DNA from: Halolamina litorea
Lineage (GTDB): Archaea > Halobacteriota > Halobacteria > Halobacteriales > Haloferacaceae
Length of the DNA: 64,000 nt
Assembly (NCBI RefSeq): GCF_026616205.1
Contig: NZ_JANHGR010000001.1
Location: 372,001-436,000, forward strand
Direction of reading: 5' to 3'
In this document: positions 1-64,000 of the stretch, one piece after another
Layout: each line of letters starts with the position of its first letter
Position numbering within the stretch: position 1 is the first letter of the stretch
Notes under the pieces: generated by a model
What the model saw: only the letters and a program-made list of their open reading frames with translations
Database searches by the model: none
What the model was told of the DNA's origin: nothing
Program-made: the position numbers and the translations under genes

Positions 1-1
1 C

Positions 2-67
2 GAGCGCATCGAGGACACCCCCGAAGAGTTCTACGAGCGGATGGGTGTCGACCGGGACGACGAGTGA
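2..67 (+). CDS. C-terminal tail of an upstream protein (partial)
   Basis: An open frame enters from the left edge and ends at a TGA after 21 residues (ERIEDTPEEFYERMGVDRDD then E). The composition is acidic and typical of a haloarchaeal C-terminus. The piece is too short to identify. The next gene starts 80 bp further on, so this frame probably belongs to a separate transcription unit. Confidence 0.5.
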   Translation, partial: ERIEDTPEEFYERMGVDRDDE

Positions 68-147
68 CCCGTCGCCCTCAGTCGAGGTAGAGTAATGTAC
101 CTCGTTCTCGAACGAGTGACGGTGTACCGGCGACGACGGAGGGAGCT

Positions 148-1011
148 GTGAGCGTCCAGTCGACGTTCGTCGACGTCGTCGGGACCGATCCGGTCGTTCA
201 GGGGTTGGCCGGCGGGCTGTTCATCGCGTTGCTCAACGCCCTCGGCGCCGCCATCGTACTGGTCTGGCGGAACCCGACCCGGAAGTGGCTCGACGGCTCG
301 CTCGGCTTCGCGGCCGGCGTGATGGTGTCTGCGAGCTACACCAGCCTGCTCATCCCCGGGATCGAGTTCGCCGCGGACGCAGACTACCGAGCCGTCGGAC
401 TCGGCCCGGTCGAACTGTCGGGGATCACGCCCGTGATAATCGGTTTCGCCCTCGGCGTGCTGTTGCTCGACAGCGGCGACCGCTGGGCGCACTACCTGGG
501 CTTCCTCGTCAGCTCCCGGCTGACGGGGGGTGGCTCCGACGACGACTCGCCCGAAAACGAGGCCCGGCTCATGTCGGTCCTCCTGTTCACCTTGGCGATC
601 ACCATCCACAACATGCCCGAGGCGCTCGCCGTCGGCGTCGGCTTCGGCGGCGGCGACGTGGCCGAGGGGCTCTCGCTGATGATCGCCATCGGGATCCAGA
701 ACATCCCCGAAGGGCTCGCTGTCTCGGTCGCGGCGATCAACGCCGGCCTCGGCCGCCGGTGGTACGCCACCATCGCCGGCATCCGTGCCGGACTCGTCGA
801 GGTCCCGCTCGCACTCCTTGGAGCGTGGGCCGTCGTCGTCGCCGCGCCGCTGCTGCCCTACGCGATGGGGTTCGCCGCTGGCGGAATGCTCTACGTCATC
901 GTCGACGACATCGTTCCGTCGACGCAGGAGCACGGTAACGAGCGGGTCGCCTCGCTCGGCCTGATGGTCGGCGCCGCCGTGATGCTCACGCTCGACGTGG
1001 TGCTCGGTTGA
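148..1011 (+). CDS. ZIP family divalent metal transporter
   Basis: Polytopic membrane protein of 287 residues that should move Zn2+ or a related divalent cation into the cytoplasm. The family's paired metal-site helices are visible as HNMPEALAVG (H154, N155, E158) and IQNIPEGLAV (N185, E188), separated by a glycine-rich turn. A short acidic loop (about residues 129-138) sits between the early and later helices. The start is a GTG; no in-frame ATG occurs before the first membrane helix. It looks monocistronic and converges on the site-2 protease gene. Family assignment is firm, the metal is not determined. Confidence 0.9.
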   Translation: MSVQSTFVDVVGTDPVVQGLAGGLFIALLNALGAAIVLVWRNPTRKWLDGSLGFAAGVMVSASYTSLLIPGIEFAADADYRAVGLGPVELSGITPVIIGFALGVLLLDSGDRWAHYLGFLVSSRLTGGGSDDDSPENEARLMSVLLFTLAITIHNMPEALAVGVGFGGGDVAEGLSLMIAIGIQNIPEGLAVSVAAINAGLGRRWYATIAGIRAGLVEVPLALLGAWAVVVAAPLLPYAMGFAAGGMLYVIVDDIVPSTQEHGNERVASLGLMVGAAVMLTLDVVLG

Positions 1012-1048
1012 GACGGACGGGCGGGAGGCTACCGAGGTCCCGCCCCGA

Positions 1049-2905
1049 TCAGTTGAGGTACTGCGGGCCGAACACGACCAGCAGCAGGCAGGCGAGCATC
1101 GCCAGCCCCACGCTGGTGGTCACCGCCCGAGTGGCGGTGTGTTTGTCCTCGATGGGGAGCCGGGAGACGACGGCCTCGACGCTGGCCCGGAGGATGCGCC
1201 CGCCGTCGAGCGGGTACGCCGGGATGCAGTTGAAGATAGCGAGGTTGAGGTTGATCCAGCCGGTCCAAAAGAGGAGGTTCGCCAGCAGGAACACCCCGCC
1301 ACCGAGCGGTTCGAGCGGCCCGGCGATCTCGTAGAAGCCGCGGTTGATCCCGACGAAGCCGGCGAAGTTGTAGCCGGCACCGCCGACGGCGCCGATGAAC
1401 GGCAGGAGCAACACGACCAACACCAGCGCGAGCGCCGATCCGGCCCCGATACCCATGCTGCCATCGCCGCTCAGCAGCGACAGGAAGCCGGCGGCCGGGT
1501 AGTAATCCACGCCGAGGCTACTGGCGCCGATGCCGCCGTAGCCCGACAGCGGCGAGATGCCGAGGTAGCCACCCGACTCGCCCTCGCGGTAGTCCGCGGC
1601 GAGCGTGACGGTCGCCGTCCGGCGTTCCCCGTCGACGACGGCGACGACTTCGACTGACGTGCCCGCTGCCTTCCCGTCGAGCGCCGCGGTCACGTCGGCC
1701 GGGGTCAGCGTCCGCTGGCCGTCGATGCTGAGCACGGTGAACGGCTCACGGCCGGGGAAGCCCGCCGAGTAGTTCAGCGGGTGGTCGGCGGGGTCGGAGG
1801 CGCCGGCTGTCGTGTTCGGCGTGCTGGCGAGTGCGAGTACGCCCATCGGCGCCGTCGTCGTCTCGCCGTCGTCAGTCGTGACGGCGACGGTCGTGCGGTC
1901 GCCGATGGCTTCTCGGAGGCCCTGTTCGGTGCGGACCTCGGTGCCGTTGATGGCGGTGACGGTGTCGTTCACGTCGACGCCGGCAGCGCCTTCGCGGTCG
2001 AACGGCGATCCGCCCGCGAGTCTGGTCACGAGCAACGAGCGTTCGACGGTCGTCTCGGTGCCGTCGCTCAGCGTGACCTGCACCGAGCCGTCGGTGCTCT
2101 CTTCGAGGTAGCTGTCGAGTTCGCCGCCGTCCCCGATCTCCTGGCCGCCGGCCATCACGATCCGGTCACCCGGTTCGATCCCGGCGTCGTCGGCGGCCGA
2201 CCCCGGCAGCACCCCGCCGATCGGGGCCCCAGCGGCGACGCCGATGGAGCCGACCACCGGCCCCAAGAGCAGCGCGAAGGCGACGATGGTGACGACGTAG
2301 TTGTTGGTGACGCCGGCTGCGAACATTCGGGCGCGACCGCCCCGGTCCGCGGTCCGCTGGTCCTCCTCGTCGGGTTCGACGAACGCGCCGATGGGGATGA
2401 CGGCGAATGTGACGAGCCCCATCGACTCGATGTCGATGTTCTCGACGCGACAGAGCAAGCCGTGGCCGCCCTCGTGGACCACCAGCCCGATCAGCAGGCC
2501 GGCGACGATTTCCGGGGCGACCGAGAGCGGGAGGAACTCGTTTACACCGGGGATGACGAGCACGTTCCCCGGCTCGTTCACCGCTGACGGGGCCGGCGGG
2601 TTCTCGATGATGCTGCGGCCCTGCTGGAGCAGCATCACGAACATCCCGACCATGATCACCAGCGTGATCCCGAGGCCGACGTTGGTCCACGCGCGCCAGA
2701 AGCGCTTGGGGCCGGCGAGCCAGTTCAGGAAGGCCCGCCCGCGCTTGGTGTGGATGGTCGTGATCGGCCCCGAGACGTGGATCGCGTCGGGGAGGTAGCC
2801 CTCGGCGTCGAGCCAGTAGGCCGCGAGCGTGTAGGCGAGTGCGCCGACCAACACCCACGTCAGCGGGCCGACGGAGGGAACGACTTGGAGCAGCCCGTCG
2901 ATCAT
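1049..2905 (-). CDS. Site-2 protease family (M50) membrane metalloprotease with PDZ domains
   Basis: Intramembrane zinc protease of 618 residues. The zinc motif HEGGH is at 144-148 within a membrane helix and the third ligand lies in PLDGGR at about 566-570. Between them are extracytoplasmic PDZ-like modules: one around 225-290 (GVLPGSAADDAGIEPGD) and a second, weaker one around 385-440. This is the longer, archaeal type of S2P and differs from the PDZ-less form at 7380-8522. Likely role: regulated cleavage of membrane-anchored proteins; the substrate is unknown. It lies downstream of the small membrane protein at 2994-3314 on the same strand. Confidence 0.9.
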   Translation of the reverse strand: MIDGLLQVVPSVGPLTWVLVGALAYTLAAYWLDAEGYLPDAIHVSGPITTIHTKRGRAFLNWLAGPKRFWRAWTNVGLGITLVIMVGMFVMLLQQGRSIIENPPAPSAVNEPGNVLVIPGVNEFLPLSVAPEIVAGLLIGLVVHEGGHGLLCRVENIDIESMGLVTFAVIPIGAFVEPDEEDQRTADRGGRARMFAAGVTNNYVVTIVAFALLLGPVVGSIGVAAGAPIGGVLPGSAADDAGIEPGDRIVMAGGQEIGDGGELDSYLEESTDGSVQVTLSDGTETTVERSLLVTRLAGGSPFDREGAAGVDVNDTVTAINGTEVRTEQGLREAIGDRTTVAVTTDDGETTTAPMGVLALASTPNTTAGASDPADHPLNYSAGFPGREPFTVLSIDGQRTLTPADVTAALDGKAAGTSVEVVAVVDGERRTATVTLAADYREGESGGYLGISPLSGYGGIGASSLGVDYYPAAGFLSLLSGDGSMGIGAGSALALVLVVLLLPFIGAVGGAGYNFAGFVGINRGFYEIAGPLEPLGGGVFLLANLLFWTGWINLNLAIFNCIPAYPLDGGRILRASVEAVVSRLPIEDKHTATRAVTTSVGLAMLACLLLVVFGPQYLN

Positions 2906-2993
2906 CTGCTGGAGAGTCCGGCCCGCCCGGGCAAATGCGTTCGGGTCCCGGGGCGTCGACGCCCGAACGGGGGCGGTTCGGCTGCCTTCTCAG

Positions 2994-3314
2994 TTACCCG
3001 AAGCCAGCGACAACGACGAGGTAGAGCAGTGCGATAGCCAGCGCGGCGGCGGGGACGGCTGTTCGGACAACGAGTCGTGGTACGGCGTCGACTCGATCAG
3101 CGAGGACGCCACCGGCGAGTGCGCCACCGATACCGGCTGTGAGAACGCTCACTGCCGACAGTGCGAGGGGAACGAACACGTTCCCCACGCCGAGCAGTGG
3201 ATCGACGCCCGTCGACGGTGGCGGGTAGGCGATAACGAGAGCGATTGCGGCGCCCACGAGCAGCCCGACGGCGCCCCGCTCACGGACTGAACCTGCTTGG
3301 GTTCGTCGACTCAT
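2994..3314 (-). CDS. Small hypothetical membrane protein
   Basis: A 106-residue protein with a short basic N-terminus and three hydrophobic segments (about 16-30, 46-72 and 83-105). It has no motif I recognise. It lies between lysS and the site-2 protease, all on the minus strand, with 57 bp before it and 88 bp after it. The spacing allows cotranscription with the protease. Function unknown. Confidence 0.6.
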   Translation of the reverse strand: MSRRTQAGSVRERGAVGLLVGAAIALVIAYPPPSTGVDPLLGVGNVFVPLALSAVSVLTAGIGGALAGGVLADRVDAVPRLVVRTAVPAAALAIALLYLVVVAGFG

Positions 3315-3327
3315 GTGAGGGGGGTTC

Positions 3328-3370
3328 GCGGCCGTGAAAAAAAAAAAACTCTTGTGGGAAAAACGGCCGC
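3328..3370 (-). terminator. T-rich terminator downstream of lysS inside an inverted repeat
   Basis: Directly after the lysS stop the minus strand carries a T5 run and then a run of 12 T (complement of 3337-3348). Both are enclosed by 8-bp arms GCGGCCGT (3328-3335) and ACGGCCGC (3363-3370). Oligo-T tracts are the usual archaeal termination signal. The next minus-strand gene starts at 3314, so the same stretch must also lie at its promoter. Confidence 0.6.
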
Positions 3371-3371
3371 C

Positions 3372-5069
3372 TCAGGCCTCGCGCCGCAGCCGTTCGACGA
3401 CGAACGACTGGTCCAGTTCGCCGAGGAACTCACCGAGTCGGGGCCCCTGCGTCTTGTCGAAAAAGAGCTTGTAGCCGGCCGCGAACAGGTCGCCGGTGCC
3501 CAGGTCGTGGTCCTCCGCCAGTTCGTAGATCGCACCCTGAATCTCCTCGCCGTCGGCACCGCCGGCGACGACATCGGCGAGGTCTTCGAGGGCTGCGGCC
3601 TCGGCGTCGGTCAGGTCCACGTCGGGCAGATCGGTCTGGAGCCGGTAGTTGTAGGCGTTGTCACAGCGCTCGGCCCACGCGCGGGCCCGCTCGACGCGAG
3701 CGAGTGCGGCCTCGATCGTCGCCTCGTCGGCGTCCTCGGGGATGTGGCCCTCGTTCCGGGCCATCTGGACGCGGAGGTCGCGCTCCTCGACCATCCCCAG
3801 TACCGCCGCGAAGGTGTAGGGCAGGCGGATCGGGTCGTCGGGCACCTCGCCCATCACGAACGGGTAGGCGCGCTCGGCGAACCGGGTGAGTTCCTCGTCG
3901 TCGACCTCGCCGAAGTAGGCGCGTTCGAAGCGGTCGAAGTCGTCGACCAACTGGTCCAGCCGGGAGACGTCGAAGTCCCGGGCCTTGTTCGGGTCGAGCG
4001 CGAAGAAGTACCGCAACACCTCGGGTTCGAGCAGTTCGAGCACCTCGGGGACGGTGACGACGTTCCCCGAAGAGGAGGAGAGCGGCTCGCCGTTGAGCGT
4101 GAACCACTCGTAGGTCATCGGGACCGGCGGCTCGATGCCGAGGACGTTCCGGGCGATGTCCTCGCCGGAGGGCCACGAGCCCTCGGCGTGGTCCTTGCCG
4201 AACGGCTCGAAGTCGACGCCGAGCAGGTCCCACTGGGCGGGCCACTCGAAGCGCCACGAGAGTTTGCCGTCGCGGAACGTCGCCTCGCCGTGATGGCCAC
4301 AGCCCTCGATCTCGCGGTCGCCGGCGGTGATCCCCGTGCAGTCGTACTCGACGAGTCCGGCGTCGAGGTCCGATACAGTCACGTCGGTGGTGACGATGCC
4401 ACACTCCGCACAAACCACACGGAACGGCGAGTACGTCTCGTCCACGGAGTCCTGATACTCCGCCAGCACCTCGCGGGCGGCGTCGACGTTCTCGAGGATC
4501 GTCCGGATCTGGGGCTCGAACTCGCCGCTCTCGTACATCTCGGTGTTCGAGAGCACCTCGACGGGCACGTCGACCATCTCGGCGGCGCGGGCGAGCAGGT
4601 CCGCGAAGTGTTCGCCGTAGGAGTCGTGGCAGTCGCCGAACGGGTCCGGGATGTCGGTGTAGGGCTTGCCGAGGTTCTTCCCGAGCGCGCCGGCGTCAAC
4701 GTCCCCCAACTCCACGACGTTCCAGTCGGCGTCGGCGAGCCGTCGGGGAAGCTTCCGCAGCGGGTCGCGGTCGTCGGAGGTGAACACCTGCCGGACCTCG
4801 TGGCCCCGCTCGCGGAGCACCTCGCCGACGAAGTAGCCCCGGATGATCTCGTTGAAGTGGCCGAGGTGGGGGATGCCCGAGGGCGAGACGCCGCCCTTGA
4901 TGACGATCGGTTCCCCGGGGTCGCGGGCCTCGATCTCGTCGGCGACGGCGTCAGCCCAGAAGGCGTGGAACTGGCTGCCGTCGGGGGCTTCGTCGCGCTG
5001 GCTCCCGGCGGCGGGCGTCGACGTATCGCCGGCCGCCGACGCCTCCGCGGGTTCGGACTCGCTACTCAT
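3372..5069 (-). CDS. lysS: Lysyl-tRNA synthetase, class I
   Basis: Charges tRNA-Lys with lysine using ATP. At 565 residues it is the archaeal class I enzyme and not the class II enzyme of most bacteria and eukaryotes. The HIGH-type signature is HLGH at 68-71 in PSGIPHLGHF, and the KMSKS-type loop is PLSSSSGN at 329-336. Cysteines 220, 223, 244 and 257 could hold a structural zinc. The first 30 residues are a low-complexity acidic and Ala-rich leader. The start overlaps the end of pyrH by 8 bp, which indicates translational coupling. Confidence 0.96.
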   Translation of the reverse strand: MSSESEPAEASAAGDTSTPAAGSQRDEAPDGSQFHAFWADAVADEIEARDPGEPIVIKGGVSPSGIPHLGHFNEIIRGYFVGEVLRERGHEVRQVFTSDDRDPLRKLPRRLADADWNVVELGDVDAGALGKNLGKPYTDIPDPFGDCHDSYGEHFADLLARAAEMVDVPVEVLSNTEMYESGEFEPQIRTILENVDAAREVLAEYQDSVDETYSPFRVVCAECGIVTTDVTVSDLDAGLVEYDCTGITAGDREIEGCGHHGEATFRDGKLSWRFEWPAQWDLLGVDFEPFGKDHAEGSWPSGEDIARNVLGIEPPVPMTYEWFTLNGEPLSSSSGNVVTVPEVLELLEPEVLRYFFALDPNKARDFDVSRLDQLVDDFDRFERAYFGEVDDEELTRFAERAYPFVMGEVPDDPIRLPYTFAAVLGMVEERDLRVQMARNEGHIPEDADEATIEAALARVERARAWAERCDNAYNYRLQTDLPDVDLTDAEAAALEDLADVVAGGADGEEIQGAIYELAEDHDLGTGDLFAAGYKLFFDKTQGPRLGEFLGELDQSFVVERLRREA

Positions 5070-5784
5070 GCTGGCTCCAGTAGGTCGGCTCGTCGGTCTC
5101 GCCCGTCGGCACCACGTCGGTCCCGGTGTGTTCGCCGTGGAGGACGGCGTCGACGACGGCTTGGGGGTCGGTCCCGTCGAGGACGATCGTCCGCAGCGAG
5201 GAGCGCTGGATCAGCTTCGCCGCCAGCAGGTCGACGGGTGCGGAGGCGCCGGCGCCGCGCTCCATCGGTGCGATGACCTCGACCAGCTCGGCGGGGGTGA
5301 GTTGGCCGTACTGTTCGGCGTCGTCGTCGGTCTCGGGGTCGGCGCTGTAGACGCCGTCGGCGCTCGTGGCGAACACCAGCAGTTCGGCGTCGACGTACTC
5401 CGCAAGCGCGGCGGCGACGGCGTCGGTTGTCTGGCCGGGCGTGATCCCCCCCATGACGGTCGTGTCGCCCCGTCGGATCGCCTCGCCGGCCTCGTCGTAG
5501 CTTGTCGCGGGCGTGCGCTGGACGCCGTGGCCCATTGCCGCGATCAGGAGGCGGGCGTTCAGCCGCGTGACGCCGATACCGAGTTCGTCCAACTGGAACT
5601 CGTTGGCCGCCAGGTCGCGGGCGGCGCCGATGTACTGTCTCGCGACGGTGCCACCGCCGACGACCGCGCCCAGTTCACAGCCCTCTGCCGATAGTTCGTG
5701 GAGGGCGTCGGCGAAGCCTTCGACGCGCTCGGGGTCGAGCCCGGGCGCGAGCACGCTACCCCCGATAGAGACGACGACTCGCAT
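5062..5784 (-). CDS. pyrH: Uridylate (UMP) kinase
   Basis: Phosphorylates UMP to UDP in pyrimidine nucleotide synthesis. The 240-residue protein shows the amino-acid-kinase fold: the N-terminal strand and loop MRVVVSIGGSVL, the GAVVGGGTVAR substrate loop, and the nucleotide-binding region LVFATSADGVYSADP. Archaeal enzymes of this type are hexameric and of similar length. It is the first gene of a pyrH-lysS unit on the minus strand and overlaps lysS by 8 bp. Confidence 0.93.
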   Translation of the reverse strand: MRVVVSIGGSVLAPGLDPERVEGFADALHELSAEGCELGAVVGGGTVARQYIGAARDLAANEFQLDELGIGVTRLNARLLIAAMGHGVQRTPATSYDEAGEAIRRGDTTVMGGITPGQTTDAVAAALAEYVDAELLVFATSADGVYSADPETDDDAEQYGQLTPAELVEVIAPMERGAGASAPVDLLAAKLIQRSSLRTIVLDGTDPQAVVDAVLHGEHTGTDVVPTGETDEPTYWSQHE

Positions 5785-5957
5785 TAGGTGAGGTTGCGGG
5801 GGTGGCGCTCTTAAGGCCCGTGGTCACGAGTCCGCCCGAACCCCGAATACCGGGGCGTGCGTACGTACCACACGCTTTCCGCCGTTCCGCGCTGCCCGAC
5901 CCCGGCCGACGAACCGGCGAGAAAAGGCCTAAGCCAGTCGGCCTCCCCCACACGCGT

Positions 5958-6731
5958 ATGCAGGCTCTCTCCATCGTCGGCCCCGGCGCCATCGCGGTCC
6001 GGGACGCGGTCGCCGGCCGCCTCGACGGCCGGGTCGCCACCGTCGCCCGGGCCGAGTCGGTCGAGGTTCCCGACGCCGGTCGCTTCGAACTGGACGACGA
6101 CGGCGGCTGGACCGGCGTCGGCGACGGCCGCTCGTTCGCCGACCTCCTCGACGCGCTCGCCCCCGAGTACGACTACGCGCTTGTCGCCGACTTCTCCAAA
6201 CTTCGGCTGCCGACCGTCGTCATCGGCGACGAGGAGGTCCCCGGGGACGTGCTCCGGCGCGTTGACGACGCCACCGACCTCGACCACGAGGCCCTCGCGG
6301 CTGAGGTCGAGGCCGTCGACCCCTACGTGACGCTGTCCTCGCTGGTCGCCGAGGCCAAACAGTCCCCGCACGCGGACCGATCGGGCGCCATCGCGACGTT
6401 CACCGGCCGCGTGCGGGCGAAGGACGCCGCGGACGACAGCCCCACGAGCCACCTCAAGTTCGAGAAGTACGAGGGCGTCGCCGAACAGCGGATGGCCGAC
6501 ATCGCCGCGGAACTGGAGGAACGCGAGGGGGTCTTCGAGGTGCTGTTCCACCACCGCACCGGCGTCGTCGCCGACGGCGAGGACATCGTGTTCGTCGTCG
6601 TGCTCGCCGGCCACCGCCGGGAGGCGTTCCGGACCGTCGAGGACGGGATCGACCGACTCAAAGACGAGGTCCCGCTGTTCAAGAAGGAGACTACCGAGGA
6701 CGAGGAGTTCTGGGTCCACGACCGCGCGTGA
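5958..6731 (+). CDS. moaE: MobB-like / MoaE fusion, molybdopterin synthase catalytic subunit
   Basis: The last 135 residues or so (from about 120) are MoaE, which transfers sulfur to precursor Z in molybdenum cofactor synthesis. They contain the GAIATFTGRVR start and the HHRTG, GEDIVFVVVLAGHRREAF and PLFKKE segments that carry the active-site lysines. The first 110 residues align in position with MobB-type domains but lack a GKT/GKS P-loop (SIVGPGAIAVRDA instead). The ATG at 5958 is preferred because a TATA-like GGCCTAAGC (5926-5934) sits 24-32 bp upstream; the frame is open further left without meaning. 257 residues. Confidence 0.88.
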   Translation: MQALSIVGPGAIAVRDAVAGRLDGRVATVARAESVEVPDAGRFELDDDGGWTGVGDGRSFADLLDALAPEYDYALVADFSKLRLPTVVIGDEEVPGDVLRRVDDATDLDHEALAAEVEAVDPYVTLSSLVAEAKQSPHADRSGAIATFTGRVRAKDAADDSPTSHLKFEKYEGVAEQRMADIAAELEEREGVFEVLFHHRTGVVADGEDIVFVVVLAGHRREAFRTVEDGIDRLKDEVPLFKKETTEDEEFWVHDRA

Positions 6732-6872
6732 CCGCGGCGCGGCTGCACGGCCCCGGTTCGATCCCCCGATCTCGCGGGATCGACGCCGGCGTCAGACGCA
6801 CGGCCGACGACCTCACAATACGACCTCAAAACGGTTCGTAAAACGTCTAAAAACTTCTGCGGGCTTCGTGAA

Positions 6873-6921
6873 CGGTCCGTTTCACGTGTATTTCTCGCCT
6901 CGATCGGGGTGAAACGGTCCG
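6873..6921. repeat. Inverted repeat upstream of the 6989 gene
   Basis: Arms of 13 bp, CGGTCCGTTTCAC (6873-6885) and GTGAAACGGTCCG (6909-6921), complementary at 12 of 13 positions with a 23-bp spacer. The right arm ends 22 bp before the TATA box of the next gene. It could be a regulator site or fold in a transcript reading through from moaE. Confidence 0.6.
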
Positions 6922-6943
6922 AACTCCGGGGGACGGTCTGGAG

Positions 6944-6950
6944 TTTATAT
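6944..6950 (+). promoter_or_regulatory. TATA box
   Basis: TTTATAT lies 39-45 bp before the ATG at 6989. It predicts a start of transcription near 6972-6976 and a leader of about 15 nt containing GAGGAG, so this gene probably has a ribosome binding site, unlike most genes here. Confidence 0.65.
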
Positions 6951-6988
6951 CCCCCTTCCGGGTGTGGACCTGAGTGAGGAGAACACCA

Positions 6989-7252
6989 ATGAGCGCAACA
7001 CGGAACCCCTCCACCGACGGCGTGACCGCGACCGACGAGCTCTCGAAAGAGGAGCGACTCACGCGCTACCTGCGTGAGAAGGTCGACGACGGCGAGATGT
7101 ACTTCAAGTCGAAGTTCATCGCCGACGACGTGGATCTCTCCCCGAAGGAGATCGGTGCGCTGATGGTCAAACTGAGCGACGCCGCCTCGGAACTCGAAGT
7201 CGAGAAGTGGTCGTACACGAGCGCGACCACGTGGCGCGTCGAGACCGCGTAA
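6989..7252 (+). CDS. Small conserved haloarchaeal protein (DUF7123-like)
   Basis: Soluble protein of 87 residues. The C-terminal 65 residues read like a winged-helix fold: KEERLTRYLREKVDDGEMYF, KSKFIADDVDLSPKEIGALM and ASELEVEKWSYTSATTWRVE. This resembles my memory of the haloarchaeal family DUF7123, which I cannot check here. A role as a small DNA-binding protein is inference only. The ATG at 6989 is chosen over an in-frame ATG at 6974 because a GAGGAG element precedes it at good spacing and the TATA box places the transcript start near 6974. Confidence 0.72.
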   Translation: MSATRNPSTDGVTATDELSKEERLTRYLREKVDDGEMYFKSKFIADDVDLSPKEIGALMVKLSDAASELEVEKWSYTSATTWRVETA

Positions 7253-7379
7253 CGCCGCGATAACCGATCAGACGCCGCCGGCTGCGCCGCCGACGGTCCC
7301 CCGCTGCTGTCGCCCTCCACCGGCCCCCGCCCTCTTCCTGGAGCCAAGCCTTATGCGCGAGCGACGGCAATCGGAACCG

Positions 7380-8522
7380 ATGGCAGACAGATCCGGGTCC
7401 GAGGTCCCTCACCCGGAGGCGCTCGATACGTGGTTCCACCTGACCGCCGTCCGCCGGGACGGTGACACCGTCCGGTACCACGGGGACTCACTGGTCCCCC
7501 GCTCCCGGTTGGCCGAGGAACTCACCCCCGCCTTCGAGGAGCGGGGCTACGACCTCCGACTCTCGGTCGACGAGGCAGGCAACGACGTGTTGGTCGCCCG
7601 GCCGTTCGGAGCGTCGGCGTCCTCGTCGGGGAACCCGGCGGTCAACGTCGCCCTCCTGTTCGCGACGGTCCTCTCGACGCTGTTCGTCGGCGCGACCGTC
7701 TGGTACTACGTTCCCCTCTCGGCGATCGCGGAGAACCCCCTCCGGATCCTGGAGGCGTGGCCGTTCACCGCCGCCGTCCTCGGGGTGTTGCTGACCCACG
7801 AGATGGGCCACTACGTCGCCGGCCGGTGGCACGGCGTCGACGTGAGCCTCCCCTACGTGATCCCGTTCTACGTGCCCTTCGGGACGATGGGTGCCGTGAT
7901 CCGGATGCGGAGCCGGGTCCCCGACAGAAAGTCGCTGTTCGACATCGGCGCCGCCGGGCCGCTCGCCGGGCTCGTCGCGACGATCATCGTCACCGCGATC
8001 GGTGTCAGCCTCGATCCGATCAGCGTCCCCCAGCGGGTGGTCGAGGGGAGCGGACAGGCGATCGTCTTCCACAACCCGCCGCTGCTCGACCTGATCGCCG
8101 GCGCGTTGGGCCAGCAGACGGCCTACACGGACCCGGCGAAGGCCGTCCACCCGGTCGTGATGGGTGGTTGGATCGGGATGTTCTTCACCGTCTTGAACCT
8201 CCTGCCGGTCGGTCAACTCGACGGCGGGCACATCACCCGTGCCGTGTTCGGCCCCCGTCAGGAGACGCTGGCGGCGATGGTCCCCGGTGCGCTGTTCGGG
8301 ATCGCCGGCTACCTCTGGTACGTCCGCGACATGGGGATGGAGAACTCCGTGGCCCTCTGGGTGCTCTGGGGGTTCATCACGCTGTTCGTCTCCTTCGGGG
8401 GCGCCGCGGCGCCGGTCGACGAGTCGCCGATCGGCTGGAAGCGGAAGGCGGCGGCCCTCCTGACGTTCGCACTCGGCGCGCTCTGTTTCCTCGCCGTGCC
8501 GATCGAGATCGTGACGGTCTGA
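7380..8522 (+). CDS. Site-2 protease family (M50) membrane metalloprotease without PDZ
   Basis: Intramembrane zinc protease of 380 residues. HEMGH at 140-144 in LTHEMGHYVAGRW and the third ligand in LLPVGQLDGGH (D281) define the site. Six or more membrane helices follow a soluble N-terminal domain of about 80 residues; no PDZ domain is seen. The ATG at 7380 is preferred over 7353 because CTTATG (7350-7355) is 25-30 bp upstream and looks like the promoter of a leaderless transcript, and it overlaps the earlier ATG. Substrate unknown. It is the second S2P family member in the window. Confidence 0.9.
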   Translation: MADRSGSEVPHPEALDTWFHLTAVRRDGDTVRYHGDSLVPRSRLAEELTPAFEERGYDLRLSVDEAGNDVLVARPFGASASSSGNPAVNVALLFATVLSTLFVGATVWYYVPLSAIAENPLRILEAWPFTAAVLGVLLTHEMGHYVAGRWHGVDVSLPYVIPFYVPFGTMGAVIRMRSRVPDRKSLFDIGAAGPLAGLVATIIVTAIGVSLDPISVPQRVVEGSGQAIVFHNPPLLDLIAGALGQQTAYTDPAKAVHPVVMGGWIGMFFTVLNLLPVGQLDGGHITRAVFGPRQETLAAMVPGALFGIAGYLWYVRDMGMENSVALWVLWGFITLFVSFGGAAAPVDESPIGWKRKAAALLTFALGALCFLAVPIEIVTV

Positions 8523-8540
8523 TCGGGCGGTTCTCCGGGT

Positions 8541-9422
8541 TCAGTTGTCGCCGTGGGTGTAGCCACGATCCGGGAGGGCCTCCCCGCCGGCGGTGACGCC
8601 AGCCCCGGTCACGTCGCCGATGGCCGTCGCCGCCGTCCCCGTCGCCTCGACGGCCGCGATGGCGGCCTCGGGGTCGGGCGTCGTGAACACGAGTTCGAAA
8701 TCCTCGCCGACGTGGGCCGCACACTCCCGCCGATCGGTTTCGTCCTCGGCGACCGCGTCGACGGCGGGGTGGACCGGGAGCCGGTCCCACTCGATCGAGA
8801 ACCCACAGCCGCTGGCCTCGGCGAGTTGGTGGAGCGAGCGCGCGAGACCGTCGCTCGAGTCCATCATCGCGGAGGCGTGACCCCGCAGCGCCCGACCCGC
8901 GGCCACGCGCGGGGTGAACTGGAACAGGTCGTTGCCCGACTCGGCGTCGCCGGTCGCGAACCGACGGAGGCCGGCGGCGGTCCGGCCGAGTTCGCCGGTC
9001 ACGCAGACCGTCTCGCCCGGCGTCGCGCCGTCACGGTATATCGCCTCGTCGACGCGGCCGACGGCCGTCGTGGCCGTGGTGAACTCCGTGTGTTCGTCGA
9101 GGTCGCCGCCGACGTACTCGGCGCCGACCAGTTCACAGACCTCGACTGCGCCGCCGACGAACGCGGAGAGTTCGGCCTCGTCGAACTCGGGGGCGGCGTA
9201 GACTGCGACCGCGCAGGTCGCCTCGGCACCCATCGCCGCCAGATCGGAGAGTGAGGCGCCGACGGCGCGCCAGCCGGCGGTTCGGCGGGTCGTGCCGGTC
9301 GGGAAGTCGCTCCGCTCGTGGAGCATGTCGGTCGTGACTGCCAGCCCGTCGACGACCGCGGCGTCGTCGCCGGCGGCGGGGAGGGTGGCCGCAAGCGTCG
9401 CCAGCGCGCTTCGCTCGTCCAT
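8541..9422 (-). CDS. thiL: Thiamine-monophosphate kinase
   Basis: Phosphorylates thiamine monophosphate to the cofactor thiamine diphosphate. The 293-residue protein has the AIR-synthetase-like fold: an N-terminal GDDAAVVDG metal/ATP loop, TTDMLHE, SLSDLAAMGA and the later MDSSDGLARSLHQLA motif. The N-terminus is slightly short for the family but carries the key acidic residues. It converges with the site-2 protease gene (18 bp gap) and diverges from the flippase-like gene, sharing an 87-bp promoter region. Confidence 0.93.
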   Translation of the reverse strand: MDERSALATLAATLPAAGDDAAVVDGLAVTTDMLHERSDFPTGTTRRTAGWRAVGASLSDLAAMGAEATCAVAVYAAPEFDEAELSAFVGGAVEVCELVGAEYVGGDLDEHTEFTTATTAVGRVDEAIYRDGATPGETVCVTGELGRTAAGLRRFATGDAESGNDLFQFTPRVAAGRALRGHASAMMDSSDGLARSLHQLAEASGCGFSIEWDRLPVHPAVDAVAEDETDRRECAAHVGEDFELVFTTPDPEAAIAAVEATGTAATAIGDVTGAGVTAGGEALPDRGYTHGDN

Positions 9423-9509
9423 GCAGGGCGGTGGTCGTGCCGGCCGATAAACCCCGGCCGTTCACGGCGCCATCGGAGGGTTGAAACGCCAGCCGGCAGT
9501 TCCTCCGCT

Positions 9510-10538
9510 ATGGAAACCGACCAGCTCAAGGCGACTCTGGTTGGCTTCGCCGGGGCGATCGGGGTGCTCGCGCTGTTGCTCTACTTCGTCGGCGTCGAGG
9601 ACCTCGTGGCGTCGCTCTCGGGGGCCGACCGATCGACCGTCGGGCTGGTGTTGGTCGTCACCGTCGGCTGGCTGTTCGCGTGGGGGATGTCACTCCGGAC
9701 GGTTCTCGGCGTGCTCGGCGAGGCCGTCTCGCCGATACAGACGTTCCTCGTCTTCGCTGGCGCGACGTTCAACAACAACGTCACGCCGTTCGGGCAGGCC
9801 GGCGGTGAGCCCGTGACGGCGCTGCTGATCTCGGAGGTCACCGACACCGAGTACGGCACGGGGCTGGCCGCCATCGCCAGCGTCGACACGCTCAACTTCG
9901 TTCCCTCGATCTCGCTCGCGCTGTTGGGCACGGCGTACTTCGCGACCCAGACCACCTTCGGCACCCAGTTGGAGTCGGCGGCAATCGTCGTCGTCGCCAT
10001 CACGCTGCTCGTCGTCGGCGGATTGGTCGTGCTCTGGCGCAACCACGAGCGCGTCGAGGCGGGCGCCGTCGACGTCTTCTCGCGGCTCGCCCGGTTCGCC
10101 GGCGAGCACGTCCCACGGGTGTCCGACCCCGGTCGGGAGGTGATCGAGCGCCGCGTGAGCCACTTCTTCGAGGCGATCGAACGCGTCGCCACCAACCCTC
10201 GGGGGCTCGTACTCGCGCTCGGCTTCTCGGCGCTCGGCTGGCTGCTCCAGATGACCGGGCTCTGGCTCGCGTTCCAGGCCATCGGGCACCCGGTGAGCAT
10301 CCCCGTCGTCCTGTTCGTGGTTCCCATCGGCGCCATCGCGGGGATGACGCCCCTGCCCGGCGGCGCCGGTGGGATCGAGGCGGTGCTCGTCTTCCTGCTC
10401 GTGGCCGCGCCGTTGCCCGGCGTCACCGAGTCCATCGCGTTCGCGGCGGTCGTGATCTACCGCGGCGCGGTGTTCTGGGTGCCGGTACTCATCGGCGGCG
10501 TCGTGATGGGGACGGTCGGCGCGGGCGCTCGGACCTGA
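9510..10538 (+). CDS. Flippase-like / LPG synthase transmembrane-domain protein (UPF0104)
   Basis: Integral membrane protein of 342 residues with about eight helices. The hallmarks of the family are NNNVTPFGQAGGEP (88-101) and TPLPGGAGGIEAVLVF near the C-terminus. Bacterial relatives form the membrane part of lysyl-phosphatidylglycerol synthases and archaeal ones are often linked to glycolipid export, but no catalytic domain is fused here. The ATG at 9510 is chosen because translation from earlier in-frame codons would run through the divergent thiL start. Substrate unknown. Confidence 0.85.
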   Translation: METDQLKATLVGFAGAIGVLALLLYFVGVEDLVASLSGADRSTVGLVLVVTVGWLFAWGMSLRTVLGVLGEAVSPIQTFLVFAGATFNNNVTPFGQAGGEPVTALLISEVTDTEYGTGLAAIASVDTLNFVPSISLALLGTAYFATQTTFGTQLESAAIVVVAITLLVVGGLVVLWRNHERVEAGAVDVFSRLARFAGEHVPRVSDPGREVIERRVSHFFEAIERVATNPRGLVLALGFSALGWLLQMTGLWLAFQAIGHPVSIPVVLFVVPIGAIAGMTPLPGGAGGIEAVLVFLLVAAPLPGVTESIAFAAVVIYRGAVFWVPVLIGGVVMGTVGAGART

Positions 10539-10606
10539 CCGGCGTGGAGACGCCGCGGGCAGCCCGATACGATGGGTTTATCCGGAACAGGGGAGAAATC
10601 GTCCCT

Positions 10607-11062
10607 ATGGCAACCCTCTACGACGTTCCGGCCGAGGACCTCATCGAGGCCCTCGCTGAGGAGCTTGACGGTCGCATCGAGGAACCCGATTGGGTGGAGT
10701 TCACGAAGACTAGCGTCGACCGAGAACTCCCGCCCCAGCAGGACGACTTCTGGTTCGTCCGCGCGGCGAGCCTCCTGCGGAAGGTCGCAGTCCGAGGCCC
10801 CGTCGGCGTCGAGCGACTCGCCACGGAGTACGGCGGCTCGAAGCAGGGGACGACGCGCTACCGCGTCGCCGGCAGCGAGCACACCGGCGGCTCGCGAAAG
10901 ATCATCCGCGTGGCGCTCCAGCAGCTCGAAGAGGAGGGGCTCCTCGAGACCGCGAAAGGCGAGGGCCGACGCGTGACCGACGAGGGCCAGAGCCTGCTCG
11001 ACACCGTCGCGGGCGAGACGCTCGAGGACCTCGACCGGCCGGAACTGCAGAAGTACGCCTGA
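10607..11062 (+). CDS. rps19e: 30S ribosomal protein S19e
   Basis: Small-subunit ribosomal protein found in archaea and eukaryotes, needed for 40S/30S head assembly. The 151-residue protein matches over its length: an N-terminal TLYDVPAEDLIEALAEEL, the DDFWFVRAASLLRKVAVRGPVGV core, and SRKIIRVALQQLEEEGLL near the end, a winged-helix-like fold. TTTATC at 10577-10582 is 25-30 bp upstream of the ATG and gives a near-leaderless transcript. It is followed 43 bp later by the PDCD5 gene, a common archaeal pairing. Confidence 0.96.
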   Translation: MATLYDVPAEDLIEALAEELDGRIEEPDWVEFTKTSVDRELPPQQDDFWFVRAASLLRKVAVRGPVGVERLATEYGGSKQGTTRYRVAGSEHTGGSRKIIRVALQQLEEEGLLETAKGEGRRVTDEGQSLLDTVAGETLEDLDRPELQKYA

Positions 11063-11105
11063 AGACGCCGCAACCGTTTTGCGCCGAGAGAAGTAACTAC
11101 ACACC

Positions 11106-11459
11106 ATGAGTGGAGACTCCGAGGAGGACCGACTCGAACAGCTTCGACAGGAGCGACTCGAAGAGCTACAGGACCAGGCCGGCGGCGAGGAGGCCCAACG
11201 GCAGGCTGCACAGGAACAGCAGGAGCGAGCGCAGGCCCAGCAGGACGCCCTGCTCAAGCAGTACCTCACCGACGACGCCCGCCAGCGGCTCAACGCCGTC
11301 GAGATGAGCAAGCCGGAGTTCGCCCAGACAGTCAAACAGCAGGTGACCGCGCTGGCCCAGAGCGGCCGGATCCAGGGCAAGATCGACGAGGACCGGATGA
11401 AGCAGATCCTCCGGGAGCTCAAACCCGAGGAGAAGAGCTTCGACATCCGCCGGCGCTGA
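11106..11459 (+). CDS. PDCD5-family DNA-binding protein
   Basis: A 117-residue helical protein homologous to human PDCD5/TFAR19. The N-terminal half is charged coiled coil ([16 protein letters not shown] and a Gln-rich repeat to about 50). The compact C-terminal three-helix core includes [34 protein letters not shown] and the terminal [19 protein letters not shown]. Archaeal members bind nucleic acid, but their role is not settled. The stop codon shares one base with the ATG of the next gene, so the pair is translationally coupled. Confidence 0.93.
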
Positions 11460-12049
11460 TGGAGCTGGCGCTCCTCTACAGCGGCGGGAAGGACTCCTCG
11501 TTGGCGGCGCTGATCCTCGACCGGTTCTACGACGTGACCCTCGTGACTGCCCACTTCGGCGTCACCGAGGAGTTCGAGAACGCCCGGCAGGCAGCCGACG
11601 CCCTCGGCTTCCCCTTCGACACGGTCGAACTCGACCGGGACGTGGCCGATGAGGCCGTCGACCGCATGATCGAGGACGGTTACCCCCGGAACGGCATCCA
11701 GCGCGTCCACGAACACGCCCTCGAGGTCGTCGCCGAGCGCGACGTCATCGCCGTCGCCGACGGTACCCGGCGGGACGACCGCGTGCCCACCGTCTCCCGC
11801 GCGACCGCCCAGAGCCTCGAAGACCGCCACGGGATCGACTACCTCTCGCCGCTGGCGGGCTTCGGTCGCGGCGCGGTCGACCGGCTAGTCGATCGGGAAC
11901 TCGACGTGGAGACCGGTCCCAGCGAGCAGATCGCCCGCGCGGACTACGAGGGCGAACTCCGCGCGCTCATCCGCGAGCGCGGCGGCGACGACGCCGTCGA
12001 GGCGGTGTTCCCCGAACACGACCAGACGATCGTCCGCGGACTGGCTTAG
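11459..12049 (+). CDS. PP-loop superfamily ATPase (DUF7411-like)
   Basis: A 196-residue protein opening with the PP-loop LYSGGKDSSLAALIL (about 6-20), the signature of N-type ATP pyrophosphatases that adenylate a substrate, often in tRNA modification. A second conserved patch is VADGTRRDDRVPTVSR, with SPLAGFGRGAVDRLV after it. No CxxC metal site is present, so it is not a TtuA/Ncs6-type thiolase. It starts inside the stop codon of the PDCD5 gene, which links it to translation genes S19e and PDCD5 and to hisS downstream. I recall a haloarchaeal family DUF7411 of this form; the substrate is unknown. Confidence 0.78.
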   Translation: MELALLYSGGKDSSLAALILDRFYDVTLVTAHFGVTEEFENARQAADALGFPFDTVELDRDVADEAVDRMIEDGYPRNGIQRVHEHALEVVAERDVIAVADGTRRDDRVPTVSRATAQSLEDRHGIDYLSPLAGFGRGAVDRLVDRELDVETGPSEQIARADYEGELRALIRERGGDDAVEAVFPEHDQTIVRGLA

Positions 12050-12091
12050 CGAAAGACAGGATTCAAGCGCGGCCGCCGGGAACCCTCGGCC

Positions 12092-13402
12092 ATGTACGAC
12101 CGTCTGAAGGGGTTCAAGGACTTCTACCCCGGCGAGATGGCCGCCCGCCGCGAGGTCATCGACACGACCGAGTCGGTGGCTCGGCGCTACGGCTTCCGGG
12201 AGATCGCCACGCCCGCACTCGAGGACGTGGAGATGTACGTCGACAAGTCCGGCGAGGGGATCGTCGAGGAGCTCTACAACTTCACCGACAAGGGGGGGCG
12301 AGAGGTGTCGCTCACTCCCGAACTGACGCCGACGGTCGCCCGGATGGTCGTCGCGCGCTCCCAGGCGCTCTCGAAGCCGATCAAGTGGTTCTCCACCCGG
12401 CCGTTCTGGCGCTACGAGCAGGTCCAGCAGGGCCGCTTCCGGGAGTTCTACCAGACGAACGTCGACATCTTCGGCTCCGCCGAACCCGAGGCCGACGCCG
12501 AGATCCTCGCCTTTGCCGGCGACACGCTGACCGAACTCGGCCTCCCCGCCTCGGAGTTCGAGTTCCGCGTGTCCCACCGCGACATCCTCGGCGAACTGCT
12601 GCGCTCGTTCGACGAGGACGTCGACGTGCCCGAAGCGATCCGGGCCGTCGACAAGAGCGAGAAGGTCGACCGCGCGGAGTATCTCGGCTTGCTCGCCGAT
12701 GCCGGCCTCTCAATCGAGGACGCCGAGGCGTTCGACGACCTGCTCGCGGCCGGAAACGAGGACCTCGACGCGCTGCTTGCGGAGGTCGACCGCCCGACGC
12801 TCACCGACGCCGTCGAGAACCTCAAGGCCGTCCTCGACGCCGCTGAGGACTTCGGCGTCCGGGAGCACTGCACGGTCTCGCTGCGCACGGCTCGGGGGCT
12901 CGACTACTACACCGGCGTCGTCTTCGAGTGCTTCGACACCAAGGGCCGCGTCTCGCGGGCCATCTTCGGCGGCGGGCGCTACGACGACCTGATCGAGTCC
13001 TTCGGCGGCCAGCCGACCCCCGCCGTCGGCGTCGCGCCGGGCGTGATGAACTCGACGCTCCCGCTTCTCCTCTCGGAGGCCGGCGTGCTCCCCGAGGAGG
13101 CGGTATCCACGGACTACTACGTCCTCACCGTCGGCGACACCCGTGACGTCGCGTCCCGGGTCGCCCGCGACCTCCGGGCGTCGGGGAACGTCGTCGAGAC
13201 CGACGTGTCCGACCGGAGCTTCGGCGCCCAGATGGGCTACGCCGACTCCATCAACGCCGAAACGGTCGTCATCGTCGGCGAGCAGGACCTCGAGAACGAC
13301 GAGGTCACGATCAAGGAGATGGCGAGCGGCGACCAGACTACCGCGCCCGTCGACGACTTCCCCGGCGAGCGCGAGCGGCCCCGATACGAGGACTTCGCGT
13401 AG
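12092..13402 (+). CDS. hisS: Histidyl-tRNA synthetase
   Basis: Class II enzyme charging tRNA-His. The 436 residues show the N-terminal RLKGFKDFYPGEMAARR, motif 2 in RPFWRYEQVQQGRFREFYQ, the histidine-binding signature RGLDYYTGVVFE, motif 3 in AIFGGGRYDDL, and a C-terminal anticodon-binding domain from about 340 (DYYVLTVGD onward). It starts 42 bp after the PP-loop gene on the same strand and could be cotranscribed. Confidence 0.96.
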   Translation: MYDRLKGFKDFYPGEMAARREVIDTTESVARRYGFREIATPALEDVEMYVDKSGEGIVEELYNFTDKGGREVSLTPELTPTVARMVVARSQALSKPIKWFSTRPFWRYEQVQQGRFREFYQTNVDIFGSAEPEADAEILAFAGDTLTELGLPASEFEFRVSHRDILGELLRSFDEDVDVPEAIRAVDKSEKVDRAEYLGLLADAGLSIEDAEAFDDLLAAGNEDLDALLAEVDRPTLTDAVENLKAVLDAAEDFGVREHCTVSLRTARGLDYYTGVVFECFDTKGRVSRAIFGGGRYDDLIESFGGQPTPAVGVAPGVMNSTLPLLLSEAGVLPEEAVSTDYYVLTVGDTRDVASRVARDLRASGNVVETDVSDRSFGAQMGYADSINAETVVIVGEQDLENDEVTIKEMASGDQTTAPVDDFPGERERPRYEDFA

Positions 13403-13484
13403 ACCGGGATCGGACCGGGTTGTTTCACGTTCGTCGTCTACTGCGGCCCCCAGAGTTATGCTGCCACGAGGCCCATCCTCGGGC

Positions 13485-13688
13485 ATGAACACGACACTAC
13501 CGGCGCTGACACTCGCGTTGCTGCAGCTTCCGCTGCCGGAGGGGCAACTGGGACAGGCGCTGATCGCGGTCCTCGCGATCGGCGTCGTGATCCTCGTCGG
13601 GCGCGTGCTCCTGAGCATCGCGTGGAAGATCGTGCTGATCGCGTCGGTCGTGATCGGCCTGCTCTGGGTCGTGACGACGTTCCTCTAG
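13485..13688 (+). CDS. Small hypothetical membrane protein
   Basis: A 67-residue protein made almost entirely of two hydrophobic segments (about 24-40 and 46-66) after a Leu/Pro-rich N-terminus. The ATG at 13485 is preferred over one at 13458 because the TATA-like AGTTATG at 13454-13460 covers the earlier codon and lies about 27 bp upstream. Its stop codon TAG interlocks with the trpG stop on the other strand in the four bases CTAG. No function can be assigned. Confidence 0.6.
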   Translation: MNTTLPALTLALLQLPLPEGQLGQALIAVLAIGVVILVGRVLLSIAWKIVLIASVVIGLLWVVTTFL

Positions 13689-14335
13689 TCGAGGGCCGCC
13701 TCGAGGAAGTTCCGGATCACGTCGTGACCAACCGCGGTCAGCACCGACTCGGGGTGGAACTGCACACACTCGATGGGGTACTCGCGGTGGCGCACGCCCA
13801 TCACCAGTTCCTCGCTCCCCTCGTCATCGGGGTCGTCGACCGTCGTCGCCGTTACCTCGAAGCTATCCGGCACCTCAGTCGCCACCAACGAGTGGTAGCG
13901 CCCGGCTTGGAAGCCCTGTTCGAGGCCCGCGAAGACGCCCTCGCCGTCGTGGTCGATCGGGAACGCCTTGCCGTGGATCGGCTGGGGGGCGTGGCCGACC
14001 TGACCGTCGTACTCGAAGACCGCTGCCTCTAGCCCGAGACAGACCCCGAGTGTCGGCACCTCGGGACTGACCTCCCTGAGCATGTCCATCGTCAGCCCCA
14101 CGTCGCGCTCGTTTTTCGGGTGGCCCGGGCCGGGGCTGATGACGACGGCATCGGGGTCGATCTCGCGCACGTCGTCGAGCGAGGCGGTGTTTCGCAGCAC
14201 CTCGACCTCGGCGTCGGGCGCACCCTCGCCGACGTACTCGACGAGGTTGTAGGTGAACGAGTCGAAGTTATCGACGAACAGCACCGTCGGCGCGTCGTCG
14301 GCGGCGTCGCCGTCGGCGGCGTTCGGGAGGCTCAT
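13685..14335 (-). CDS. trpG: Anthranilate synthase component II (glutamine amidotransferase)
   Basis: Supplies ammonia from glutamine to TrpE for anthranilate formation. The 216-residue protein has the class I amidotransferase triad: Cys99 in LGVCLGLEA, and His194 and Glu196 in FHPESVLT, with the SPGPGHPKN loop near 68-75. The usual CLGHQ context after the nucleophile reads CLGLE here. About 15 extra residues precede the usual start. It overlaps trpE by 4 bp and is the last gene of trpDFEG. Confidence 0.94.
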   Translation of the reverse strand: MSLPNAADGDAADDAPTVLFVDNFDSFTYNLVEYVGEGAPDAEVEVLRNTASLDDVREIDPDAVVISPGPGHPKNERDVGLTMDMLREVSPEVPTLGVCLGLEAAVFEYDGQVGHAPQPIHGKAFPIDHDGEGVFAGLEQGFQAGRYHSLVATEVPDSFEVTATTVDDPDDEGSEELVMGVRHREYPIECVQFHPESVLTAVGHDVIRNFLEAALD

Positions 14336-15963
14336 TCGTCACCCCCTTCGATCCGCTCCAGGGCGTCCAACACGCCGCGGACCTTCTGTTCGGTCTCCTC
14401 GTACTCGCTTTCGGGGTCGCTGTCGGCGACGATGCCGGCGCCAGCCCGCACCCGGACGCGGTCGTGATCGTCGCCGTGCTCGACGGTCGCGGTCCGGATC
14501 ACGATGGCCGTATCGGCGTCGCCGGTCCACGAGAAGTAGCCGACGCCGCCGCCGTACACGCCGCGGGGGTTCACCTCCAGTTCGTCCAGCAGTTCCATCG
14601 CACGGACCTTCGGCGCGCCCGTGAGGGTGCCTGCGGGGAACGCCGCTCGGGTGGCGTCGAAGCCGTCGAAATCGGGGTGGAGCCGGCCGGTCACGGTCGA
14701 CTCGATGTGCTGGACGTGGCTGTACTTGAGGACGTTCATGAACTCCTCGACGCGCACCGAGCCCTGCCGGGACACCTGCCGCACGTCGTTTCGCGCGAGG
14801 TCGACCAGCATCGTGTGTTCGGCGCGCTCCTTGTCGTCGGCGAGCAGTTCGCCGGCGAGTCGGCGGTCCTCGACGGGGCTGGCGCCGCGGGCGCAGGTGC
14901 CCGCGATGGGGTTCGAGACGACGCGCTCGCCCGTCACCGAGACCAGCGTCTCGGGGCTGGCGCCAACGACCGAGCGGTCGCCGAAGGAGAGCAGGTACAT
15001 GTACGGCGAGGGGTTCACCTCGCGCAGCGACTCGTAGAGGCCGAGCGTGTCGAGGTCGCCGGTGATCTCGTGGCTGCGGGAGACGACCCCTTGGTACACG
15101 TCGCCGTCGAGGACGTGCTCCTGCATCTCGGCGACGGCGGCCTCGTAGTCGTCACGCGGGCCCGAAACGGCGGTATCGCGATCGAACCCACCAGTCTCGG
15201 GGGGTGTCGCCGCGGCGAGGTCGGCGGCGACGCCTTCGGCTTCGGCGGCGAGCCGGTCGTACACCGCGCCGGCGTCGTCCTCCTCGCCGACGATCGGCGT
15301 GAACACCAGTTCGACGGTCCCCTCGCGGTCGTCGAACGCGAGCGTCCGGGTCGTCAGCACGAACTGCGCGTCGGGCACAACGGGGTCCGGACGGTCGACG
15401 CCCACCTCCGCGAGATGGAGGTCGTAGACGGCGTCGTAGGCGAGGAAGCCGACGAGGCCGCCGTCGAGACGCTGTCGGTCGCCCGCCGCAAAGCCGACGC
15501 GCTCCACGTCCGGGAGCGCAAACCGGAGGCGGTCGAGCGTGTCCGGGTCGCTCAGTTCCTCGCCGCAGGCGCCGACCTCCGCGCCGGCCTCGCCGTCGAG
15601 TCCGTCGAGGAACCCCGCCGCGGGGCCGAACTCCTCGACTTCGGTGCGGTCCGGGTAGACCGAGACGAGGGCGTCGGGGTCGTAGCCAACGAAGGAGAAC
15701 CGGGCGTGCCGGTCGGCCTCGTCGTCGGTCGGCCCGTCGCTGTGGCCGCCGGCGGGAGCGAACGCCCCCGCGGGGTCACTGGAGGCGACCTTCTCGGCGC
15801 TCTCCAGCAGGAACGTGTGGTCGCTCCGGTCCGAGAGGGCGGCGTAGGCCGACAGCGGTTCGGCGTCGATGTCGAGCGTGGCGACGAGTCGGGCGACTGC
15901 CGGGTCGTCGGCGCCGTCGACCAGTTCCTCGAACTCGTTTCGGGAGCGGTCGAACCCCGGCAT
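14332..15963 (-). CDS. trpE: Anthranilate synthase component I
   Basis: Converts chorismate to anthranilate with TrpG. The 543 residues contain the chorismate-binding core in the last 280 residues: NPSPYMYLLSFG, GASPETLV, LVDLARNDV, FPAGTLTGAPKVRAMELLDELE and GYFSWTGDADTAIVIRT. The N-terminal LLES motif at 52-55 is the tryptophan feedback site of the family, so the enzyme is probably inhibited by Trp. The start is 1 bp from the trpF stop, and trpG overlaps at the other end. Confidence 0.95.
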   Translation of the reverse strand: MPGFDRSRNEFEELVDGADDPAVARLVATLDIDAEPLSAYAALSDRSDHTFLLESAEKVASSDPAGAFAPAGGHSDGPTDDEADRHARFSFVGYDPDALVSVYPDRTEVEEFGPAAGFLDGLDGEAGAEVGACGEELSDPDTLDRLRFALPDVERVGFAAGDRQRLDGGLVGFLAYDAVYDLHLAEVGVDRPDPVVPDAQFVLTTRTLAFDDREGTVELVFTPIVGEEDDAGAVYDRLAAEAEGVAADLAAATPPETGGFDRDTAVSGPRDDYEAAVAEMQEHVLDGDVYQGVVSRSHEITGDLDTLGLYESLREVNPSPYMYLLSFGDRSVVGASPETLVSVTGERVVSNPIAGTCARGASPVEDRRLAGELLADDKERAEHTMLVDLARNDVRQVSRQGSVRVEEFMNVLKYSHVQHIESTVTGRLHPDFDGFDATRAAFPAGTLTGAPKVRAMELLDELEVNPRGVYGGGVGYFSWTGDADTAIVIRTATVEHGDDHDRVRVRAGAGIVADSDPESEYEETEQKVRGVLDALERIEGGDE

Positions 15964-16619
15964 CAGGCCACCTCCGCGTGACTGGCCCGGGTGGCCTCCC
16001 GGACGAACGCACGCATCGCGTCGGCGTCCTTCCGGCCCGGTTCGTCCTCGCGTTCGACGCCGCTCGCCACGTCGACGGCGAAGGGTGCGACCGACTCGAC
16101 GGCCCCGGCGACGTTTCCGGGACCCAGGCCGCCGGCGAGCACGAGCGGCGTGTCCAGTTCCTCGCGCAGTTCGCGGGTGCGCTCCCAGTCGTGTGTCTCG
16201 CCGGTCCCCCCGGCGCCGGCCTCGCTCAGGGAGTCGACGAGCAGCGCGTCGGCGGCGCCGTCGAGGGCGCGGGCGCGTTCGGCGTCGTCGACGCCGAGGG
16301 CGACGATGGTGTCGGCCCCCGAACGGTCGCCGATATCCTCGACCGCGTCGGCGTCGAACTCGCCGTAGATTTGGATCGCGTCGGGATCGACGGTCTCGGC
16401 CACGGCCACGGCCTCCTCGACGCTCCCGGGGATGGTGACGGCGACCGTGGTGACGAACGGCGGGACCGTCGCCGCGAGGTCGCGGGCGCGTTCGGGGTCG
16501 ATCTCCCGGGGCGTGTCCACGTCCACGTCGGTGATGAACCCCAGCGCGTCGGCGCCGGCGTCGACGGCGGCCGTCACGTCAGCCTCGGTGCCGAGGCCAC
16601 AGAGCTTCGTGCGGACCAT
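15963..16619 (-). CDS. trpF: Phosphoribosylanthranilate isomerase
   Basis: Third step of tryptophan synthesis, an Amadori rearrangement in a TIM barrel. The 218-residue protein opens with VRTKLCGLGTEADV, carrying the catalytic-base cysteine, and continues with GADALGFI, PDAIQIYGEF, and the phosphate-binding VLAGGLGPGNVAGAV near the end. The start ATG overlaps the trpD stop by one base. The frame stays open far upstream through trpD in another register, which is an artefact of GC content. Confidence 0.94.
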   Translation of the reverse strand: MVRTKLCGLGTEADVTAAVDAGADALGFITDVDVDTPREIDPERARDLAATVPPFVTTVAVTIPGSVEEAVAVAETVDPDAIQIYGEFDADAVEDIGDRSGADTIVALGVDDAERARALDGAADALLVDSLSEAGAGGTGETHDWERTRELREELDTPLVLAGGLGPGNVAGAVESVAPFAVDVASGVEREDEPGRKDADAMRAFVREATRASHAEVA

Positions 16620-17629
16620 CACTCGGCCTCGGCCGTCCCGCCACAGAGCGCGGCGAACTTCTCGCCGGCGGCACCGCCGTCGATTGACTCGGCGGCCTTC
16701 TCGACGCCGGTTTCGAGGTCCTCGGCGAGCCCGGCGACGTAGATGGCGGCGCCGGCGTTGGCGAGGATCACGTCGCGCTTGGGCCCAGTGACGCGGCCAT
16801 CGACGATCCCACGGAGGTCTTCGGCGTTCTCCTCGGGGGTGCCGCCGGCGATCTCTTCGACGGGGGCCCTGTCGAGGCCGAGGTCCTCCGGCGTGATCGT
16901 GTACTCCGTCACGTCGTCGCCCTCTACCTCCGCGACGGTCGTGGGGCCGTGGAGCGCGATCTCGTCCATGCCGTCGCCGTGGACGACGAGGGCGTGCTCG
17001 ACGGGCATGTGTGTCAGTGCCTCGGCGATGAGCGGGACCAGTTCCTCGCTGTAGACGCCGAGGACCTGTGCGTCGGCGCCGGCGGGGTTGGTCAGCGGGC
17101 CGAGGACGTTGAAGACCGTCCGCATGCCCAGTTCCTTGCGCGGGCCGATGACGGCCTTCATCGCGGGGTGGAACACCGGCGCGAGCATGAAGCCGATCCC
17201 GTCGCGCTCGATGGCCGCCTCGACTGCAGGGGGTTCTGCCTCCACGTCGGCGCCGGCGACCTCCAGCACGTCGGCGCTCCCCGAGGAGGAGGAGACCGAG
17301 TAGTTGCCGTGCTTGGCGACGGCGACGCCGGCGCCGGCGGCGACGATGGCGCTGGTCGTCGAGACGTTGATCGTCGAGTAGTCGTCGCCGCCGGTACCGC
17401 AAGTGTCGACCAGCGGCTCGCGGTCGGGGCCGATCGTGCGGGCGGCGTCGCGCATCCCCTGTGCGAAGCCGGCGATCTCGGCTTCGGTCTCGCCTTTGGC
17501 TCGGAGCGCGGCCAGCAGCGCGCCGATCTGTGCCTCGGTTGCTTCCTCGAAGACGAGCGTCGCGGCCTCACGGGCCTGCTCGACGGTCAGGTCTTCGCCT
17601 TCGGTTACGCGTTCGATGAGTTCCTGCAT
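16619..17629 (-). CDS. trpD: Anthranilate phosphoribosyltransferase
   Basis: Second step of tryptophan synthesis, joining anthranilate to PRPP. The 336 residues contain the PRPP loop GTGGDDYSTINVSTTSA, the anthranilate-site [18 protein letters not shown], and GPLTNPAGA. The ATG at 17629 gives MQELIERVTEG, the normal family N-terminus; an in-frame codon at 17683 would put the operator and promoter inside the gene. It is the first gene of trpD-F-E-G on the minus strand. Confidence 0.95.
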   Translation of the reverse strand: MQELIERVTEGEDLTVEQAREAATLVFEEATEAQIGALLAALRAKGETEAEIAGFAQGMRDAARTIGPDREPLVDTCGTGGDDYSTINVSTTSAIVAAGAGVAVAKHGNYSVSSSSGSADVLEVAGADVEAEPPAVEAAIERDGIGFMLAPVFHPAMKAVIGPRKELGMRTVFNVLGPLTNPAGADAQVLGVYSEELVPLIAEALTHMPVEHALVVHGDGMDEIALHGPTTVAEVEGDDVTEYTITPEDLGLDRAPVEEIAGGTPEENAEDLRGIVDGRVTGPKRDVILANAGAAIYVAGLAEDLETGVEKAAESIDGGAAGEKFAALCGGTAEAE

Positions 17630-17646
17630 GGGTGGAGCGCCCCGGA

Positions 17647-17682
17647 TGTACGAATCGGGTATACAGTGTACAACTTTGTACA
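17647..17682. promoter_or_regulatory. TGTACA palindrome, candidate TRP-box operator of trpDFEG
   Basis: TGTACAACTTTGTACA (17667-17682) is a perfect 16-bp palindrome holding two TGTACA hexamers 10 bp apart, and a third near-copy TGTACG (17647-17652) lies 20 bp from the first. On the minus strand it sits between the TATA-like GGCTTAACT (complement of 17686-17694) and the trpD ATG, over the expected transcription start. TGTACA is the TRP-box recognised by TrpY in Methanothermobacter, which represses trp genes when tryptophan is present. That an analogous regulator acts here is inference. Confidence 0.75.
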
Positions 17683-17685
17683 TTC

Positions 17686-17694
17686 AGTTAAGCC
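17686..17694 (-). promoter_or_regulatory. TATA-like element of the trp operon
   Basis: GGCTTAACT on the minus strand, 57-65 bp before the trpD ATG. It implies a transcript start near 17664 and therefore a leader of about 35 nt, longer than usual for this genome. Confidence 0.5.
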
Positions 17695-17803
17695 TTCCGT
17701 GCGACGGCGGGGCAGACCCCCGGTCACGAACCGCCCGCCGGAGCCGACTTCGAAAGCTTCAACTAAACCCGCGGGATAGATAGAGTGCGAAGTAAGCCCG
17801 GTC

Positions 17804-17878
17804 GGGTTGGTAGTCTAGTCCGGTTATGACACCTCCTTGACATGGAGGAGGCCGGCGGTTCAAATCCGCCCCAACCCA
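17804..17878 (+). tRNA. tRNA-Val (anticodon GAC)
   Basis: A complete 75-nt cloverleaf. The acceptor stem pairs GGGTTGG (17804-17810) with CCAACCC (17871-17877), and A17878 is the discriminator. The anticodon stem pairs CCTCC with GGAGG around the loop TTGACAT, with anticodon GAC at 17839-17841. The T arm is GGCGG-TTCAAAT-CCGCC. CCA is not encoded and no intron is present. Confidence 0.96.
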
Positions 17879-18143
17879 TCCGTTTTACCGTACGATCACT
17901 CAACGCAGAGACATCCATTCTCTCACGTAACTACCGTCGGACACCACTCGCCGCGTGATCCGCGTCCTCCGGGTTCTCCCCGTCGGCCGGGAGTACTCTG
18001 ACGAACTCCCCTCCCACCCATGACGTACTCCGGTACGATTCCGCGTACTCTTCCCCATGGAGATGTCGTAAGGCCGCTCCATGGTCCTGAACCATCAGAT
18101 AAATCAGCGGTTTTATCCAACACTACCCGAACCGTTCACCTAT
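17879..18143. other. Intergenic stretch between tRNA-Val and the lipoprotein gene
   Basis: No convincing gene. A T-rich segment CCGTTTTACC directly follows the tRNA and may end its transcript. Short minus-strand frames between 17900 and 18123 are Arg/Ser-rich without a promoter and are not supported. The lipoprotein's TATA box TTTTATCC lies at 18111-18118. Confidence 0.5.
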
Positions 18144-19010
18144 ATGCCTCGTGACATGCTCTCACGCCGCGCCGTCGTCTCGACAGTCGGGCTAAGTCTC
18201 GCCGCTCTCGCAGGCTGTTCCACAAGCGGTAGCTCGCCCGCTTCGGAGTCAGCGACGGACGCCCGGACAGCATCGACGAGCACGGCGTCGCCGACAGCGT
18301 CTCTGACGGCGACCGACGAACCGACGGTGGAGCCGACCGAGACACCGTCAGCCTCGCTCGAACTCCCGGAGGGCGTAACAGCCGATGGCATCGAGAACGC
18401 CGAGGCGCTCGTCGAGGCGACGAAGGCAGCACTCGTCGAGAACAGCTACGACATCACCACGACGCTCTTTTCCGGCTCGTCAGAGAACCTGCTCAGACAA
18501 CAGTACCGGAGTAGCCTCGAACAGCAACGCCACTGGTTCAGGTTCGAACAGTCCTCCTCGACTACCGAGGTCTTCGTCGAGAGCGGCACAACCTACATCA
18601 AGTTGACACAGGACGGCGAAACGAACTACACACAGCAAGCCGCAGAGCAGTCGTTCGAGGAACAACACAGGTCCGCCGACGTCGTCTCCATGCTCGGCGG
18701 CGGCGAGACCCTCGGCGGCATCCTCCGACTGGGCGAGTACACGCCCGCGACGATGGACGAGTACAACGACCGCGACGTCGTCGATTTCGAGTTCGACGGC
18801 ATCGACGAGAGCGAGATCGACGGTACCGTCTCGGAGTCGAGCGGGGACCTGCTCGTCACCCCGGCGAGTGTCGTGTTCGACGCCGCGGTTCGCATGACTG
18901 TGACCGCCGACGGGGAGTCACAGGCCTACGGGAACAGCTTTACCGTCAACGAACTCGGCTCGGTCCGGGTATCGCGGCCGTCCTGGGTCGAGGAACAGTT
19001 CGACCAGTGA
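18144..19010 (+). CDS. Secreted lipoprotein, haloarchaeal conserved (DUF7537-like)
   Basis: An exported lipoprotein of 288 residues. The N-terminus has SRRAVVSTVGLSLAALAGC, a twin-arginine-type signal with lipobox LAGC, followed by a Ser/Thr-rich tether. The body begins LPEGVTADGIENAEALVEAT and then alternates strands, which resembles my memory of the haloarchaeal lipoprotein family DUF7537; this is not verified. TTTTATCC is 26-33 bp upstream of the ATG at 18144; a second ATG at 18156 is possible. Function unknown. It stands alone after the tRNA, in slightly less GC-rich DNA than its neighbours. Confidence 0.72.
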   Translation: MPRDMLSRRAVVSTVGLSLAALAGCSTSGSSPASESATDARTASTSTASPTASLTATDEPTVEPTETPSASLELPEGVTADGIENAEALVEATKAALVENSYDITTTLFSGSSENLLRQQYRSSLEQQRHWFRFEQSSSTTEVFVESGTTYIKLTQDGETNYTQQAAEQSFEEQHRSADVVSMLGGGETLGGILRLGEYTPATMDEYNDRDVVDFEFDGIDESEIDGTVSESSGDLLVTPASVVFDAAVRMTVTADGESQAYGNSFTVNELGSVRVSRPSWVEEQFDQ

Positions 19011-19034
19011 GCAGTTCCGCCGCCGCCCGTTCCC

Positions 19035-19370
19035 TCACCCGGACTCGCCGGGTAGCAACTGCCCCCACATCACCTTCTCCACCAGTCGGACCGTCATCGG
19101 CGCCGCCACCGTGATCCGACAGGAGAGCCGCGGGTAGCCGTACCGCGCCGCCGCCGCGTCGTGCCAGTGGGTCGGCTCCGGGCCGGACGCCACTTCGACG
19201 CCGCAGGTGCCACAGAGGCCCCGCCCGCCGCAGTTGCCGTGTTTCGAGACGCTCCCGTACACCTCGAAGCCGGCGTCAAGCAGCGCGTCCCGCAGCGTTC
19301 GCCCGCACGCCACGTCGATAGTCGTACGCTCCTCACCATCGACGACCGTCACGGGGACCGTCTCGCTCAT
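19035..19370 (-). CDS. 2Fe-2S ferredoxin-like protein
   Basis: A 111-residue soluble protein with the plant-type cluster pattern: Cys47, Cys53 and Cys56 in NCGGRGLCGTC, and Cys84 in RLSCRI. The N-terminal strand pair TVPVTVVDGEERTTIDV is the beta-grasp start. Unlike the main haloarchaeal ferredoxin it has no large acidic insertion. Electron partner unknown. It converges with the lipoprotein gene and diverges from the permease. Confidence 0.85.
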   Translation of the reverse strand: MSETVPVTVVDGEERTTIDVACGRTLRDALLDAGFEVYGSVSKHGNCGGRGLCGTCGVEVASGPEPTHWHDAAAARYGYPRLSCRITVAAPMTVRLVEKVMWGQLLPGESG

Positions 19371-19471
19371 GCCGTCGCCTTCGGCGCCCGGCGACGTGAG
19401 TTCGGGGGTCCCCGGAGCGGCCGTCCGGGCCGTCCCTCACCTTCTTGGTGGCTGAAACGAACCCGGGGAGC

Positions 19472-20896
19472 ATGTCCACGGAGACCCGGGAGGGAACGAA
19501 CAGGGACGGTGAGTCGCCCGAGCAGGTCGCGCTCCCCGCGACCGAGGGCGAGACGACCGTCACCGAGGAGGGCTCGGAGTTGGAGCGCTCCATCGGGTTG
19601 GTCGGCGGGATCGCCATCGGCGTCGGGACGATGATCGGCGCCGGGATCTTCGTCTTCCCGGGGCTGGCGGCCGGCCGTGCGGGGCCGGCGGCGGCTGGGT
19701 CGTTCGCCATCGGCGCCGTCATCGCCCTGTTGGTCGCGCTTCCGGCGTCCGAACTCGCGACGGCGATGCCGGAGTCCGGTGGCGGCTACTACTTCGTCTC
19801 GCGGGCGCTCGGGGCGCTCCCGGGCGCGGTCGTCGGTCTCAGCATCTGGCTGGGCCTGGTGTTCGCGACGGCGTTCTACCTCGTCAGCTTCGGCAGCTAC
19901 GCCGCCGCGCTGCTCACGGAGGCCGGCGTGGCGTTCGGCGGCGCCCCGGTCGTGGAGGTGCTGGCGCTGGGGTTCGGCGGCCTCCTCACCGCGCTGAACC
20001 TCCTCGGCACCGAGAACGCCACGACGCTGCAGAACTACGTCGTCGGCCTACTGCTGACCATTCTGGTCCTGTTCCTCGGCTACGGCGGCCTCGACGCGCT
20101 CGGCGTCTTCGGCGCCGAACGCACGCCCGAGCGGTTCATGCCGTTCGGGCCGCTGTCGATGGTCACGACCGCGGCGCTGGTGTTCACCTCCTACCTCGGC
20201 TTCGCACAGGTAGCGACCGTCGCCGGCGACATCGAGAACCCCGGCCGGAACCTCCCGCTGGCGATGATCGGCTCCGTCGCCATCGTGGCGGTGCTCTACG
20301 TGGCCACCATCTTCGTCGCCACCAGCGCGTTCGGGAGCGACAGCCTCTCGGCGTTCGGGGAGACCGCCATCGTCGAGGTGGCTCGCGCCTTCGGCGGCGG
20401 CGTCGGTGCGCTGGCGATCCTGCTCGGCGGCCTGCTCGCCACGGTTTCGAGCGCGAACGCGTCGATCCTCTCGACCTCCCGGGCGGTGTTCGCGGTGAGC
20501 AAGGACGCCCTGCTGCCCCGGACTGCCAGCCGCGTGAACCTCCGCTACGGGACTCCCCACGTGGCGCTGTCGATGGCCGGCGGGCCCGTGCTGGCGCTGG
20601 TCGCGTTGGGGGAGGTCGAGGTGCTCGCCGAGGTGGCCTCCTTCCTCCACCTCGTGATGTACGGGCTGATCTGTGTCGCGCTGCTGGCGATGCGCCGCGA
20701 CGAACCGGAGTGGTACGACCCCGAGTTCCGGGTGCCCGCCCACCGACTGGTCGCGGGGCTCGGCGCCACCGCGAGCTTTGGGCTCATCGCGTTCATGCAA
20801 CGGGAGTCACAGGTGGTCGGCGGCGCCATCATGCTCGCCACCGCCGGCTGGTACAAGTACTACGCCGCGGACGTCCAGCTCAAGGGGGTGCTGTAG
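19472..20896 (+). CDS. APC-superfamily amino acid permease
   Basis: Membrane transporter of 474 residues with about twelve helices. The first helix has the APC signature [16 protein letters not shown], and [27 protein letters not shown] marks the helix 6 region. An acidic soluble N-terminus of about 35 residues precedes it. The ATG at 19472 is chosen over an upstream TTG. The stop is immediately followed by the ATG of a UspA-domain gene; in many haloarchaea these parts are joined as one protein or one operon, so UspA probably modulates transport. Confidence 0.9.
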
Positions 20897-21661
20897 ATGG
20901 CCGACGACGACACCGGGCCGGCGTCGCCCACCGAGAGCCCGGCGCTCCGCATCCGCGAGCCGCCGAAGGTGCTCGTCCCCGTCGAGGTGCTGGAGGGGCA
21001 GTCGGTCTCCACCCAGTTGGTCGAGTTCCTCGCGCCCGCGGAGGTGGTGCTGCTCGGCTACCACGTCCTCCCCGAGCAGACGCCGACCGAGCAGGCGAGC
21101 ATGCAGTTCGAGGACCGCGCCCGCGGGGCCGTCGACGACATCGCCGAGGCGTTCCGCGAGGCCGGCCGCGAGGTCGAGACCCGGGTCGTGTTCACTCACG
21201 ACCGCGACGCGACCGTCGACCGCGTCGCCGCCGAGGCGGACGTGACGGCCGTCCTGCTGCCAAACCCCGTCGCCGACGTGGCGGACGTCCTCGTTCCCAT
21301 CCGCGGCGCAATCGACGCCGGCCGGCTGGCCGACCTCGTGGCGACGCTGCTCGCCGACTCCCGAGGCGCGGTCACGCTCTGGGGCATCGACACCGGCGGC
21401 GAGTTCGACGCCGCTGCAGCCGTCGACCGTGCCCGCGGGACGCTCCTCGACCGTGGGCTCGCCGCGGACCGCGTTCGAACCGAGGTCTCCGAATCCGACG
21501 CGCCCGCCCGGGCCGTCATCGAGCGTTCCCCGGAGTTCGACGTGATCGTTATGGGCGAGAGCGGTCCCGACCTCCTCTCCCTGCTGCTCGGCGACCCAGC
21601 AGAGCGCGTCGCGGAGGGCGCCGTCGCCCCTGTCTTGGTCGTCCGCGAGCGGTCGGGGTAG
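20897..21661 (+). CDS. Universal stress protein (UspA) domain protein
   Basis: A 254-residue cytoplasmic protein. Two UspA-like alpha/beta units are visible: KVLVPVEVLEGQSVSTQLVEFL with ATAVLLPNPVADV in the first half, and SDAPARAVIERSPEFDVIVMGESGPD with a degenerate ATP loop LLSLLLGDPAERVAEGAVAPVLVV in the second. It starts on the base after the permease stop, so the two are surely coupled. Likely a nucleotide-sensing partner of the permease. Confidence 0.85.
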   Translation: MADDDTGPASPTESPALRIREPPKVLVPVEVLEGQSVSTQLVEFLAPAEVVLLGYHVLPEQTPTEQASMQFEDRARGAVDDIAEAFREAGREVETRVVFTHDRDATVDRVAAEADVTAVLLPNPVADVADVLVPIRGAIDAGRLADLVATLLADSRGAVTLWGIDTGGEFDAAAAVDRARGTLLDRGLAADRVRTEVSESDAPARAVIERSPEFDVIVMGESGPDLLSLLLGDPAERVAEGAVAPVLVVRERSG

Positions 21662-21733
21662 GCCGGCCGGGCCGTCGAACTCCCCGGGGGCGGGCTCACC
21701 GTTCTCGCCGTGCTCGCGGTGACCGACGGGGCG

Positions 21734-21982
21734 ATGCCGATGTTCGTACTCTTCCTCGGCGGGCTGGTGCTGGTCACGTTCACGCTGGGTGCGAGCAACG
21801 TCCGCCGGCCCGCCCCCAGCGAGCACCACCGCGGCGGCAGCGTTGACTTCGATGCCCACCCCGAGGAACACCCGAACAAGCGGCGGTACCTCGCTATCGA
21901 CCGTATCGGCGCGCTGTACGGCCTCGGCCTCGTAGTGTTCGGCGGCGCCGCGTTCACGATGGGCGGATCGCTGGCGCTGTAA
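21734..21982 (+). CDS. Small hypothetical membrane protein
   Basis: An 82-residue protein with an N-terminal membrane segment (MPMFVLFLGGLVLVTFTLG), a polar His/Asp-rich middle with DFDAHPEEHPNKRR, and a second membrane segment at the end. Start choice is uncertain: GTG at 21710 and ATG at 21740 are also in frame. It follows the UspA gene by 72 bp on the same strand and may belong to that operon. No recognised domain. Confidence 0.55.
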   Translation: MPMFVLFLGGLVLVTFTLGASNVRRPAPSEHHRGGSVDFDAHPEEHPNKRRYLAIDRIGALYGLGLVVFGGAAFTMGGSLAL

Positions 21983-22035
21983 CGCGGGGCACTACCGCGG
22001 AAGCTTTAGCCCCCGGGATGTACCTTTCTGCAACG

Positions 22036-23667
22036 ATGGCAGAGGACTCCACGGACCGGCGTACGTTCCTCTCGGCGGTCGGCGGCGCCGCGGCGGCGGC
22101 GCTGGCCGGCTGCACCGGCGACGGGGGGAGCCCCACCGACGGCGGCACGTCGTCGCCCGTTCCTCCCGCGACCCAAACCGACGTGTCGACACCCGAGGGT
22201 GGTCCACAGTCCGGCGGCACCCTCCGGGTCGGGTTCGAGTCCGAACTCACCGGTCTCGACCCTCACCGGACCGGGAGCGTCGTCTCGTGGCTGGTCAACT
22301 TCAACGTCTGTGAGACGCTGATCACCTTCGCGGACGGCGCGCCGGCCGCGCGGCTGGCGACCGACTGGGAGATCGGCGACGACGGCCGCACCTACACCTT
22401 CACGCTGACCGAGGACGCCCGCTTCCACCCGCCGGTCGACCGGCAGATGACCGCCGAGGACGTGGTCTACTCCTTCGAACGGATGAACCAGGAGGGCGCG
22501 ATGGGCTCGGACCTCGCGGCCGTCGAGTCGATCGAGGCCACCGGCGACTACGAGGTCACGTTCACGCTCTCGGGCACGTTCGCGCCCTTCTTCAACTTCC
22601 TCGGGCGCGTCCCGTGGGTCGTCGTCCCCGAGGAGGCCGTCGAGGCACAGGGCGGTGAACTCGGCGACTTTCAGGAGCCCGTGGGAACGGGCCCGTTCGT
22701 GTTCTCGGAGTACGAACCCGGCGACAGCCTCACGCTCTCGGCGTTCGCGGAGTACCGCGAGGAGGGCGTCCCGCTGCTCGACGCCGTCGAGATCACGCCG
22801 ATCCCGGACGCCGACTCCCGGGTCGCCGCGCTCCGTGGCGGCGACATGGACATGGTCCGGGGGGTCTCCGGCAGCGACGCCGACACGCTCCGCGAGAGCG
22901 AGGAGACCAAACTCTCCCGACAGAGCGGCACCGAGTGGGGCCAACTCCACATCAACTGCAGCGAGGCGCCGTGGGACGACCCGGCGGTCCGCCGCGCCGT
23001 CGCGCACGTCGTCGACCGCGAGGCGATCGTCGAAGCCGCCGTCTCGGGCTACGGGCGGGCGGCGTGGCAGCCCTACGCCGAGGACAGCATCTGGCACTAC
23101 GACCTCGGCGACAGCCGGCGAACCCGGGACGTCGAACGCGCCCAACAGATCCTCGAGGACGCCGGCAACCCCCTCGAGGGCGAGACGCTGACGATCAAGA
23201 CCAACACGCGCTACTCGCTGATGGAGACTACCGCGGACCTGCTCGTGGCCAACCTCGCCGAAGCCGGCATCGACGCCGAGACCGAGGTACTCGAGTGGGG
23301 AACCCAACTGGAGGACTTCATCACGGGCAACTTCGGCGCGATGGCGTTCTCGGTGCCGTTCAAGATCGACCCCGACCGGCACTACTACGGCTTCGTCCAC
23401 CCCGACGGCACCCAGTTCAACCACTACGGGGCGGATCAGCCCGACGCCGACCGGATGTACGAACTGCTCGAACAGGGCCGCAGCGAGACCGACGAGGAGA
23501 CGCGGATCGAGACCTACGCCGAGTTCGAGGGACTGGTCAACAAGAACTGCCCGTGGATCTCGATCGCACGCGTCGACGGCATCGCGGGGCTCAGGTCCAA
23601 CGTCTACGGGAACCAGCCGTGGCTCCTGCCCTACACCCGCTTCTGGACGATGTGGAAGGGGGAGTGA
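22036..23667 (+). CDS. Dipeptide/oligopeptide ABC transporter substrate-binding lipoprotein
   Basis: Solute-binding protein of family 5 (DppA/OppA type), 543 residues. It is exported by the Tat route and lipid-anchored: DRRTFLSAVGG followed by the lipobox LAGC with Cys26. The domain starts GGTLRVGFESELTGLDPHRTGS and includes the SWLVNFNVCETL and NCSEAPWDDPAVRRAVAHVVDRE segments of the family. GCTTTAG at 22003-22009 is about 27 bp before this ATG, which favours it over 22018. First gene of a complete five-gene uptake operon. Confidence 0.94.
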   Translation: MAEDSTDRRTFLSAVGGAAAAALAGCTGDGGSPTDGGTSSPVPPATQTDVSTPEGGPQSGGTLRVGFESELTGLDPHRTGSVVSWLVNFNVCETLITFADGAPAARLATDWEIGDDGRTYTFTLTEDARFHPPVDRQMTAEDVVYSFERMNQEGAMGSDLAAVESIEATGDYEVTFTLSGTFAPFFNFLGRVPWVVVPEEAVEAQGGELGDFQEPVGTGPFVFSEYEPGDSLTLSAFAEYREEGVPLLDAVEITPIPDADSRVAALRGGDMDMVRGVSGSDADTLRESEETKLSRQSGTEWGQLHINCSEAPWDDPAVRRAVAHVVDREAIVEAAVSGYGRAAWQPYAEDSIWHYDLGDSRRTRDVERAQQILEDAGNPLEGETLTIKTNTRYSLMETTADLLVANLAEAGIDAETEVLEWGTQLEDFITGNFGAMAFSVPFKIDPDRHYYGFVHPDGTQFNHYGADQPDADRMYELLEQGRSETDEETRIETYAEFEGLVNKNCPWISIARVDGIAGLRSNVYGNQPWLLPYTRFWTMWKGE

Positions 23668-23679
23668 GACCGGGCGGCG

Positions 23680-24636
23680 ATGGTCTCACGGCTGCAGGCG
23701 TTCATGGTCCGGCGGCTGCTCTGGGCGCTGCCGGTGCTCGCGTTGGTTTCGGTCGCCGTCTTCGGCCTCGTCAGGATGGTCCCCGGCGATCCGGCCATCG
23801 TGATGCTCGGCGCCGACGCCTCGCCCGAGCGGCTCGCGGCGGTCCGCGCGGAGATGGGGCTGAACGAGCCGATCCACGTCCAGTACGTCGACTACGTGGC
23901 TGACGCCCTCCGTGGGGACCTCGGGCGCTCCTACGTCACCGACCGCTCGGTCAGCGCCGCCATCGCCGGCCGCCTGCCGACGACGCTGTTTCTCACGCTC
24001 GCGGGCTTTCTGGTCTCGATCACGGTCGCCATCCCTGCCGGCCTGCTGAGCGCGACCAACCGCGGGAACGCGCTCGACGGCGTCGGCCTCGGCTTCGGCC
24101 TGCTCGGGGTATCGGTCCCGAACTTCTGGCTGGGCGTCGTGCTCCTGCTCCTGTTCGGGGTCTCCCTCGACTGGCTCCCGGTGGCGGGCTACGTCTCACC
24201 GCTGGAGGACCCCGTCGAGGGGGTTCGCTACCTGATCCTCCCGGGGATCACCCTCGGGACGGCGATGGCCGCCGTCGTCACGCGCATGCTCCGCTCTGAA
24301 CTGCTCGAAGAGCTCCGCCGGGAGTACCTCGACGCCGTCCGGATGAAGGGCGTCGGCGAACTCCGCGTGCTGGCCCACGCGACGAAGAACGCCTTCATCC
24401 CGGTCGTGACGGTGATCGGGATGCAGTTCGGCTACCTGCTGGGCGGCTCGGTCGTCATCGAGCAGGTGTTCTCGATCCCGGGGATGGGTCGGCTGCTCAT
24501 CGACGCCATCGGCAGCCGCGACTACATCACCCTGCAGGGGGTCGTGCTCGTCTACACGACCTTTTTCGTCGTCGTCAACGTCGTCGTCGACGCGGCGTAC
24601 TTCTACCTGAACCCGAAGCTGCGGGGTGAGGGATGA
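23680..24636 (+). CDS. Dipeptide/oligopeptide ABC transporter permease (DppB type)
   Basis: Inner-membrane channel subunit of 318 residues with about six helices. The N-terminal RLLWALPVLALVSVAVFGLVRMVPGDPA and the EAA-type loop EYLDAVRMKGVGELRVLAHATKNA are diagnostic of DppB/OppB. It starts 12 bp after the binding protein and overlaps the second permease by 4 bp (ATGA). Confidence 0.94.
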   Translation: MVSRLQAFMVRRLLWALPVLALVSVAVFGLVRMVPGDPAIVMLGADASPERLAAVRAEMGLNEPIHVQYVDYVADALRGDLGRSYVTDRSVSAAIAGRLPTTLFLTLAGFLVSITVAIPAGLLSATNRGNALDGVGLGFGLLGVSVPNFWLGVVLLLLFGVSLDWLPVAGYVSPLEDPVEGVRYLILPGITLGTAMAAVVTRMLRSELLEELRREYLDAVRMKGVGELRVLAHATKNAFIPVVTVIGMQFGYLLGGSVVIEQVFSIPGMGRLLIDAIGSRDYITLQGVVLVYTTFFVVVNVVVDAAYFYLNPKLRGEG

Positions 24637-25547
24637 GCGACGCGAACGCCGACGACGGCGCCGACGCCGTCGACCGTGGCTGGACCGATTCCCCGCTCGC
24701 CCGCCGGACGAGAGCCTTCGCCGCGCGGTTCCGCCGGAACAACCTCGCGATGGGCGGCCTGCTCATCACCGGCGCCGTGCTCCTGATCGCCCTCTTCGCG
24801 CCGATCCTCGCCCCCTATGACCCGACGGCCGTCGACGTGCCCGCGCGCCTGCAGGGGCCGAGCCTCGCCCACCCGATGGGGACCGATCGCTACGGCCGGG
24901 ACCTGCTCTCGCGGGTACTGTTCGGCGCCCGGATCGCCCTGCAGGTTGCCGTTGCCACCCCGCTGGTCGCCGGCGCCGTCGGCGTCCCCATCGGCCTGCT
25001 GGCGGGCTACGCCGGCGGCCGCGTCGACGACGCGCTGATGCGGCTGATGGACTCGATCTTCGCGTTCCCGGCGATCCTGCTCGGGCTGACGCTCGTGGCC
25101 GTGTTCGGCCAGTCCCTGACCAATATCGTGCTGGCGCTCGGGATCGTCTACATCCCCCAGTTCGCCCGCGTCACCCGCGGCAGCGCCGTCTCGGTGGTCG
25201 AGGAGGAGCACGTCCGCGTCGCGCGCTCGCTGGGAGCCTCCCACGTCCGGATCATCGCCGTCCACGTCCTGCCGTTCTGCCTCTCGGCGATCCTCGTGCA
25301 GGCGACGGTGACGGCCGCGCTGGCCATCGTGCTGGAGTCCTCGCTTTCGTTCCTCGGTGTCGGCGTCCCCTCGCCGAAACCCTCGTGGGGGTCGATCCTC
25401 CGGGTCGGCAAGGGGTTCGTCGACAGCGGGGAGTGGTGGTACAGCGTCTTCCCGGGGCTGGCCATCGTCGTCGCCGTCCTCGGCTTCAACCTCCTCGGGG
25501 ACGGCCTGCGCGACGTACTCGACCCCCGAACCGACCCAAACAGGTGA
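24633..25547 (+). CDS. Dipeptide/oligopeptide ABC transporter permease (DppC type)
   Basis: Second channel subunit, 304 residues. It has an extended acidic N-terminus (about 1-40), the DppC-type HPMGTDRYGRDLLSRVLFGAR segment, and the EAA loop EEEHVRVARSLGASHVRIIAVHVLP. Pairs with the DppB-type subunit and is followed by the first ATPase after 6 bp. Confidence 0.94.
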   Translation: MSDANADDGADAVDRGWTDSPLARRTRAFAARFRRNNLAMGGLLITGAVLLIALFAPILAPYDPTAVDVPARLQGPSLAHPMGTDRYGRDLLSRVLFGARIALQVAVATPLVAGAVGVPIGLLAGYAGGRVDDALMRLMDSIFAFPAILLGLTLVAVFGQSLTNIVLALGIVYIPQFARVTRGSAVSVVEEEHVRVARSLGASHVRIIAVHVLPFCLSAILVQATVTAALAIVLESSLSFLGVGVPSPKPSWGSILRVGKGFVDSGEWWYSVFPGLAIVVAVLGFNLLGDGLRDVLDPRTDPNR

Positions 25548-25553
25548 CCATCG

Positions 25554-26729
25554 ATGGCTGACACTCACTCCACGACCGACGCCCCGTCGACGCCGAGCGG
25601 CGCCGATGCCGGGGAGACTGTCGACGGCCACGACACCGGCCCCGCCGACCAGCCCCTCCTCCGAGTCGAGGACCTCAGAACCCAGTTCGGCCACAGGGAC
25701 CCACTCGTCGCCGTCGACGGCGTGGGATTCGACCTCCGGGCCGGCGAGACGCTCGGCGTCGTCGGCGAGTCCGGCGCCGGGAAATCCGTCACCGTCCGCT
25801 CTATCGTCGGCCTGATCGGCGACGGCGACGTCTCCGGTTCGGTGCGCTGGCGCGGCGAGGAACTGGTCGGCGCGTCCACCCGGGAGCTCCGCGAGGTCCG
25901 GGGCTCCGGGATCGGGATGGTGTTCCAGAACGCCGAGGCCGCGTTCGACCCGAGCCGTACCGTCGGCGCCCAGATCGTCGAGGCGGTCCGGGCGAGCCGA
26001 GAGGTGTCGAAGGACGAGGCCCGCGAGGAGGCGATCGACCTGCTCGCGGAGGTCGGCATCGGCGACCCGGCGGGGCGGTTCCGTGACTACCCCCACGAGT
26101 ACTCCGGCGGCATGGCCCAGCGCGCGATGGTGGCGATGGCGCTGGCCGGCGAACCGGACCTCCTGATCGCCGACGAGCCGACGACGGGGCTGGACGTGAG
26201 CGTGCAGGCCGGCCTCGTCGACCTGCTCCGGGACCTCGTCGCCGACCGCGGGATGTCACTGCTGCTGATCAGTCACGACCTCGGGGTGGTCTCCCAACTC
26301 TGTGAACGGATCGCGGTGATGTACGCCGGCCGGATCATCGAGCGCGGCTCCCGGAAGGCGCTGCTCGGCTCACCTCGACACCCCTACACGCAGGCGTTCC
26401 TCCGGAGCGTCCCCGACGTGGACGTGCGCCGGGATCTGGAACCGATCGGCGGCTCGCCGCCAAGTCTTGAGGACCCACCCGCAGGCTGTCGGTTCCACCC
26501 GCGCTGTCCGGCCGCCGAGGCCGGGCTCTGTGACGCCGCGGTGCCGCCGACGGTGCGGTTCGCTGACGGCGGCGACGACGGCACGAGCGGCGACGGCGAC
26601 GATGCTCCTACCGACGCCACCGCCCACGAGGCGACCTGCTACGCCTACACCGAGGACCACCCCGGCGGCGACGCCTACGACCGCTCGGCAGTCGAGTCGA
26701 TCGAGTGGCGTGGAGGTGAGAGCCGATGA
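25554..26729 (+). CDS. Dipeptide/oligopeptide ABC transporter ATP-binding protein (DppD type)
   Basis: First ATPase of the importer, 391 residues. Walker A GESGAGKS, signature YSGGMAQRAM, and Walker B LLIADEPTTGLDV are intact. The C-terminal oligopeptide-type extension includes PPAGCRFHPRCPAAEAGLC, which can hold an Fe-S cluster in related proteins. An acidic spacer of about 40 residues starts the protein and another lies near 340. Overlaps the next ATPase by 4 bp. Confidence 0.94.
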   Translation: MADTHSTTDAPSTPSGADAGETVDGHDTGPADQPLLRVEDLRTQFGHRDPLVAVDGVGFDLRAGETLGVVGESGAGKSVTVRSIVGLIGDGDVSGSVRWRGEELVGASTRELREVRGSGIGMVFQNAEAAFDPSRTVGAQIVEAVRASREVSKDEAREEAIDLLAEVGIGDPAGRFRDYPHEYSGGMAQRAMVAMALAGEPDLLIADEPTTGLDVSVQAGLVDLLRDLVADRGMSLLLISHDLGVVSQLCERIAVMYAGRIIERGSRKALLGSPRHPYTQAFLRSVPDVDVRRDLEPIGGSPPSLEDPPAGCRFHPRCPAAEAGLCDAAVPPTVRFADGGDDGTSGDGDDAPTDATAHEATCYAYTEDHPGGDAYDRSAVESIEWRGGESR

Positions 26730-27757
26730 CCGAGCCAGCCGATCCGCTGCTCTCGGTCCGGGACCTGAAGCGCCACTACCCCGTCCGCTCGGGCATCCTC
26801 GGCCGCAAGACGGGCGCCGTGCAGGCCGTCGACGGCGTGAGCTTCGACCTCGAGGCGGGCGAGACGCTCGCGGTCGTCGGCGAGTCCGGCTGTGGGAAAT
26901 CGACGCTCGCGGAGACGGTGATCGGTCTCGACGAGCCCACCGCGGGCGGGGTCGTCTTCGACGGCGAACCGCTCGACGGCGGCGCCGACAAGTCGTTCCG
27001 CCGCCGGGTCCAGATGGTGTTTCAGGACCCGTTCTCGACGCTCAACGAGCGCATGACTGTCGGCCGCATCGTCGCCGAGCCGTTGGTCATCCACGACGAG
27101 CGCGCCGAGGACCGGGCGGCGTACGTCCGTGAGCTGCTCGAGACGGTCGGCCTCGACCCCAATCGGCACTACGACGCGTTCCCCCACGAACTCTCGGGTG
27201 GCCAGCGCCAGCGTGTCGGCATCGCCCGGGCGCTCGCGCTCGAACCCGACCTGCTCGTCCTCGACGAGCCGGTGTCGGCCCTGGACGTGAGCGTCCGTGC
27301 GGGCGTCCTCGAACTGCTCCGGGACCTGCAGGCCGAGCGCGGTCTGACCTACCTCCTGATCACCCACGACGTGAGCGTCGTCAGACAGGTCGCCGACCGG
27401 GTCGCGGTGATGTACCTCGGCGAGTTCGTCGAACTCGGCGGGCTGGAAACGGTGCTCGACGAGCCGGCTCATCCCTACACGGAGGCGCTGCTGTCCAGCG
27501 TCCCCCGCGTTCGGGCCGACCCCGAACCTGACGACCGCATCCGACTCCCGGGCTCGCCGCCGGACCCCTCGGACCCGCCGACGGGCTGTCGGTTCCACCC
27601 GCGCTGTCACCTGCGCGAGCGTCTCGGCGACGATGATGCGGCACGCTGTGTCGAGGCGGACCCGGCGCTGGTCGAACGCGACGCGGGTGGGGACCCACGG
27701 GCTGACGTTGACCGCGATGGCCGGACCGTCGCCTGCCACTTCAGGCCCGACCAGTAG
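26726..27757 (+). CDS. Dipeptide/oligopeptide ABC transporter ATP-binding protein (DppF type)
   Basis: Second ATPase of the importer, 343 residues. Walker A GESGCGKST, signature LSGGQRQRVGIARAL, and Walker B LLVLDEPVSALDV are present, and the C-terminal PPTGCRFHPRCHLRERLG matches the partner's extension. Last gene of the operon; the next 225 bp hold no gene. Confidence 0.94.
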   Translation: MTEPADPLLSVRDLKRHYPVRSGILGRKTGAVQAVDGVSFDLEAGETLAVVGESGCGKSTLAETVIGLDEPTAGGVVFDGEPLDGGADKSFRRRVQMVFQDPFSTLNERMTVGRIVAEPLVIHDERAEDRAAYVRELLETVGLDPNRHYDAFPHELSGGQRQRVGIARALALEPDLLVLDEPVSALDVSVRAGVLELLRDLQAERGLTYLLITHDVSVVRQVADRVAVMYLGEFVELGGLETVLDEPAHPYTEALLSSVPRVRADPEPDDRIRLPGSPPDPSDPPTGCRFHPRCHLRERLGDDDAARCVEADPALVERDAGGDPRADVDRDGRTVACHFRPDQ

Positions 27758-27806
27758 CCGGCCTCGCCCGAGCACCGAGACCGCGTTTTCTGCCCGTTAG
27801 AGCGCC

Positions 27807-27823
27807 GGTACGGACACCGTACC
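27807..27823. terminator. Stem-loop downstream of the peptide transporter operon
   Basis: GGTACGG (27807-27813) and CCGTACC (27817-27823) are perfect 7-bp arms around a 3-nt loop, 50 bp after the last operon gene. A GTTTTC tract lies before it rather than after it, so it could also be an mRNA 3' stabiliser. The remaining gap to 27982 shows only the presumed promoter of the next gene. Confidence 0.4.
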
Positions 27824-27982
27824 CCGCCGACAGGCCCTTCCTGCCCGTCAGTCTGCCGACCCGAATCGCACGTTCGTTGGCGGCGTGGGGACTCGTAACT
27901 AATCCCACCGCCGAACTCCTCAGCAGTAACCGATCGGGGCGCCAGTCGACGACGGCTCCGCCCCCGTTCGGACATCAAAACA

Positions 27983-29347
27983 ATGACTGACGACAACTCT
28001 TTCACAGTGTCTCGACGGAAGGTACTCGGCGGCGTCGGCGCGATCGGCCTCGCGAGCGCGGGTGCCGGACTCGGTACGACCGCGTACTTCAACGACACCG
28101 AGTCGTTCTCCGGGAACACCCTCGAGGCGGGGTCCCTCGACCTGTTCGTGCACGTCGACTACTCCGAAGACCAGGGCAGCTACGCGCAGTACAGCACGCC
28201 GCCCGGAACGTTCATCGACGGCAACGTCGTCGGCGGCGGCGACGGTGAGCCGCTCCGGATCGAAGTGTCCGACCTCAAGCCCGGCGACTCCGGCGAAGGC
28301 GAGTTCTGCTTCTCGATCGTCGACAACCCCGCGTATCTCTGGATGTGCGGGGGGCTGACCCAGAACGCCCAGAACGGCACCACCGAACCCGAGGCCGAGA
28401 CCCTCGATGAGCTGTACGGATCGACCCCCGCGAACGGCCAGCTGGCCGACGCGATGACGGTCTCGCTCTCGTACTGCACGACTGAGGAGGCCGACGGCGA
28501 GACCACCACCGTGATCGGCGACGAGATCGTCTCGGGCTCGCTCGCGGAGGTCATGGCGATGCTCGCTGCCGGTGTGCCGCTCTCCGGTGACGGGGACGGC
28601 GACGCACCCCTCGCGGACCGCCCCGTCTTCGAGGGTGTCGAGCAACCCTTCATCGACGAGGAAGTCAACGCGGCGGAGACCTGCGTCTGCTTCGAGTGGG
28701 AGGTCCCCACCGACGTGGGCAACGAGATCCAGACCGACTCCGTCATGTTCGACCTCGAGTTCTACGCCGAACAGGCCCGACACGGCGACGGGACGAACAA
28801 CCCCTGCATCGACGCCTCCTACAGCGCCGACTACGTCAACCCCGATGGCATCACCCAGCCCATCCCCGACGGCGTCGCCCGCGTCGACGTCGCCTACGGC
28901 GAGGCGAACGTCGTCTACGGTATCACGTTCGACGAACCCGACGGGAGCCAGTACAGCCTGGCCGACCCGAACTTCGCGAACGCGAACTTCTCGATGCCGT
29001 TCGACGTGGAGGACGACGGCGGCTACGACTTCCAGGTGGCTTGGAACGCAGAGGGCAACGACGCGTTCCGCTACTCGGGCGTCAGCAGCGTCCCCGAGTG
29101 GGAGAAGGACGACGGCACCGGCTGGTCGGCGCTCCCCTCCGGGTTCACCGCCGTCAAGTCCGGCTCGCAGGCGATCATCAGCGTCCCGCGCTCGCTCCTC
29201 GAGACGGGCGGAGCCACCTACGGCTTCGGCTTCAGCGCCAGCGCCGGCGGCGAACAGCCTTCGGTCTCGATCCCGACCGGCGGCCCGTACTCCTCGAACG
29301 CCAACTGGACCTCGAGCGAGAACAGTCAGGAGGAGACCGTCCAGTAG
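27983..29347 (+). CDS. SipW-dependent-type exported protein
   Basis: Secreted protein of 454 residues. The N-terminus SRRKVLGGVGAIGLASAGAGLGTTAYFNDTES is the signal shared by haloarchaeal proteins of the SipW/TasA-like (camelysin-like) group, which a dedicated signal peptidase processes. After it come SGNTLEAGSLDLFVHVDY and LKPGDSGEGEFCFSIVDNP, the beta-sandwich start of the family. Paired cysteines occur around 106-121, 172 and 235-237. The C-terminal third (from about 275) is a separate beta-rich region. No SipW-type peptidase gene is in the window. Probably a surface or extracellular fibre component. Confidence 0.8.
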   Translation: MTDDNSFTVSRRKVLGGVGAIGLASAGAGLGTTAYFNDTESFSGNTLEAGSLDLFVHVDYSEDQGSYAQYSTPPGTFIDGNVVGGGDGEPLRIEVSDLKPGDSGEGEFCFSIVDNPAYLWMCGGLTQNAQNGTTEPEAETLDELYGSTPANGQLADAMTVSLSYCTTEEADGETTTVIGDEIVSGSLAEVMAMLAAGVPLSGDGDGDAPLADRPVFEGVEQPFIDEEVNAAETCVCFEWEVPTDVGNEIQTDSVMFDLEFYAEQARHGDGTNNPCIDASYSADYVNPDGITQPIPDGVARVDVAYGEANVVYGITFDEPDGSQYSLADPNFANANFSMPFDVEDDGGYDFQVAWNAEGNDAFRYSGVSSVPEWEKDDGTGWSALPSGFTAVKSGSQAIISVPRSLLETGGATYGFGFSASAGGEQPSVSIPTGGPYSSNANWTSSENSQEETVQ

Positions 29348-29402
29348 GCGTCCTTACTTCTCCTCACCGCGGGGTTGTCGACCCGCCTCTGCCCTCGGTG
29401 AG

Positions 29403-30329
29403 CTACCGGCCGTCGAGGTACGCCTCGATGGCCTCGTCGTCGACGGCGTCGAGCACCGCCGCCGTGTCGAGGTGTTCGGCGAGCCGTCGGTGCCCCTCCG
29501 CCCGTAGCTCCTCGACCTCCTCGGGCGAACGCTCCGTGTCGAACGCCCGGTCGATGTAGCGCTCCCGCAGTCGCTCGACCTCAGCGTCGCCCGCGTCGGT
29601 TCCGTCAAGTTCGTTCTCGAACCACTCTGCCCAGCGCTCGCGCTCGGCCCACGGGCCGCTGAACTCCGTCTCCGGGCGCAGCCAGTCGTACACCGGGGCG
29701 ACGCCGCCTGCCAGCCCCTCGGCCTCGCGGTGGTCCTGTAGCAGCGTCCGGGCGACGTGCCCGCCGTGGCCGGCGGCGACGACGACCTGCGCGTTGCGCT
29801 GCTCGGTCGGCGCGGCGACGTAGAGCCCGTCGATCGGCGTCCGACCGTCGGCGTCGGCGAAACTCCGGTCGAGCTGTTCGTGCTCCTCGCCGTGGTGCAT
29901 TTCGACTTCGAACATCTCGTCGTCCTCCTCCAGAGGCTTCAGGTAGGAGGCGTCGTACCACGCGGCGGCGACGATGTAGCGTGCGGTGACCGTCTCGCCC
30001 TCGCTGGTGACGACCCGGAAGCCCGTGCCCTCGCCGTCCTCACGCCGGGCAACGGCGTCGACGAGGTCAGGCACGTGGGTCGCGCCTGCCGCTTCGAGCC
30101 CGTCGTGGAACAGGTCGGTCAGCGTTTCTGTGTCGATCCCGCCGGGGAAGCCGGGGTAGTTCTCGATGAACGCCGCGCGGGCCAGCGCCGCGTTCCCGCG
30201 GTCGTATACCACCGTGTCGAGCCCGTAGCGGGCGGTGAACGTCGCGACGCCGCTGCCGGTCGGCCCGCCGCCGACGACGACCACGTCGTGGTCCGGTTCG
30301 GTGGCGTCGGTGCCCTCGCCATCACGCAT
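29403..30329 (-). CDS. FAD/NAD(P)-dependent oxidoreductase, thioredoxin-reductase-like
   Basis: Flavoprotein of 308 residues. The FAD dinucleotide loop is VVVVGGGPTGSGVATF, a second conserved piece is IDGLYVAAPTEQRNAQVVVAAGHGG, and IENYPGFPGGI resembles thioredoxin reductases. It lacks the redox-active CxxC, so it is not a true thioredoxin reductase. A charged C-terminal extension runs from about 225. The ATG at 30329 overlaps the stop of the siderophore-binding protein by 8 bp, so the two are coupled; reduction of imported ferric siderophore is a reasonable inference. Confidence 0.8.
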   Translation of the reverse strand: MRDGEGTDATEPDHDVVVVGGGPTGSGVATFTARYGLDTVVYDRGNAALARAAFIENYPGFPGGIDTETLTDLFHDGLEAAGATHVPDLVDAVARREDGEGTGFRVVTSEGETVTARYIVAAAWYDASYLKPLEEDDEMFEVEMHHGEEHEQLDRSFADADGRTPIDGLYVAAPTEQRNAQVVVAAGHGGHVARTLLQDHREAEGLAGGVAPVYDWLRPETEFSGPWAERERWAEWFENELDGTDAGDAEVERLRERYIDRAFDTERSPEEVEELRAEGHRRLAEHLDTAAVLDAVDDEAIEAYLDGR

Positions 30330-31473
30330 CGAACTCACCCGTCACGATGTCGGCGACGCGCTGGCGGTCGAACAGCTCCTCGCCGGCGAACTCCTCGGGG
30401 AACAGTCCCTGTGCGGCCGATTCGAGTTGGAACAGGTGGATGATCGGTCCCTGGTACGTGAGCCCGCCGTAGATCACGCGGTCGTTCTGGACCGCGGTGA
30501 GTTCGCTCGCGACCTCGTGTTCCTCCAGTGGCGTCCGGATGTTCTCCTCGAAGTACGACTCGGTGATCTCACCCTGCAGTCGGATCGCCAGCGCGTCGGG
30601 GTCGATCTCCAACAGCGTCTCGAAGTCGACGGTGCCACCGCCGGCCTGTGCGTCGGTGACGCCGTTCTGAGCGAGCGCGTCGCCGACGCCGAGGTCGCGC
30701 CACTGCTTGCCCTGTGTGCCCTCCCCGAGCAGGTACGGGTAGAACGACTCCGGCGGGATCCCGGCGGGGTACAGCAGCGCGATGTCGGGGCGCTCGGCCG
30801 GCAGTCGGCGCTCCACGTCGGCGATGACCTCGTCGTGGAGCGTCGCGAAGGCCTCGTAGCGGGCCCGCTGCTGGAAGACCTCGGCGACCTTCTCGAAGGC
30901 CTCGTACATCGAGTAGTACTCGTAGTCGTGCCAGCCGTAGGCCCGCGAGAACGTCGTGTTGCCGACGAAGGGGCCCACCTGCCCGTCGATCTCGTCCACG
31001 TCCGCTTGGCTCCAGCCGAGGCGGTTGATCATGAAGTTCGGATCGATCACGTGCACGTCGGCGTCGACCTCGTAGAAGACCTCCTTGTCAGTCCCACCGT
31101 CGTACAGCGCCGTCAGCTCGTCGGGGTTGACCGAGACGCCGGGCAGGTCGTCGTAGTAGTGCGTCCCGAAGCGTGCCGTGAGTCCGATCCCCTGCAGCCC
31201 CTCGGCCTGTCCGAGCGCGACCCCCATGTCGGCGTAGTCACCGGTGTAGGGCAGCCAGTCTTCCGGCACCGTGTCGAACTCCACGCGCCCGACCGGCGCC
31301 ATCTCGACCGTGTAGCTCCCGTCGGGCGTCGCCGTCGGCTCTGGCGTCGCCGTCCCGCCCCCGCTGGGCGTCTCCGTCGTCGTCGACCCGGAACAGCCCG
31401 CGAGCAGACCGGACCCCACGGCTGCGCTCGTCCCGAGAAGCCGTCGCCGCGTCAGCGTGTCTCGTTTCGCCAT
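30322..31473 (-). CDS. Iron-siderophore type ABC transporter substrate-binding lipoprotein
   Basis: Tat-exported lipoprotein of 383 residues: TRRRLLGTSAAVGSGLLAGC with lipobox Cys27, then a Thr/Pro/Gly-rich linker. The body has FecB/BtuF features: VEFDTVPEDWLPYTGDYADMGVALG, DVHVIDPNFMINRLGW, a long central helix around 215-245, and DPDALAIRLQGE. No permease or ATPase gene is next to it. The ATG at 31473 is chosen because the frame further upstream would translate the two iron-box-like sites. It is followed with overlap by a flavoprotein gene. Confidence 0.84.
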   Translation of the reverse strand: MAKRDTLTRRRLLGTSAAVGSGLLAGCSGSTTTETPSGGGTATPEPTATPDGSYTVEMAPVGRVEFDTVPEDWLPYTGDYADMGVALGQAEGLQGIGLTARFGTHYYDDLPGVSVNPDELTALYDGGTDKEVFYEVDADVHVIDPNFMINRLGWSQADVDEIDGQVGPFVGNTTFSRAYGWHDYEYYSMYEAFEKVAEVFQQRARYEAFATLHDEVIADVERRLPAERPDIALLYPAGIPPESFYPYLLGEGTQGKQWRDLGVGDALAQNGVTDAQAGGGTVDFETLLEIDPDALAIRLQGEITESYFEENIRTPLEEHEVASELTAVQNDRVIYGGLTYQGPIIHLFQLESAAQGLFPEEFAGEELFDRQRVADIVTGEFDA

Positions 31474-31477
31474 GGGT

Positions 31478-31527
31478 TTTGGCTCGCCTAAACACTCATA
31501 GTCGTTCCGGTTTTTCGGCTGGCCTAA
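31478..31527. promoter_or_regulatory. Two iron-box-like inverted repeats upstream of the siderophore-binding gene
   Basis: TTTGGCTCGCCTAA (31478-31491) and TTCGGCTGGCCTAA (31514-31527) share TTnGGCTnGCCTAA; read on the minus strand this is TTAGGCnAGCCnAA. The copies start 36 bp apart and flank the position expected for the TATA box. TTAGG...CCTAA palindromes are the known site type of DtxR/SirR-family iron regulators, including haloarchaeal ones. Repression when iron is sufficient is the expected effect; this is inference. Confidence 0.65.
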
Positions 31528-31583
31528 GAACTCGTCCGCTGCCGACCGCGGGGGCTTAACCGACGGCACCCGGACTGGCCCAC

Positions 31584-32456
31584 ATGACTGACCGCGTCGC
31601 CACGACCGTCGGGCTGTTCCCGTCGCCGGAGGGTTCGACCGCCGAGCAGGCCCGCGAGGCGGGCGTCGACGCCCAGCGCGGGGCCGGGATCGACCACGTC
31701 GTCGAGGGACAAGCCGGCTGGAGCGACCTCACGGCGCCGCTCGCACGCCACGACGCCGTCGAACAGGGCGAGGACGGCCTCCGGATCGAGGGCGAACTCA
31801 CTCCTACCGGCACGCTCGCCGCCGAACACGCCGCCGCCGCGGCGCTGCTCACCCCCGAGGAGTCGCTGCATGCCGTCGTCCCCGGGCCGTACACGCTCGC
31901 CCGGCGGACCGACCGCGGCGCCGATGCGCTCGCCCCGATCACCGACTACCTCGCCGGCGAGGTCGCGGCGCTGCCCGATCACGGGACTCTCTCGATCCTC
32001 GATCCGGCGCTCGTTACGGACCCGCCGGGGGACGGCGTCGACGCCCGAGCGAGCGAGGCCATCGACACGCTCGCCGGCGCCAGCGGTGCCGACACCGTCC
32101 TCCAGACGTGGGGCGCCGCCTACGAGGAGAAACCCTACGCCCACCTGATGGACGCCGACGTGGACGCCTTCGCGTTCGACTTCGTCGCCGGCGACCGCGA
32201 GACCCACCTCTACAACGTCACGGAGTTCGGGACGAAGGACTCGGTCGCGTTGGGGCTGGTCGACGCCCGCGACCCCGACCTCGAGGACCCCGGAACCGTC
32301 GCCGACCGCGTGGACTGGGTGCTCGGCCGCATCCCGAGTCAGACGTTCGAGACGGCGTATATCGTCCCGAACGGCGGGCTGGCGTCGTTGCCCACCCCGG
32401 CGTTTCGTGAGAAGCTCGCGGCACTTGCCGGGGCCGTGGTGGCGCCCTCCGAGTGA
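31584..32456 (+). CDS. MetE/UROD-superfamily protein without the zinc site
   Basis: A 290-residue TIM-barrel-type protein related to cobalamin-independent methionine synthase. The family positions can be followed through GPYTLARRT, DPALVTDPP, and the C-terminal IVPNGGLASLPTPAFREKLAAL. In active MetE the barrel carries His-x-Cys and a late NPDCGL cysteine as zinc ligands; here the equivalents read QTWGAAYEEKP and PNGGLASLP, and the whole protein has no cysteine. It is probably a non-catalytic or repurposed subunit, such as the first half of the two-protein haloarchaeal MetE pair. No partner gene follows. Confidence 0.7.
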   Translation: MTDRVATTVGLFPSPEGSTAEQAREAGVDAQRGAGIDHVVEGQAGWSDLTAPLARHDAVEQGEDGLRIEGELTPTGTLAAEHAAAAALLTPEESLHAVVPGPYTLARRTDRGADALAPITDYLAGEVAALPDHGTLSILDPALVTDPPGDGVDARASEAIDTLAGASGADTVLQTWGAAYEEKPYAHLMDADVDAFAFDFVAGDRETHLYNVTEFGTKDSVALGLVDARDPDLEDPGTVADRVDWVLGRIPSQTFETAYIVPNGGLASLPTPAFREKLAALAGAVVAPSE

Positions 32457-32545
32457 CCGAGTCGGGGAGCGACCACCGACCCGGCCACACCCGCGAGCCT
32501 GTAGGCAAACGCATATACGGGACATCGCCGAACCCCGGGACGGGT

Positions 32546-32692
32546 ATGGCAGCCATGAGTACGCTCGACTGGTTGGGGCTCGTCGGACCGTACGCCGTCT
32601 TCTTCCTGATGTTGATCGTCTACTACGTCTGGGAGGGTCGGCGCGAACGGGCGCTCCGCGAACGCTACGAGGAGGGTGAGCATGCCCAGTAG
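32546..32692 (+). CDS. Small membrane protein preceding the symporter (symporter accessory type)
   Basis: A 48-residue peptide with one membrane helix (LDWLGLVGPYAVFFLMLIVYYVW) and a charged tail EGRRERALRERYEEGEHAQ. GCATATAC at 32511-32518 lies about 30 bp upstream. The gene overlaps the start of the sodium/solute symporter by 11 bp. Such single-helix peptides are known next to some Na+/solute symporters and are thought to act with them; assignment is by position and form. Confidence 0.7.
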   Translation: MAAMSTLDWLGLVGPYAVFFLMLIVYYVWEGRRERALRERYEEGEHAQ

Positions 32693-34427
32693 CGTCGGTC
32701 TCGTGCCGATGCAGGGCGGCGGCATCGCCGGCGCCGCGGGGGGCTGGGTGCTCGGGACGTTCGCGCTCTACCTCGTCGTCCTGATCGGGATCGGCCTGTG
32801 GGCCTCCCGGTTCATGGACTCCGTCGGCGACTACGTGATCGGGGGGCGCCAGATCGGCCCGGTCGTCACCGGCTTCTCCGAACGGGCCTCCGAGATGAGC
32901 GGCTGGCTCACCCTCGGGGTTCCCGCCGACGCCTACGGGACGGGAATCATGGCGTTCCTCAACGGCCTGGGGATGATCCCGGCGGACCTGTTCGCGTGGG
33001 CCGGCATCGCCAAACGGCTCCGGAAGTACACCGAACTCGTCCGGTCGGTGACGCTGCCGACGTTCTTCGAGACGCGGCTGGGCGACGACACCGGCGCCGT
33101 GAAGGCCGTCTCGGCGGTCGTGTTGATGCTGTTCGAGGGTGGCTACGTCGGCGCTCAGATCGTCGCGGCGGGGACGCTGCTCCAGATCCTGACGGGGATC
33201 GAGCCGTGGATCGGTATCGTCGGCGGCGGCGTCATCGTCATCGGCTACACGTTCCTCGGGGGCTACTTCGCGGTCGCGTGGTCGGACTACTTCCAGGGGG
33301 CGATCATCCTCGCGGCGTTCATCGTCCTCCCGGTGCTCGCGTTCGCCGACATGGGCCTGCCCTTCGAGGCGGTCGCGGCCGCCGCGGGCGACTCCGCGAC
33401 CAGCATCACCGCCGGGATGGCCGGCTGGACCGCCGTCTTCGGCGTCATCAGCTACGCCGCCATCGGCCTCGGCGTCCCCGGGAACCCCCACATCATGGTC
33501 CGGTTCATGGGGATCGACAAGGTGCGGAACGTCCGACTCGCGGCGCTGGTCGCTCAGCTGTTCATGTTCGTCGCGTACATCGGCGCCGCGCTTGTGGGGC
33601 TGTACGCCATCGCCACCTTCGGCGACGGCGCACTCGCCGACCCCGACAACGCGATGCCCCGACTCACGCTCGAACTGCTGCCCGGCGCGGTGGCCGGGAT
33701 CGTGCTCGCGGCCGCGCTGGCCGCGATGATGTCGAGTGCGGACTCGCAACTGCTCGTCGCCACGAGCGCCGTCGTCGAGGACGTCTACCACGGCTTCCTC
33801 GACCGCGACGCCACTCAGAAGGAACTGGTCCGGTACTCCCGCTACGTCACCTTCGGTCTCGGCGCCGCGAGCGTCGCCTTCGCGTTCATCGCCCAGGACA
33901 CGCCGATATACACGCTGGTCCTCGACTACGCGTGGGGCGGGCTGGGCGCCGCCATCGGGCCGACGGTGATCGCCACGCTCTGGTGGAAGCGCGTCACGGC
34001 GAAGGGTTCGGTCGCCAGCATGCTCGTCGGGACGACGACGATGGTGCTGTGGACCCAACTCTCGACGGTGCTGGGCTGGGTCGGCGCGATGCCGCCCGAG
34101 TCGTCGGCGTTCTGGTACGGCCTGGTCACGGTGTACGGCCTGTTCCCGGCCTTCATCCTCTCGACGCTCACGCTGGTCGTCGTCTCGCTGCTGACCGAGC
34201 CGCCCGAGAACGTCGACGAGCACTTCGACGCCTTCGACAAGCCGCTCTCGGCCATCGTCTCCGCGGACGACACGGCCGGCACGCCCGAGTACGTCGCCGA
34301 CGGCGGCACGAGCGTCGACGACGTCGGCGCCGCCGAGGCGACCGACACGTCGCCGAAGGTGCTCACCGAAGCCGACAACATCCGCGCCCACGTCGCCGCC
34401 TCGGGCTACTGGGAGGATGACGACTGA
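32682..34427 (+). CDS. Sodium/solute symporter (PutP-like)
   Basis: Membrane transporter of 581 residues with about thirteen helices. Family features are FSERASEMSGWLTLGVPADAYGTG, KRLRKYTELVRSVTLPTFFETRLGD, SDYFQGAIILAAF, and the sodium-site region LAAALAAMMSSADSQLLVATSAVVEDVY (about 340-370). This places it in the proline/pantothenate branch; the substrate is not fixed. A soluble acidic C-terminus of about 60 residues follows. The ATG at 32682 lies inside the end of the accessory peptide gene, and the next gene overlaps its end by 11 bp. Confidence 0.92.
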   Translation: MPSSVGLVPMQGGGIAGAAGGWVLGTFALYLVVLIGIGLWASRFMDSVGDYVIGGRQIGPVVTGFSERASEMSGWLTLGVPADAYGTGIMAFLNGLGMIPADLFAWAGIAKRLRKYTELVRSVTLPTFFETRLGDDTGAVKAVSAVVLMLFEGGYVGAQIVAAGTLLQILTGIEPWIGIVGGGVIVIGYTFLGGYFAVAWSDYFQGAIILAAFIVLPVLAFADMGLPFEAVAAAAGDSATSITAGMAGWTAVFGVISYAAIGLGVPGNPHIMVRFMGIDKVRNVRLAALVAQLFMFVAYIGAALVGLYAIATFGDGALADPDNAMPRLTLELLPGAVAGIVLAAALAAMMSSADSQLLVATSAVVEDVYHGFLDRDATQKELVRYSRYVTFGLGAASVAFAFIAQDTPIYTLVLDYAWGGLGAAIGPTVIATLWWKRVTAKGSVASMLVGTTTMVLWTQLSTVLGWVGAMPPESSAFWYGLVTVYGLFPAFILSTLTLVVVSLLTEPPENVDEHFDAFDKPLSAIVSADDTAGTPEYVADGGTSVDDVGAAEATDTSPKVLTEADNIRAHVAASGYWEDDD

Positions 34428-34968
34428 GCCCGGGTCGGGCCCGAGCGACGGGACGATTCCGAGCGACGACCCGCTCCCGGCCGCCGACCACCCGCTCGTG
34501 GGCGACCGCCACGAGGCGGTCTCGCTGCCCGTCATCGAGCCGAGCGTCCCCCGTTCGTCGGTCGATTCGGCGGGTCGGGTCGGGGCGGTCGCCTACCCCG
34601 TCAGGGTGTACGAGGCGGAGATCACGGTCGACCGACCGCTACTCTCCCCGCGGACCGACCGGAGCGTGATCAGCGTGGACCGATCCCGGCGCCTCGCGGT
34701 CCGTGCCGACACGGTCCCCGAGACCACGGAGCGGCGGATCGAGGACGTGCTGGTGCTACCGGCCGAACTCTCGCCGGCACAAGCTGACGAGAAAGCCGAA
34801 GAAGCGGCGTTCAAGTGGACCCTCAGGGGGTCGATCCTCGCCGACGCTCCCGAGATCGAGTTCTCGCGGGTCGTCGACGCGTACAAACTGTTCTGGTTGG
34901 CCGACCGCCCCGACGGCGACGCCATCGTCGACAGCGTCAGCGGGGACGAGCGGCCGTTCGAGGGGTAG
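34417..34968 (+). CDS. Hypothetical protein coupled to the symporter
   Basis: A soluble acidic protein of 183 residues without signal or membrane segment. Residues 1-60 are low complexity (Pro/Asp/Ser). A central strand-rich part includes VAYPVRVYEAEITVDRPLL and RRLAVRADTVPETTERRIEDVLVLP, and a C-terminal helix-rich part has AQADEKAEEAAFKWTLRG. I recognise no family. Its ATG is 11 bp inside the symporter gene, so expression is tied to the transporter and a regulatory or cytoplasmic-partner role is possible. Confidence 0.68.
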   Translation: MTTEPGSGPSDGTIPSDDPLPAADHPLVGDRHEAVSLPVIEPSVPRSSVDSAGRVGAVAYPVRVYEAEITVDRPLLSPRTDRSVISVDRSRRLAVRADTVPETTERRIEDVLVLPAELSPAQADEKAEEAAFKWTLRGSILADAPEIEFSRVVDAYKLFWLADRPDGDAIVDSVSGDERPFEG

Positions 34969-34971
34969 TTC

Positions 34972-35253
34972 TCAGTCGTCGCTCGACTGGATCACTTCGA
35001 CGACGGGGCCGTCGTCGGCCGCGTCGTCGCTGTCGCCGCCCTCGCTGGGCGTCGGGAGGAACGGCGCGATCAGGGCCGCGACAGCGAGCAGGATCGAGGT
35101 GTAACGGACGGCGTCGACGTACCAGTCCTCGGCGACGAGGTCCTCGGGGTTCTCGTAGCCCACCAGCATCGACTGCTTGCCGATCTCGATGGACTTCTCG
35201 GGGAGGGCGGCGCCCGCGACGCCGGAGACGAACGTGATGGCTCTCAGGAGCAT
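34972..35253 (-). CDS. Small hypothetical membrane protein
   Basis: A 93-residue protein. An N-terminal hydrophobic stretch (about 4-17), a polar middle with EKSIEIGKQSMLVGYENPEDL, one clear membrane helix (YTSILLAVAALIAPFLP, about 50-67), and an acidic tail GGDSDDAADDG. It converges with the preceding gene (3 bp gap). No recognised domain. Confidence 0.58.
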   Translation of the reverse strand: MLLRAITFVSGVAGAALPEKSIEIGKQSMLVGYENPEDLVAEDWYVDAVRYTSILLAVAALIAPFLPTPSEGGDSDDAADDGPVVEVIQSSDD

Positions 35254-35345
35254 ACGCTGACTGCTTGGGGCGCCGGGAACGTGGCGTTTGTGGTTCCGGC
35301 GCCGCCGCTACGGGGTCGGGAAAACGCGAAAAGCCGCGAGCCGCG

Positions 35346-35810
35346 TTACTCGTAGAGCCAGCCTTCGTCGGCCCGCTCGTAGTCGACCAGTTCGTCCTCG
35401 TCGAAGAACAGGTCGATTTCGCGCTCGTTCGAACCGGGGTCCTCGTGATCGGACGCGTGGATCACGTTGCGACCCAGGTCGAGGCCGAGATCGCCGCGGA
35501 TCGTGCCCGCGGGGGACTCGGCGGGGTCGGTCTCGCCGACCATCGATCGGACCTGTCGGGTGGCGTCGCCGCCCTCCCAGACCATCGCGAAGACGGGTCC
35601 GGACGTGATGAAGTCGACGAGGCCGTCGAAGAACGGCTTGTCCGAGTGCTCGCCGTAGTGTTCCTCGGCGAGCTCACGCGGGATCTCGATGAACTTCCCG
35701 GCGACCAGCTTCAGGCCGCGCTCCTCGAAGCGCGAGACGATCTCGCCGATCAGCCCGCGCTGGACGCCGTCGGGCTTGACCATGACGAAGGTTCGCTCGC
35801 GCTCGCTCAT
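35346..35810 (-). CDS. ndk: Nucleoside diphosphate kinase
   Basis: Equalises nucleoside di- and triphosphate pools. The 154-residue protein opens [20 protein letters not shown] and carries the active-site histidine in NVIHASD at about 117-123. It matches the usual 150-residue length and ends with the family's acidic tail. Last gene of the L7Ae-S28e-L24e-ndk unit; it overlaps L24e by 4 bp. Confidence 0.96.
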
Positions 35811-36136
35811 TCTTCGTCCTCGTCGGCTTCGTCGTCGGCCTCGTCAGCCGTCTCGGACTCGGCTTCGTCGTCGGCCTCCTCCTCGACTTCCTCGGTCTCG
35901 GGTTCGGCTTCCTCGGTCTCCTCCTCCTCGGGCTCAGCGGCTTCCTCGGCTTCGACGCCGTGGTCGCCGCCTTCCTCGGTCCACTCGAGGTCCCGGGGCT
36001 CGCGCCCGAGGTCGGCGTTCTTCTCGCACTTCGCCGAGCAGTAGTGGACGACCGTACCGTTCACGTGGACGAACATCGTACCCGTCCCGGGCTCGATGTC
36101 GTCGCCACAGTAGTCACAGGATCGGTTCTGGGGCAT
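35807..36136 (-). CDS. rpl24e: 50S ribosomal protein L24e with a long acidic extension
   Basis: The first 55 residues are a normal L24e zinc-finger protein: [13 protein letters not shown] with Cys7 and Cys10, and YCSAKCEKN with Cys32 and Cys36. After residue 60 a tail of about 50 residues consists almost only of Glu, Asp and Ala with a few Thr/Val. Archaeal L24e proteins are usually only 55-70 residues. The DNA of the tail is a simple GAG/GAC-type repeat, so it may have arisen by slippage. It overlaps ndk by 4 bp and S28e by one base. Confidence 0.92.
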
Positions 36137-36363
36137 CAGGCACCTCCGATAGAGTCGGCGTCACGCTGGGTCTCCCGTAGCTGGAGGATGTCGCCCTCGC
36201 GGACGGGGCCCAGCACGTTCCGCGTGATGATGCGGCCTTGGTTCGAGCCGTCCTGAATGCGGCACTTGACCTGCATGGCCTCGCCGTGCATCCCGGTCTT
36301 GCCGACGATCTCGATCACCTCGGCGGGCGTCGAGTCGCCGCCGGCCTCCTCTTCTGCGCTCAT
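36136..36363 (-). CDS. rps28e: 30S ribosomal protein S28e
   Basis: A 75-residue OB-fold small-subunit protein. [24 protein letters not shown] and [23 protein letters not shown] fit the family throughout. It lies between L7Ae and L24e, 3 bp after the former and overlapping the latter, the standard archaeal order. Confidence 0.97.
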
Positions 36364-36366
36364 AAT

Positions 36367-36729
36367 TTATCGGAGCTCCTCGACCTTCTCGGAGATGTCC
36401 TCGACGTCTTCCTCGGCGTCACCGGCGTCGACGATGCCGGCGGCGGCGCTGCCGACCTCGAGGCCGGCGGCGTGACCCAGGTCGTCCTGAGTCTCGACGA
36501 AGACGACCGCGATGCCCTTCTCCTCGGCGAGCTCGGGCAGGTGCATGACGATCTCCTCGGGCTGGACGTCCTCGGCGACGAAGACGAGGTCCGCGTTCCC
36601 TCGCTCGACGGCCTTGGTCGTCTCGTTGGTTCCTTTCTTGACGGTACCGGTGTCCCGGGCGACCTCGAGCGCGTCGAGCGCGCGGTCGGCGAGGTCGGCG
36701 GGGGTGTCGTAGTCGACGTAAACTGGCAT
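36367..36729 (-). CDS. rpl7ae: 50S ribosomal protein L7Ae
   Basis: Kink-turn RNA-binding protein of 120 residues that serves in the 50S subunit, box C/D and H/ACA snoRNPs and archaeal RNase P. The RNA-binding loop [30 protein letters not shown] and [25 protein letters not shown] are conserved. First gene of the ribosomal unit; the 205 bp to the divergent tmcA gene form the shared promoter region. Confidence 0.97.
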
Positions 36730-36934
36730 TGTTGTAGTACCTCGGTCCTGCCTGCGGGCTCGACTGCCCCACCGGAACCGCGTCCCTAGCGGTGGGGAGT
36801 ATCATCAACCCCGGACAGGCTTCGCCCGTCAGTTCTACAGGGGCACGTAAAAGCGTGTTCAAACTGCCGGGACCGTGTCAGCGCCCGACACGGCAGCCGA
36901 AACGGGCAAACCGCCGGCGGGCGAACGCCGCTCC

Positions 36935-39271
36935 ATGACCCTCTCCTCGCTCGCCGCCGACCTCCGAGCGGAGGCCGAGCGCGCGAACGAGCGCCGCGCG
37001 CTCGTGCTCGCCGGCGACGCCGACGCCACCCGCGCCGCGGCCGTCGACGCCATCGGGGCCGCCGACCTCCCGATCACGGAGTGTACGGCGATCTCGGCCG
37101 CCGACGACTGGCCGTTCGAGTACCACGGCCCGCGGGAGTCCCGCGAACTGCTCGGCCGAACCCAGCAGGCGGTCGTCCTCGACGGCCACGACGAGTGCTC
37201 GCCCAACGCCATCGGTCGGACCGTCGGCGCCGTCGACGGTGGCGGCCTCTACGTCCTGCTCGCTCCCGAACTCGACGACTGGGCCGACCGCCACGACGCC
37301 TTCGACGAGACGCTCGCGGTGCCCCCATTCGGCGTCGACGACGTGACCGGCCAGTTCCGCCGCCGCCTCGTCGCCACGCTTCGGGAGCACCCCGGCGTCG
37401 CGATCTGTGAGGTCGGCGGCGACTACGACGGCCCCGAGAGCGGTGCGGTCGAAGTCCGCGACGACGGCCTCACCGACCCGTTCCCCGCTCGCCCCCGCGA
37501 GGCGCCCGAGCCGCCCGCTGACGCGGTGTTCCCCGCGGAGACCTACCGGGCCTGCATGACCGTGGATCAGGCCGAAGCGGTCCACGAACTCGAAGCCCTC
37601 CGGGGCGACGACGTTGACCACCACGCGGGAGACAAGGACGACGATGGCCCACCCGCCGTCGTCGTCGAGGCCGACCGCGGCCGCGGGAAGTCAAGCGCTG
37701 CCGGACTCGCGGCAGGCGCACTCGCCCGCGAGGGTCGGGACGTGCTCGTCACCGCCCCGGACCGCCGCGGCGCCGACGAAATCTTCGAGCGTGCTCGGGA
37801 GCGGCTGGTAGCCACCGACTCCCTCCTCGCGGATTCGACGCACGCCATCGACGCTGACTCCGGCGGGTGCGTGCGCTTCGCCCGCCCGCCCGACGCCGCC
37901 GCCCTCCCCGGGGAGCCGGACGCCGTCATCGTCGACGAGGCGGCGGCGCTCCCGGTCTCGCTGCTCGAACGGTTCGTCGAGGGCCCGCCGGTCGCGTTCT
38001 GCACGACCGTCCACGGCTACGAGGGGGCGGGCCGGAGCTTCGACGTGCGGTTCCGCGACCACCTCGCCGACTCAGAGCGGGATGTGATCGACGTGCGCCT
38101 CGACGAACCGATCCGCTACGCCGCCGGCGACCCCATCGAGTCGTGGGCGTTCCGGGCGCTGTTGCTCGACGCCCGGCCGCCCGTCGATCAGTTGGTCGCC
38201 GACGCCACCCCCGATTCGGTGAGCTACGAGACCCTCACGCCGGAGCGACTGCTCGCCGACGAACACCTGCTCCGCGAGGCGTTCGGCCTGCTCGTCCTCG
38301 CTCACTACCGCACGGAACCCGACGACCTCGCCCGACTCCTCGACGCGCCGAACCTAACCTGCCGCGCGCTCACTCGCGAGGGTCGGGTGGCCAGCATCGC
38401 CCTGCTGGCTCGTGAGGGCGGCTTGAGTGAGGAGACCAGAGAGCGAGTCTACCGCGGCGAGCGCGTCCGCGGGAACATGCTCCCGGACGTGTTCACCAGC
38501 CAGCTCCGGGACCGCGACGGCGGCGCGCCGGTGGGCTACCGGGTCATGCGGATCGCGACCCACCACGCCGTCCGCTCGGGCGGCCTCGGCTCGCTGCTGC
38601 TCGACGAGGTGGAGGCGGAGTTCCGGGAGGACGGGGGCAGGGGTTCGGACTCGCTGGGCGAACAGGTGGACTACCTCGGCGTCGGCTACGGCGCGACCCC
38701 GGACCTGCTCGACTTCTGGGCCGAGAACGGCTACCGGACGGTCCACCTCTCGACCACGAAGAACGACAGCAGCGGCGAGCACTCCGCGCTGATGATGCGC
38801 CCGCTGACCGACGACGGCGCCGACCTCGCGGCCCGCCACAGCGAGTGGTTCCGCGAGCGCGCGCCGGGGGTCCTGACCGGCCCGCTCGCGGATCTCGATC
38901 CGGACGTGGTTCGCCGAGCGCTCCGATCCGTCGACGACGACGCGGTTCCGGAGAACCCGGGCCTCGGCGAACGCGACTGGCGGGTCGTCGTCGACGCCGC
39001 CAACGGGATGGGGAGCTATCACGCCGCGCCCGCCGCCTTCACCGAACTGGCGCTGCGGGACCTGATTCTCGGTGATGCGGGGCTGGACCCGTCAGCGGAG
39101 CGCCTGCTCGTTGAGAAAGTGCTGCAGAACCGCGAGTGGGACGCCGTCGCCGACGACCTCGACCGCGTGTCGACCCGAATGACGATGCGCGCGTTCGGCG
39201 ACGCCTGCGAGCCGCTGGTCGATACGTACGGCACCGAGGCGGCGAAGGAGCACCGGCAGTACTGGAACTGA
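36935..39271 (+). CDS. tmcA: tRNA(Met) cytidine acetyltransferase
   Basis: Acetylates cytidine to ac4C in tRNA and, in archaea, other RNAs, using acetyl-CoA and ATP. Domains in order: an N-terminal DUF1726-type region (LAADLRAEAERANERRALVLAGD), a RecD-like helicase with Walker A EADRGRGKSSAAG and Walker B AVIVDEAAALPVSLLERF, a GNAT domain with RIATHHAVRSGGLGSLLLDEVE, and a C-terminal tRNA-binding tail. The ATG at 36935 gives the family's usual N-terminus (778 residues). A GTG at 36875 would add 20 non-conserved residues and cannot be excluded. Confidence 0.93.
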   Translation: MTLSSLAADLRAEAERANERRALVLAGDADATRAAAVDAIGAADLPITECTAISAADDWPFEYHGPRESRELLGRTQQAVVLDGHDECSPNAIGRTVGAVDGGGLYVLLAPELDDWADRHDAFDETLAVPPFGVDDVTGQFRRRLVATLREHPGVAICEVGGDYDGPESGAVEVRDDGLTDPFPARPREAPEPPADAVFPAETYRACMTVDQAEAVHELEALRGDDVDHHAGDKDDDGPPAVVVEADRGRGKSSAAGLAAGALAREGRDVLVTAPDRRGADEIFERARERLVATDSLLADSTHAIDADSGGCVRFARPPDAAALPGEPDAVIVDEAAALPVSLLERFVEGPPVAFCTTVHGYEGAGRSFDVRFRDHLADSERDVIDVRLDEPIRYAAGDPIESWAFRALLLDARPPVDQLVADATPDSVSYETLTPERLLADEHLLREAFGLLVLAHYRTEPDDLARLLDAPNLTCRALTREGRVASIALLAREGGLSEETRERVYRGERVRGNMLPDVFTSQLRDRDGGAPVGYRVMRIATHHAVRSGGLGSLLLDEVEAEFREDGGRGSDSLGEQVDYLGVGYGATPDLLDFWAENGYRTVHLSTTKNDSSGEHSALMMRPLTDDGADLAARHSEWFRERAPGVLTGPLADLDPDVVRRALRSVDDDAVPENPGLGERDWRVVVDAANGMGSYHAAPAAFTELALRDLILGDAGLDPSAERLLVEKVLQNREWDAVADDLDRVSTRMTMRAFGDACEPLVDTYGTEAAKEHRQYWN

Positions 39272-39297
39272 TTGGGTCGGAACTGACTGAACGGGAA

Positions 39298-39672
<375 letters not shown>

Positions 39673-39751
39673 TCACTCTCCCGTCGCTCCACGTAAGTAT
39701 CCGCTGGTGCGCCCGCCCACATTCTTAAGCGCCGCTCACGTCCCTCCGAGC

Positions 39752-40255
39752 ATGATCGACGCCGTGGCACTGGTCGCGCTGGCGCTGCTGATCGCGGGCG
39801 TGATCGCCAGTGTCGTCCCCGGGGTTCCGGCGGGCCTGCTGTCGCTCGCCGGCGTCTACGTCGAGTTCCTGTTCGGCTCCGGGGACATGACGTACTGGCT
39901 GCTGTTCAGCTTCACCGTCGTCGGGGTTCTCGCGGTCGTCGTCGACCTGTTCGGCGGCGCCGTGGCCGCCCGCGGCCGCGGCGCGAGCGGGACCACCACC
40001 CTGATCGCGGCGGTCACGGGGCTGGTCCTCTTCTTCGTCGCCGGCCCCATCGGCGTCGTCGTCGGGATGTTCCTCGCGGTGTTCCTGCTGGAACTCCGCC
40101 GCGAGGACCGCAGTTTCGACGAGGCGTGGGACAACGGCGTCTGGGCGACCGCGGGGATGCTGGCCTCCGGGCTCGCGGTGTTCCTGCTCGTCACCTCGAT
40201 GCTCGTTGGCTACGTCGTGTTCGTGCTCTGGCTGGGGAGCGGGACGACGTTCTGA
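39752..40255 (+). CDS. DUF456 family membrane protein
   Basis: Membrane protein of 167 residues with about five helices. The glycine-rich repeats PGVPAGLLSLAGVYVEF and VAGPIGVVVGMFLAVFLLELRR are the family hallmark. TTCTTAAGC at 39722-39730 is 22-30 bp before the ATG, giving a leaderless transcript. Function of the family is unknown. It diverges from the ferredoxin gene and converges with the amidase. Confidence 0.85.
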   Translation: MIDAVALVALALLIAGVIASVVPGVPAGLLSLAGVYVEFLFGSGDMTYWLLFSFTVVGVLAVVVDLFGGAVAARGRGASGTTTLIAAVTGLVLFFVAGPIGVVVGMFLAVFLLELRREDRSFDEAWDNGVWATAGMLASGLAVFLLVTSMLVGYVVFVLWLGSGTTF

Positions 40256-40287
40256 CCCGGGGAACGCGCTCAGGAGGCAGCCGGCCG

Positions 40288-41685
40288 CTACTGTGTCAGC
40301 GCCCGCTCCACCGACTCCGCCACCCGAAGGAGGAAGCCATCGCTCCCGGGCGGCCCGACCAACTGCAGGCCGACCGGCCGGCCGTCGACCTCGCCACAGG
40401 GCACCGACACCGCGGGCGCGCCGGTAGCGTTGAACGGCGCCGTGTTCTCCACGGTGTCGAGTACCGAGATCCCCTCCTCGCCGGGGACGGCGCCGAAGGA
40501 GGGCGCCGGGATCGGCGTCGTCGGCATCGCCAGCACGTCTGCTTCGGTGAACAGCGCCTGCTGGCGCCTGACCGTCCGCCGGCGGGCGTCCCACGTCCGA
40601 CCGCAGGCGTCGGGGGCGCGGTCGAGTAGCTCCCGACCGACCTCGATCAGTCCGGCGACGCGGTCGGGGAGCGCGTCGATACGGTGGTTCGCGGCCCGGA
40701 GCGCCGCCCGAAGGTCCGCCGACTGCCCCCGTTCGAGGAGGCTCCCCCGCTCCAGCAGCGCCGCGAACTCCATCACCGTGCCGGCGTCGTTGGCGTCGAC
40801 GGCCGCCTCGGCCTCGGGGAACGTCACCGTGCCGACCTCGGCGTCCAGTTCGGTCACGCAGGTCGTCAGCGCCGCCTCGACCGTGGCCTCGACGGCGGGC
40901 GCGGCGGCGTCCATGAACTCCGCGCCGACGCCGATCCGGAGCCGCGGCGGCGGGCGCTCGATGTCGTCGACAAAGGAGAGTCGGGAGGGCGCCGTCAACG
41001 AGGCCGGGTTGATCGCCTCCCGGCCGGCGATGGCCTCGAACACCTGCGCGGCGGTCCGAACGTCGTCGCCGAGCACCCCGACGTGATCGTTCGACGGCGA
41101 GAGCGGCACCACTCCCTCGGCCGGAACCATCCCGTAAGTCGGCTTGAACCCGACGACGCCACAGAACGAGGCGGGAATCCGGACGCTCCCGGCCGTGTCG
41201 GTGCCGAGTGCGGCGTCGACGGCGCCGCCGGCAACTGCGGCGGCGCTCCCCGAGGAGGACCCGCCGGGGACGTGTCCCTCGACGGCGGGGTTCCGTGTCG
41301 GCCCCCGGGCACTCAGCTCGCCCGTCGTCCCGAACGCGAACGGGTCCATGTCGGTCGTGCCAACGATGGACCCGCCGGCCGCCCGCAGGCGCTCGACGGC
41401 GACGGCGTCCACATCGGGCGTCCACTCGAAGGCGTCCGTGCCGCAGGTCGTCGTCACGCCGCCGACGGCGATGTTCTCCTTGACCGCCAGATCGAACTCC
41501 GACAGCGGCCCGTCGAGCGGCGCGTCGGCGATGAACGTCTGGGCGAACGCGTCGTAGGGATCGGCCCGGTCCTGTGGGGTCGGCACCCCGAACGCTCCGG
41601 CGACGCTGTCACCGGGGAGCCCACGCACCCGTTCGAGATACTCGTCGACCCGATCCTCGGTTCGTTGCGGGTCGGCGCGCTTCAT
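40288..41685 (-). CDS. Amidase-signature family hydrolase (GatA-like)
   Basis: Enzyme of 465 residues with the Ser-cisSer-Lys catalytic set: Lys69 in FDLAVKENIAVGG, the Ser cluster GGSSSGSAAA (141-150), and the nucleophile Ser167 in GTDTAGSVRIPA. It hydrolyses a carboxylic amide. It resembles GatA, but no gatB or gatC is adjacent and the C-terminal half is shorter and more divergent, so a general amidase is more likely. CTTATAC on the minus strand (41706-41712) lies about 25 bp upstream of the start. Confidence 0.88.
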   Translation of the reverse strand: MKRADPQRTEDRVDEYLERVRGLPGDSVAGAFGVPTPQDRADPYDAFAQTFIADAPLDGPLSEFDLAVKENIAVGGVTTTCGTDAFEWTPDVDAVAVERLRAAGGSIVGTTDMDPFAFGTTGELSARGPTRNPAVEGHVPGGSSSGSAAAVAGGAVDAALGTDTAGSVRIPASFCGVVGFKPTYGMVPAEGVVPLSPSNDHVGVLGDDVRTAAQVFEAIAGREAINPASLTAPSRLSFVDDIERPPPRLRIGVGAEFMDAAAPAVEATVEAALTTCVTELDAEVGTVTFPEAEAAVDANDAGTVMEFAALLERGSLLERGQSADLRAALRAANHRIDALPDRVAGLIEVGRELLDRAPDACGRTWDARRRTVRRQQALFTEADVLAMPTTPIPAPSFGAVPGEEGISVLDTVENTAPFNATGAPAVSVPCGEVDGRPVGLQLVGPPGSDGFLLRVAESVERALTQ

Positions 41686-41785
41686 ACCCCTCGTTTCGGC
41701 TGTACGTATAAGGGTAGTGTGGCCGACACGCCCTATTGCCGGAGCCTCCCACTCACCGCCCGTCCGCCGCGGCTTCCTTACAGAC

Positions 41786-41845
41786 GATCACGGCATCGGC
41801 TCGGAGCGACCGTCCGGGGACGGTCGCGGCTCGCTCGCCGTGATC
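41786..41845 (-). terminator. Nested inverted repeat directly after the pentapeptide/channel gene
   Basis: Outer arms GATCACGGC (41786-41794) and GCCGTGATC (41837-41845) are perfect; inside them GCGACCGTCC (41806-41815) and GGACGGTCGC (41818-41827) form a second perfect 10-bp stem. The outer arm ends 2 bp from the stop codon at 41848. No T run follows. It should fold in the 3' end of the minus-strand mRNA. Confidence 0.6.
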
Positions 41846-41847
41846 GC

Positions 41848-44022
41848 TTACACCTCGGACCGTTCGACCAAGGCATACACCACGAGGGCGGCGAACACCG
41901 CACTCAGGTACGCCTCGATGGTCGCTACCGCGACGGCCAGCCCCCCGATGGGGTTGATCTGGCCGTACGCGATGGTCGTGTAGGTCACGTAGGAGAACCG
42001 AACGGCCTGATACAGCGTGTGCTGGCCCTCGGCGGTGAACAGCGCCGAGAGCGAGCCGATCTGACCCGCCGTCGTCGCGAACGCCGGCCCGCCGAACGCG
42101 AACAGCAGCGCCGGGAACAGCGGCAACAGCAGGAAGATGGCGACGATCCGGAGCAGCCGCATCCCGTGGCCACAGGTCACTTCGAGGAAGGCGTTCTCGC
42201 CGGCCCGGACCAGGTTCCGCACGCGGGCCGTCGGCGCCGCCTCGGGGTCGCCGGCCACGTCGAGGTTCTTCCGGCGGGAGAACTGCTGGCGCTTGACTCG
42301 GAACTCCCCGGCGGCGGTGGTGTCGCCGGTCAGCGACGCGCAGTTCTTGGCCTTGAGGTAGGTGCGCTCGATCACGTCGGCGGTCATCGTCAGTTCCACG
42401 TCCGGCGCCGTCTCGCCGGCGAACGTGTGCAGCACCCAGTTGTTCCGCTCCAAGTACGAGAGGTGGGCGCCGAAGTCGAAGTTCTTCCCGTCGAACTCCG
42501 TGAACTCGGTGTCACAGAACCGGAAGTAGTCGAGCAGTTCCCGCTCGTCGCCCGCTGACGCGCAGGTGAGTTCCACCTCGCCGAGGCTGGCCTTGGTGAG
42601 GTCGTAGCGAACCCAGCCTTCCGCGGGCTGGACGATCCGGCCCTCGGGGAAGCTGATCCCGCTCATGTCGATCACCGAGCCGCGATCCGAGTCGGTGACG
42701 CCGCCGCGGTGAGTCACCGCCGCCACGTCGAGGCGCTCCCGGACGGTCACGTCCCCGAAGTCCGCGACGGCGCCGAAGCGGGTCCCCTCGAAGTCCCCGG
42801 AGGTGAACGTCGCGTCGCCGAAATCGGCGTCGTCGACGAAGACGGCGTCGACGAACGTCGCGCTGTCGCGGTAGTGGTTGGCGTCGCCGAGGAACTCCGC
42901 GCCGCGGAACGCGACCGGCGAGCGGAAGGCCGTCTCCGAGAAGTCCGAGTCGGCGACGAAGCGTGCCTCGTCGAACGTCGCCTCGCCGACGAACGTCGCA
43001 CCCGGGAAGTCCGCGTCGTCGTCGAACCGGACGTGTTCGAACTCGGCGAGCCCCTTGAAGTCGGCCTCCGTGAACGAGGCGTACCGGAAGCTCGCGTGGT
43101 CGAACGCAGCGCGGTCGCCGAACGTCACCCGGTCGAAGGAGGCGTCGTCCTTGATGATCCGTGTCCCCCCCGAGAAGACGGCGCCGCGGAACAGCGCCGC
43201 GCCCTCGACGACGCCGTCGTCGAACACCGCGTCGCCGCCGAAGCGGGCCTCGTCGAACGTCGCGCCCCGGGCGAACCAGACCCGGCGGAACCCCGCGTCA
43301 CCCTCGAACCCCGCCTCGTGGAACGTCGCCTCGCCCTCGAAGCTGGCGTCGGCGAAGCGCACGAAGCCGAACCCGGCCTGCGTGAAGTCAGCGCCCGAGG
43401 CGAAGCGGGCGCCGGCGAAGCTGGTGTTGTCCTCCAGCCGGTTCGAACTGCCGTGGAACTCCGCGCCCCGAGCCGAGAGTTCGCCGCTGAAGGTGGCGTT
43501 GTCGGCGGTGAGTTGGTCGTCGAAGGTGGCGCCGTCGAGGTCGACCCCGCCGCCGAAGTCGGCGTTCGTGAGGTCCACATCCTCGCGGAAGCGGGTCTCG
43601 GGCATCGAGGCGTCGCCGATCACCGTGAGGTCCGCACCGGAGAGGCGGTCGAACTTCGTCTCGTCGAAGCGCACGCCCGTCACCTCGGCGTCGTCGAGCA
43701 ACAGGGGCACCTGCACGTCGGCGTGGTCCACGTCGAGGTGGCCGGTGATGGTCGCCCCGCGGAGGTCGATCGGGTGGTTGTCGTCGCCGCCGACGACGGC
43801 GTAGGAGAGCGAGAGCCCCGGGAGCGTCGCCCCCGAGAGGTCCTTCTGCTCGCGGTCGCCGTCGATCACGGCGGCGTAGAAGGCCGCCCGGACGGCGTCG
43901 TCGGTGACCCCGCGTGCGCGCCGCTGGTCGGGGGAGAGTCGGAGGATTTCGGTATCGACCTGTTCGGTCGTCGGCCGTGCCGGCACGTCGTCGCGTTCCC
44001 CCTCGCGTCGACGCTTCGTCAT
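41848..44022 (-). CDS. Pentapeptide-repeat protein fused to a potassium-channel-like pore
   Basis: A 724-residue protein. Residues about 60-480 form a long series of pentapeptide repeats of the A(D/N)FxxA type, seen as FDEARF, FRGAVF, FDHASF, FTEADF and dozens more, which fold as a right-handed beta helix. A linker region follows to about 610. The last 110 residues hold a two-helix pore: membrane helix LLRIVAIFLLLPLFPALLFAF, a pore helix and filter-like TYTTIAYGQINPIG, and a second helix AYLSAVFAALVVYALV. The filter resembles TVGYG of K+ channels with changes. The ATG at 44022 starts the soluble domain; the frame further left is Arg-rich shadow. Confidence 0.85.
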   Translation of the reverse strand: MTKRRREGERDDVPARPTTEQVDTEILRLSPDQRRARGVTDDAVRAAFYAAVIDGDREQKDLSGATLPGLSLSYAVVGGDDNHPIDLRGATITGHLDVDHADVQVPLLLDDAEVTGVRFDETKFDRLSGADLTVIGDASMPETRFREDVDLTNADFGGGVDLDGATFDDQLTADNATFSGELSARGAEFHGSSNRLEDNTSFAGARFASGADFTQAGFGFVRFADASFEGEATFHEAGFEGDAGFRRVWFARGATFDEARFGGDAVFDDGVVEGAALFRGAVFSGGTRIIKDDASFDRVTFGDRAAFDHASFRYASFTEADFKGLAEFEHVRFDDDADFPGATFVGEATFDEARFVADSDFSETAFRSPVAFRGAEFLGDANHYRDSATFVDAVFVDDADFGDATFTSGDFEGTRFGAVADFGDVTVRERLDVAAVTHRGGVTDSDRGSVIDMSGISFPEGRIVQPAEGWVRYDLTKASLGEVELTCASAGDERELLDYFRFCDTEFTEFDGKNFDFGAHLSYLERNNWVLHTFAGETAPDVELTMTADVIERTYLKAKNCASLTGDTTAAGEFRVKRQQFSRRKNLDVAGDPEAAPTARVRNLVRAGENAFLEVTCGHGMRLLRIVAIFLLLPLFPALLFAFGGPAFATTAGQIGSLSALFTAEGQHTLYQAVRFSYVTYTTIAYGQINPIGGLAVAVATIEAYLSAVFAALVVYALVERSEV

Positions 44023-44225
44023 TGCTGGAACGCACACAACCAACCGGGAAAAAAGAGAAGGGCGGCCGTGTGTCGCCGGCACACGGCGACGGGAGCGTTT
44101 CGCGTGGTGGCCGCCGCGCCGTCGGGCGCGCGGCGGCGCCTGCCGGCGAAACCCCGCCGCGTTCGGGCACCGCGCGATCACCGAAACCGGCGGGCTTTAG
44201 GCCCGCATCGACAACTGAAAACCAG
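44023..44225. promoter_or_regulatory. Divergent promoter region with hairpins
   Basis: Between the pentapeptide/channel gene and metG. It contains a perfect hairpin GCCGTGTG/CACACGGC (44065-44072, 44080-44087), an imperfect GC-rich one near 44110-44138, and a palindrome GCGGGC-TTTAG-GCCCGC (44190-44206) centred on the presumed TATA box of metG. Confidence 0.5.
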
Positions 44226-46322
44226 ATGAGTCACGAGGAGTTCCCGACCGACCGTCCCGCGGTGGTGACGTGTGGACTGCCGTACGCGAACGGCGACCTC
44301 CACATCGGCCACCTCCGGGGGTACACCGCCGCCGACGCGGTGAACCGCTCGCTGAAGAAACTCGGCCAGCAGTCGGCCTACGTCTGCGGGTCGGACATGC
44401 ACGGTACCCCCGTTGCGCTCAACTCCGCCAAGGAGGGCGTCTCCCCCGAGGAGTACGCGATGGAGTACCACGAGAAGTTCGCCGAGACGTTCCCGAAGTT
44501 CAACGTCGAGTTCGACAACTACGGCCACACCCACGACGCGACCAACGCCGAACTCACCCGCGAGTTCGTCGAGCGCCTCGAAGCGGAGGGATACGTCTAC
44601 GAGGACGAGATCCTCGTCGCCTGGGACCCCGAGGAGGGCCAGCCCCTCCCCGACCGCTACGTCGAGGGCACCTGCCCGTACTGCGGCGAGCACGCCCGCG
44701 GCGACGAGTGTGACGAGGGCTGCGGTCGCCACCTCGAACCCGGCGAGATCGAGGACCCCGTCTCGACGCTGACGGGCAACCCCGCGGAGTACCGCGAGCG
44801 CGAGCACAAGTACTTCGCCGTCTCGGAGCTCACCGACTACCTCTCGGGCTTCCTCGACCGACTCGAGGGTACCTCGAACGCCCGGAACCAGCCCCGCGAG
44901 TGGCTCGAGGAGGGGCTGCAGGACTGGTGTATCACCCGGGACATGGACTGGGGCGTCGACTACCCCGGCGAGGAGGACCTCGTCCTCTACGTCTGGGTCG
45001 ACGCGCCGATCGAGTACGTCTCCTCGACCAAGCAGTACTCCGAGCGCGTCGGCGCCGACGAGTACGACTGGGAGGAAGTGTGGGGCCGCGACGGTGGCGA
45101 CGGCGGCGAGATCGTCCACGTCATCGGCCGGGACATCATCCAGCACCACACCGTCTTCTGGCCGGCGATGCTCCACGCGACGGGCCACGCCGAGCCGCGG
45201 GCGGTCTGTGCGACGGGGTTCATCACCATCGACGGCAAGGGGCTCTCGACCAGCCGGAACCGCGCGATCTGGGCCGAGGAGTACCTCGATGAGGGGTTCC
45301 ACCCGGACCTGCTGCGCTACTACCTGACCACGATGGGCGGGTTCCAGCAGGACCTCGACTTCACGTGGGAGCGCTTCCAGGAGCGCGTCAACGGCGAACT
45401 CGTCGGCACCGTCGGCAACTTCGTCTACCGCTCGATGCTGTTCGCCGCGCGGAACTTCGACGGCACGCCGGACGCCCCGGTCAGCGACGAGGTCGCCGAT
45501 CGCATCGACGAGGCCGTCGCGGAGTTCGAGGCCGCCGTTCAGGAGTACGACGTGCGAAACGCCGGCGACGCCGCCGTCGACCTCGCGCGCTTCGGCAACG
45601 AGTACATCCAGCAGCACGAGCCGTGGCAGCTGGAGGACGGCAGCGACGAGCAGGCGGGGGTCATCCGCGACTGCCTGCAGGTCGCCACCGCCGTCGCGGT
45701 CCTACTCGAACCGGTCTGCCCGGAGAAGGCAGAGACCGTCTGGGCCCAACTCAGCGTCGGCGGCGACGTGCACGCCGCCGAGACCGACGCGGTCCACGCC
45801 GAGCCGGGCGCCTTCGAGGAGCCCGACGAACTGTTCGAGAAGATCGAGGACGAGCGCGTCGAGGAACTCGACGAGACGCTCGACGCGAAGATCGAGGCGG
45901 CGGCCGCCGATGCCGCTAACGACGAAGCCGACGAGGACGACGAAACCGACGCCGAGGACGCCGACACCGAGATGGACGCAAGCGACATCGAACCCCTGAC
46001 CGACGAGCGCATCGACTACGAGACGTTCCAGAGCCTCGACATCCGGGTCGGCCGCATCGAGTCGGCCGAGGGGATCGAGGGCGCGGACAAGCTCGCCCGG
46101 CTCGAGGTCGACATCGGCGCCGAGACGCGACAGATCGTCGCCGGCCTGAAACAGCTCCACGACCTCGACGGCCTCGCCGGCGAGAAGGTGATCGTGCTCG
46201 CGAACCTCGAACAGGCCGAACTGTTCGGCGTCGAGTCCAACGGGATGGTACTCGCCGCGGGCGACGAGGCCGACCTGCTGACGACGAAGGGCGACGCGAA
46301 GCCCGGGACGAAGGTACTCTAA
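44226..46322 (+). CDS. metG: Methionyl-tRNA synthetase
   Basis: Charges initiator and elongator tRNA-Met. The 698-residue protein has the HIGH motif in NGDLHIGHLRG, a knuckle with Cys pairs in CPYCGEHARGDECDEGC, and the KMSKS-type DGKGLSTSRN. An acidic linker (about 555-590) leads to a C-terminal EMAP/Trbp111-like tRNA-binding domain (IDYETFQSLDIRVGRIESAEG onward). The ATG at 44226 is about 30 bp after the TATA-like TTTAG, so the transcript is nearly leaderless. Confidence 0.96.
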   Translation: MSHEEFPTDRPAVVTCGLPYANGDLHIGHLRGYTAADAVNRSLKKLGQQSAYVCGSDMHGTPVALNSAKEGVSPEEYAMEYHEKFAETFPKFNVEFDNYGHTHDATNAELTREFVERLEAEGYVYEDEILVAWDPEEGQPLPDRYVEGTCPYCGEHARGDECDEGCGRHLEPGEIEDPVSTLTGNPAEYREREHKYFAVSELTDYLSGFLDRLEGTSNARNQPREWLEEGLQDWCITRDMDWGVDYPGEEDLVLYVWVDAPIEYVSSTKQYSERVGADEYDWEEVWGRDGGDGGEIVHVIGRDIIQHHTVFWPAMLHATGHAEPRAVCATGFITIDGKGLSTSRNRAIWAEEYLDEGFHPDLLRYYLTTMGGFQQDLDFTWERFQERVNGELVGTVGNFVYRSMLFAARNFDGTPDAPVSDEVADRIDEAVAEFEAAVQEYDVRNAGDAAVDLARFGNEYIQQHEPWQLEDGSDEQAGVIRDCLQVATAVAVLLEPVCPEKAETVWAQLSVGGDVHAAETDAVHAEPGAFEEPDELFEKIEDERVEELDETLDAKIEAAAADAANDEADEDDETDAEDADTEMDASDIEPLTDERIDYETFQSLDIRVGRIESAEGIEGADKLARLEVDIGAETRQIVAGLKQLHDLDGLAGEKVIVLANLEQAELFGVESNGMVLAAGDEADLLTTKGDAKPGTKVL

Positions 46323-46382
46323 GAGCACCCCGCCACGTTTCCTCCCGGTATCGCTTAGTCCCCCACCGTCGAAGCCCCGACC

Positions 46383-46625
46383 ATGCACATCGAGTACGAG
46401 CGTGACACCTGCATCGGGATGTTCCAGTGTGTCGCCGAGTGGGACGGCTTCGAGAAGGACCTGGACGCCGGCAAGGCCGTCCTCGTCGACGGTGAGGAGG
46501 AGTCGGAGGACCTGTTCGTCCGCGAGATCCCCGAGGCGGCCGAACTCGACGCGAAGTTCGCCGCGCGCGCCTGCCCCGTCGACGCCATCCGCGTCTACGA
46601 CGACGACGGCGAGCAGATCGTCTGA
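46383..46625 (+). CDS. Small three-cysteine ferredoxin
   Basis: An 80-residue electron carrier with one cluster. Ligands visible are Cys10 and Cys16 in CIGMFQC and Cys64 in RACPVDAI; the usual second cysteine of a [4Fe-4S] motif is Met13, so the protein probably holds a [3Fe-4S] cluster. The acidic middle is typical of haloarchaea. CGCTTAGTC at 46352-46360 lies 23-31 bp upstream. Partner unknown; such proteins serve P450 or biosynthetic oxygenases elsewhere. Confidence 0.85.
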   Translation: MHIEYERDTCIGMFQCVAEWDGFEKDLDAGKAVLVDGEEESEDLFVREIPEAAELDAKFAARACPVDAIRVYDDDGEQIV

Positions 46626-46713
46626 GCGGGCCGCAACGGCCCGAAACGGCCCCCGTTTCAGTTCCACCACGCTCGCCGAACCCTTATCGGCGAGCGCGCC
46701 CCACTACCGGCAA

Positions 46714-49167
46714 ATGGCGGCCACCGACGACGTCGGCCGGATCGAACACCCGATGCTGACGCCCGGCTTCCTCGAACGCCGGCTCTACCAGCTCCAGCTC
46801 GCGGGGACGGCCCAGGAGACGGACACGCTCGTCTGTCTCCCGACCGGGCTCGGGAAGACCACGGTCTCGCTGCTCGTGACCGCGGAGCGACTCGACTCGG
46901 TCGGCGGCACGGCGCTCATGCTCGCGCCGACGAAGCCGCTGGTCCAGCAGCACGCCGAGTTCTATCGCGAGGCCCTGCAGATCCCCGACGAGGAGATCGT
47001 CGTCTTCACCGGCGAGGTCAGCCCCGACGACCGCGCCGAACTCTGGGAGTCGGCGACCGTCGTGATCGCCACCCCGCAGGTCGTCGAGAACGACCTCGTG
47101 GGCAACCGCATCTCGCTTGCTGACGTGACCCACCTCACCTTCGACGAGTGTCACCGCGCGACCGGCGACTACGCCTACGTCTACATCGCCGAGCGCTACC
47201 ACGCCGACGCGAAGAACCCCCTCGTGACGGGGATGTCGGCGTCGCCCGGCGGCGACGAGGAAGAGATCCTCACCGTCTGTGAGAACCTCGGGCTGACGGA
47301 GGTGGAGGTGATGACCGAGGACGACGCCGACGTGGCGGAGTTCACCCACGACACCGACGTGCAGTGGGAGCGCATCGACCTCCCCGAGGAGATCCTCGAG
47401 ATCCGTGAACTGCTGAACGAGGTCATCACCGACCGCTTGGAGGACCTGAAGGAACTCGGCGTCACCAAGGCCACCAGCCCGGACCTCTCCCAGAAGAAGC
47501 TCAACGGGATGCGCGCCGAACTCCAGAAGCTCATCAACAACGACCAGAGCGAGGGCTACCAGGGGATGAGCACCCACGCCGAGATCATGAAGCTCCGCCG
47601 GGCGGTCGAACTGGTCGAGACCCAGTCCGTCGAGTCGGTCCGCCGGTACTTCGAGCGCCAGCGCGAGGACGCCCGCTCCTCGGGGGCGTCGAAGGCCAGC
47701 CAGCGCATGGTCAGCGACCCCCGCGTGCGCCGTGCGATGCGGAAGGCGGACACGTTCGACGGCCTCCATCCGAAGTTCTCGCAGGCCCGCATCCTGCTGG
47801 CTCAGACGCTGGGCATCGGCGAGGGCGAGCGCGTCATCGTCTTCACGGAGTCCCGCGACACCGCCGAAGCCCTGACCGAGTTCCTCGGGCAGAGCTTCGA
47901 GACCCGAAAGTTCGTCGGGCAGGGCGACAAGCAGGGCTCCGACGGCATGACCCAGACCCAACAGCAGGAGCGTCTCGACGCCTTCCGGAACGGGGAGTTC
48001 GAGGTGCTCGTCTCCACCTCCGTCGCCGAGGAGGGGCTGGACGTCCCCGAGGTCGATCTGGTGCTGTTCTACGAGCCGGTCCCGACCGCCATCCGGTCGA
48101 TCCAACGGAAGGGCCGGACCGGGCGACAGGCCGAGGGGCAGGTGGTCGTCCTGCTGGCCAACGACACCCGGGACGAGGCGTTCTTCTGGATCGCCCGCCG
48201 GCGCGAACAGGAGATGGAGGAGGAACTCCGGAAGCTGAAGGGCGTCGCCGAGGAGGTCGAGGCGGAACTCGACGACGCCCAGCAGGCGCTCTCGTCGTTC
48301 GGCGATGACGACGGGGAACGCGAGGAGCGACTCAGCCCCGGGATGACCGACTTCGCCGAGGGGGACGGCGACGGCAGCGAAAGCGAGGAGGCGACTGACG
48401 ACGGAACGGACGACGCCGAAACTGACGATACCGAAACTGACGACGCCGATGTCGACGCCGAACCCGCAGAGGGCGTCGTCGCCACCGCCCAGTCGGACCC
48501 CGAGGAGGACGTGGTCGAAGTGGTCGTCGACCAGCGCGAACTCGACTCACCGATCGCCAAGGAACTCTCGCGGCGGGAGGGTGTCCGCACCCGCCTCGAA
48601 ACCCTCGAAGTCGGCGACTACGTGCTCTCCGATCGCGTGGCCGTCGAGCGCAAGTCCGTCTCGGACTTCCTCGACACCCTGACCGGGGGCGACCGCTCGA
48701 TGTTCGAGCAGGTGGGAGACCTCTCGCGGGCTTACGCCCGACCCGTCGTGATTCTGGAGGGTGAGGACCTCTACGGCGAGCGCAACGTCCACCCGAACGC
48801 GATCCGTGGCGCGCTCTCCTCGCTGGCCATCGACTTCGACGCCAGCGTCCTCCGGACCGAGGACGAGGACGACACCGCCGACCTGCTGGAGGTCGTCGCC
48901 AGCCGCGAACAGGAGGAGTCCGACCGAACCGTCTCGGTCCACGGCGAGAAGTCCGGCAAGACGCTGACCGAACAGCAGGAGTACGTCGTCGGCAGCGTCG
49001 CCGACATCGGGCCGGTGACCGCCCGGGCGCTGCTCGCGGAGTTCAAAACCGTCGAGTCGGTGATGACCGCCAAGAAGGAGGACTTGCTGGAGGTCCCCGG
49101 TGTCGGCGAGGTGACCGCTGATCGGCTGCGAGAGGTCGTCGGCAGCGAGTACACCGGCGGCGACTGA
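46714..49167 (+). CDS. hef: Hef helicase/nuclease (archaeal FANCM/XPF homologue)
   Basis: Processes stalled replication forks. The 817 residues comprise an SF2 helicase (Walker A PTGLGKTT, motif II DECH, motif III SASPG, motif VI region QRKGRTGRQ), an acidic linker of about 60 residues, an XPF-type nuclease with VAVERKSVSDFLDTL (the ERK catalytic core), and a helix-hairpin-helix pair at the end (DIGPVTARALLAEF and VPGVGEVTADRL). CTTATC at 46683-46688 is 26-31 bp before the ATG. The full architecture of Hef is intact. Confidence 0.95.
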   Translation: MAATDDVGRIEHPMLTPGFLERRLYQLQLAGTAQETDTLVCLPTGLGKTTVSLLVTAERLDSVGGTALMLAPTKPLVQQHAEFYREALQIPDEEIVVFTGEVSPDDRAELWESATVVIATPQVVENDLVGNRISLADVTHLTFDECHRATGDYAYVYIAERYHADAKNPLVTGMSASPGGDEEEILTVCENLGLTEVEVMTEDDADVAEFTHDTDVQWERIDLPEEILEIRELLNEVITDRLEDLKELGVTKATSPDLSQKKLNGMRAELQKLINNDQSEGYQGMSTHAEIMKLRRAVELVETQSVESVRRYFERQREDARSSGASKASQRMVSDPRVRRAMRKADTFDGLHPKFSQARILLAQTLGIGEGERVIVFTESRDTAEALTEFLGQSFETRKFVGQGDKQGSDGMTQTQQQERLDAFRNGEFEVLVSTSVAEEGLDVPEVDLVLFYEPVPTAIRSIQRKGRTGRQAEGQVVVLLANDTRDEAFFWIARRREQEMEEELRKLKGVAEEVEAELDDAQQALSSFGDDDGEREERLSPGMTDFAEGDGDGSESEEATDDGTDDAETDDTETDDADVDAEPAEGVVATAQSDPEEDVVEVVVDQRELDSPIAKELSRREGVRTRLETLEVGDYVLSDRVAVERKSVSDFLDTLTGGDRSMFEQVGDLSRAYARPVVILEGEDLYGERNVHPNAIRGALSSLAIDFDASVLRTEDEDDTADLLEVVASREQEESDRTVSVHGEKSGKTLTEQQEYVVGSVADIGPVTARALLAEFKTVESVMTAKKEDLLEVPGVGEVTADRLREVVGSEYTGGD

Positions 49168-49168
49168 C

Positions 49169-49765
49169 CTACCGTTCCAGCGCTTCCAGCGCCTCGGCGG
49201 CCTCCTTGGACGCTTCGAGCCACTGCTTGGCGGTCCGTGGGTCGGTCGCCTCGTTCGCTTTTCGGGCACAGCGACTCACTGCACGCTGGAGTTCGGCGTA
49301 GGAGTCTACTCCCATCGGATCGGCCCCGTTCACGCCGGCCTGCTCCGGTTGGCTCCCCGTGGGCGTGACTTCCTGTGGCGTCGTCTGGATCGCTCGCGAC
49401 TGCGACTCGCTTTCCGGAGTGCCGGTCGCCGGCGACTCGGCCGCACCGCCGGGCTGCTGGGTGGGCGGCGACGGTGCTGTCGGTGATTGTTCCGTCCGGG
49501 ACTGTTGAGCCTGCTCATCCTGCTGTTCGGCGGCAGCCTCGGTGGCCGCGGCGTCGGTATTGCCGCCGCCACAGGTCGGACAGAACGTCCGCCCGCCGTC
49601 GCGGAAGAGGGGGTCCCCACAGTTGTCGCAGTGCTCGTTGGTCATCGTCGCCCCCTGCAGGAGGAGTTCACTCATCCGCTGGGTCTCCTCGCGTTTCTGT
49701 TCGTCCTTCTCTAACTTCTCGCGGAGTTTCTCCCGTTCGGCCTCCTTGTCGAACTCCTCGCTCAT
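49169..49765 (-). CDS. Sjogren's/scleroderma autoantigen 1-like zinc-ribbon protein (UPF0148)
   Basis: A 198-residue protein. The N-terminal 45 residues are a charged helix (EEFDKEAEREKLREKLEKDEQKREE) followed by RMSELLLQGATM and one zinc ribbon with CDNCG and CPTCG. The middle is a long Pro/Gln/Thr/Ser-rich disordered stretch, and the C-terminal 45 residues form a helix bundle. Archaeal members are conserved but uncharacterised. The ATG at 49765 is preferred; nine extra residues upstream are not conserved. Converges with hef (1 bp gap). Confidence 0.82.
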   Translation of the reverse strand: MSEEFDKEAEREKLREKLEKDEQKREETQRMSELLLQGATMTNEHCDNCGDPLFRDGGRTFCPTCGGGNTDAAATEAAAEQQDEQAQQSRTEQSPTAPSPPTQQPGGAAESPATGTPESESQSRAIQTTPQEVTPTGSQPEQAGVNGADPMGVDSYAELQRAVSRCARKANEATDPRTAKQWLEASKEAAEALEALER

Positions 49766-49853
49766 AGCCGTGTGGTGGTCGCTCGGAGGCAAAAAGTCAG
49801 CGTCCGGCGGTGGTTCGACGCGGTCGAAGACACGGGAACCGTGCGCCGGCGGG

Positions 49854-50228
49854 TCAGAACGGGGCCTGGGGGCCTTCGTCGTCCTCGCCGTCGTCGTCGC
49901 CCTCGCCCGGGAACGTCGCGTTCATGCTGCTGCTGCCGGTGCCGCCGAGGTCACCGTCGGCGCCGGCGCTCATGCCGGTGTCGGCCTCGACGCGCTCGAT
50001 CTCCGGGATCTCCTTGACCATCCGGGACTTGATCGCCTGGATCGTCATCGGCGAGATGCCACAGCCCGAACACGCGCCGCCGAGCTGGATGTGGACGACA
50101 CCCTCCTCGCGGTCGAGGTGGGTGATGGAGGAGGACCCGCCGTGCATCTGGATCTGCGGGAAGTTCCGCCGCAGGAAGTTCGTGATGCGATCGCGTAGGT
50201 CGTCGCCGGACTGGCTCTCCGTGCTCAT
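49854..50228 (-). CDS. NifU C-terminal-type Fe-S cluster scaffold
   Basis: A 124-residue protein whose first 80 residues are the NifU C-terminal domain: LRDRITNFLRRNFPQIQMHGGS, then VVHIQLGGACSGCGISPMTIQAIK with the CxxC that holds a transient cluster. An acidic, Gly/Ser-rich tail follows. It should assemble or carry Fe-S clusters in the cytoplasm. Its start is 57 bp from the next minus-strand gene. Confidence 0.9.
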   Translation of the reverse strand: MSTESQSGDDLRDRITNFLRRNFPQIQMHGGSSSITHLDREEGVVHIQLGGACSGCGISPMTIQAIKSRMVKEIPEIERVEADTGMSAGADGDLGGTGSSSMNATFPGEGDDDGEDDEGPQAPF

Positions 50229-50285
50229 ACACGCGGTTTGGTCAGCGGGCCGTTTATACGTTTGGTTGGCGGGTCGATACCCGGC

Positions 50286-50621
50286 TCAGGCCTCGTTCTC
50301 GGGGCGCTCGACGCCGAACAGCGAGTGGAGCCGGGCGGCGATCTCGTCGGTGTAGCGATCCAGCGCCGCCGTCAGCGTCGCGTCGTCGGCGTCGACGGCC
50401 GTGACGCGATCCGTCGGGTTCTCGGGCAGTTCGATCTCGAAGCGCCCGTCGACGAAGTGGGGCTCGGACTCGTTGAGCACCTGTTGGTCGAGGGCGTGGA
50501 TCAGGTCCGACCCGTGGTCCTCCCGCATCGCCTCGAAGGCGTCCTTGTAGGCGCGCTGGAGCTCCGCGAAGTGGTCGGTGTACTTCTCCTCTTCGAACGT
50601 CTCGGGGTCGAAGTCGGCCAT
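50286..50621 (-). CDS. Conserved haloarchaeal protein (DUF5783-like)
   Basis: An acidic soluble protein of 111 residues. It begins MADFDPETFEEEKYTDHFAEL and contains AIDQQ-like HALDQQVLNESEPHF, which agrees with my memory of family DUF5783, a haloarchaea-only group of unknown function. Mostly helical. The ATG at 50621 is used because the nine preceding residues overlap the upstream gene spacing and are not family-like. Confidence 0.75.
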   Translation of the reverse strand: MADFDPETFEEEKYTDHFAELQRAYKDAFEAMREDHGSDLIHALDQQVLNESEPHFVDGRFEIELPENPTDRVTAVDADDATLTAALDRYTDEIAARLHSLFGVERPENEA

Positions 50622-50673
50622 TGCCCGCGGTTGGGCCGACGGCGTCAAAAGTGAGGCGACTCGCCCGCCGGAG

Positions 50674-51312
50674 TCAGAACGGCACCCAGCCGCTCTCCTC
50701 GCCCGTCGGGTCGCAGTACCGGAGTTCTCGGTGATCGGTGCGGCGCGTACTGACCACTACGTCGAACGGTTCGGTCAGTGTATTGATCGACTGGTCGCCG
50801 ACCGCGGCGTCGTCGACGACGGCCACCACCGGCCAGCCCACCCCGCGACACTCCGCGAGGAGCACCGTGAGGAACTGATACACCTGCTGAACGTCGGTGT
50901 ACATCACCAGCTCCGAGATCGAGTGGACGCCGACGGCGGCCTCGCCGTCGGCCTCGATACTGCCGAGCAGGTCGGTGAACTTCATCCCCACCTCGGTGAG
51001 GTTCCGCGGCGAGGAGGCGTATCGAACGCGGTCACTCGATTCGGGCTCCCGTCCGTGGATGCGGCTCGCACAGTCGGCCACCCAGAGCTGATCGGGGTCG
51101 CCGTAGGCCGCGAAGTCCGCCCGCGCGCCCTCGGCCTGTCGGCTGGTCGAGACCAACACCGACCGTGCTGCCAGCGCGCTCAACAGCTCCAACAGCAGGT
51201 CGTACTTCCCCGTCATCGCCGGCCCGCGGATCAACACGGCCTGCCCGTGTTGCAGGTCGGCGACCGGGATGGGGGAGTCCCGCAGATCGTGTTGGGGCTC
51301 CTCCAGTTTCAT
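50674..51312 (-). CDS. RAD55/RecA-like ATPase-fold protein (DUF7504-like)
   Basis: A 212-residue protein with a RecA-type core. The nucleotide loop reads RGPAMTGKYDLLLELL, an altered Walker A without the usual Ser/Thr after GK. A Walker B-like strand is WPVVAVVDDAAV. Haloarchaeal proteins of this shape (HTR-like, DUF7504) are common and uncharacterised; some sit near signalling genes. No DNA-binding helix pair is visible. Whether it hydrolyses ATP is doubtful. Confidence 0.7.
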   Translation of the reverse strand: MKLEEPQHDLRDSPIPVADLQHGQAVLIRGPAMTGKYDLLLELLSALAARSVLVSTSRQAEGARADFAAYGDPDQLWVADCASRIHGREPESSDRVRYASSPRNLTEVGMKFTDLLGSIEADGEAAVGVHSISELVMYTDVQQVYQFLTVLLAECRGVGWPVVAVVDDAAVGDQSINTLTEPFDVVVSTRRTDHRELRYCDPTGEESGWVPF

Positions 51313-51481
51313 GATCGAAAATTCACATGGCCGGACAAAACCTTGTCCCCCCCAGTATCAATACTGAGACGGGCGGCGGTTCGTCGGTGAGGACCGCCGA
51401 GACGTTGATAGTTCGGGAGGCCCCTGTTCGGCGTATGCCCAGCCGATCACGACCCACACTCCGGCTCCGGAGGTCCACCTG

Positions 51482-52303
51482 ATGCGCTACCTCGCACGCA
51501 CCGCCGACGGCGACCCGCTCCTCGGCGACGACGACGGCTTCGTCCCACTCGCCGCGGCCGCGCCCGAGTACACGAGCGTCCGCGACGCACTGCCCGCCGC
51601 GGCGGCCGGCACGCTCCCGCGCGTCGACGAGGCCAGCGCCGCCCGCGTGCCACGCGAACACCGCTCCCTCGGCACGCCCCTCGCCGACCTGGGCAAGCTG
51701 TTCGGCATCGGCCTCAACTACGTCGAGCACGCCGGGGACCTCTCTGAGGACGCCCCCGACGAGCCGGCGAGCTTCTTCAAGCCGACCACCGCAGCCACCG
51801 GCCCGGGCGGACCGATCCGGCTTCCCCCCGAGGAGATCAGCGAGCGCGTGACCGCCGAGGCCGAACTGGCGGTCGTGATCGGTCGGACCTGCCGGAACGT
51901 CGCCGTCGAGGACGCCGACGACGCCATCGCGGGGTACGTCCCCGTGATCGACATGACCGCCGAGGACGTGCTCCAGCGCAACCCGCGCTTTTTGACCCGC
52001 GCCAAGAGCTTCGACACGTTCCTCGTGTTCGGCCCGCACATCGCGGTTCCGGAGCCCGGGACGGACCTCTCTCCCACCACCGTCCGCACCGTCGTCGACG
52101 GCGAGACGGTCGCCGAGAACGTCGTCGACAACATGACGTTCTCGCCGCGGGAGCTGGTGGCGTACCACTCCGACGTGATGACCTTGGAACCCGGCGACGT
52201 GATTTCGACGGGCACGCCCGGCGCGGGCGTCATCAAGCCCGGTTCGCACGTCCGGGCGGAGGTCGAAGGGTTCGGCTCCGTGGCGGCAGACGTGGTCCGG
52301 TAG
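51482..52303 (+). CDS. Fumarylacetoacetate hydrolase family protein
   Basis: A 273-residue enzyme of the FAH group, which cleaves C-C bonds or decarboxylates in degradation of aromatic and keto acids. Conserved pieces are KLFGIGLNYVEHA, PPEEISERVTAEAELAVVIG with the metal-binding acidic residues, and SPRELVAYHSDVMTLEPGDVISTGTPGA. Stands alone. A second FAH-family gene is at 57431-58150; their sequences are clearly different. Confidence 0.88.
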   Translation: MRYLARTADGDPLLGDDDGFVPLAAAAPEYTSVRDALPAAAAGTLPRVDEASAARVPREHRSLGTPLADLGKLFGIGLNYVEHAGDLSEDAPDEPASFFKPTTAATGPGGPIRLPPEEISERVTAEAELAVVIGRTCRNVAVEDADDAIAGYVPVIDMTAEDVLQRNPRFLTRAKSFDTFLVFGPHIAVPEPGTDLSPTTVRTVVDGETVAENVVDNMTFSPRELVAYHSDVMTLEPGDVISTGTPGAGVIKPGSHVRAEVEGFGSVAADVVR

Positions 52304-52403
52304 TCGGCAGTCAGCTGTCCTCGTCCGGTACCGATGGGGCGGTGGGGGCGGCTCACCACGGCGGCCGTCCCTGTTTATGTAAGAGCACGTCCAGAGTGTG
52401 CGC

Positions 52404-52583
52404 ATGGACGACCGTACGTCCCGGCTGCTCGCTGACGTCATCTCGCTGCTCGGGCTCCTCTGTTTCGTCGTCGGTGCGGCGATGCTGGTGACCGGCGCTG
52501 CCGTCGACGTGGCCGTATACGCACTCGGCGCGCTCGGACTGCTGTTCGTCGGCGCGGGCGCGTCGATCCGTGGTCGTGAGTAG
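52404..52583 (+). CDS. Small hypothetical membrane protein
   Basis: A 59-residue protein consisting of two membrane helices (about 9-27 and 30-50) with a basic tail RGRE. A GTG two codons upstream is in frame. TTTATG at 52374-52379 is about 27 bp before the ATG at 52404 and supports expression. No function assigned. Confidence 0.6.
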   Translation: MDDRTSRLLADVISLLGLLCFVVGAAMLVTGAAVDVAVYALGALGLLFVGAGASIRGRE

Positions 52584-52740
52584 TGGCCAGTCCGACCCAG
52601 CCGCCCCGCCGAACGGGCGGCGGCACGTGCGTTCCAGCACGGAACCGCTCGTCGAACCCCGGACGTCCTTCGTAATGTCGACCCGCGGGAACGGTACCCG
52701 CTTCCTCAACCGATATGCCCGTGGAGCCACTACGGTCGGT

Positions 52741-52926
52741 ATGGAGTACGACTTCACGCGCTCAGTTGGCCCGCTCGTCCTGATCGTCGCCGTGGCCACC
52801 GTCGCGCTCACGGCCATGATGACCCCCTCGACGGTGTTCATGATGGTCCTGCCCTCGATGATCGTCTTCGCGATCGTCGCGTTCTTCTTCGGCATGAAGT
52901 TCGGGCAGTTCAGCGCCAGCCCGTAA
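52741..52926 (+). CDS. Small membrane protein (DUF7333-like)
   Basis: A 61-residue protein with two membrane helices (VGPLVLIVAVATVALTAMM and VFMMVLPSMIVFAIVAFFFGM) and a short C-terminus KFGQFSASP. It resembles my memory of haloarchaeal family DUF7333. GATATG at 52712-52717 is 24-29 bp upstream of this ATG; the frame is open further left without a better start. Function unknown. Confidence 0.68.
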   Translation: MEYDFTRSVGPLVLIVAVATVALTAMMTPSTVFMMVLPSMIVFAIVAFFFGMKFGQFSASP

Positions 52927-52998
52927 CACTCGGACTGCACCGACCCGTCCGACCCCGTCCGCTACATTCATCCCGCTCTCGCCGTATCTATCGGTAGA

Positions 52999-54864
52999 GT
53001 GGAGCCCGCCCGTATCCCCGAGTCATTCCCCGCGCCCTCCTTCCGCGGCAACCAGGAGCGGGCGCTCGCGGACATCCGCGACGCCTTCGCCGCGGGCAAC
53101 GACGTGGTGCTCGTCCGCGCGCCGACCGGCAGCGGCAAGTCCCTCCTCGCGCGCTCGATCATGGGCGCGGCCCGGACCGTTGAGGAGGCAGACCCCGCCC
53201 AGCCCACCGGCGCCTACTACACCACCCCGCAGGTCAGCCAACTCGACGACGTGGAGGCCGACGACCTGCTTTCTGACTTCCGGATCATCCGCGGCAAGAA
53301 CAACTACGACTGCATCCTCCCCGGCGAACACGACACGCCCGTCGATCAGGCCCCCTGCGTGCGTAAGAAGGGGTTCGACTGCACGGTTCGGCACCGCTGT
53401 CCGTACTTCTCGGACCGGTCTATCGCGAGCAATCAGTCGATCGCGGCGATGACGCTCGCGTACTTCATGCAGACCGCCGGTAGCGACGTGTTCCGCACCC
53501 GCGACGTGGTCGTCGTCGACGAGGCTCACGGCCTCGCCGAATGGGCCGAGATGTACGCCGCCGTCGAACTCACCCCGCGCCGGGTGCCGGTCTGGGACGA
53601 CGTGGAGGTGCCCGACGTGACCGCCGCTACCGGCGACGAGGTCGAGGGCGCGGTGCGCTTCGCCGAACAGCTCCTCGAACGCTGTGAGGCCGAGAAGGAC
53701 CGCTTGCTCGCGAAAGCCGAACTCACGCCGGAGGAGGCCGCCCGCCGGGACCGGCTACAGGAACTCCGGAGCGAACTCAGCTACTTCGCCGAGGACTACC
53801 GCGATCCGCACTCGCCGACGACGTGGGTCGTCGACCAGCTCGACGGCGCCGGCGGTTCGATCACGATCAAGCCCCTCGACCCCGCGAAGTACCTCCAACA
53901 CACAGTCTGGGACCGTGGCTCGAAGTTCGCGCTGCTGTCGGCGACGATCCTCAGCAAGGAGGCCTACTGCCGCGGCGTCGGCCTCGACCCCGAGAACGTC
54001 GCGCTGGTGGAGGTCGGCCACACCTTCCCCGTCGAGAACCGGCCGCTCTACGACACCACGCAAGGGAAGATGACCTACGAGCACCGCGACGAGACGCTCC
54101 CGAGGATCGCCGACCTGCTCGTCCGGCTGATGGCCAAACACGACGACGAGAAGGGGCTGGTCCACTGCCACTCCTACGCGATCCAGGAACGGCTCGCGGA
54201 CCGCCTCGCCGAACTGGGCGTCGCCGGGCGAATCCGGGTCCACGACCGGGAGAACCGCGACGCCGAACTGGAGGCGTGGAAGGCCAGCGACGAGCCCGAA
54301 CTGTTCCTCTCGGTGAAGATGGAGGAGGCGCTGAACTTGGAGGGCGACCTCTGTCGCTGGCAGGTGCTCTGTAAGGCGCCGTACCTCAACACGAGCGACT
54401 CCCGGGTCGAACAGCGCTTGGAGGAGGGCCAGTGGGCGTGGTACTACCGCGCCGCCCTCCGGACCGTGATCCAGGCCTGCGGGCGCGTCGTGCGCTCGCC
54501 GGAGGACTACGGCGCGACCTACCTCGCCGACGACTCGCTGCTCGAACTGTTCGACCGCGCGAGCACGGACATCCCGGACTGGTTCGGCGAGCAGGTCGAC
54601 CGGCTCTCGAAGCCGACCCTGCCCGCGGCCGACCCCGAGGCAGCCCTCGCGGGCGTCGACGCCAGCCCGGGGACCTACTCCGGCGGTCGTTCGGCCCACA
54701 GCAGCCGGCACGGCCCCGGAAGCTCGTCGGGGGGACCGGGCAAATCGGGCGGCAGGTCGGGAAGCTCCGGTTCAGGTTCGGGCTCGACCCCGACCAACCG
54801 GACCGAAGCCGACGCGGAGAAGCGGGAGAACCATCCGTTGTCGGACGTATGGGGGGACTCGTGA
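52999..54864 (+). CDS. XPD/DinG-type Fe-S DNA helicase
   Basis: ATP-dependent SF2 helicase of 621 residues. Walker A is APTGSGKSLL (41-50) and motif II is DEAH (174-177). Four cysteines between them, Cys105, Cys120, Cys128 and Cys134, are placed as the Fe-S cluster of XPD, DinG and FancJ. The C-terminal helicase half ends with VIQACGRVVRSPEDYGATYLADD. The last 70 residues are a Ser/Gly-rich tail. A GTG start is used. Likely role in repair or removal of DNA/RNA structures. Confidence 0.9.
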   Translation: MEPARIPESFPAPSFRGNQERALADIRDAFAAGNDVVLVRAPTGSGKSLLARSIMGAARTVEEADPAQPTGAYYTTPQVSQLDDVEADDLLSDFRIIRGKNNYDCILPGEHDTPVDQAPCVRKKGFDCTVRHRCPYFSDRSIASNQSIAAMTLAYFMQTAGSDVFRTRDVVVVDEAHGLAEWAEMYAAVELTPRRVPVWDDVEVPDVTAATGDEVEGAVRFAEQLLERCEAEKDRLLAKAELTPEEAARRDRLQELRSELSYFAEDYRDPHSPTTWVVDQLDGAGGSITIKPLDPAKYLQHTVWDRGSKFALLSATILSKEAYCRGVGLDPENVALVEVGHTFPVENRPLYDTTQGKMTYEHRDETLPRIADLLVRLMAKHDDEKGLVHCHSYAIQERLADRLAELGVAGRIRVHDRENRDAELEAWKASDEPELFLSVKMEEALNLEGDLCRWQVLCKAPYLNTSDSRVEQRLEEGQWAWYYRAALRTVIQACGRVVRSPEDYGATYLADDSLLELFDRASTDIPDWFGEQVDRLSKPTLPAADPEAALAGVDASPGTYSGGRSAHSSRHGPGSSSGGPGKSGGRSGSSGSGSGSTPTNRTEADAEKRENHPLSDVWGDS

Positions 54865-54928
54865 ACCGTCTCCGCCCCTCCACCCGACGGCTGACGAGTC
54901 CCTCCACCAGCACCCAGCGAGGTGCGCC

Positions 54929-55744
54929 GTGAGCCGCCTCACCGACGCCATGCGCGCCCGCTTCGGCGAGGACATCTTCGCGCGCATGGCCATCGCCGCG
55001 GTCCTGACGGCGCTCATCATGGGGTCGGTGGGGATCGTCGACCCGTTCTACGAACCGCCCGGTCCCGACACCGTCGACGCCGACGGGGCGCCCGAGGAGG
55101 TCGCGCTGAGCGCCCTGCACGCCACCGGCACGAACGACTACCGGATGGACTGGATCGTCCCCTGTGACCAGAACGTCACGCGCCGCGACGGCGGCTGCGT
55201 GTTCCTGCGGTACACTGTCGAGCGGAGCGACCGCGAGTACGCCGTCGCCAACGGCGAGGGCTACTTCGGCTCCGGGCCGGACATCTACGCCGACGCCGTC
55301 AGCGCGACGCTGCACGACTACCCGCCGGACACCAAGGACAACGAGTCCCGCGCGCTGAACCTCTGGGCGGACGCCGACCGGCTCGACCGCGGCGGGCTCG
55401 CGACGACGCTCAGGAGCGACGCCGTGGAGACGACCGTCACGGAGACGAACGGCACGATCCGGCTCCGGACCGAGAACGACTCGGTCGCCAGCCGGCTGCT
55501 CGGCAGCGGCACGAACGCCTCGACGCCGCCCGACTCGTTCGACGGCAACGTCACCGTCGCCGTCGACGCGGAGTCGGGGTGGCTCCGAGCGGTCACGGTG
55601 CGCTACACGGTCGACGGAGAGGCCGACTGGGAGCGCTACCGCTACGACCGTTGGAACGACGTGCGTGTCGACCGACCCGCAGGGACGAGCAGGCCGCTGT
55701 TGGGGTGGCTCTACGACGCGGTGAACGTGGAGTACCGCCCCTGA
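54929..55744 (+). CDS. Membrane-anchored hypothetical protein
   Basis: A 271-residue protein with one membrane helix near the N-terminus (about 19-37, MAIAAVLTALIMGSVGIV) and a large extracytoplasmic domain of mixed strands. Two cysteines (about 79 and 90) could form a disulfide. VTVAVDAESGWLRAVTVRYTVDGEADWERYRYDRW recalls outer-surface lipoproteins that bind hydrophobic ligands, but no family is recognised. GTG start, 64 bp after the helicase gene. Confidence 0.65.
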   Translation: MSRLTDAMRARFGEDIFARMAIAAVLTALIMGSVGIVDPFYEPPGPDTVDADGAPEEVALSALHATGTNDYRMDWIVPCDQNVTRRDGGCVFLRYTVERSDREYAVANGEGYFGSGPDIYADAVSATLHDYPPDTKDNESRALNLWADADRLDRGGLATTLRSDAVETTVTETNGTIRLRTENDSVASRLLGSGTNASTPPDSFDGNVTVAVDAESGWLRAVTVRYTVDGEADWERYRYDRWNDVRVDRPAGTSRPLLGWLYDAVNVEYRP

Positions 55745-55751
55745 ACCGCGT

Positions 55752-55832
55752 TCAGAGCGCCAGCGCGTAGGCGAAGGAGGAGCCGAGCATCAGGACGACC
55801 ATCGTGATGGCGAGGGCCTGCTTCCAGTCCAT
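55752..55832 (-). CDS. 26-residue single-helix membrane peptide
   Basis: A short frame beginning ATG GAC TGG encodes MDWKQALAITMVVLMLGSSF and then AYALAL. It is one membrane helix with a charged N-terminus. CTTAAG at 55856-55861 is 24-29 bp upstream on the same strand, the spacing of a leaderless haloarchaeal promoter. The codon use matches nearby genes. It is shorter than most gene callers accept. Confidence 0.6.
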   Translation of the reverse strand: MDWKQALAITMVVLMLGSSFAYALAL

Positions 55833-55855
55833 ACCCCACCCACCGGAGCCAGCGG

Positions 55856-55861
55856 CTTAAG
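55856..55861 (-). promoter_or_regulatory. TATA-like element of the 26-residue peptide
   Basis: CTTAAG in the context AACTTAAGCC on the minus strand, 24-29 bp before the ATG at 55832. This is the same form of element seen before htpX and the DUF456 gene. Confidence 0.5.
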
Positions 55862-55900
55862 TTCCGCCGTCGGCGTCGATACCGCCGGCACGGCCGCCGA

Positions 55901-57022
55901 TCACTCGCGCTTGCTCTCGGCGTCGGGCACCATGTGCAGCCCCGAGCGGGACTTCAGCACCCGGACCTGCTGGGCGTCGGTGTCGAAGAAGTCCGGCCGG
56001 GGGATGCTCTTCGTCTCGAACGTCTCGGGATCGAGCACCTGTACCGCGTGTTCGTCCTCGACGGCGACGACGGTGGTCTCCACGGCGTCGTCGCGCTCGC
56101 CCAGCCGCAGGGCGTCGGGGGCGTCGCCCTCGTCGAAGCGGGCCTCGTAGCGCTCGCCGGAGGCCAGTCGGGTCCCCTTGAGGTTCCCCCGCACGGAGGT
56201 AACGACCACCGGGCCGTCGCCGTCCTCGGGGTCGATGATCTCGCCCTGTCGGTAGCGGGGCAGCCGGACCGCGAAGGTGACGCGGTAGACCTCGTTACCG
56301 TCGGAGTCCTCGGTGACGAGCGTGGCGTACTCCTCGAAGGAGCCGCCGAACTCCTCGACCAGCCGCTTCGAGAGCATCCGGCCCAGCTTGTTCGTCGAGA
56401 GTTGGATGTCCGCGCCGTCCTTGACCTCCTTGGCCTCGGTGACGAACGCGTCGCGGTCGCCGTCGGCCTCGCGCTCCTCGACCATCTCGTGGGCGATCTC
56501 CATGGCCCGGTCACACTCGTCCTTCGTGGGTTCGCGCTCGGCGGCGCGGACCTGCACCTCGCCGGCGTAGGCGCCGCCGGAGATGCGGCCACAGCGCTTG
56601 CAGGTGCCCCGCGAGACCTTCACCGGCACGGTGACGGTCTCCTCGACGTGGGTGCCCCGGACCAGCCCGGAGAAGGTGCAGTGCATCCGGATCGTGTTCT
56701 GGTCGACTTGTTCGGGTTCGACGCCCCACTGGACCTGCTCGGCCTTGAGGTGGACCCCGAGGGCTTCGGCGACCTCGTCGACGGCCACGTCGGTGTAGTC
56801 CTTTGCGCCGACGTCGACCCAGCGGTTGCCGCGGTGGACCGCACCGCAGCGCGAGCAGACCAGCACTTCGATGCGTTCGGGTGCGTCGACGAGGTCGAAG
56901 TCCTCGAAGTAGCAGGCGTCACAGAGGGCGGCGTCGCGGTCCCGCGGCTCCCCGGGGAGGGGTTCGGGGCGCTTTGGCACGTCGTCGCCACAGCGCGGGC
57001 AGAACTCGCCTGACTTACTCAT
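55901..57022 (-). CDS. NMD3-related protein
   Basis: Archaeal homologue of NMD3, the 60S export adaptor, 373 residues. The zinc-binding N-terminal half has CPRCGDDVP, CDACYFEDFDLV, CSRCGAVHRGNRW and CKRCGRISGG. After it come a helical region and an eIF5A-like/SH3-like C-terminal half. It probably binds the large ribosomal subunit. The ATG at 57022 starts at the first zinc finger; the frame beyond it has a non-conserved basic sequence. Confidence 0.85.
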   Translation of the reverse strand: MSKSGEFCPRCGDDVPKRPEPLPGEPRDRDAALCDACYFEDFDLVDAPERIEVLVCSRCGAVHRGNRWVDVGAKDYTDVAVDEVAEALGVHLKAEQVQWGVEPEQVDQNTIRMHCTFSGLVRGTHVEETVTVPVKVSRGTCKRCGRISGGAYAGEVQVRAAEREPTKDECDRAMEIAHEMVEEREADGDRDAFVTEAKEVKDGADIQLSTNKLGRMLSKRLVEEFGGSFEEYATLVTEDSDGNEVYRVTFAVRLPRYRQGEIIDPEDGDGPVVVTSVRGNLKGTRLASGERYEARFDEGDAPDALRLGERDDAVETTVVAVEDEHAVQVLDPETFETKSIPRPDFFDTDAQQVRVLKSRSGLHMVPDAESKRE

Positions 57023-57430
57023 TACCGGAATTTGGGTGGTTCCGACTGATAAGCGCCGCGCTATCTGGTGTGTGCGTCGTCGGGTCGGGGTTCTGTATCG
57101 GTGGGTGTGCTCGTGGTTCCGCTTCCCGGAACAGGACCACGGAGCGAGCATGACCACGTGGACCGCGCCGCCCCGCACCGCCCACAGCCTCCCCAGCCGA
57201 CTCGCTCGCGTCCGCTCACTCGTCCCTCGCGCTCGTTCGCGCCGTCGCGCTCACGTCGTGCCACCGCTACTGCGGCGCGGAGCGGTGGACGCCTCGCGCC
57301 GTCGATGGCCGACGGCGCGGGGGGAGGGGTGGGGAATCGGTGCCCAGCCGGGCCTCGTGCCCGGCGGACTGCGGTCCCAGAGGTCATGCATCGAGACGCT
57401 GTCGCTGTTGTCCCCAACATCCTGCGAACC
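57023..57430. other. 408-bp non-coding gap with several hairpins
   Basis: No gene with proper features; frames here are Arg-rich in all registers. The stretch contains at least four stem-loops between 57107 and 57365 and a G-rich run at 57319-57334, and ends 57-65 bp from the next gene's stop. It could be a structured RNA or a dispersed intergenic element. Confidence 0.6.
57108..57365. repeat. Series of perfect hairpins in the intergenic element
   Basis: From left: TGCTC...GAGCA enclosing GTGGT/ACCAC (about 57108-57150); CCACCGCT/AGCGGTGG (57261-57268, 57281-57288); CGCGCCGTCG/CGACGGCGCG (57295-57304, 57310-57319) with a 5-nt loop; GCCGGGC/GCCCGGC (57347-57353, 57359-57365) with a 5-nt loop. 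Between the last two lies a run of G6, G4 and G4 separated by single bases. Confidence 0.55.
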
Positions 57431-58150
57431 CTATTCCTGTGAAACCACCGTGTTCCGCAGCGTCCCGATCCCCTCGTAGTGGATCTCGATCTCGTCGCCC
57501 GGCTCGATCGTCCCGGGGTTCCCGGGGCTGCCGAACGCCACGGCGTCGCCGGGGCGGAGCGTGAACCGCTCGGAGAGGAACGAGAGCAGTTCGTACGGCC
57601 CCCAGAGCATCAGCTCCGTGTTCGCCGACTGCCGGCGCTCGCCGTTGATGTCGGTGTACATGTCCATCGCCGTCGGATCGACGTCGGTCTCGATCCACGG
57701 CCCCAGCGGGCCGGAGCCGTCGAAGGCCTTCCGGGAGGTGAGGTCAGGCTGATCCAACGCATCCACGTCGTTCATGATCGTGAACCCCTGAACGGCCGCC
57801 TCGGCCTCCTCGGGGGTCGCGTTCCGACAGCGCTCACCCAGTACGGCCACCAGTTCGCCCGCGTAGGTGACCTCCTCCGAGAAGGTCGGGTACGGGATCG
57901 GCGCCTCGTGGGGCACGACCGACACCGGCGGCTTGATGAAGTAGGTCGGCTGCTCGGGCCGCTCGTACCCCTTCTGGGCCAGCGTCTCGGCGTAGTTCCG
58001 GCCGATGCAGTAGAGCGCTGAGGGGTCACACGGCGGCGCCAGCGGGCCGTCCTCCCCGACGACGTACGTCTCGCCCCCGGCCTCGACGACGCCGTCCTCG
58101 TACTCGCCGGCGACGACGCCCGACTCCGTCCTGATCCGTGCAAGTCGCAT
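57431..58150 (-). CDS. Fumarylacetoacetate hydrolase family protein
   Basis: A 239-residue enzyme with the compact FAH fold. Family marks are LYCIGRNYAETLAQKGYERPEQPTYFIKP, VTYAGELVAVLG with the acidic metal ligands, FTIMNDVDALD, and FLSERFTLRPGDAVAFGSPGNPG. Probably hydrolyses or decarboxylates an acylpyruvate. The histidine-lid of true FAH cannot be identified. Not adjacent to other catabolic genes. Confidence 0.88.
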   Translation of the reverse strand: MRLARIRTESGVVAGEYEDGVVEAGGETYVVGEDGPLAPPCDPSALYCIGRNYAETLAQKGYERPEQPTYFIKPPVSVVPHEAPIPYPTFSEEVTYAGELVAVLGERCRNATPEEAEAAVQGFTIMNDVDALDQPDLTSRKAFDGSGPLGPWIETDVDPTAMDMYTDINGERRQSANTELMLWGPYELLSFLSERFTLRPGDAVAFGSPGNPGTIEPGDEIEIHYEGIGTLRNTVVSQE

Positions 58151-58198
58151 GGGTGGGGCTCTGTCGGCGACGGTATAGGGGTTCGCGTCGCGGTCGAT

Positions 58199-59101
58199 TC
58201 AGTCCCGAACCAGTTCGGGCCGATCAACGTCCTCGTCGGCCGCCTCGCGCCAGGAGTGTTCGGGCACCCAGCCGAGCGTCTCGCCGGCCTTCTTCAGGCT
58301 GTAGGCGCTTCCGTCGCCCTCAACGCCCGGGCCCGACGGGAGCGCGCCGTAATGTCGTTCGAGCAGGTCCTCCAGCGGCTCGCCGAGCGCGTTGTCGGCG
58401 GCGACGCAGTTGAACGCCTCGTGGCCGCCCTCGGGCGCGAACTCGGTTGTCAGCGCCGTGTGGACCATCTCGGCCACGTCGCGGGCGTCGACGTAGGACC
58501 AGTAGTTCCCCGCGCCGGCGCCGAGGTCACCCGTGTAGTCGGGGTCCCGACAGGGGTAGCCGCCGGGTTCCTGAATCCACGAGGGCCGCAGCGAGGCGAC
58601 CTGCACGCCGTGGCGGCGGGCGACGCCTGCGGCGACCTCCTCGGCGGCGACCTTCGAGAGGCCGTAGCCGTCCTCCGGTCGTCGCGGGTGGTCCTCGGTG
58701 ATCGGCAGTTCGTCGGGCAGCGGCGTCTCCTCGGCGAAGAAGAAGCCGTAGGCGCCGTCGCTGGAGGCCTGAACGATCCGTGCCCCTGCCTCCCCGGCGG
58801 CGGTGAGGACGTTGTACGCCGCGATGGCGTTGTTCTCGAACACCGCGCCCTCGGGGTGGCGGCCGAGCGCGGGGATGGCACCCCAGTGGACGACGGCGTC
58901 GGGGCCGATGCCGGCGATCAGTTCCCTGACTGCGCCGCGGTCGGTGAGGTCCGCGGCCCGGAAGTCGACGTTCTCGACGGGGTCGGCGCCGAAGCCCGGG
59001 TGGTCCCGGTCGACGACGACGACTTCGTGGTCCTCGCGCAGTCGGTCGACGACCCAGCGCCCCGAGGCGCCGCGGCCGCCGGTGACGATGACGGTGTCCA
59101 T
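58199..59101 (-). CDS. NAD-dependent epimerase/dehydratase family protein
   Basis: Extended short-chain dehydrogenase of 300 residues. The nucleotide loop is VTGGRGASGRWV, the catalytic pair is Tyr and Lys in DGYGLSKVAAEEV, and the upstream Ser is in VQASSDGAYG. The C-terminus has the sugar-nucleotide enzyme feature SYVDARDVAEMVHTAL. Substrate unknown; a nucleoside-sugar epimerase or uronate dehydrogenase are options. The ATG at 59101 begins exactly at the Rossmann strand. Confidence 0.88.
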   Translation of the reverse strand: MDTVIVTGGRGASGRWVVDRLREDHEVVVVDRDHPGFGADPVENVDFRAADLTDRGAVRELIAGIGPDAVVHWGAIPALGRHPEGAVFENNAIAAYNVLTAAGEAGARIVQASSDGAYGFFFAEETPLPDELPITEDHPRRPEDGYGLSKVAAEEVAAGVARRHGVQVASLRPSWIQEPGGYPCRDPDYTGDLGAGAGNYWSYVDARDVAEMVHTALTTEFAPEGGHEAFNCVAADNALGEPLEDLLERHYGALPSGPGVEGDGSAYSLKKAGETLGWVPEHSWREAADEDVDRPELVRD

Positions 59102-59232
59102 ACCCCGATTGGGGACGCCGGGCAGAAAGTCGCCGGGGTCGCGGCCATCGCGGCGCCGTCGTCGCCGAAACCAACGGCGGCGGCGCGGCTGTGCAGGAAG
59201 GGGTTTAAGCCGCTGAACACCCATTCACCGAT

Positions 59233-60108
59233 ATGGAGTGGAAAGCGGACTGGGGGCTGCGGGCGCGCATGGCGGCGACCATGCTGTTGCTCGGCCTCCT
59301 CTACGTCGTCTTCCTCGGAGGCCTCTGGATCGCCGACGTCGGCGCGTTCGGCATGGTTGCCTTCATGGGCGTGTTCATGGTCGGCCAGTTCTTCTTCAGC
59401 GACAAGCTCGCGCTGTACAGCATGGGTGCCCGCGAGGTCGAGCGCGAGGAGTACCCGGAGCTCCACGCGACGATCGAACGGCTCTGCCAGCAGGCCGACC
59501 TCCCCAAGCCGAAGGTCGCCGTCGCCGACACGCGGGTTCCCAACGCCTTCGCGGCCGGGCGCTCCCAGAAGAACGCGACCGTCTGCGTGACCCGTGGGCT
59601 GTTGCAGACCCTCGATAGCGAGGAGATGGAGGGCGTGCTGGCCCACGAACTCGCTCACGTGAAGAACCGCGACGTGATGGTGATGACCATCGCGTCGTTC
59701 CTCTCGACGCTTGCGTTCATGGTCGTACGCTTCGGCTTCCTGTTCGGTGGCGGCCGGGACCGACAGGGCGGGGGACAGGTGATCGTGGCCATCGCGGTCT
59801 CCTTTGCCGTCTGGATCCTCTCGTTCCTGCTGATCCGCCTGCTCTCGCGCTACCGGGAGTACGCCGCCGACCGCGGCGCCGCCGCGATTACGGGCAAGCC
59901 GGCCGCGCTGGCGTCGGCGCTGCTGACTATCGACGGCAGCATGGACCGCGTGCCCAGCGAGGACCTGCGGGAGACCTCCGAGATGAACGCGTTCTTCGTC
60001 ATCCCGATCCGCTCGGGGTTCATCGGTCGGGTGTTCAGCACCCACCCGAGCACGGAGAACCGTGTCGAGCGGCTCCGCGACCTGGAGCGCCAGATGGAGA
60101 CCCAGTAG
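59233..60108 (+). CDS. htpX: HtpX-like membrane metalloprotease (M48)
   Basis: Membrane quality-control protease of 291 residues. Two N-terminal helices (about 14-57), the zinc motif HELAH in GVLAHELAHVKNRDV, two further helices, and the third ligand region RYREYAADRGAA are all present. The catalytic domain faces the cytoplasm. TTTAAG at 59204-59209 is 24-29 bp before the ATG. Diverges from the epimerase gene. Confidence 0.95.
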   Translation: MEWKADWGLRARMAATMLLLGLLYVVFLGGLWIADVGAFGMVAFMGVFMVGQFFFSDKLALYSMGAREVEREEYPELHATIERLCQQADLPKPKVAVADTRVPNAFAAGRSQKNATVCVTRGLLQTLDSEEMEGVLAHELAHVKNRDVMVMTIASFLSTLAFMVVRFGFLFGGGRDRQGGGQVIVAIAVSFAVWILSFLLIRLLSRYREYAADRGAAAITGKPAALASALLTIDGSMDRVPSEDLRETSEMNAFFVIPIRSGFIGRVFSTHPSTENRVERLRDLERQMETQ

Positions 60109-60235
60109 CCGGGTCACGACCGACCGTTCCCGGCCGGAAGTTCACGACAGGATTCGGGGGCGAAACCGTACGACTGCGACCCGGCTGGCCCCGTCCCCGA
60201 CGCCCACTTTTCACCCTCTCGTGGTGTACTCGACC

Positions 60236-60483
60236 ATGTCCCTGCAGTTCGACTGGACAGTATCGGAGGCGTCCAAGGCGGCCCAACTCACCGGCGTCGA
60301 GGCGACGTCTTCGTGATCGCGGGTGACGACGGCCAGTTGGTGCCGATCACCGCCGACGGCGACGCCGAGCGCGTCGACCCCGGTCCGGGCCTCACCTACT
60401 ACGGGGCCGAGGTCACCGACGGCGGAACGATCATCGGCGCCGGCTCCAGCGGGACGATCACCGAGGGGCTGCCCGTCGAGTGA
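60236..60483 (+). pseudogene. Frameshifted remnant of a haloarchaeal beta-propeller-like protein
   Basis: The first frame, from the ATG at 60236, gives MSLQFDWTVSEASKAAQLTG and stops at 60316. A second frame continues as GDVFVIAGDDGQLVPITADG and further strand-like sequence to the stop at 60483. The register changes between about 60290 and 60312. MSLQFDWTV and the GDVFVIAGDDGQL pattern resemble haloarchaeal repeat proteins of several hundred residues, so this is probably a shortened and shifted remnant. CTTTTC at 60207-60212 still lies 24-29 bp before the ATG. A GTG at 60313 could start the second part alone (57 residues). Confidence 0.5.
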
Positions 60484-60498
60484 CTCGGTCGAGCCGAC

Positions 60499-60741
60499 TC
60501 AGTGCAGCAGCGCCAGCAGGCGCGCGGCCAACAGGTCCCGACCGACCGCCACGATGCCGCCGTAGAGCGCGATCCCGCCGAGGACGAGGAACCAGACCGC
60601 CAGCGGCGCGGGGCCGCTGGTGAACGTCTCCAGCGCCGTCTGCTCGGAGAGCACGCCGACGTAGGTCAACACGCCCGACAGCAGCGCGTAGGCAAGCAGG
60701 GTCCCGATCTCCACGACGAGTTCCGTGATTCCGGAGGCCAT
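60499..60741 (-). CDS. Small hypothetical membrane protein
   Basis: An 80-residue protein with two or three membrane helices (LVVEIGTLLAYALLSGVLTYVGVL and LAVWFLVLGGIALYGGIVAV) and a C-terminal RDLLAARLLALLH. The ATG at 60741 is chosen; the 22 residues upstream are basic and unlikely. It diverges from the next gene over 80 bp. Function unknown. Confidence 0.65.
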   Translation of the reverse strand: MASGITELVVEIGTLLAYALLSGVLTYVGVLSEQTALETFTSGPAPLAVWFLVLGGIALYGGIVAVGRDLLAARLLALLH

Positions 60742-60821
60742 ACACCCGGATTCGCGTTCGGAGGGATAGCGGTTTCGCCCTCGAAAGACGTATGTAGGAA
60801 AGTACACTCACTCGACCCGAG

Positions 60822-61046
60822 ATGGGCAGATACGGTTCGATCGACTACCCGTCGTACGTCAAGCGCGGGGTCCTGTTGGGGCTCGCGCTCATGATCGTCG
60901 GCGAGATGGGCGGCTATCTCGCTGAGAACTTCTTCACCGTCCCGGCGTGGGAGGAGACGCTGTTCCTCCTCGTCGCGGGCGTGGGCCTGCTCGCGTTCCT
61001 CCTCAGCCCGATCCTGTTCGGCGTCGTACTCCCCCTGACGGAGTAG
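60822..61046 (+). CDS. Small membrane protein (DUF7860-like)
   Basis: A 74-residue protein. The N-terminal MGRYGSIDYPSYVKRG is followed by a helix (VLLGLALMIVGEMGGYLA), a turn with VPAWEETLF, and a second helix ending FGVVLPLTE. It recalls a haloarchaeal family I know as DUF7860, not verified. Function unknown. Confidence 0.68.
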   Translation: MGRYGSIDYPSYVKRGVLLGLALMIVGEMGGYLAENFFTVPAWEETLFLLVAGVGLLAFLLSPILFGVVLPLTE

Positions 61047-61085
61047 GCGCGAGCCTTTTTCACGCGACCGGGTGACGGTCAGGTC

Positions 61086-62054
61086 ATGACTGATCTCGTG
61101 GGGTTCGGCGAGGCGACGCTGCGACTGCGGGCGGGACGGGACCGGCGACTCGGGGACGCCGAACAGTTCGCCGCCGGCGTCGGCGGCCCGGAACGGAACG
61201 CGGTCGTCACTGCCTCGGGGCTCGGGGCCGACGCCGTCTGGCTCTCCCGACTCCCGGACTCGCCGCTGGGGCGCCGCGTCGTCGCCGACCTCCGTGGCCA
61301 CGGTGTCCGCACCGGCGTGACGTGGGGCGACGGCGACGCCCGACTCGCCACGCGGTTCGTCGAGGCCGGCCCCGAACCGCGCGGCCGGACGACCGTTGAT
61401 GACCGTTCGGGCGCCGCCTTCGAACGCGTCCACGCGCCGAACCTCCCGGCCGGGGTCGTGCAGGAGGCCGCCCGTTTCCACGTCGCCGGCCCCACGGTCG
61501 CGCGGTCCGAGCGGGCCGCGGCCACGACCGAGTCGCTGTTCGAGGTCGCGAGCGAGGCCGGCACCACCGCCTCTTTCGACCTCCGTTACCGGGACGCCGA
61601 CTGGGACGAGGCGACCGCCCGCGCGGCCTGTGAGGCGCTGTTCCCGTACGTGGACGTGCTGTTCGTCTCCCCGGAAGCGGCACAGGCCGTCTTCGGCGAG
61701 GACGGCGACCCGATCGAGATCGCCCACGCGCTCCGGACCGACAACGGGTTCGAGACGGTCGTGCTCGGCCACGGCGACGGCGACGCGCTGGCGGTCCACG
61801 ACGACGAGGTCCACGAGGTCGACGCGGTCCCCGGCGAAACCGTCGACGAAGCGGGCGTTCACGACGCCTTCGTCGGCGCGTTCCACGCGACACGGCTTGC
61901 CGGGAGCGACTCGGACGGCGAAGGGGCCGACGGCCGTCCGACCGACGTGGGGACCGCGCTGGCCCGCGGCGCGGCCGCCGCGGCGCTCGCCCGAACCCTC
62001 GCCGGCGACGCCGTCGATGTCTCTCCCGAGGCAATCGACCGCATCCTCGACTAG
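61086..62054 (+). CDS. PfkB-family sugar kinase with an altered catalytic loop
   Basis: A 322-residue ribokinase-fold protein. It begins LVGFGEATLRLRAG, and the substrate region FAAGVGGPERNAVVTASGLGA matches the family GGxxxN motif. The usual DTTGAGDAF loop reads VDEAGVHDAFVGAF: the catalytic Asp is present but the GAG anion hole is changed to AGV-H. Haloarchaeal 2-keto-3-deoxygluconate kinases are of this length and type, but this change makes activity uncertain. It converges with another PfkB-fold gene. Confidence 0.82.
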   Translation: MTDLVGFGEATLRLRAGRDRRLGDAEQFAAGVGGPERNAVVTASGLGADAVWLSRLPDSPLGRRVVADLRGHGVRTGVTWGDGDARLATRFVEAGPEPRGRTTVDDRSGAAFERVHAPNLPAGVVQEAARFHVAGPTVARSERAAATTESLFEVASEAGTTASFDLRYRDADWDEATARAACEALFPYVDVLFVSPEAAQAVFGEDGDPIEIAHALRTDNGFETVVLGHGDGDALAVHDDEVHEVDAVPGETVDEAGVHDAFVGAFHATRLAGSDSDGEGADGRPTDVGTALARGAAAAALARTLAGDAVDVSPEAIDRILD

Positions 62055-62110
62055 TAAGGGGCCCGTTCGCGAAGGCCGCTCTCCCTCCCCGTGACGACAG
62101 CCGAACTCGG

Positions 62111-63187
62111 TTACGCCAGTCCCCGATCCAGCAGCCACTCACGGAGCGTCGCCGCCGACGCCGTCTCGCTCGTGGCGACGTAGTAGCTCGCACAGGCGTT
62201 CCCACAGGCCAGCGCGACCGGCCAGTCCCAGCCGGCACCCAGCGCCACTGCCAGCCCCCCGCCGAAGCGGTCGCCGCCGCCCATCTGTCGGATGTCGTCG
62301 ACGACGGGGTTCTCGACGCGGACGGTCGCCACGTCGGTCGCCGCGAGGGCGGACTGCTTGCCGTGTTTCACGACCGCGAAGGCGTCGAACGCCGCGCGTA
62401 CCGCCTCGACCCTGTCCTCGTCGTCGACGGGCGGATCGGGCGGCGCCGGTAGCGCAGCCGAGAGCGCCCGAAGCTCCGTTTCGTTGACCGAGAGCACAAC
62501 GTCGACTCGACGGGCGAGCGCCCGGACGGCCTCCCGAAGCTCCCGGTGGGCCGCCAAGTCGCTCCCGAGCACGTCGCCGGGGTCGAACACGAACGGCACC
62601 CGTGGGATCGACGCCGTACCGAGTTCGTGGAACGCGTCGCCCATCCCGGGTGTGGATACCCAGTTCGAACAGAACACCGCGTGGCCGGGCTCGGAGCGGT
62701 CCTCCGGGGCGGCCTCGTCGTCGCCGAAGACCGAAGAGAGCGGTGCCGCCTCGCGGAGGTCGGCCAACGTCCACTCGCGGAGGTCCGGCGACTCCTCGAC
62801 GAGCAGGAGGTCGCCGTCGTCGAAGTCGAGGACGTTCACGACCGTCGCCCGCCCCATCGAGACGCAGTCGAATGGCAGGTCGGCGAACAGGTCGCGGTCG
62901 GGTTCGGGGTCGTCGAGGTGGCCGTAGCAGGTCGCTTCGGCGCCGAGCGCGTGGGCCTGCTGGGCGGCGTTGACCGACTGGCCGCCCGCTTCGACCGCCC
63001 GGGGATCGAGAGTGAACCCCTTCCGGTGGCCGGCGGCGGCTTCGCGGGCGAACGTCGTTCGGGACTCGACGGGGTTCAGTCCACCAGCGGAGAGTCGACA
63101 GTAGCGGTCGACGCTCCCATCGGGGAGCGTGCTCACCGCCGGCGTGGGGCCGTCGGCCAGCCGGCGGGCGAGGCGCTCGTAAGGCAT
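62111..63187 (-). CDS. PfkB-family carbohydrate kinase, divergent
   Basis: A 358-residue ribokinase-fold protein. The substrate motif is AVEAGGQSVNAAQQAHALGA and the active-site loop is DDIRQMGGGDRFGGGLAVAL, with GGGD for GAGD and the catalytic Asp kept. The N-terminal 80 residues include a region with RYCRLSAGGLNPVESRTTF that most PfkB proteins lack. A different subfamily from its neighbour. Substrate unknown. Confidence 0.82.
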   Translation of the reverse strand: MPYERLARRLADGPTPAVSTLPDGSVDRYCRLSAGGLNPVESRTTFAREAAAGHRKGFTLDPRAVEAGGQSVNAAQQAHALGAEATCYGHLDDPEPDRDLFADLPFDCVSMGRATVVNVLDFDDGDLLLVEESPDLREWTLADLREAAPLSSVFGDDEAAPEDRSEPGHAVFCSNWVSTPGMGDAFHELGTASIPRVPFVFDPGDVLGSDLAAHRELREAVRALARRVDVVLSVNETELRALSAALPAPPDPPVDDEDRVEAVRAAFDAFAVVKHGKQSALAATDVATVRVENPVVDDIRQMGGGDRFGGGLAVALGAGWDWPVALACGNACASYYVATSETASAATLREWLLDRGLA

Positions 63188-63238
63188 GCCCCGTCGTTCA
63201 CACCGGGGGGTGTTGGGCGCTGCGTTCGGCGGCGGGGA

Positions 63239-64000
63239 TCAGCTGTCGATCCGCTGGCCCGCTCGCTCCTCGGTCGGGGCCAGCATCGACTGATCGACGT
63301 AGCCCTTGACGAGCTTTTCCTCGGCCCGCCGGAGCCGGTAGGAGACGGTCGACTGCGGGACGGACAGCCGCTCGGCGAGGCCGCCGACGGTGATCTCCCG
63401 GGGCGTCTCGTAGTAGCCGTGTCGGATCGCCGCCCGGAGGGTGTCCCGTTCGACTCCCGAAAGCGAGACGGCCGCGACCGAGTCGAAGTTCCAGTGGTCG
63501 GCCTCCCCGAGCCGCCCGATATCGAGGCTAACCCCGCTATCGAGGTGCTCGTCGACGGCGTCGTAGAAGGTGCTGACGTTCGTCTCCGAGCACATCAGCA
63601 GCCGCCATTGCTGTCGGTTCTTTCCCCGGCGTGTCTGGAAGACGTGGCCCAGATCGAGGTGTCGGGCCGCCAGCGCGACGACGGAGTTGCTGGTGTGGAG
63701 CCGTTCGCCGAAGCTGTAGACGGCGAGCGTCGACGCCGACCGTTCGAGCCGTTCGTGGTGTCGTTCGGCGGCACACGTCGCGGCGGCCGTCGTCCCGTCC
63801 GGCGCGTCGTCGTCGAGTCGGCAGCGCTCGATGGCGTCGAGGGCCGCCCCCGGGCCGAGGAACTGTTCGACCCGCCAGAACCGGTCGCGGCGGATGGGGC
63901 TGGCGATGGCGTCGGACCGGAGTTCGGGGTGCTCCATGAACGTGTCCGCCACCGGGTCGACCCCGTGTTCGAACTCGAGCGTGAACGTCAACTCACGCAT
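63239..64000 (-). CDS. Bat-type HTH_10 transcriptional regulator (may be cut at the window edge)
   Basis: A regulator of at least 253 residues. The C-terminal 60 residues are the bacterio-opsin-activator HTH: LRAAIRHGYYETPREITVGGLAERL then SVPQSTVSYRLRRAEEKLV. The N-terminal 180 residues match the haloarchaeal sensor-like domain found with it, with HWNFDSVAAVSLSG at its border. The last complete codon at the edge is an ATG giving MRELTFTLEF, a plausible start, but a longer gene cannot be excluded. Confidence 0.85.
   Translation of the reverse strand: MRELTFTLEFEHGVDPVADTFMEHPELRSDAIASPIRRDRFWRVEQFLGPGAALDAIERCRLDDDAPDGTTAAATCAAERHHERLERSASTLAVYSFGERLHTSNSVVALAARHLDLGHVFQTRRGKNRQQWRLLMCSETNVSTFYDAVDEHLDSGVSLDIGRLGEADHWNFDSVAAVSLSGVERDTLRAAIRHGYYETPREITVGGLAERLSVPQSTVSYRLRRAEEKLVKGYVDQSMLAPTEERAGQRIDS

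Follow-up and report, generated by a model that had tools for sequence, protein, structure and literature searches.

In-phase TRP-box-like hexamers before haloarchaeal tryptophan genes: a probable operator for a TrpY-family repressor

The trpD promoter of the haloarchaeon Halolamina litorea carries TRP-box-like hexamers that belong to a lattice with a period of 10 bp, and this lattice is a shared feature of tryptophan gene promoters in haloarchaea. The strict register (phases 0, 10, 30, and 40) is present in 78 of 81 haloarchaeal trpD promoters, and related arrays before trpD and trpC are kept in all haloarchaeal families sampled. Judging from the sequences compared here, the lattice is probably where a relative of the regulator TrpY shuts the pathway off. 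TrpY-type control is a known kind of regulation, and it is the haloarchaeal operator that seems to be undescribed. The open-licence literature searched holds no description of a TrpY-type operator for haloarchaea, which is not proof of novelty but fits the first-pass annotation of this DNA, where no described operator of such a type was known for haloarchaeal trp genes.

The window analyzed is a stretch of 64,000 nucleotides of the H. litorea genome that includes the trpDFEG genes (Table 1). Reading toward trpD, a TATA-like CTTAA is followed by two TGTACA hexamers, then by CGTACA, and finally by the ATG of the gene. The boxes therefore occupy phases 0, 10, and 30 bp, and their starts lie 20 and 10 bp apart on the plus strand. 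The boxes at positions 0 and 10 together make up a perfect 16-bp palindrome, TGTACAACTTTGTACA (17667-17682), whereas position 20 reads ATACCC and position 40 of the array has been lost. Direct reading of the sequence bears out the coordinates, the palindrome, and the 10- and 20-bp spacings given in the first-pass annotation, as well as its placement of the boxes just downstream of a TATA-like box. The hexamers it listed are all there, but its description of one palindrome plus a third TGTACG box has to be replaced by a lattice that has a 10-bp period and as many as five positions, and of which the two-box pattern is one face.

The closest relatives of the trpD gene in the window are those of other Halolamina, with 92% identity to the Halolamina salifodinae protein over 336 amino acids. 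An ATG at 17683, where a mechanically called open reading frame begins, lies on the first box and would place the array within the gene. We rejected it as the trpD start because the frame is open for 60 nt upstream in just 39 of 80 homologues. Directly upstream of trpD, and divergent from it, is a gene for tRNA-Val (GAC; 17804-17878, plus strand).

Table 1. Features of the trpD promoter and the trpDFEG genes in the H. litorea window
Feature	Position	Strand	Remarks
TATA-like box CTTAA of trpD	17688-17692	minus	putative function
TRP-box-like hexamer, lattice position 0	17677-17682	minus	TGTACA, sequence read directly
TRP-box-like hexamer, lattice position 10	17667-17672	minus	TGTACA, sequence read directly
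Lattice position 20, non-box ATACCC	17657-17662	minus	near expected transcription start; putative role
TRP-box-like hexamer, lattice position 30	17647-17652	minus	CGTACA (TGTACG on plus strand)
trpD, first gene of trpDFEG	16619-17629	minus	ATG at 17627-17629, conserved start
trpF	15963-16619	minus	kept in 34 trpD loci
trpE	14332-15963	minus
trpG, last gene of trpDFEG	13685-14335	minus

Alignment of trpD upstream regions shows that the palindrome is kept in relatives, as the first-pass interpretation would have it. The 80 other trpD loci share a common layout of TTAA or TTATA, about 5 nt, a box, N4, a second box, a non-box hexamer at position 20, a box at position 30, usually another at position 40, and then the ATG. 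With a tolerance of two mismatches, every one of the 78 anchored promoters retains the boxes at positions 0 and 10, 69 retain the one at position 30, and 53 the one at position 40. TGTACA is the sequence found at position 10 in 58 of the 78. Most relatives have a longer array than the window does, with boxes at 0, 10, 30, and 40. Nearly all homologues have the TTAA or TTATA element at an equal distance from the box at position 0. None of the 78 promoters has a box at position 20, yet the hexamer there is conserved as AACNCG or AAGACG, and may correspond to an initiator element at the transcription start. In the window, transcription is predicted to begin some 22-25 nt past CTTAA, near 17663-17666. 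Among de-duplicated trpD promoters, a spacing of 10 bp occurs in 19 of 22, with neighboring spacings near zero and shuffle means of at most 0.13.

The second half of the pathway carries an array of its own. All 30 haloarchaeal trpCBA loci that were read have boxes at positions 0, 10, 20, and 30 in the pattern CTTA, TGTACA, N4, a CGTCCG-like hexamer, N4, TGTACA, N4, and TGAACG, where the last box overlaps the start codon. The H. litorea copy is located at C2:194773-194808. In de-duplicated trpC promoters, the 20-bp spacing is found in 11 of 11, again with neighboring spacings near zero and shuffle means of at most 0.13. Two genomes of one genus (G148 and G128) have a trpB gene that stands apart from trpC, and this gene is preceded by its own in-phase array of four boxes. 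Such an array is hard to explain except by function, and it suggests that the operator was kept or regained when the operon was rearranged.

In each of the seven Halolamina genomes, a gene for a transporter of the sodium:neurotransmitter-symporter family also has boxes or similar hexamers in 10-bp register right in front of its ATG, and in H. litorea these read TGGACA-N4-TGTCCA-N4-TGTCCA (C3:183526-183551). The symporter array was not seen outside this genus. We tentatively regard this gene as a possible uptake gene for tryptophan or aromatic amino acids under the control of TrpY. Two further arrays in the same genome, at C2:494969-495004 before a gene for a luciferase-like monooxygenase and at C2:495745-495770 before an AIM24 gene, were treated as chance or species-specific occurrences, because the former has no counterpart in congeners, and no AIM24 start turned up in the loci retrieved from those species.

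A candidate reader of these sites is present in the genome, as a search for a TrpY-like regulator revealed. The single H. litorea match to NCBIfam model NF053754 ('TrpY family transcription regulator') is a 166-residue protein encoded at C2:50140-50628 on the minus strand of this genome (G000), with a score of 228 bits versus a cut-off of 180. One such protein occurs in each of 80 near-complete haloarchaeal genomes, and the haloarchaeal copies are 65-74% identical to that of H. litorea. The N-terminal half contains a conserved DRRVVD motif that resembles a segment of a DNA-reading helix, which makes this half the likely DNA-binding portion. The C-terminal half is ACT-like, although only weakly so, as its score of 25 bits falls short of the Pfam threshold of 27, and a sequence search of the PDB with TrpY returned no relative. 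Given the arrays before trp genes of haloarchaea and many methanogens, and the occurrence of TrpY in 80 of 80 haloarchaeal genomes, comparison gives good support to the original reading of the hexamers as TRP boxes, short of proof.

The trpY gene is unlinked to trp genes in H. litorea and in the haloarchaea sampled. No array was found upstream of trpY in 31 haloarchaeal promoters (H. litorea and 30 others), and therefore autoregulation of the Methanothermobacter type is absent or different in haloarchaea. In several haloarchaea (L266, L269, L272, L273, L275, L277, and L286), the gene immediately upstream of trpY encodes a protein with a C-terminus that, by eye, resembles HisB, hinting that trpY might be co-expressed with histidine synthesis.

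Lattices of this kind extend beyond haloarchaea, and the same holds for TrpY. Of 80 other genomes in the phylum, 76 carry one NF053754 protein above the cut-off, and a lattice is also found before the trp operons of many methanogens. In 40 Halobacteriota genomes from outside the haloarchaea, we retrieved the trp region and scored the 110 bp that precede the first trp gene located there. Pairs of boxes spaced by 10, 20, or 30 bp were present in 20 of the 40, compared with 0, 0, 0, 0, 0, 1, 1, and 2 for eight control sets of spacings in the same genomes. In the de-duplicated non-haloarchaeal set, spacings of 10 and 20 bp occur in 15 and 12 of 38, respectively, against shuffle means of at most 0.13. 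The spacing spectrum of the de-duplicated sets has peaks at 10, 20, and 30 bp, with almost nothing between.

These genomes also offer a view of how the lattice varies with the regulator. It is present in 20 of 30 genomes with a DRR-type TrpY (the typing of a few rests on relatives of the same family), in none of seven whose motif reads DRKVV or DRNVV, and in none of the three that have no detectable TrpY (G176, G185, and G194). The association of lattice with TrpY type has a Fisher p value of 0.0004, which ignores kinship; the absences are confined to a few clades, and the number of independent events is therefore small, perhaps three. The altered motifs belong to an Archaeoglobi-like family (f21) and to family f24, in which trpY is divergent from trpC, and the trp promoters of both are without a TGTACA lattice. 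Ten DRR-type genomes show no lattice within the scored 110 bp, though in at least some of them the trp gene that was located sits inside a longer operon. In G185, which has neither TrpY nor TRP boxes, a 214-residue protein encoded divergently from trpE (L258 7036-7680, plus strand) combines a DUF7523-like N-terminus with an ACT-like C-terminus, and perhaps this protein is a replacement regulator.

It could be argued that the lattice is a real trp operator bound by some other protein, for example one of the Lrp/AsnC family or another winged-helix regulator, and that TrpY is merely universal. TrpY is so nearly universal in the phylum that its presence carries little information, half-sites spaced by 10 bp suit many winged-helix dimers, and an Lrp-type gene lies near trpD in seven loci. 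However, no regulator gene recurs beside trpD or trpC in haloarchaea, and genomes without TrpY, or with a changed DRRVVD motif, are the very ones in which the lattice is missing. This covariation is the best sequence evidence, though not proof, that TrpY rather than another protein reads the boxes. Furthermore, in three related non-haloarchaeal genomes of one family (L255, L330, and L331), trpY and the trp operon are direct neighbors that point away from each other; no TGTACA lattice was found there. The TrpY protein of Methanothermobacter (MtTrpY) is itself a known trp repressor, which acts in a tryptophan-dependent manner by binding TRP boxes between trpY and trpE (PMC6737238). We therefore consider a different binding protein unlikely.

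We favor, with good but incomplete confidence, a model in which the lattice is the operator for a tryptophan-sensing TrpY-family repressor that is encoded elsewhere and that, when bound by tryptophan, would assemble on the DNA and block initiation. Plentiful tryptophan would bind the ACT-like half of TrpY, after which TrpY dimers might line up next to one another along one DNA face, where a half-site is available at 10-bp intervals. Such an assembly would reach from just past the TATA box as far as the start codon. It might keep RNA polymerase and TFB from initiating on trpDFEG and trpCBA. In Halolamina, the symporter-family gene would be blocked likewise. The distribution of boxes along one face, from the TATA box to or over the start codon, fits a cooperative assembly that could shut out the initiation complex.

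The same protein on the same sites could instead act mainly as an activator, or could answer another signal such as anthranilate, chorismate, or general amino-acid status. The ACT match of TrpY is weak, and Tar (TK0271), which recognizes TGGACA-N8-TGTCCA at aromatic amino-acid operons of Thermococcus kodakarensis, is an activator (PMC6737238). Tar sites, however, lie upstream of BRE/TATA, whereas the haloarchaeal boxes follow the TATA box and extend as far as the start codon or even over it. Because this is a place for repression, we favor that mode and regard either variant as very unlikely.

The exact pair TGTACA-N4-TGTACA is effectively a marker for trpD. Under a first-order Markov model built from the nucleotide and dinucleotide frequencies of the window, it is expected about 5e-5 times per 64 kb and about 0.002 times per genome. 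The search for further pairs suggested in the first-pass annotation recovered only the one at the trpD promoter in the 3.02-Mb genome. Other sites in this genome with up to two mismatches are mostly within coding sequence or spaced by N5, and were rejected. When 118 genomes of the order were searched blind, 17 exact pairs came up in 16 of them, compared with matches in 4 genomes for a reversed control pattern, and 13 of the 16 pairs with a fetched locus lie within about 55 bp upstream of trpD. Single TGTACA hexamers are slightly over-represented in the window (5 versus 1.85 expected), but a chance palindrome or a general promoter feature has almost no probability left, because the lattice is conserved and no other spacing is enriched.

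The haloarchaeal lattice resembles the TrpY/TRP box system of Methanothermobacter thermautotrophicus in pathway, in its location at trp promoters, in the presence of a TrpY-family protein, and in its hexamer, since the consensus there is reportedly also TGTACA. Repression of the trp operon by MtTrpY reportedly requires both tryptophan and additional assembly on DNA. Several differences are evident. In Methanothermobacter, where the two promoters overlap, trpY is directly divergent from the trp operon (PMC6737238), an arrangement seen here in the one non-haloarchaeal family noted above and not in haloarchaea, where trpY is unlinked and has no array of its own. Haloarchaeal trp genes are also split into trpDFEG and trpCBA with a lattice for each. 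Moreover, there are up to four haloarchaeal boxes in strict 10-bp phase, with position 20 skipped at trpD and the last trpC box on the start codon. As with Tar, the hexamers are palindromic and would serve aromatic amino-acid operons, but the spacing is N4 rather than N8. Bacterial TrpR and its trp operator are analogous in function only, as end-product repression of trp genes; TrpR differs from TrpY in both fold and site, and no homology is claimed.

The TrpY of T. kodakarensis is 42% identical to MtTrpY and does not regulate trp (PMC6737238), and therefore membership in the family does not prove function. The haloarchaeal homologues had not yet been examined, and their function could not be estimated (PMC6737238). 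Very few archaeal regulators have been matched to an operator, and haloarchaeal TrpY now gains a testable candidate regulon consisting of trpDFEG and trpCBA, to which some genera add a transporter or a trpB that stands alone. The exact bases to alter are now defined for Haloferax volcanii, which encodes a TrpY-family protein and is genetically easy. A tight tryptophan-repressible promoter would usefully complement the tryptophan-inducible tna promoter.

On a broader scale, these data suggest that TrpY has long exerted end-product control over tryptophan synthesis in Halobacteriota. We give about even chances to the more ambitious proposal that the lattice is an ancient, phylum-wide operator code, in which TrpY polymerizes on sites one helical turn apart up to the start codon and in which Archaeoglobi-like lineages re-coded DRRVVD to DRKVV or DRNVV together with the operator. 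These lineages offer a natural experiment in the joint evolution of a regulator and its operator.
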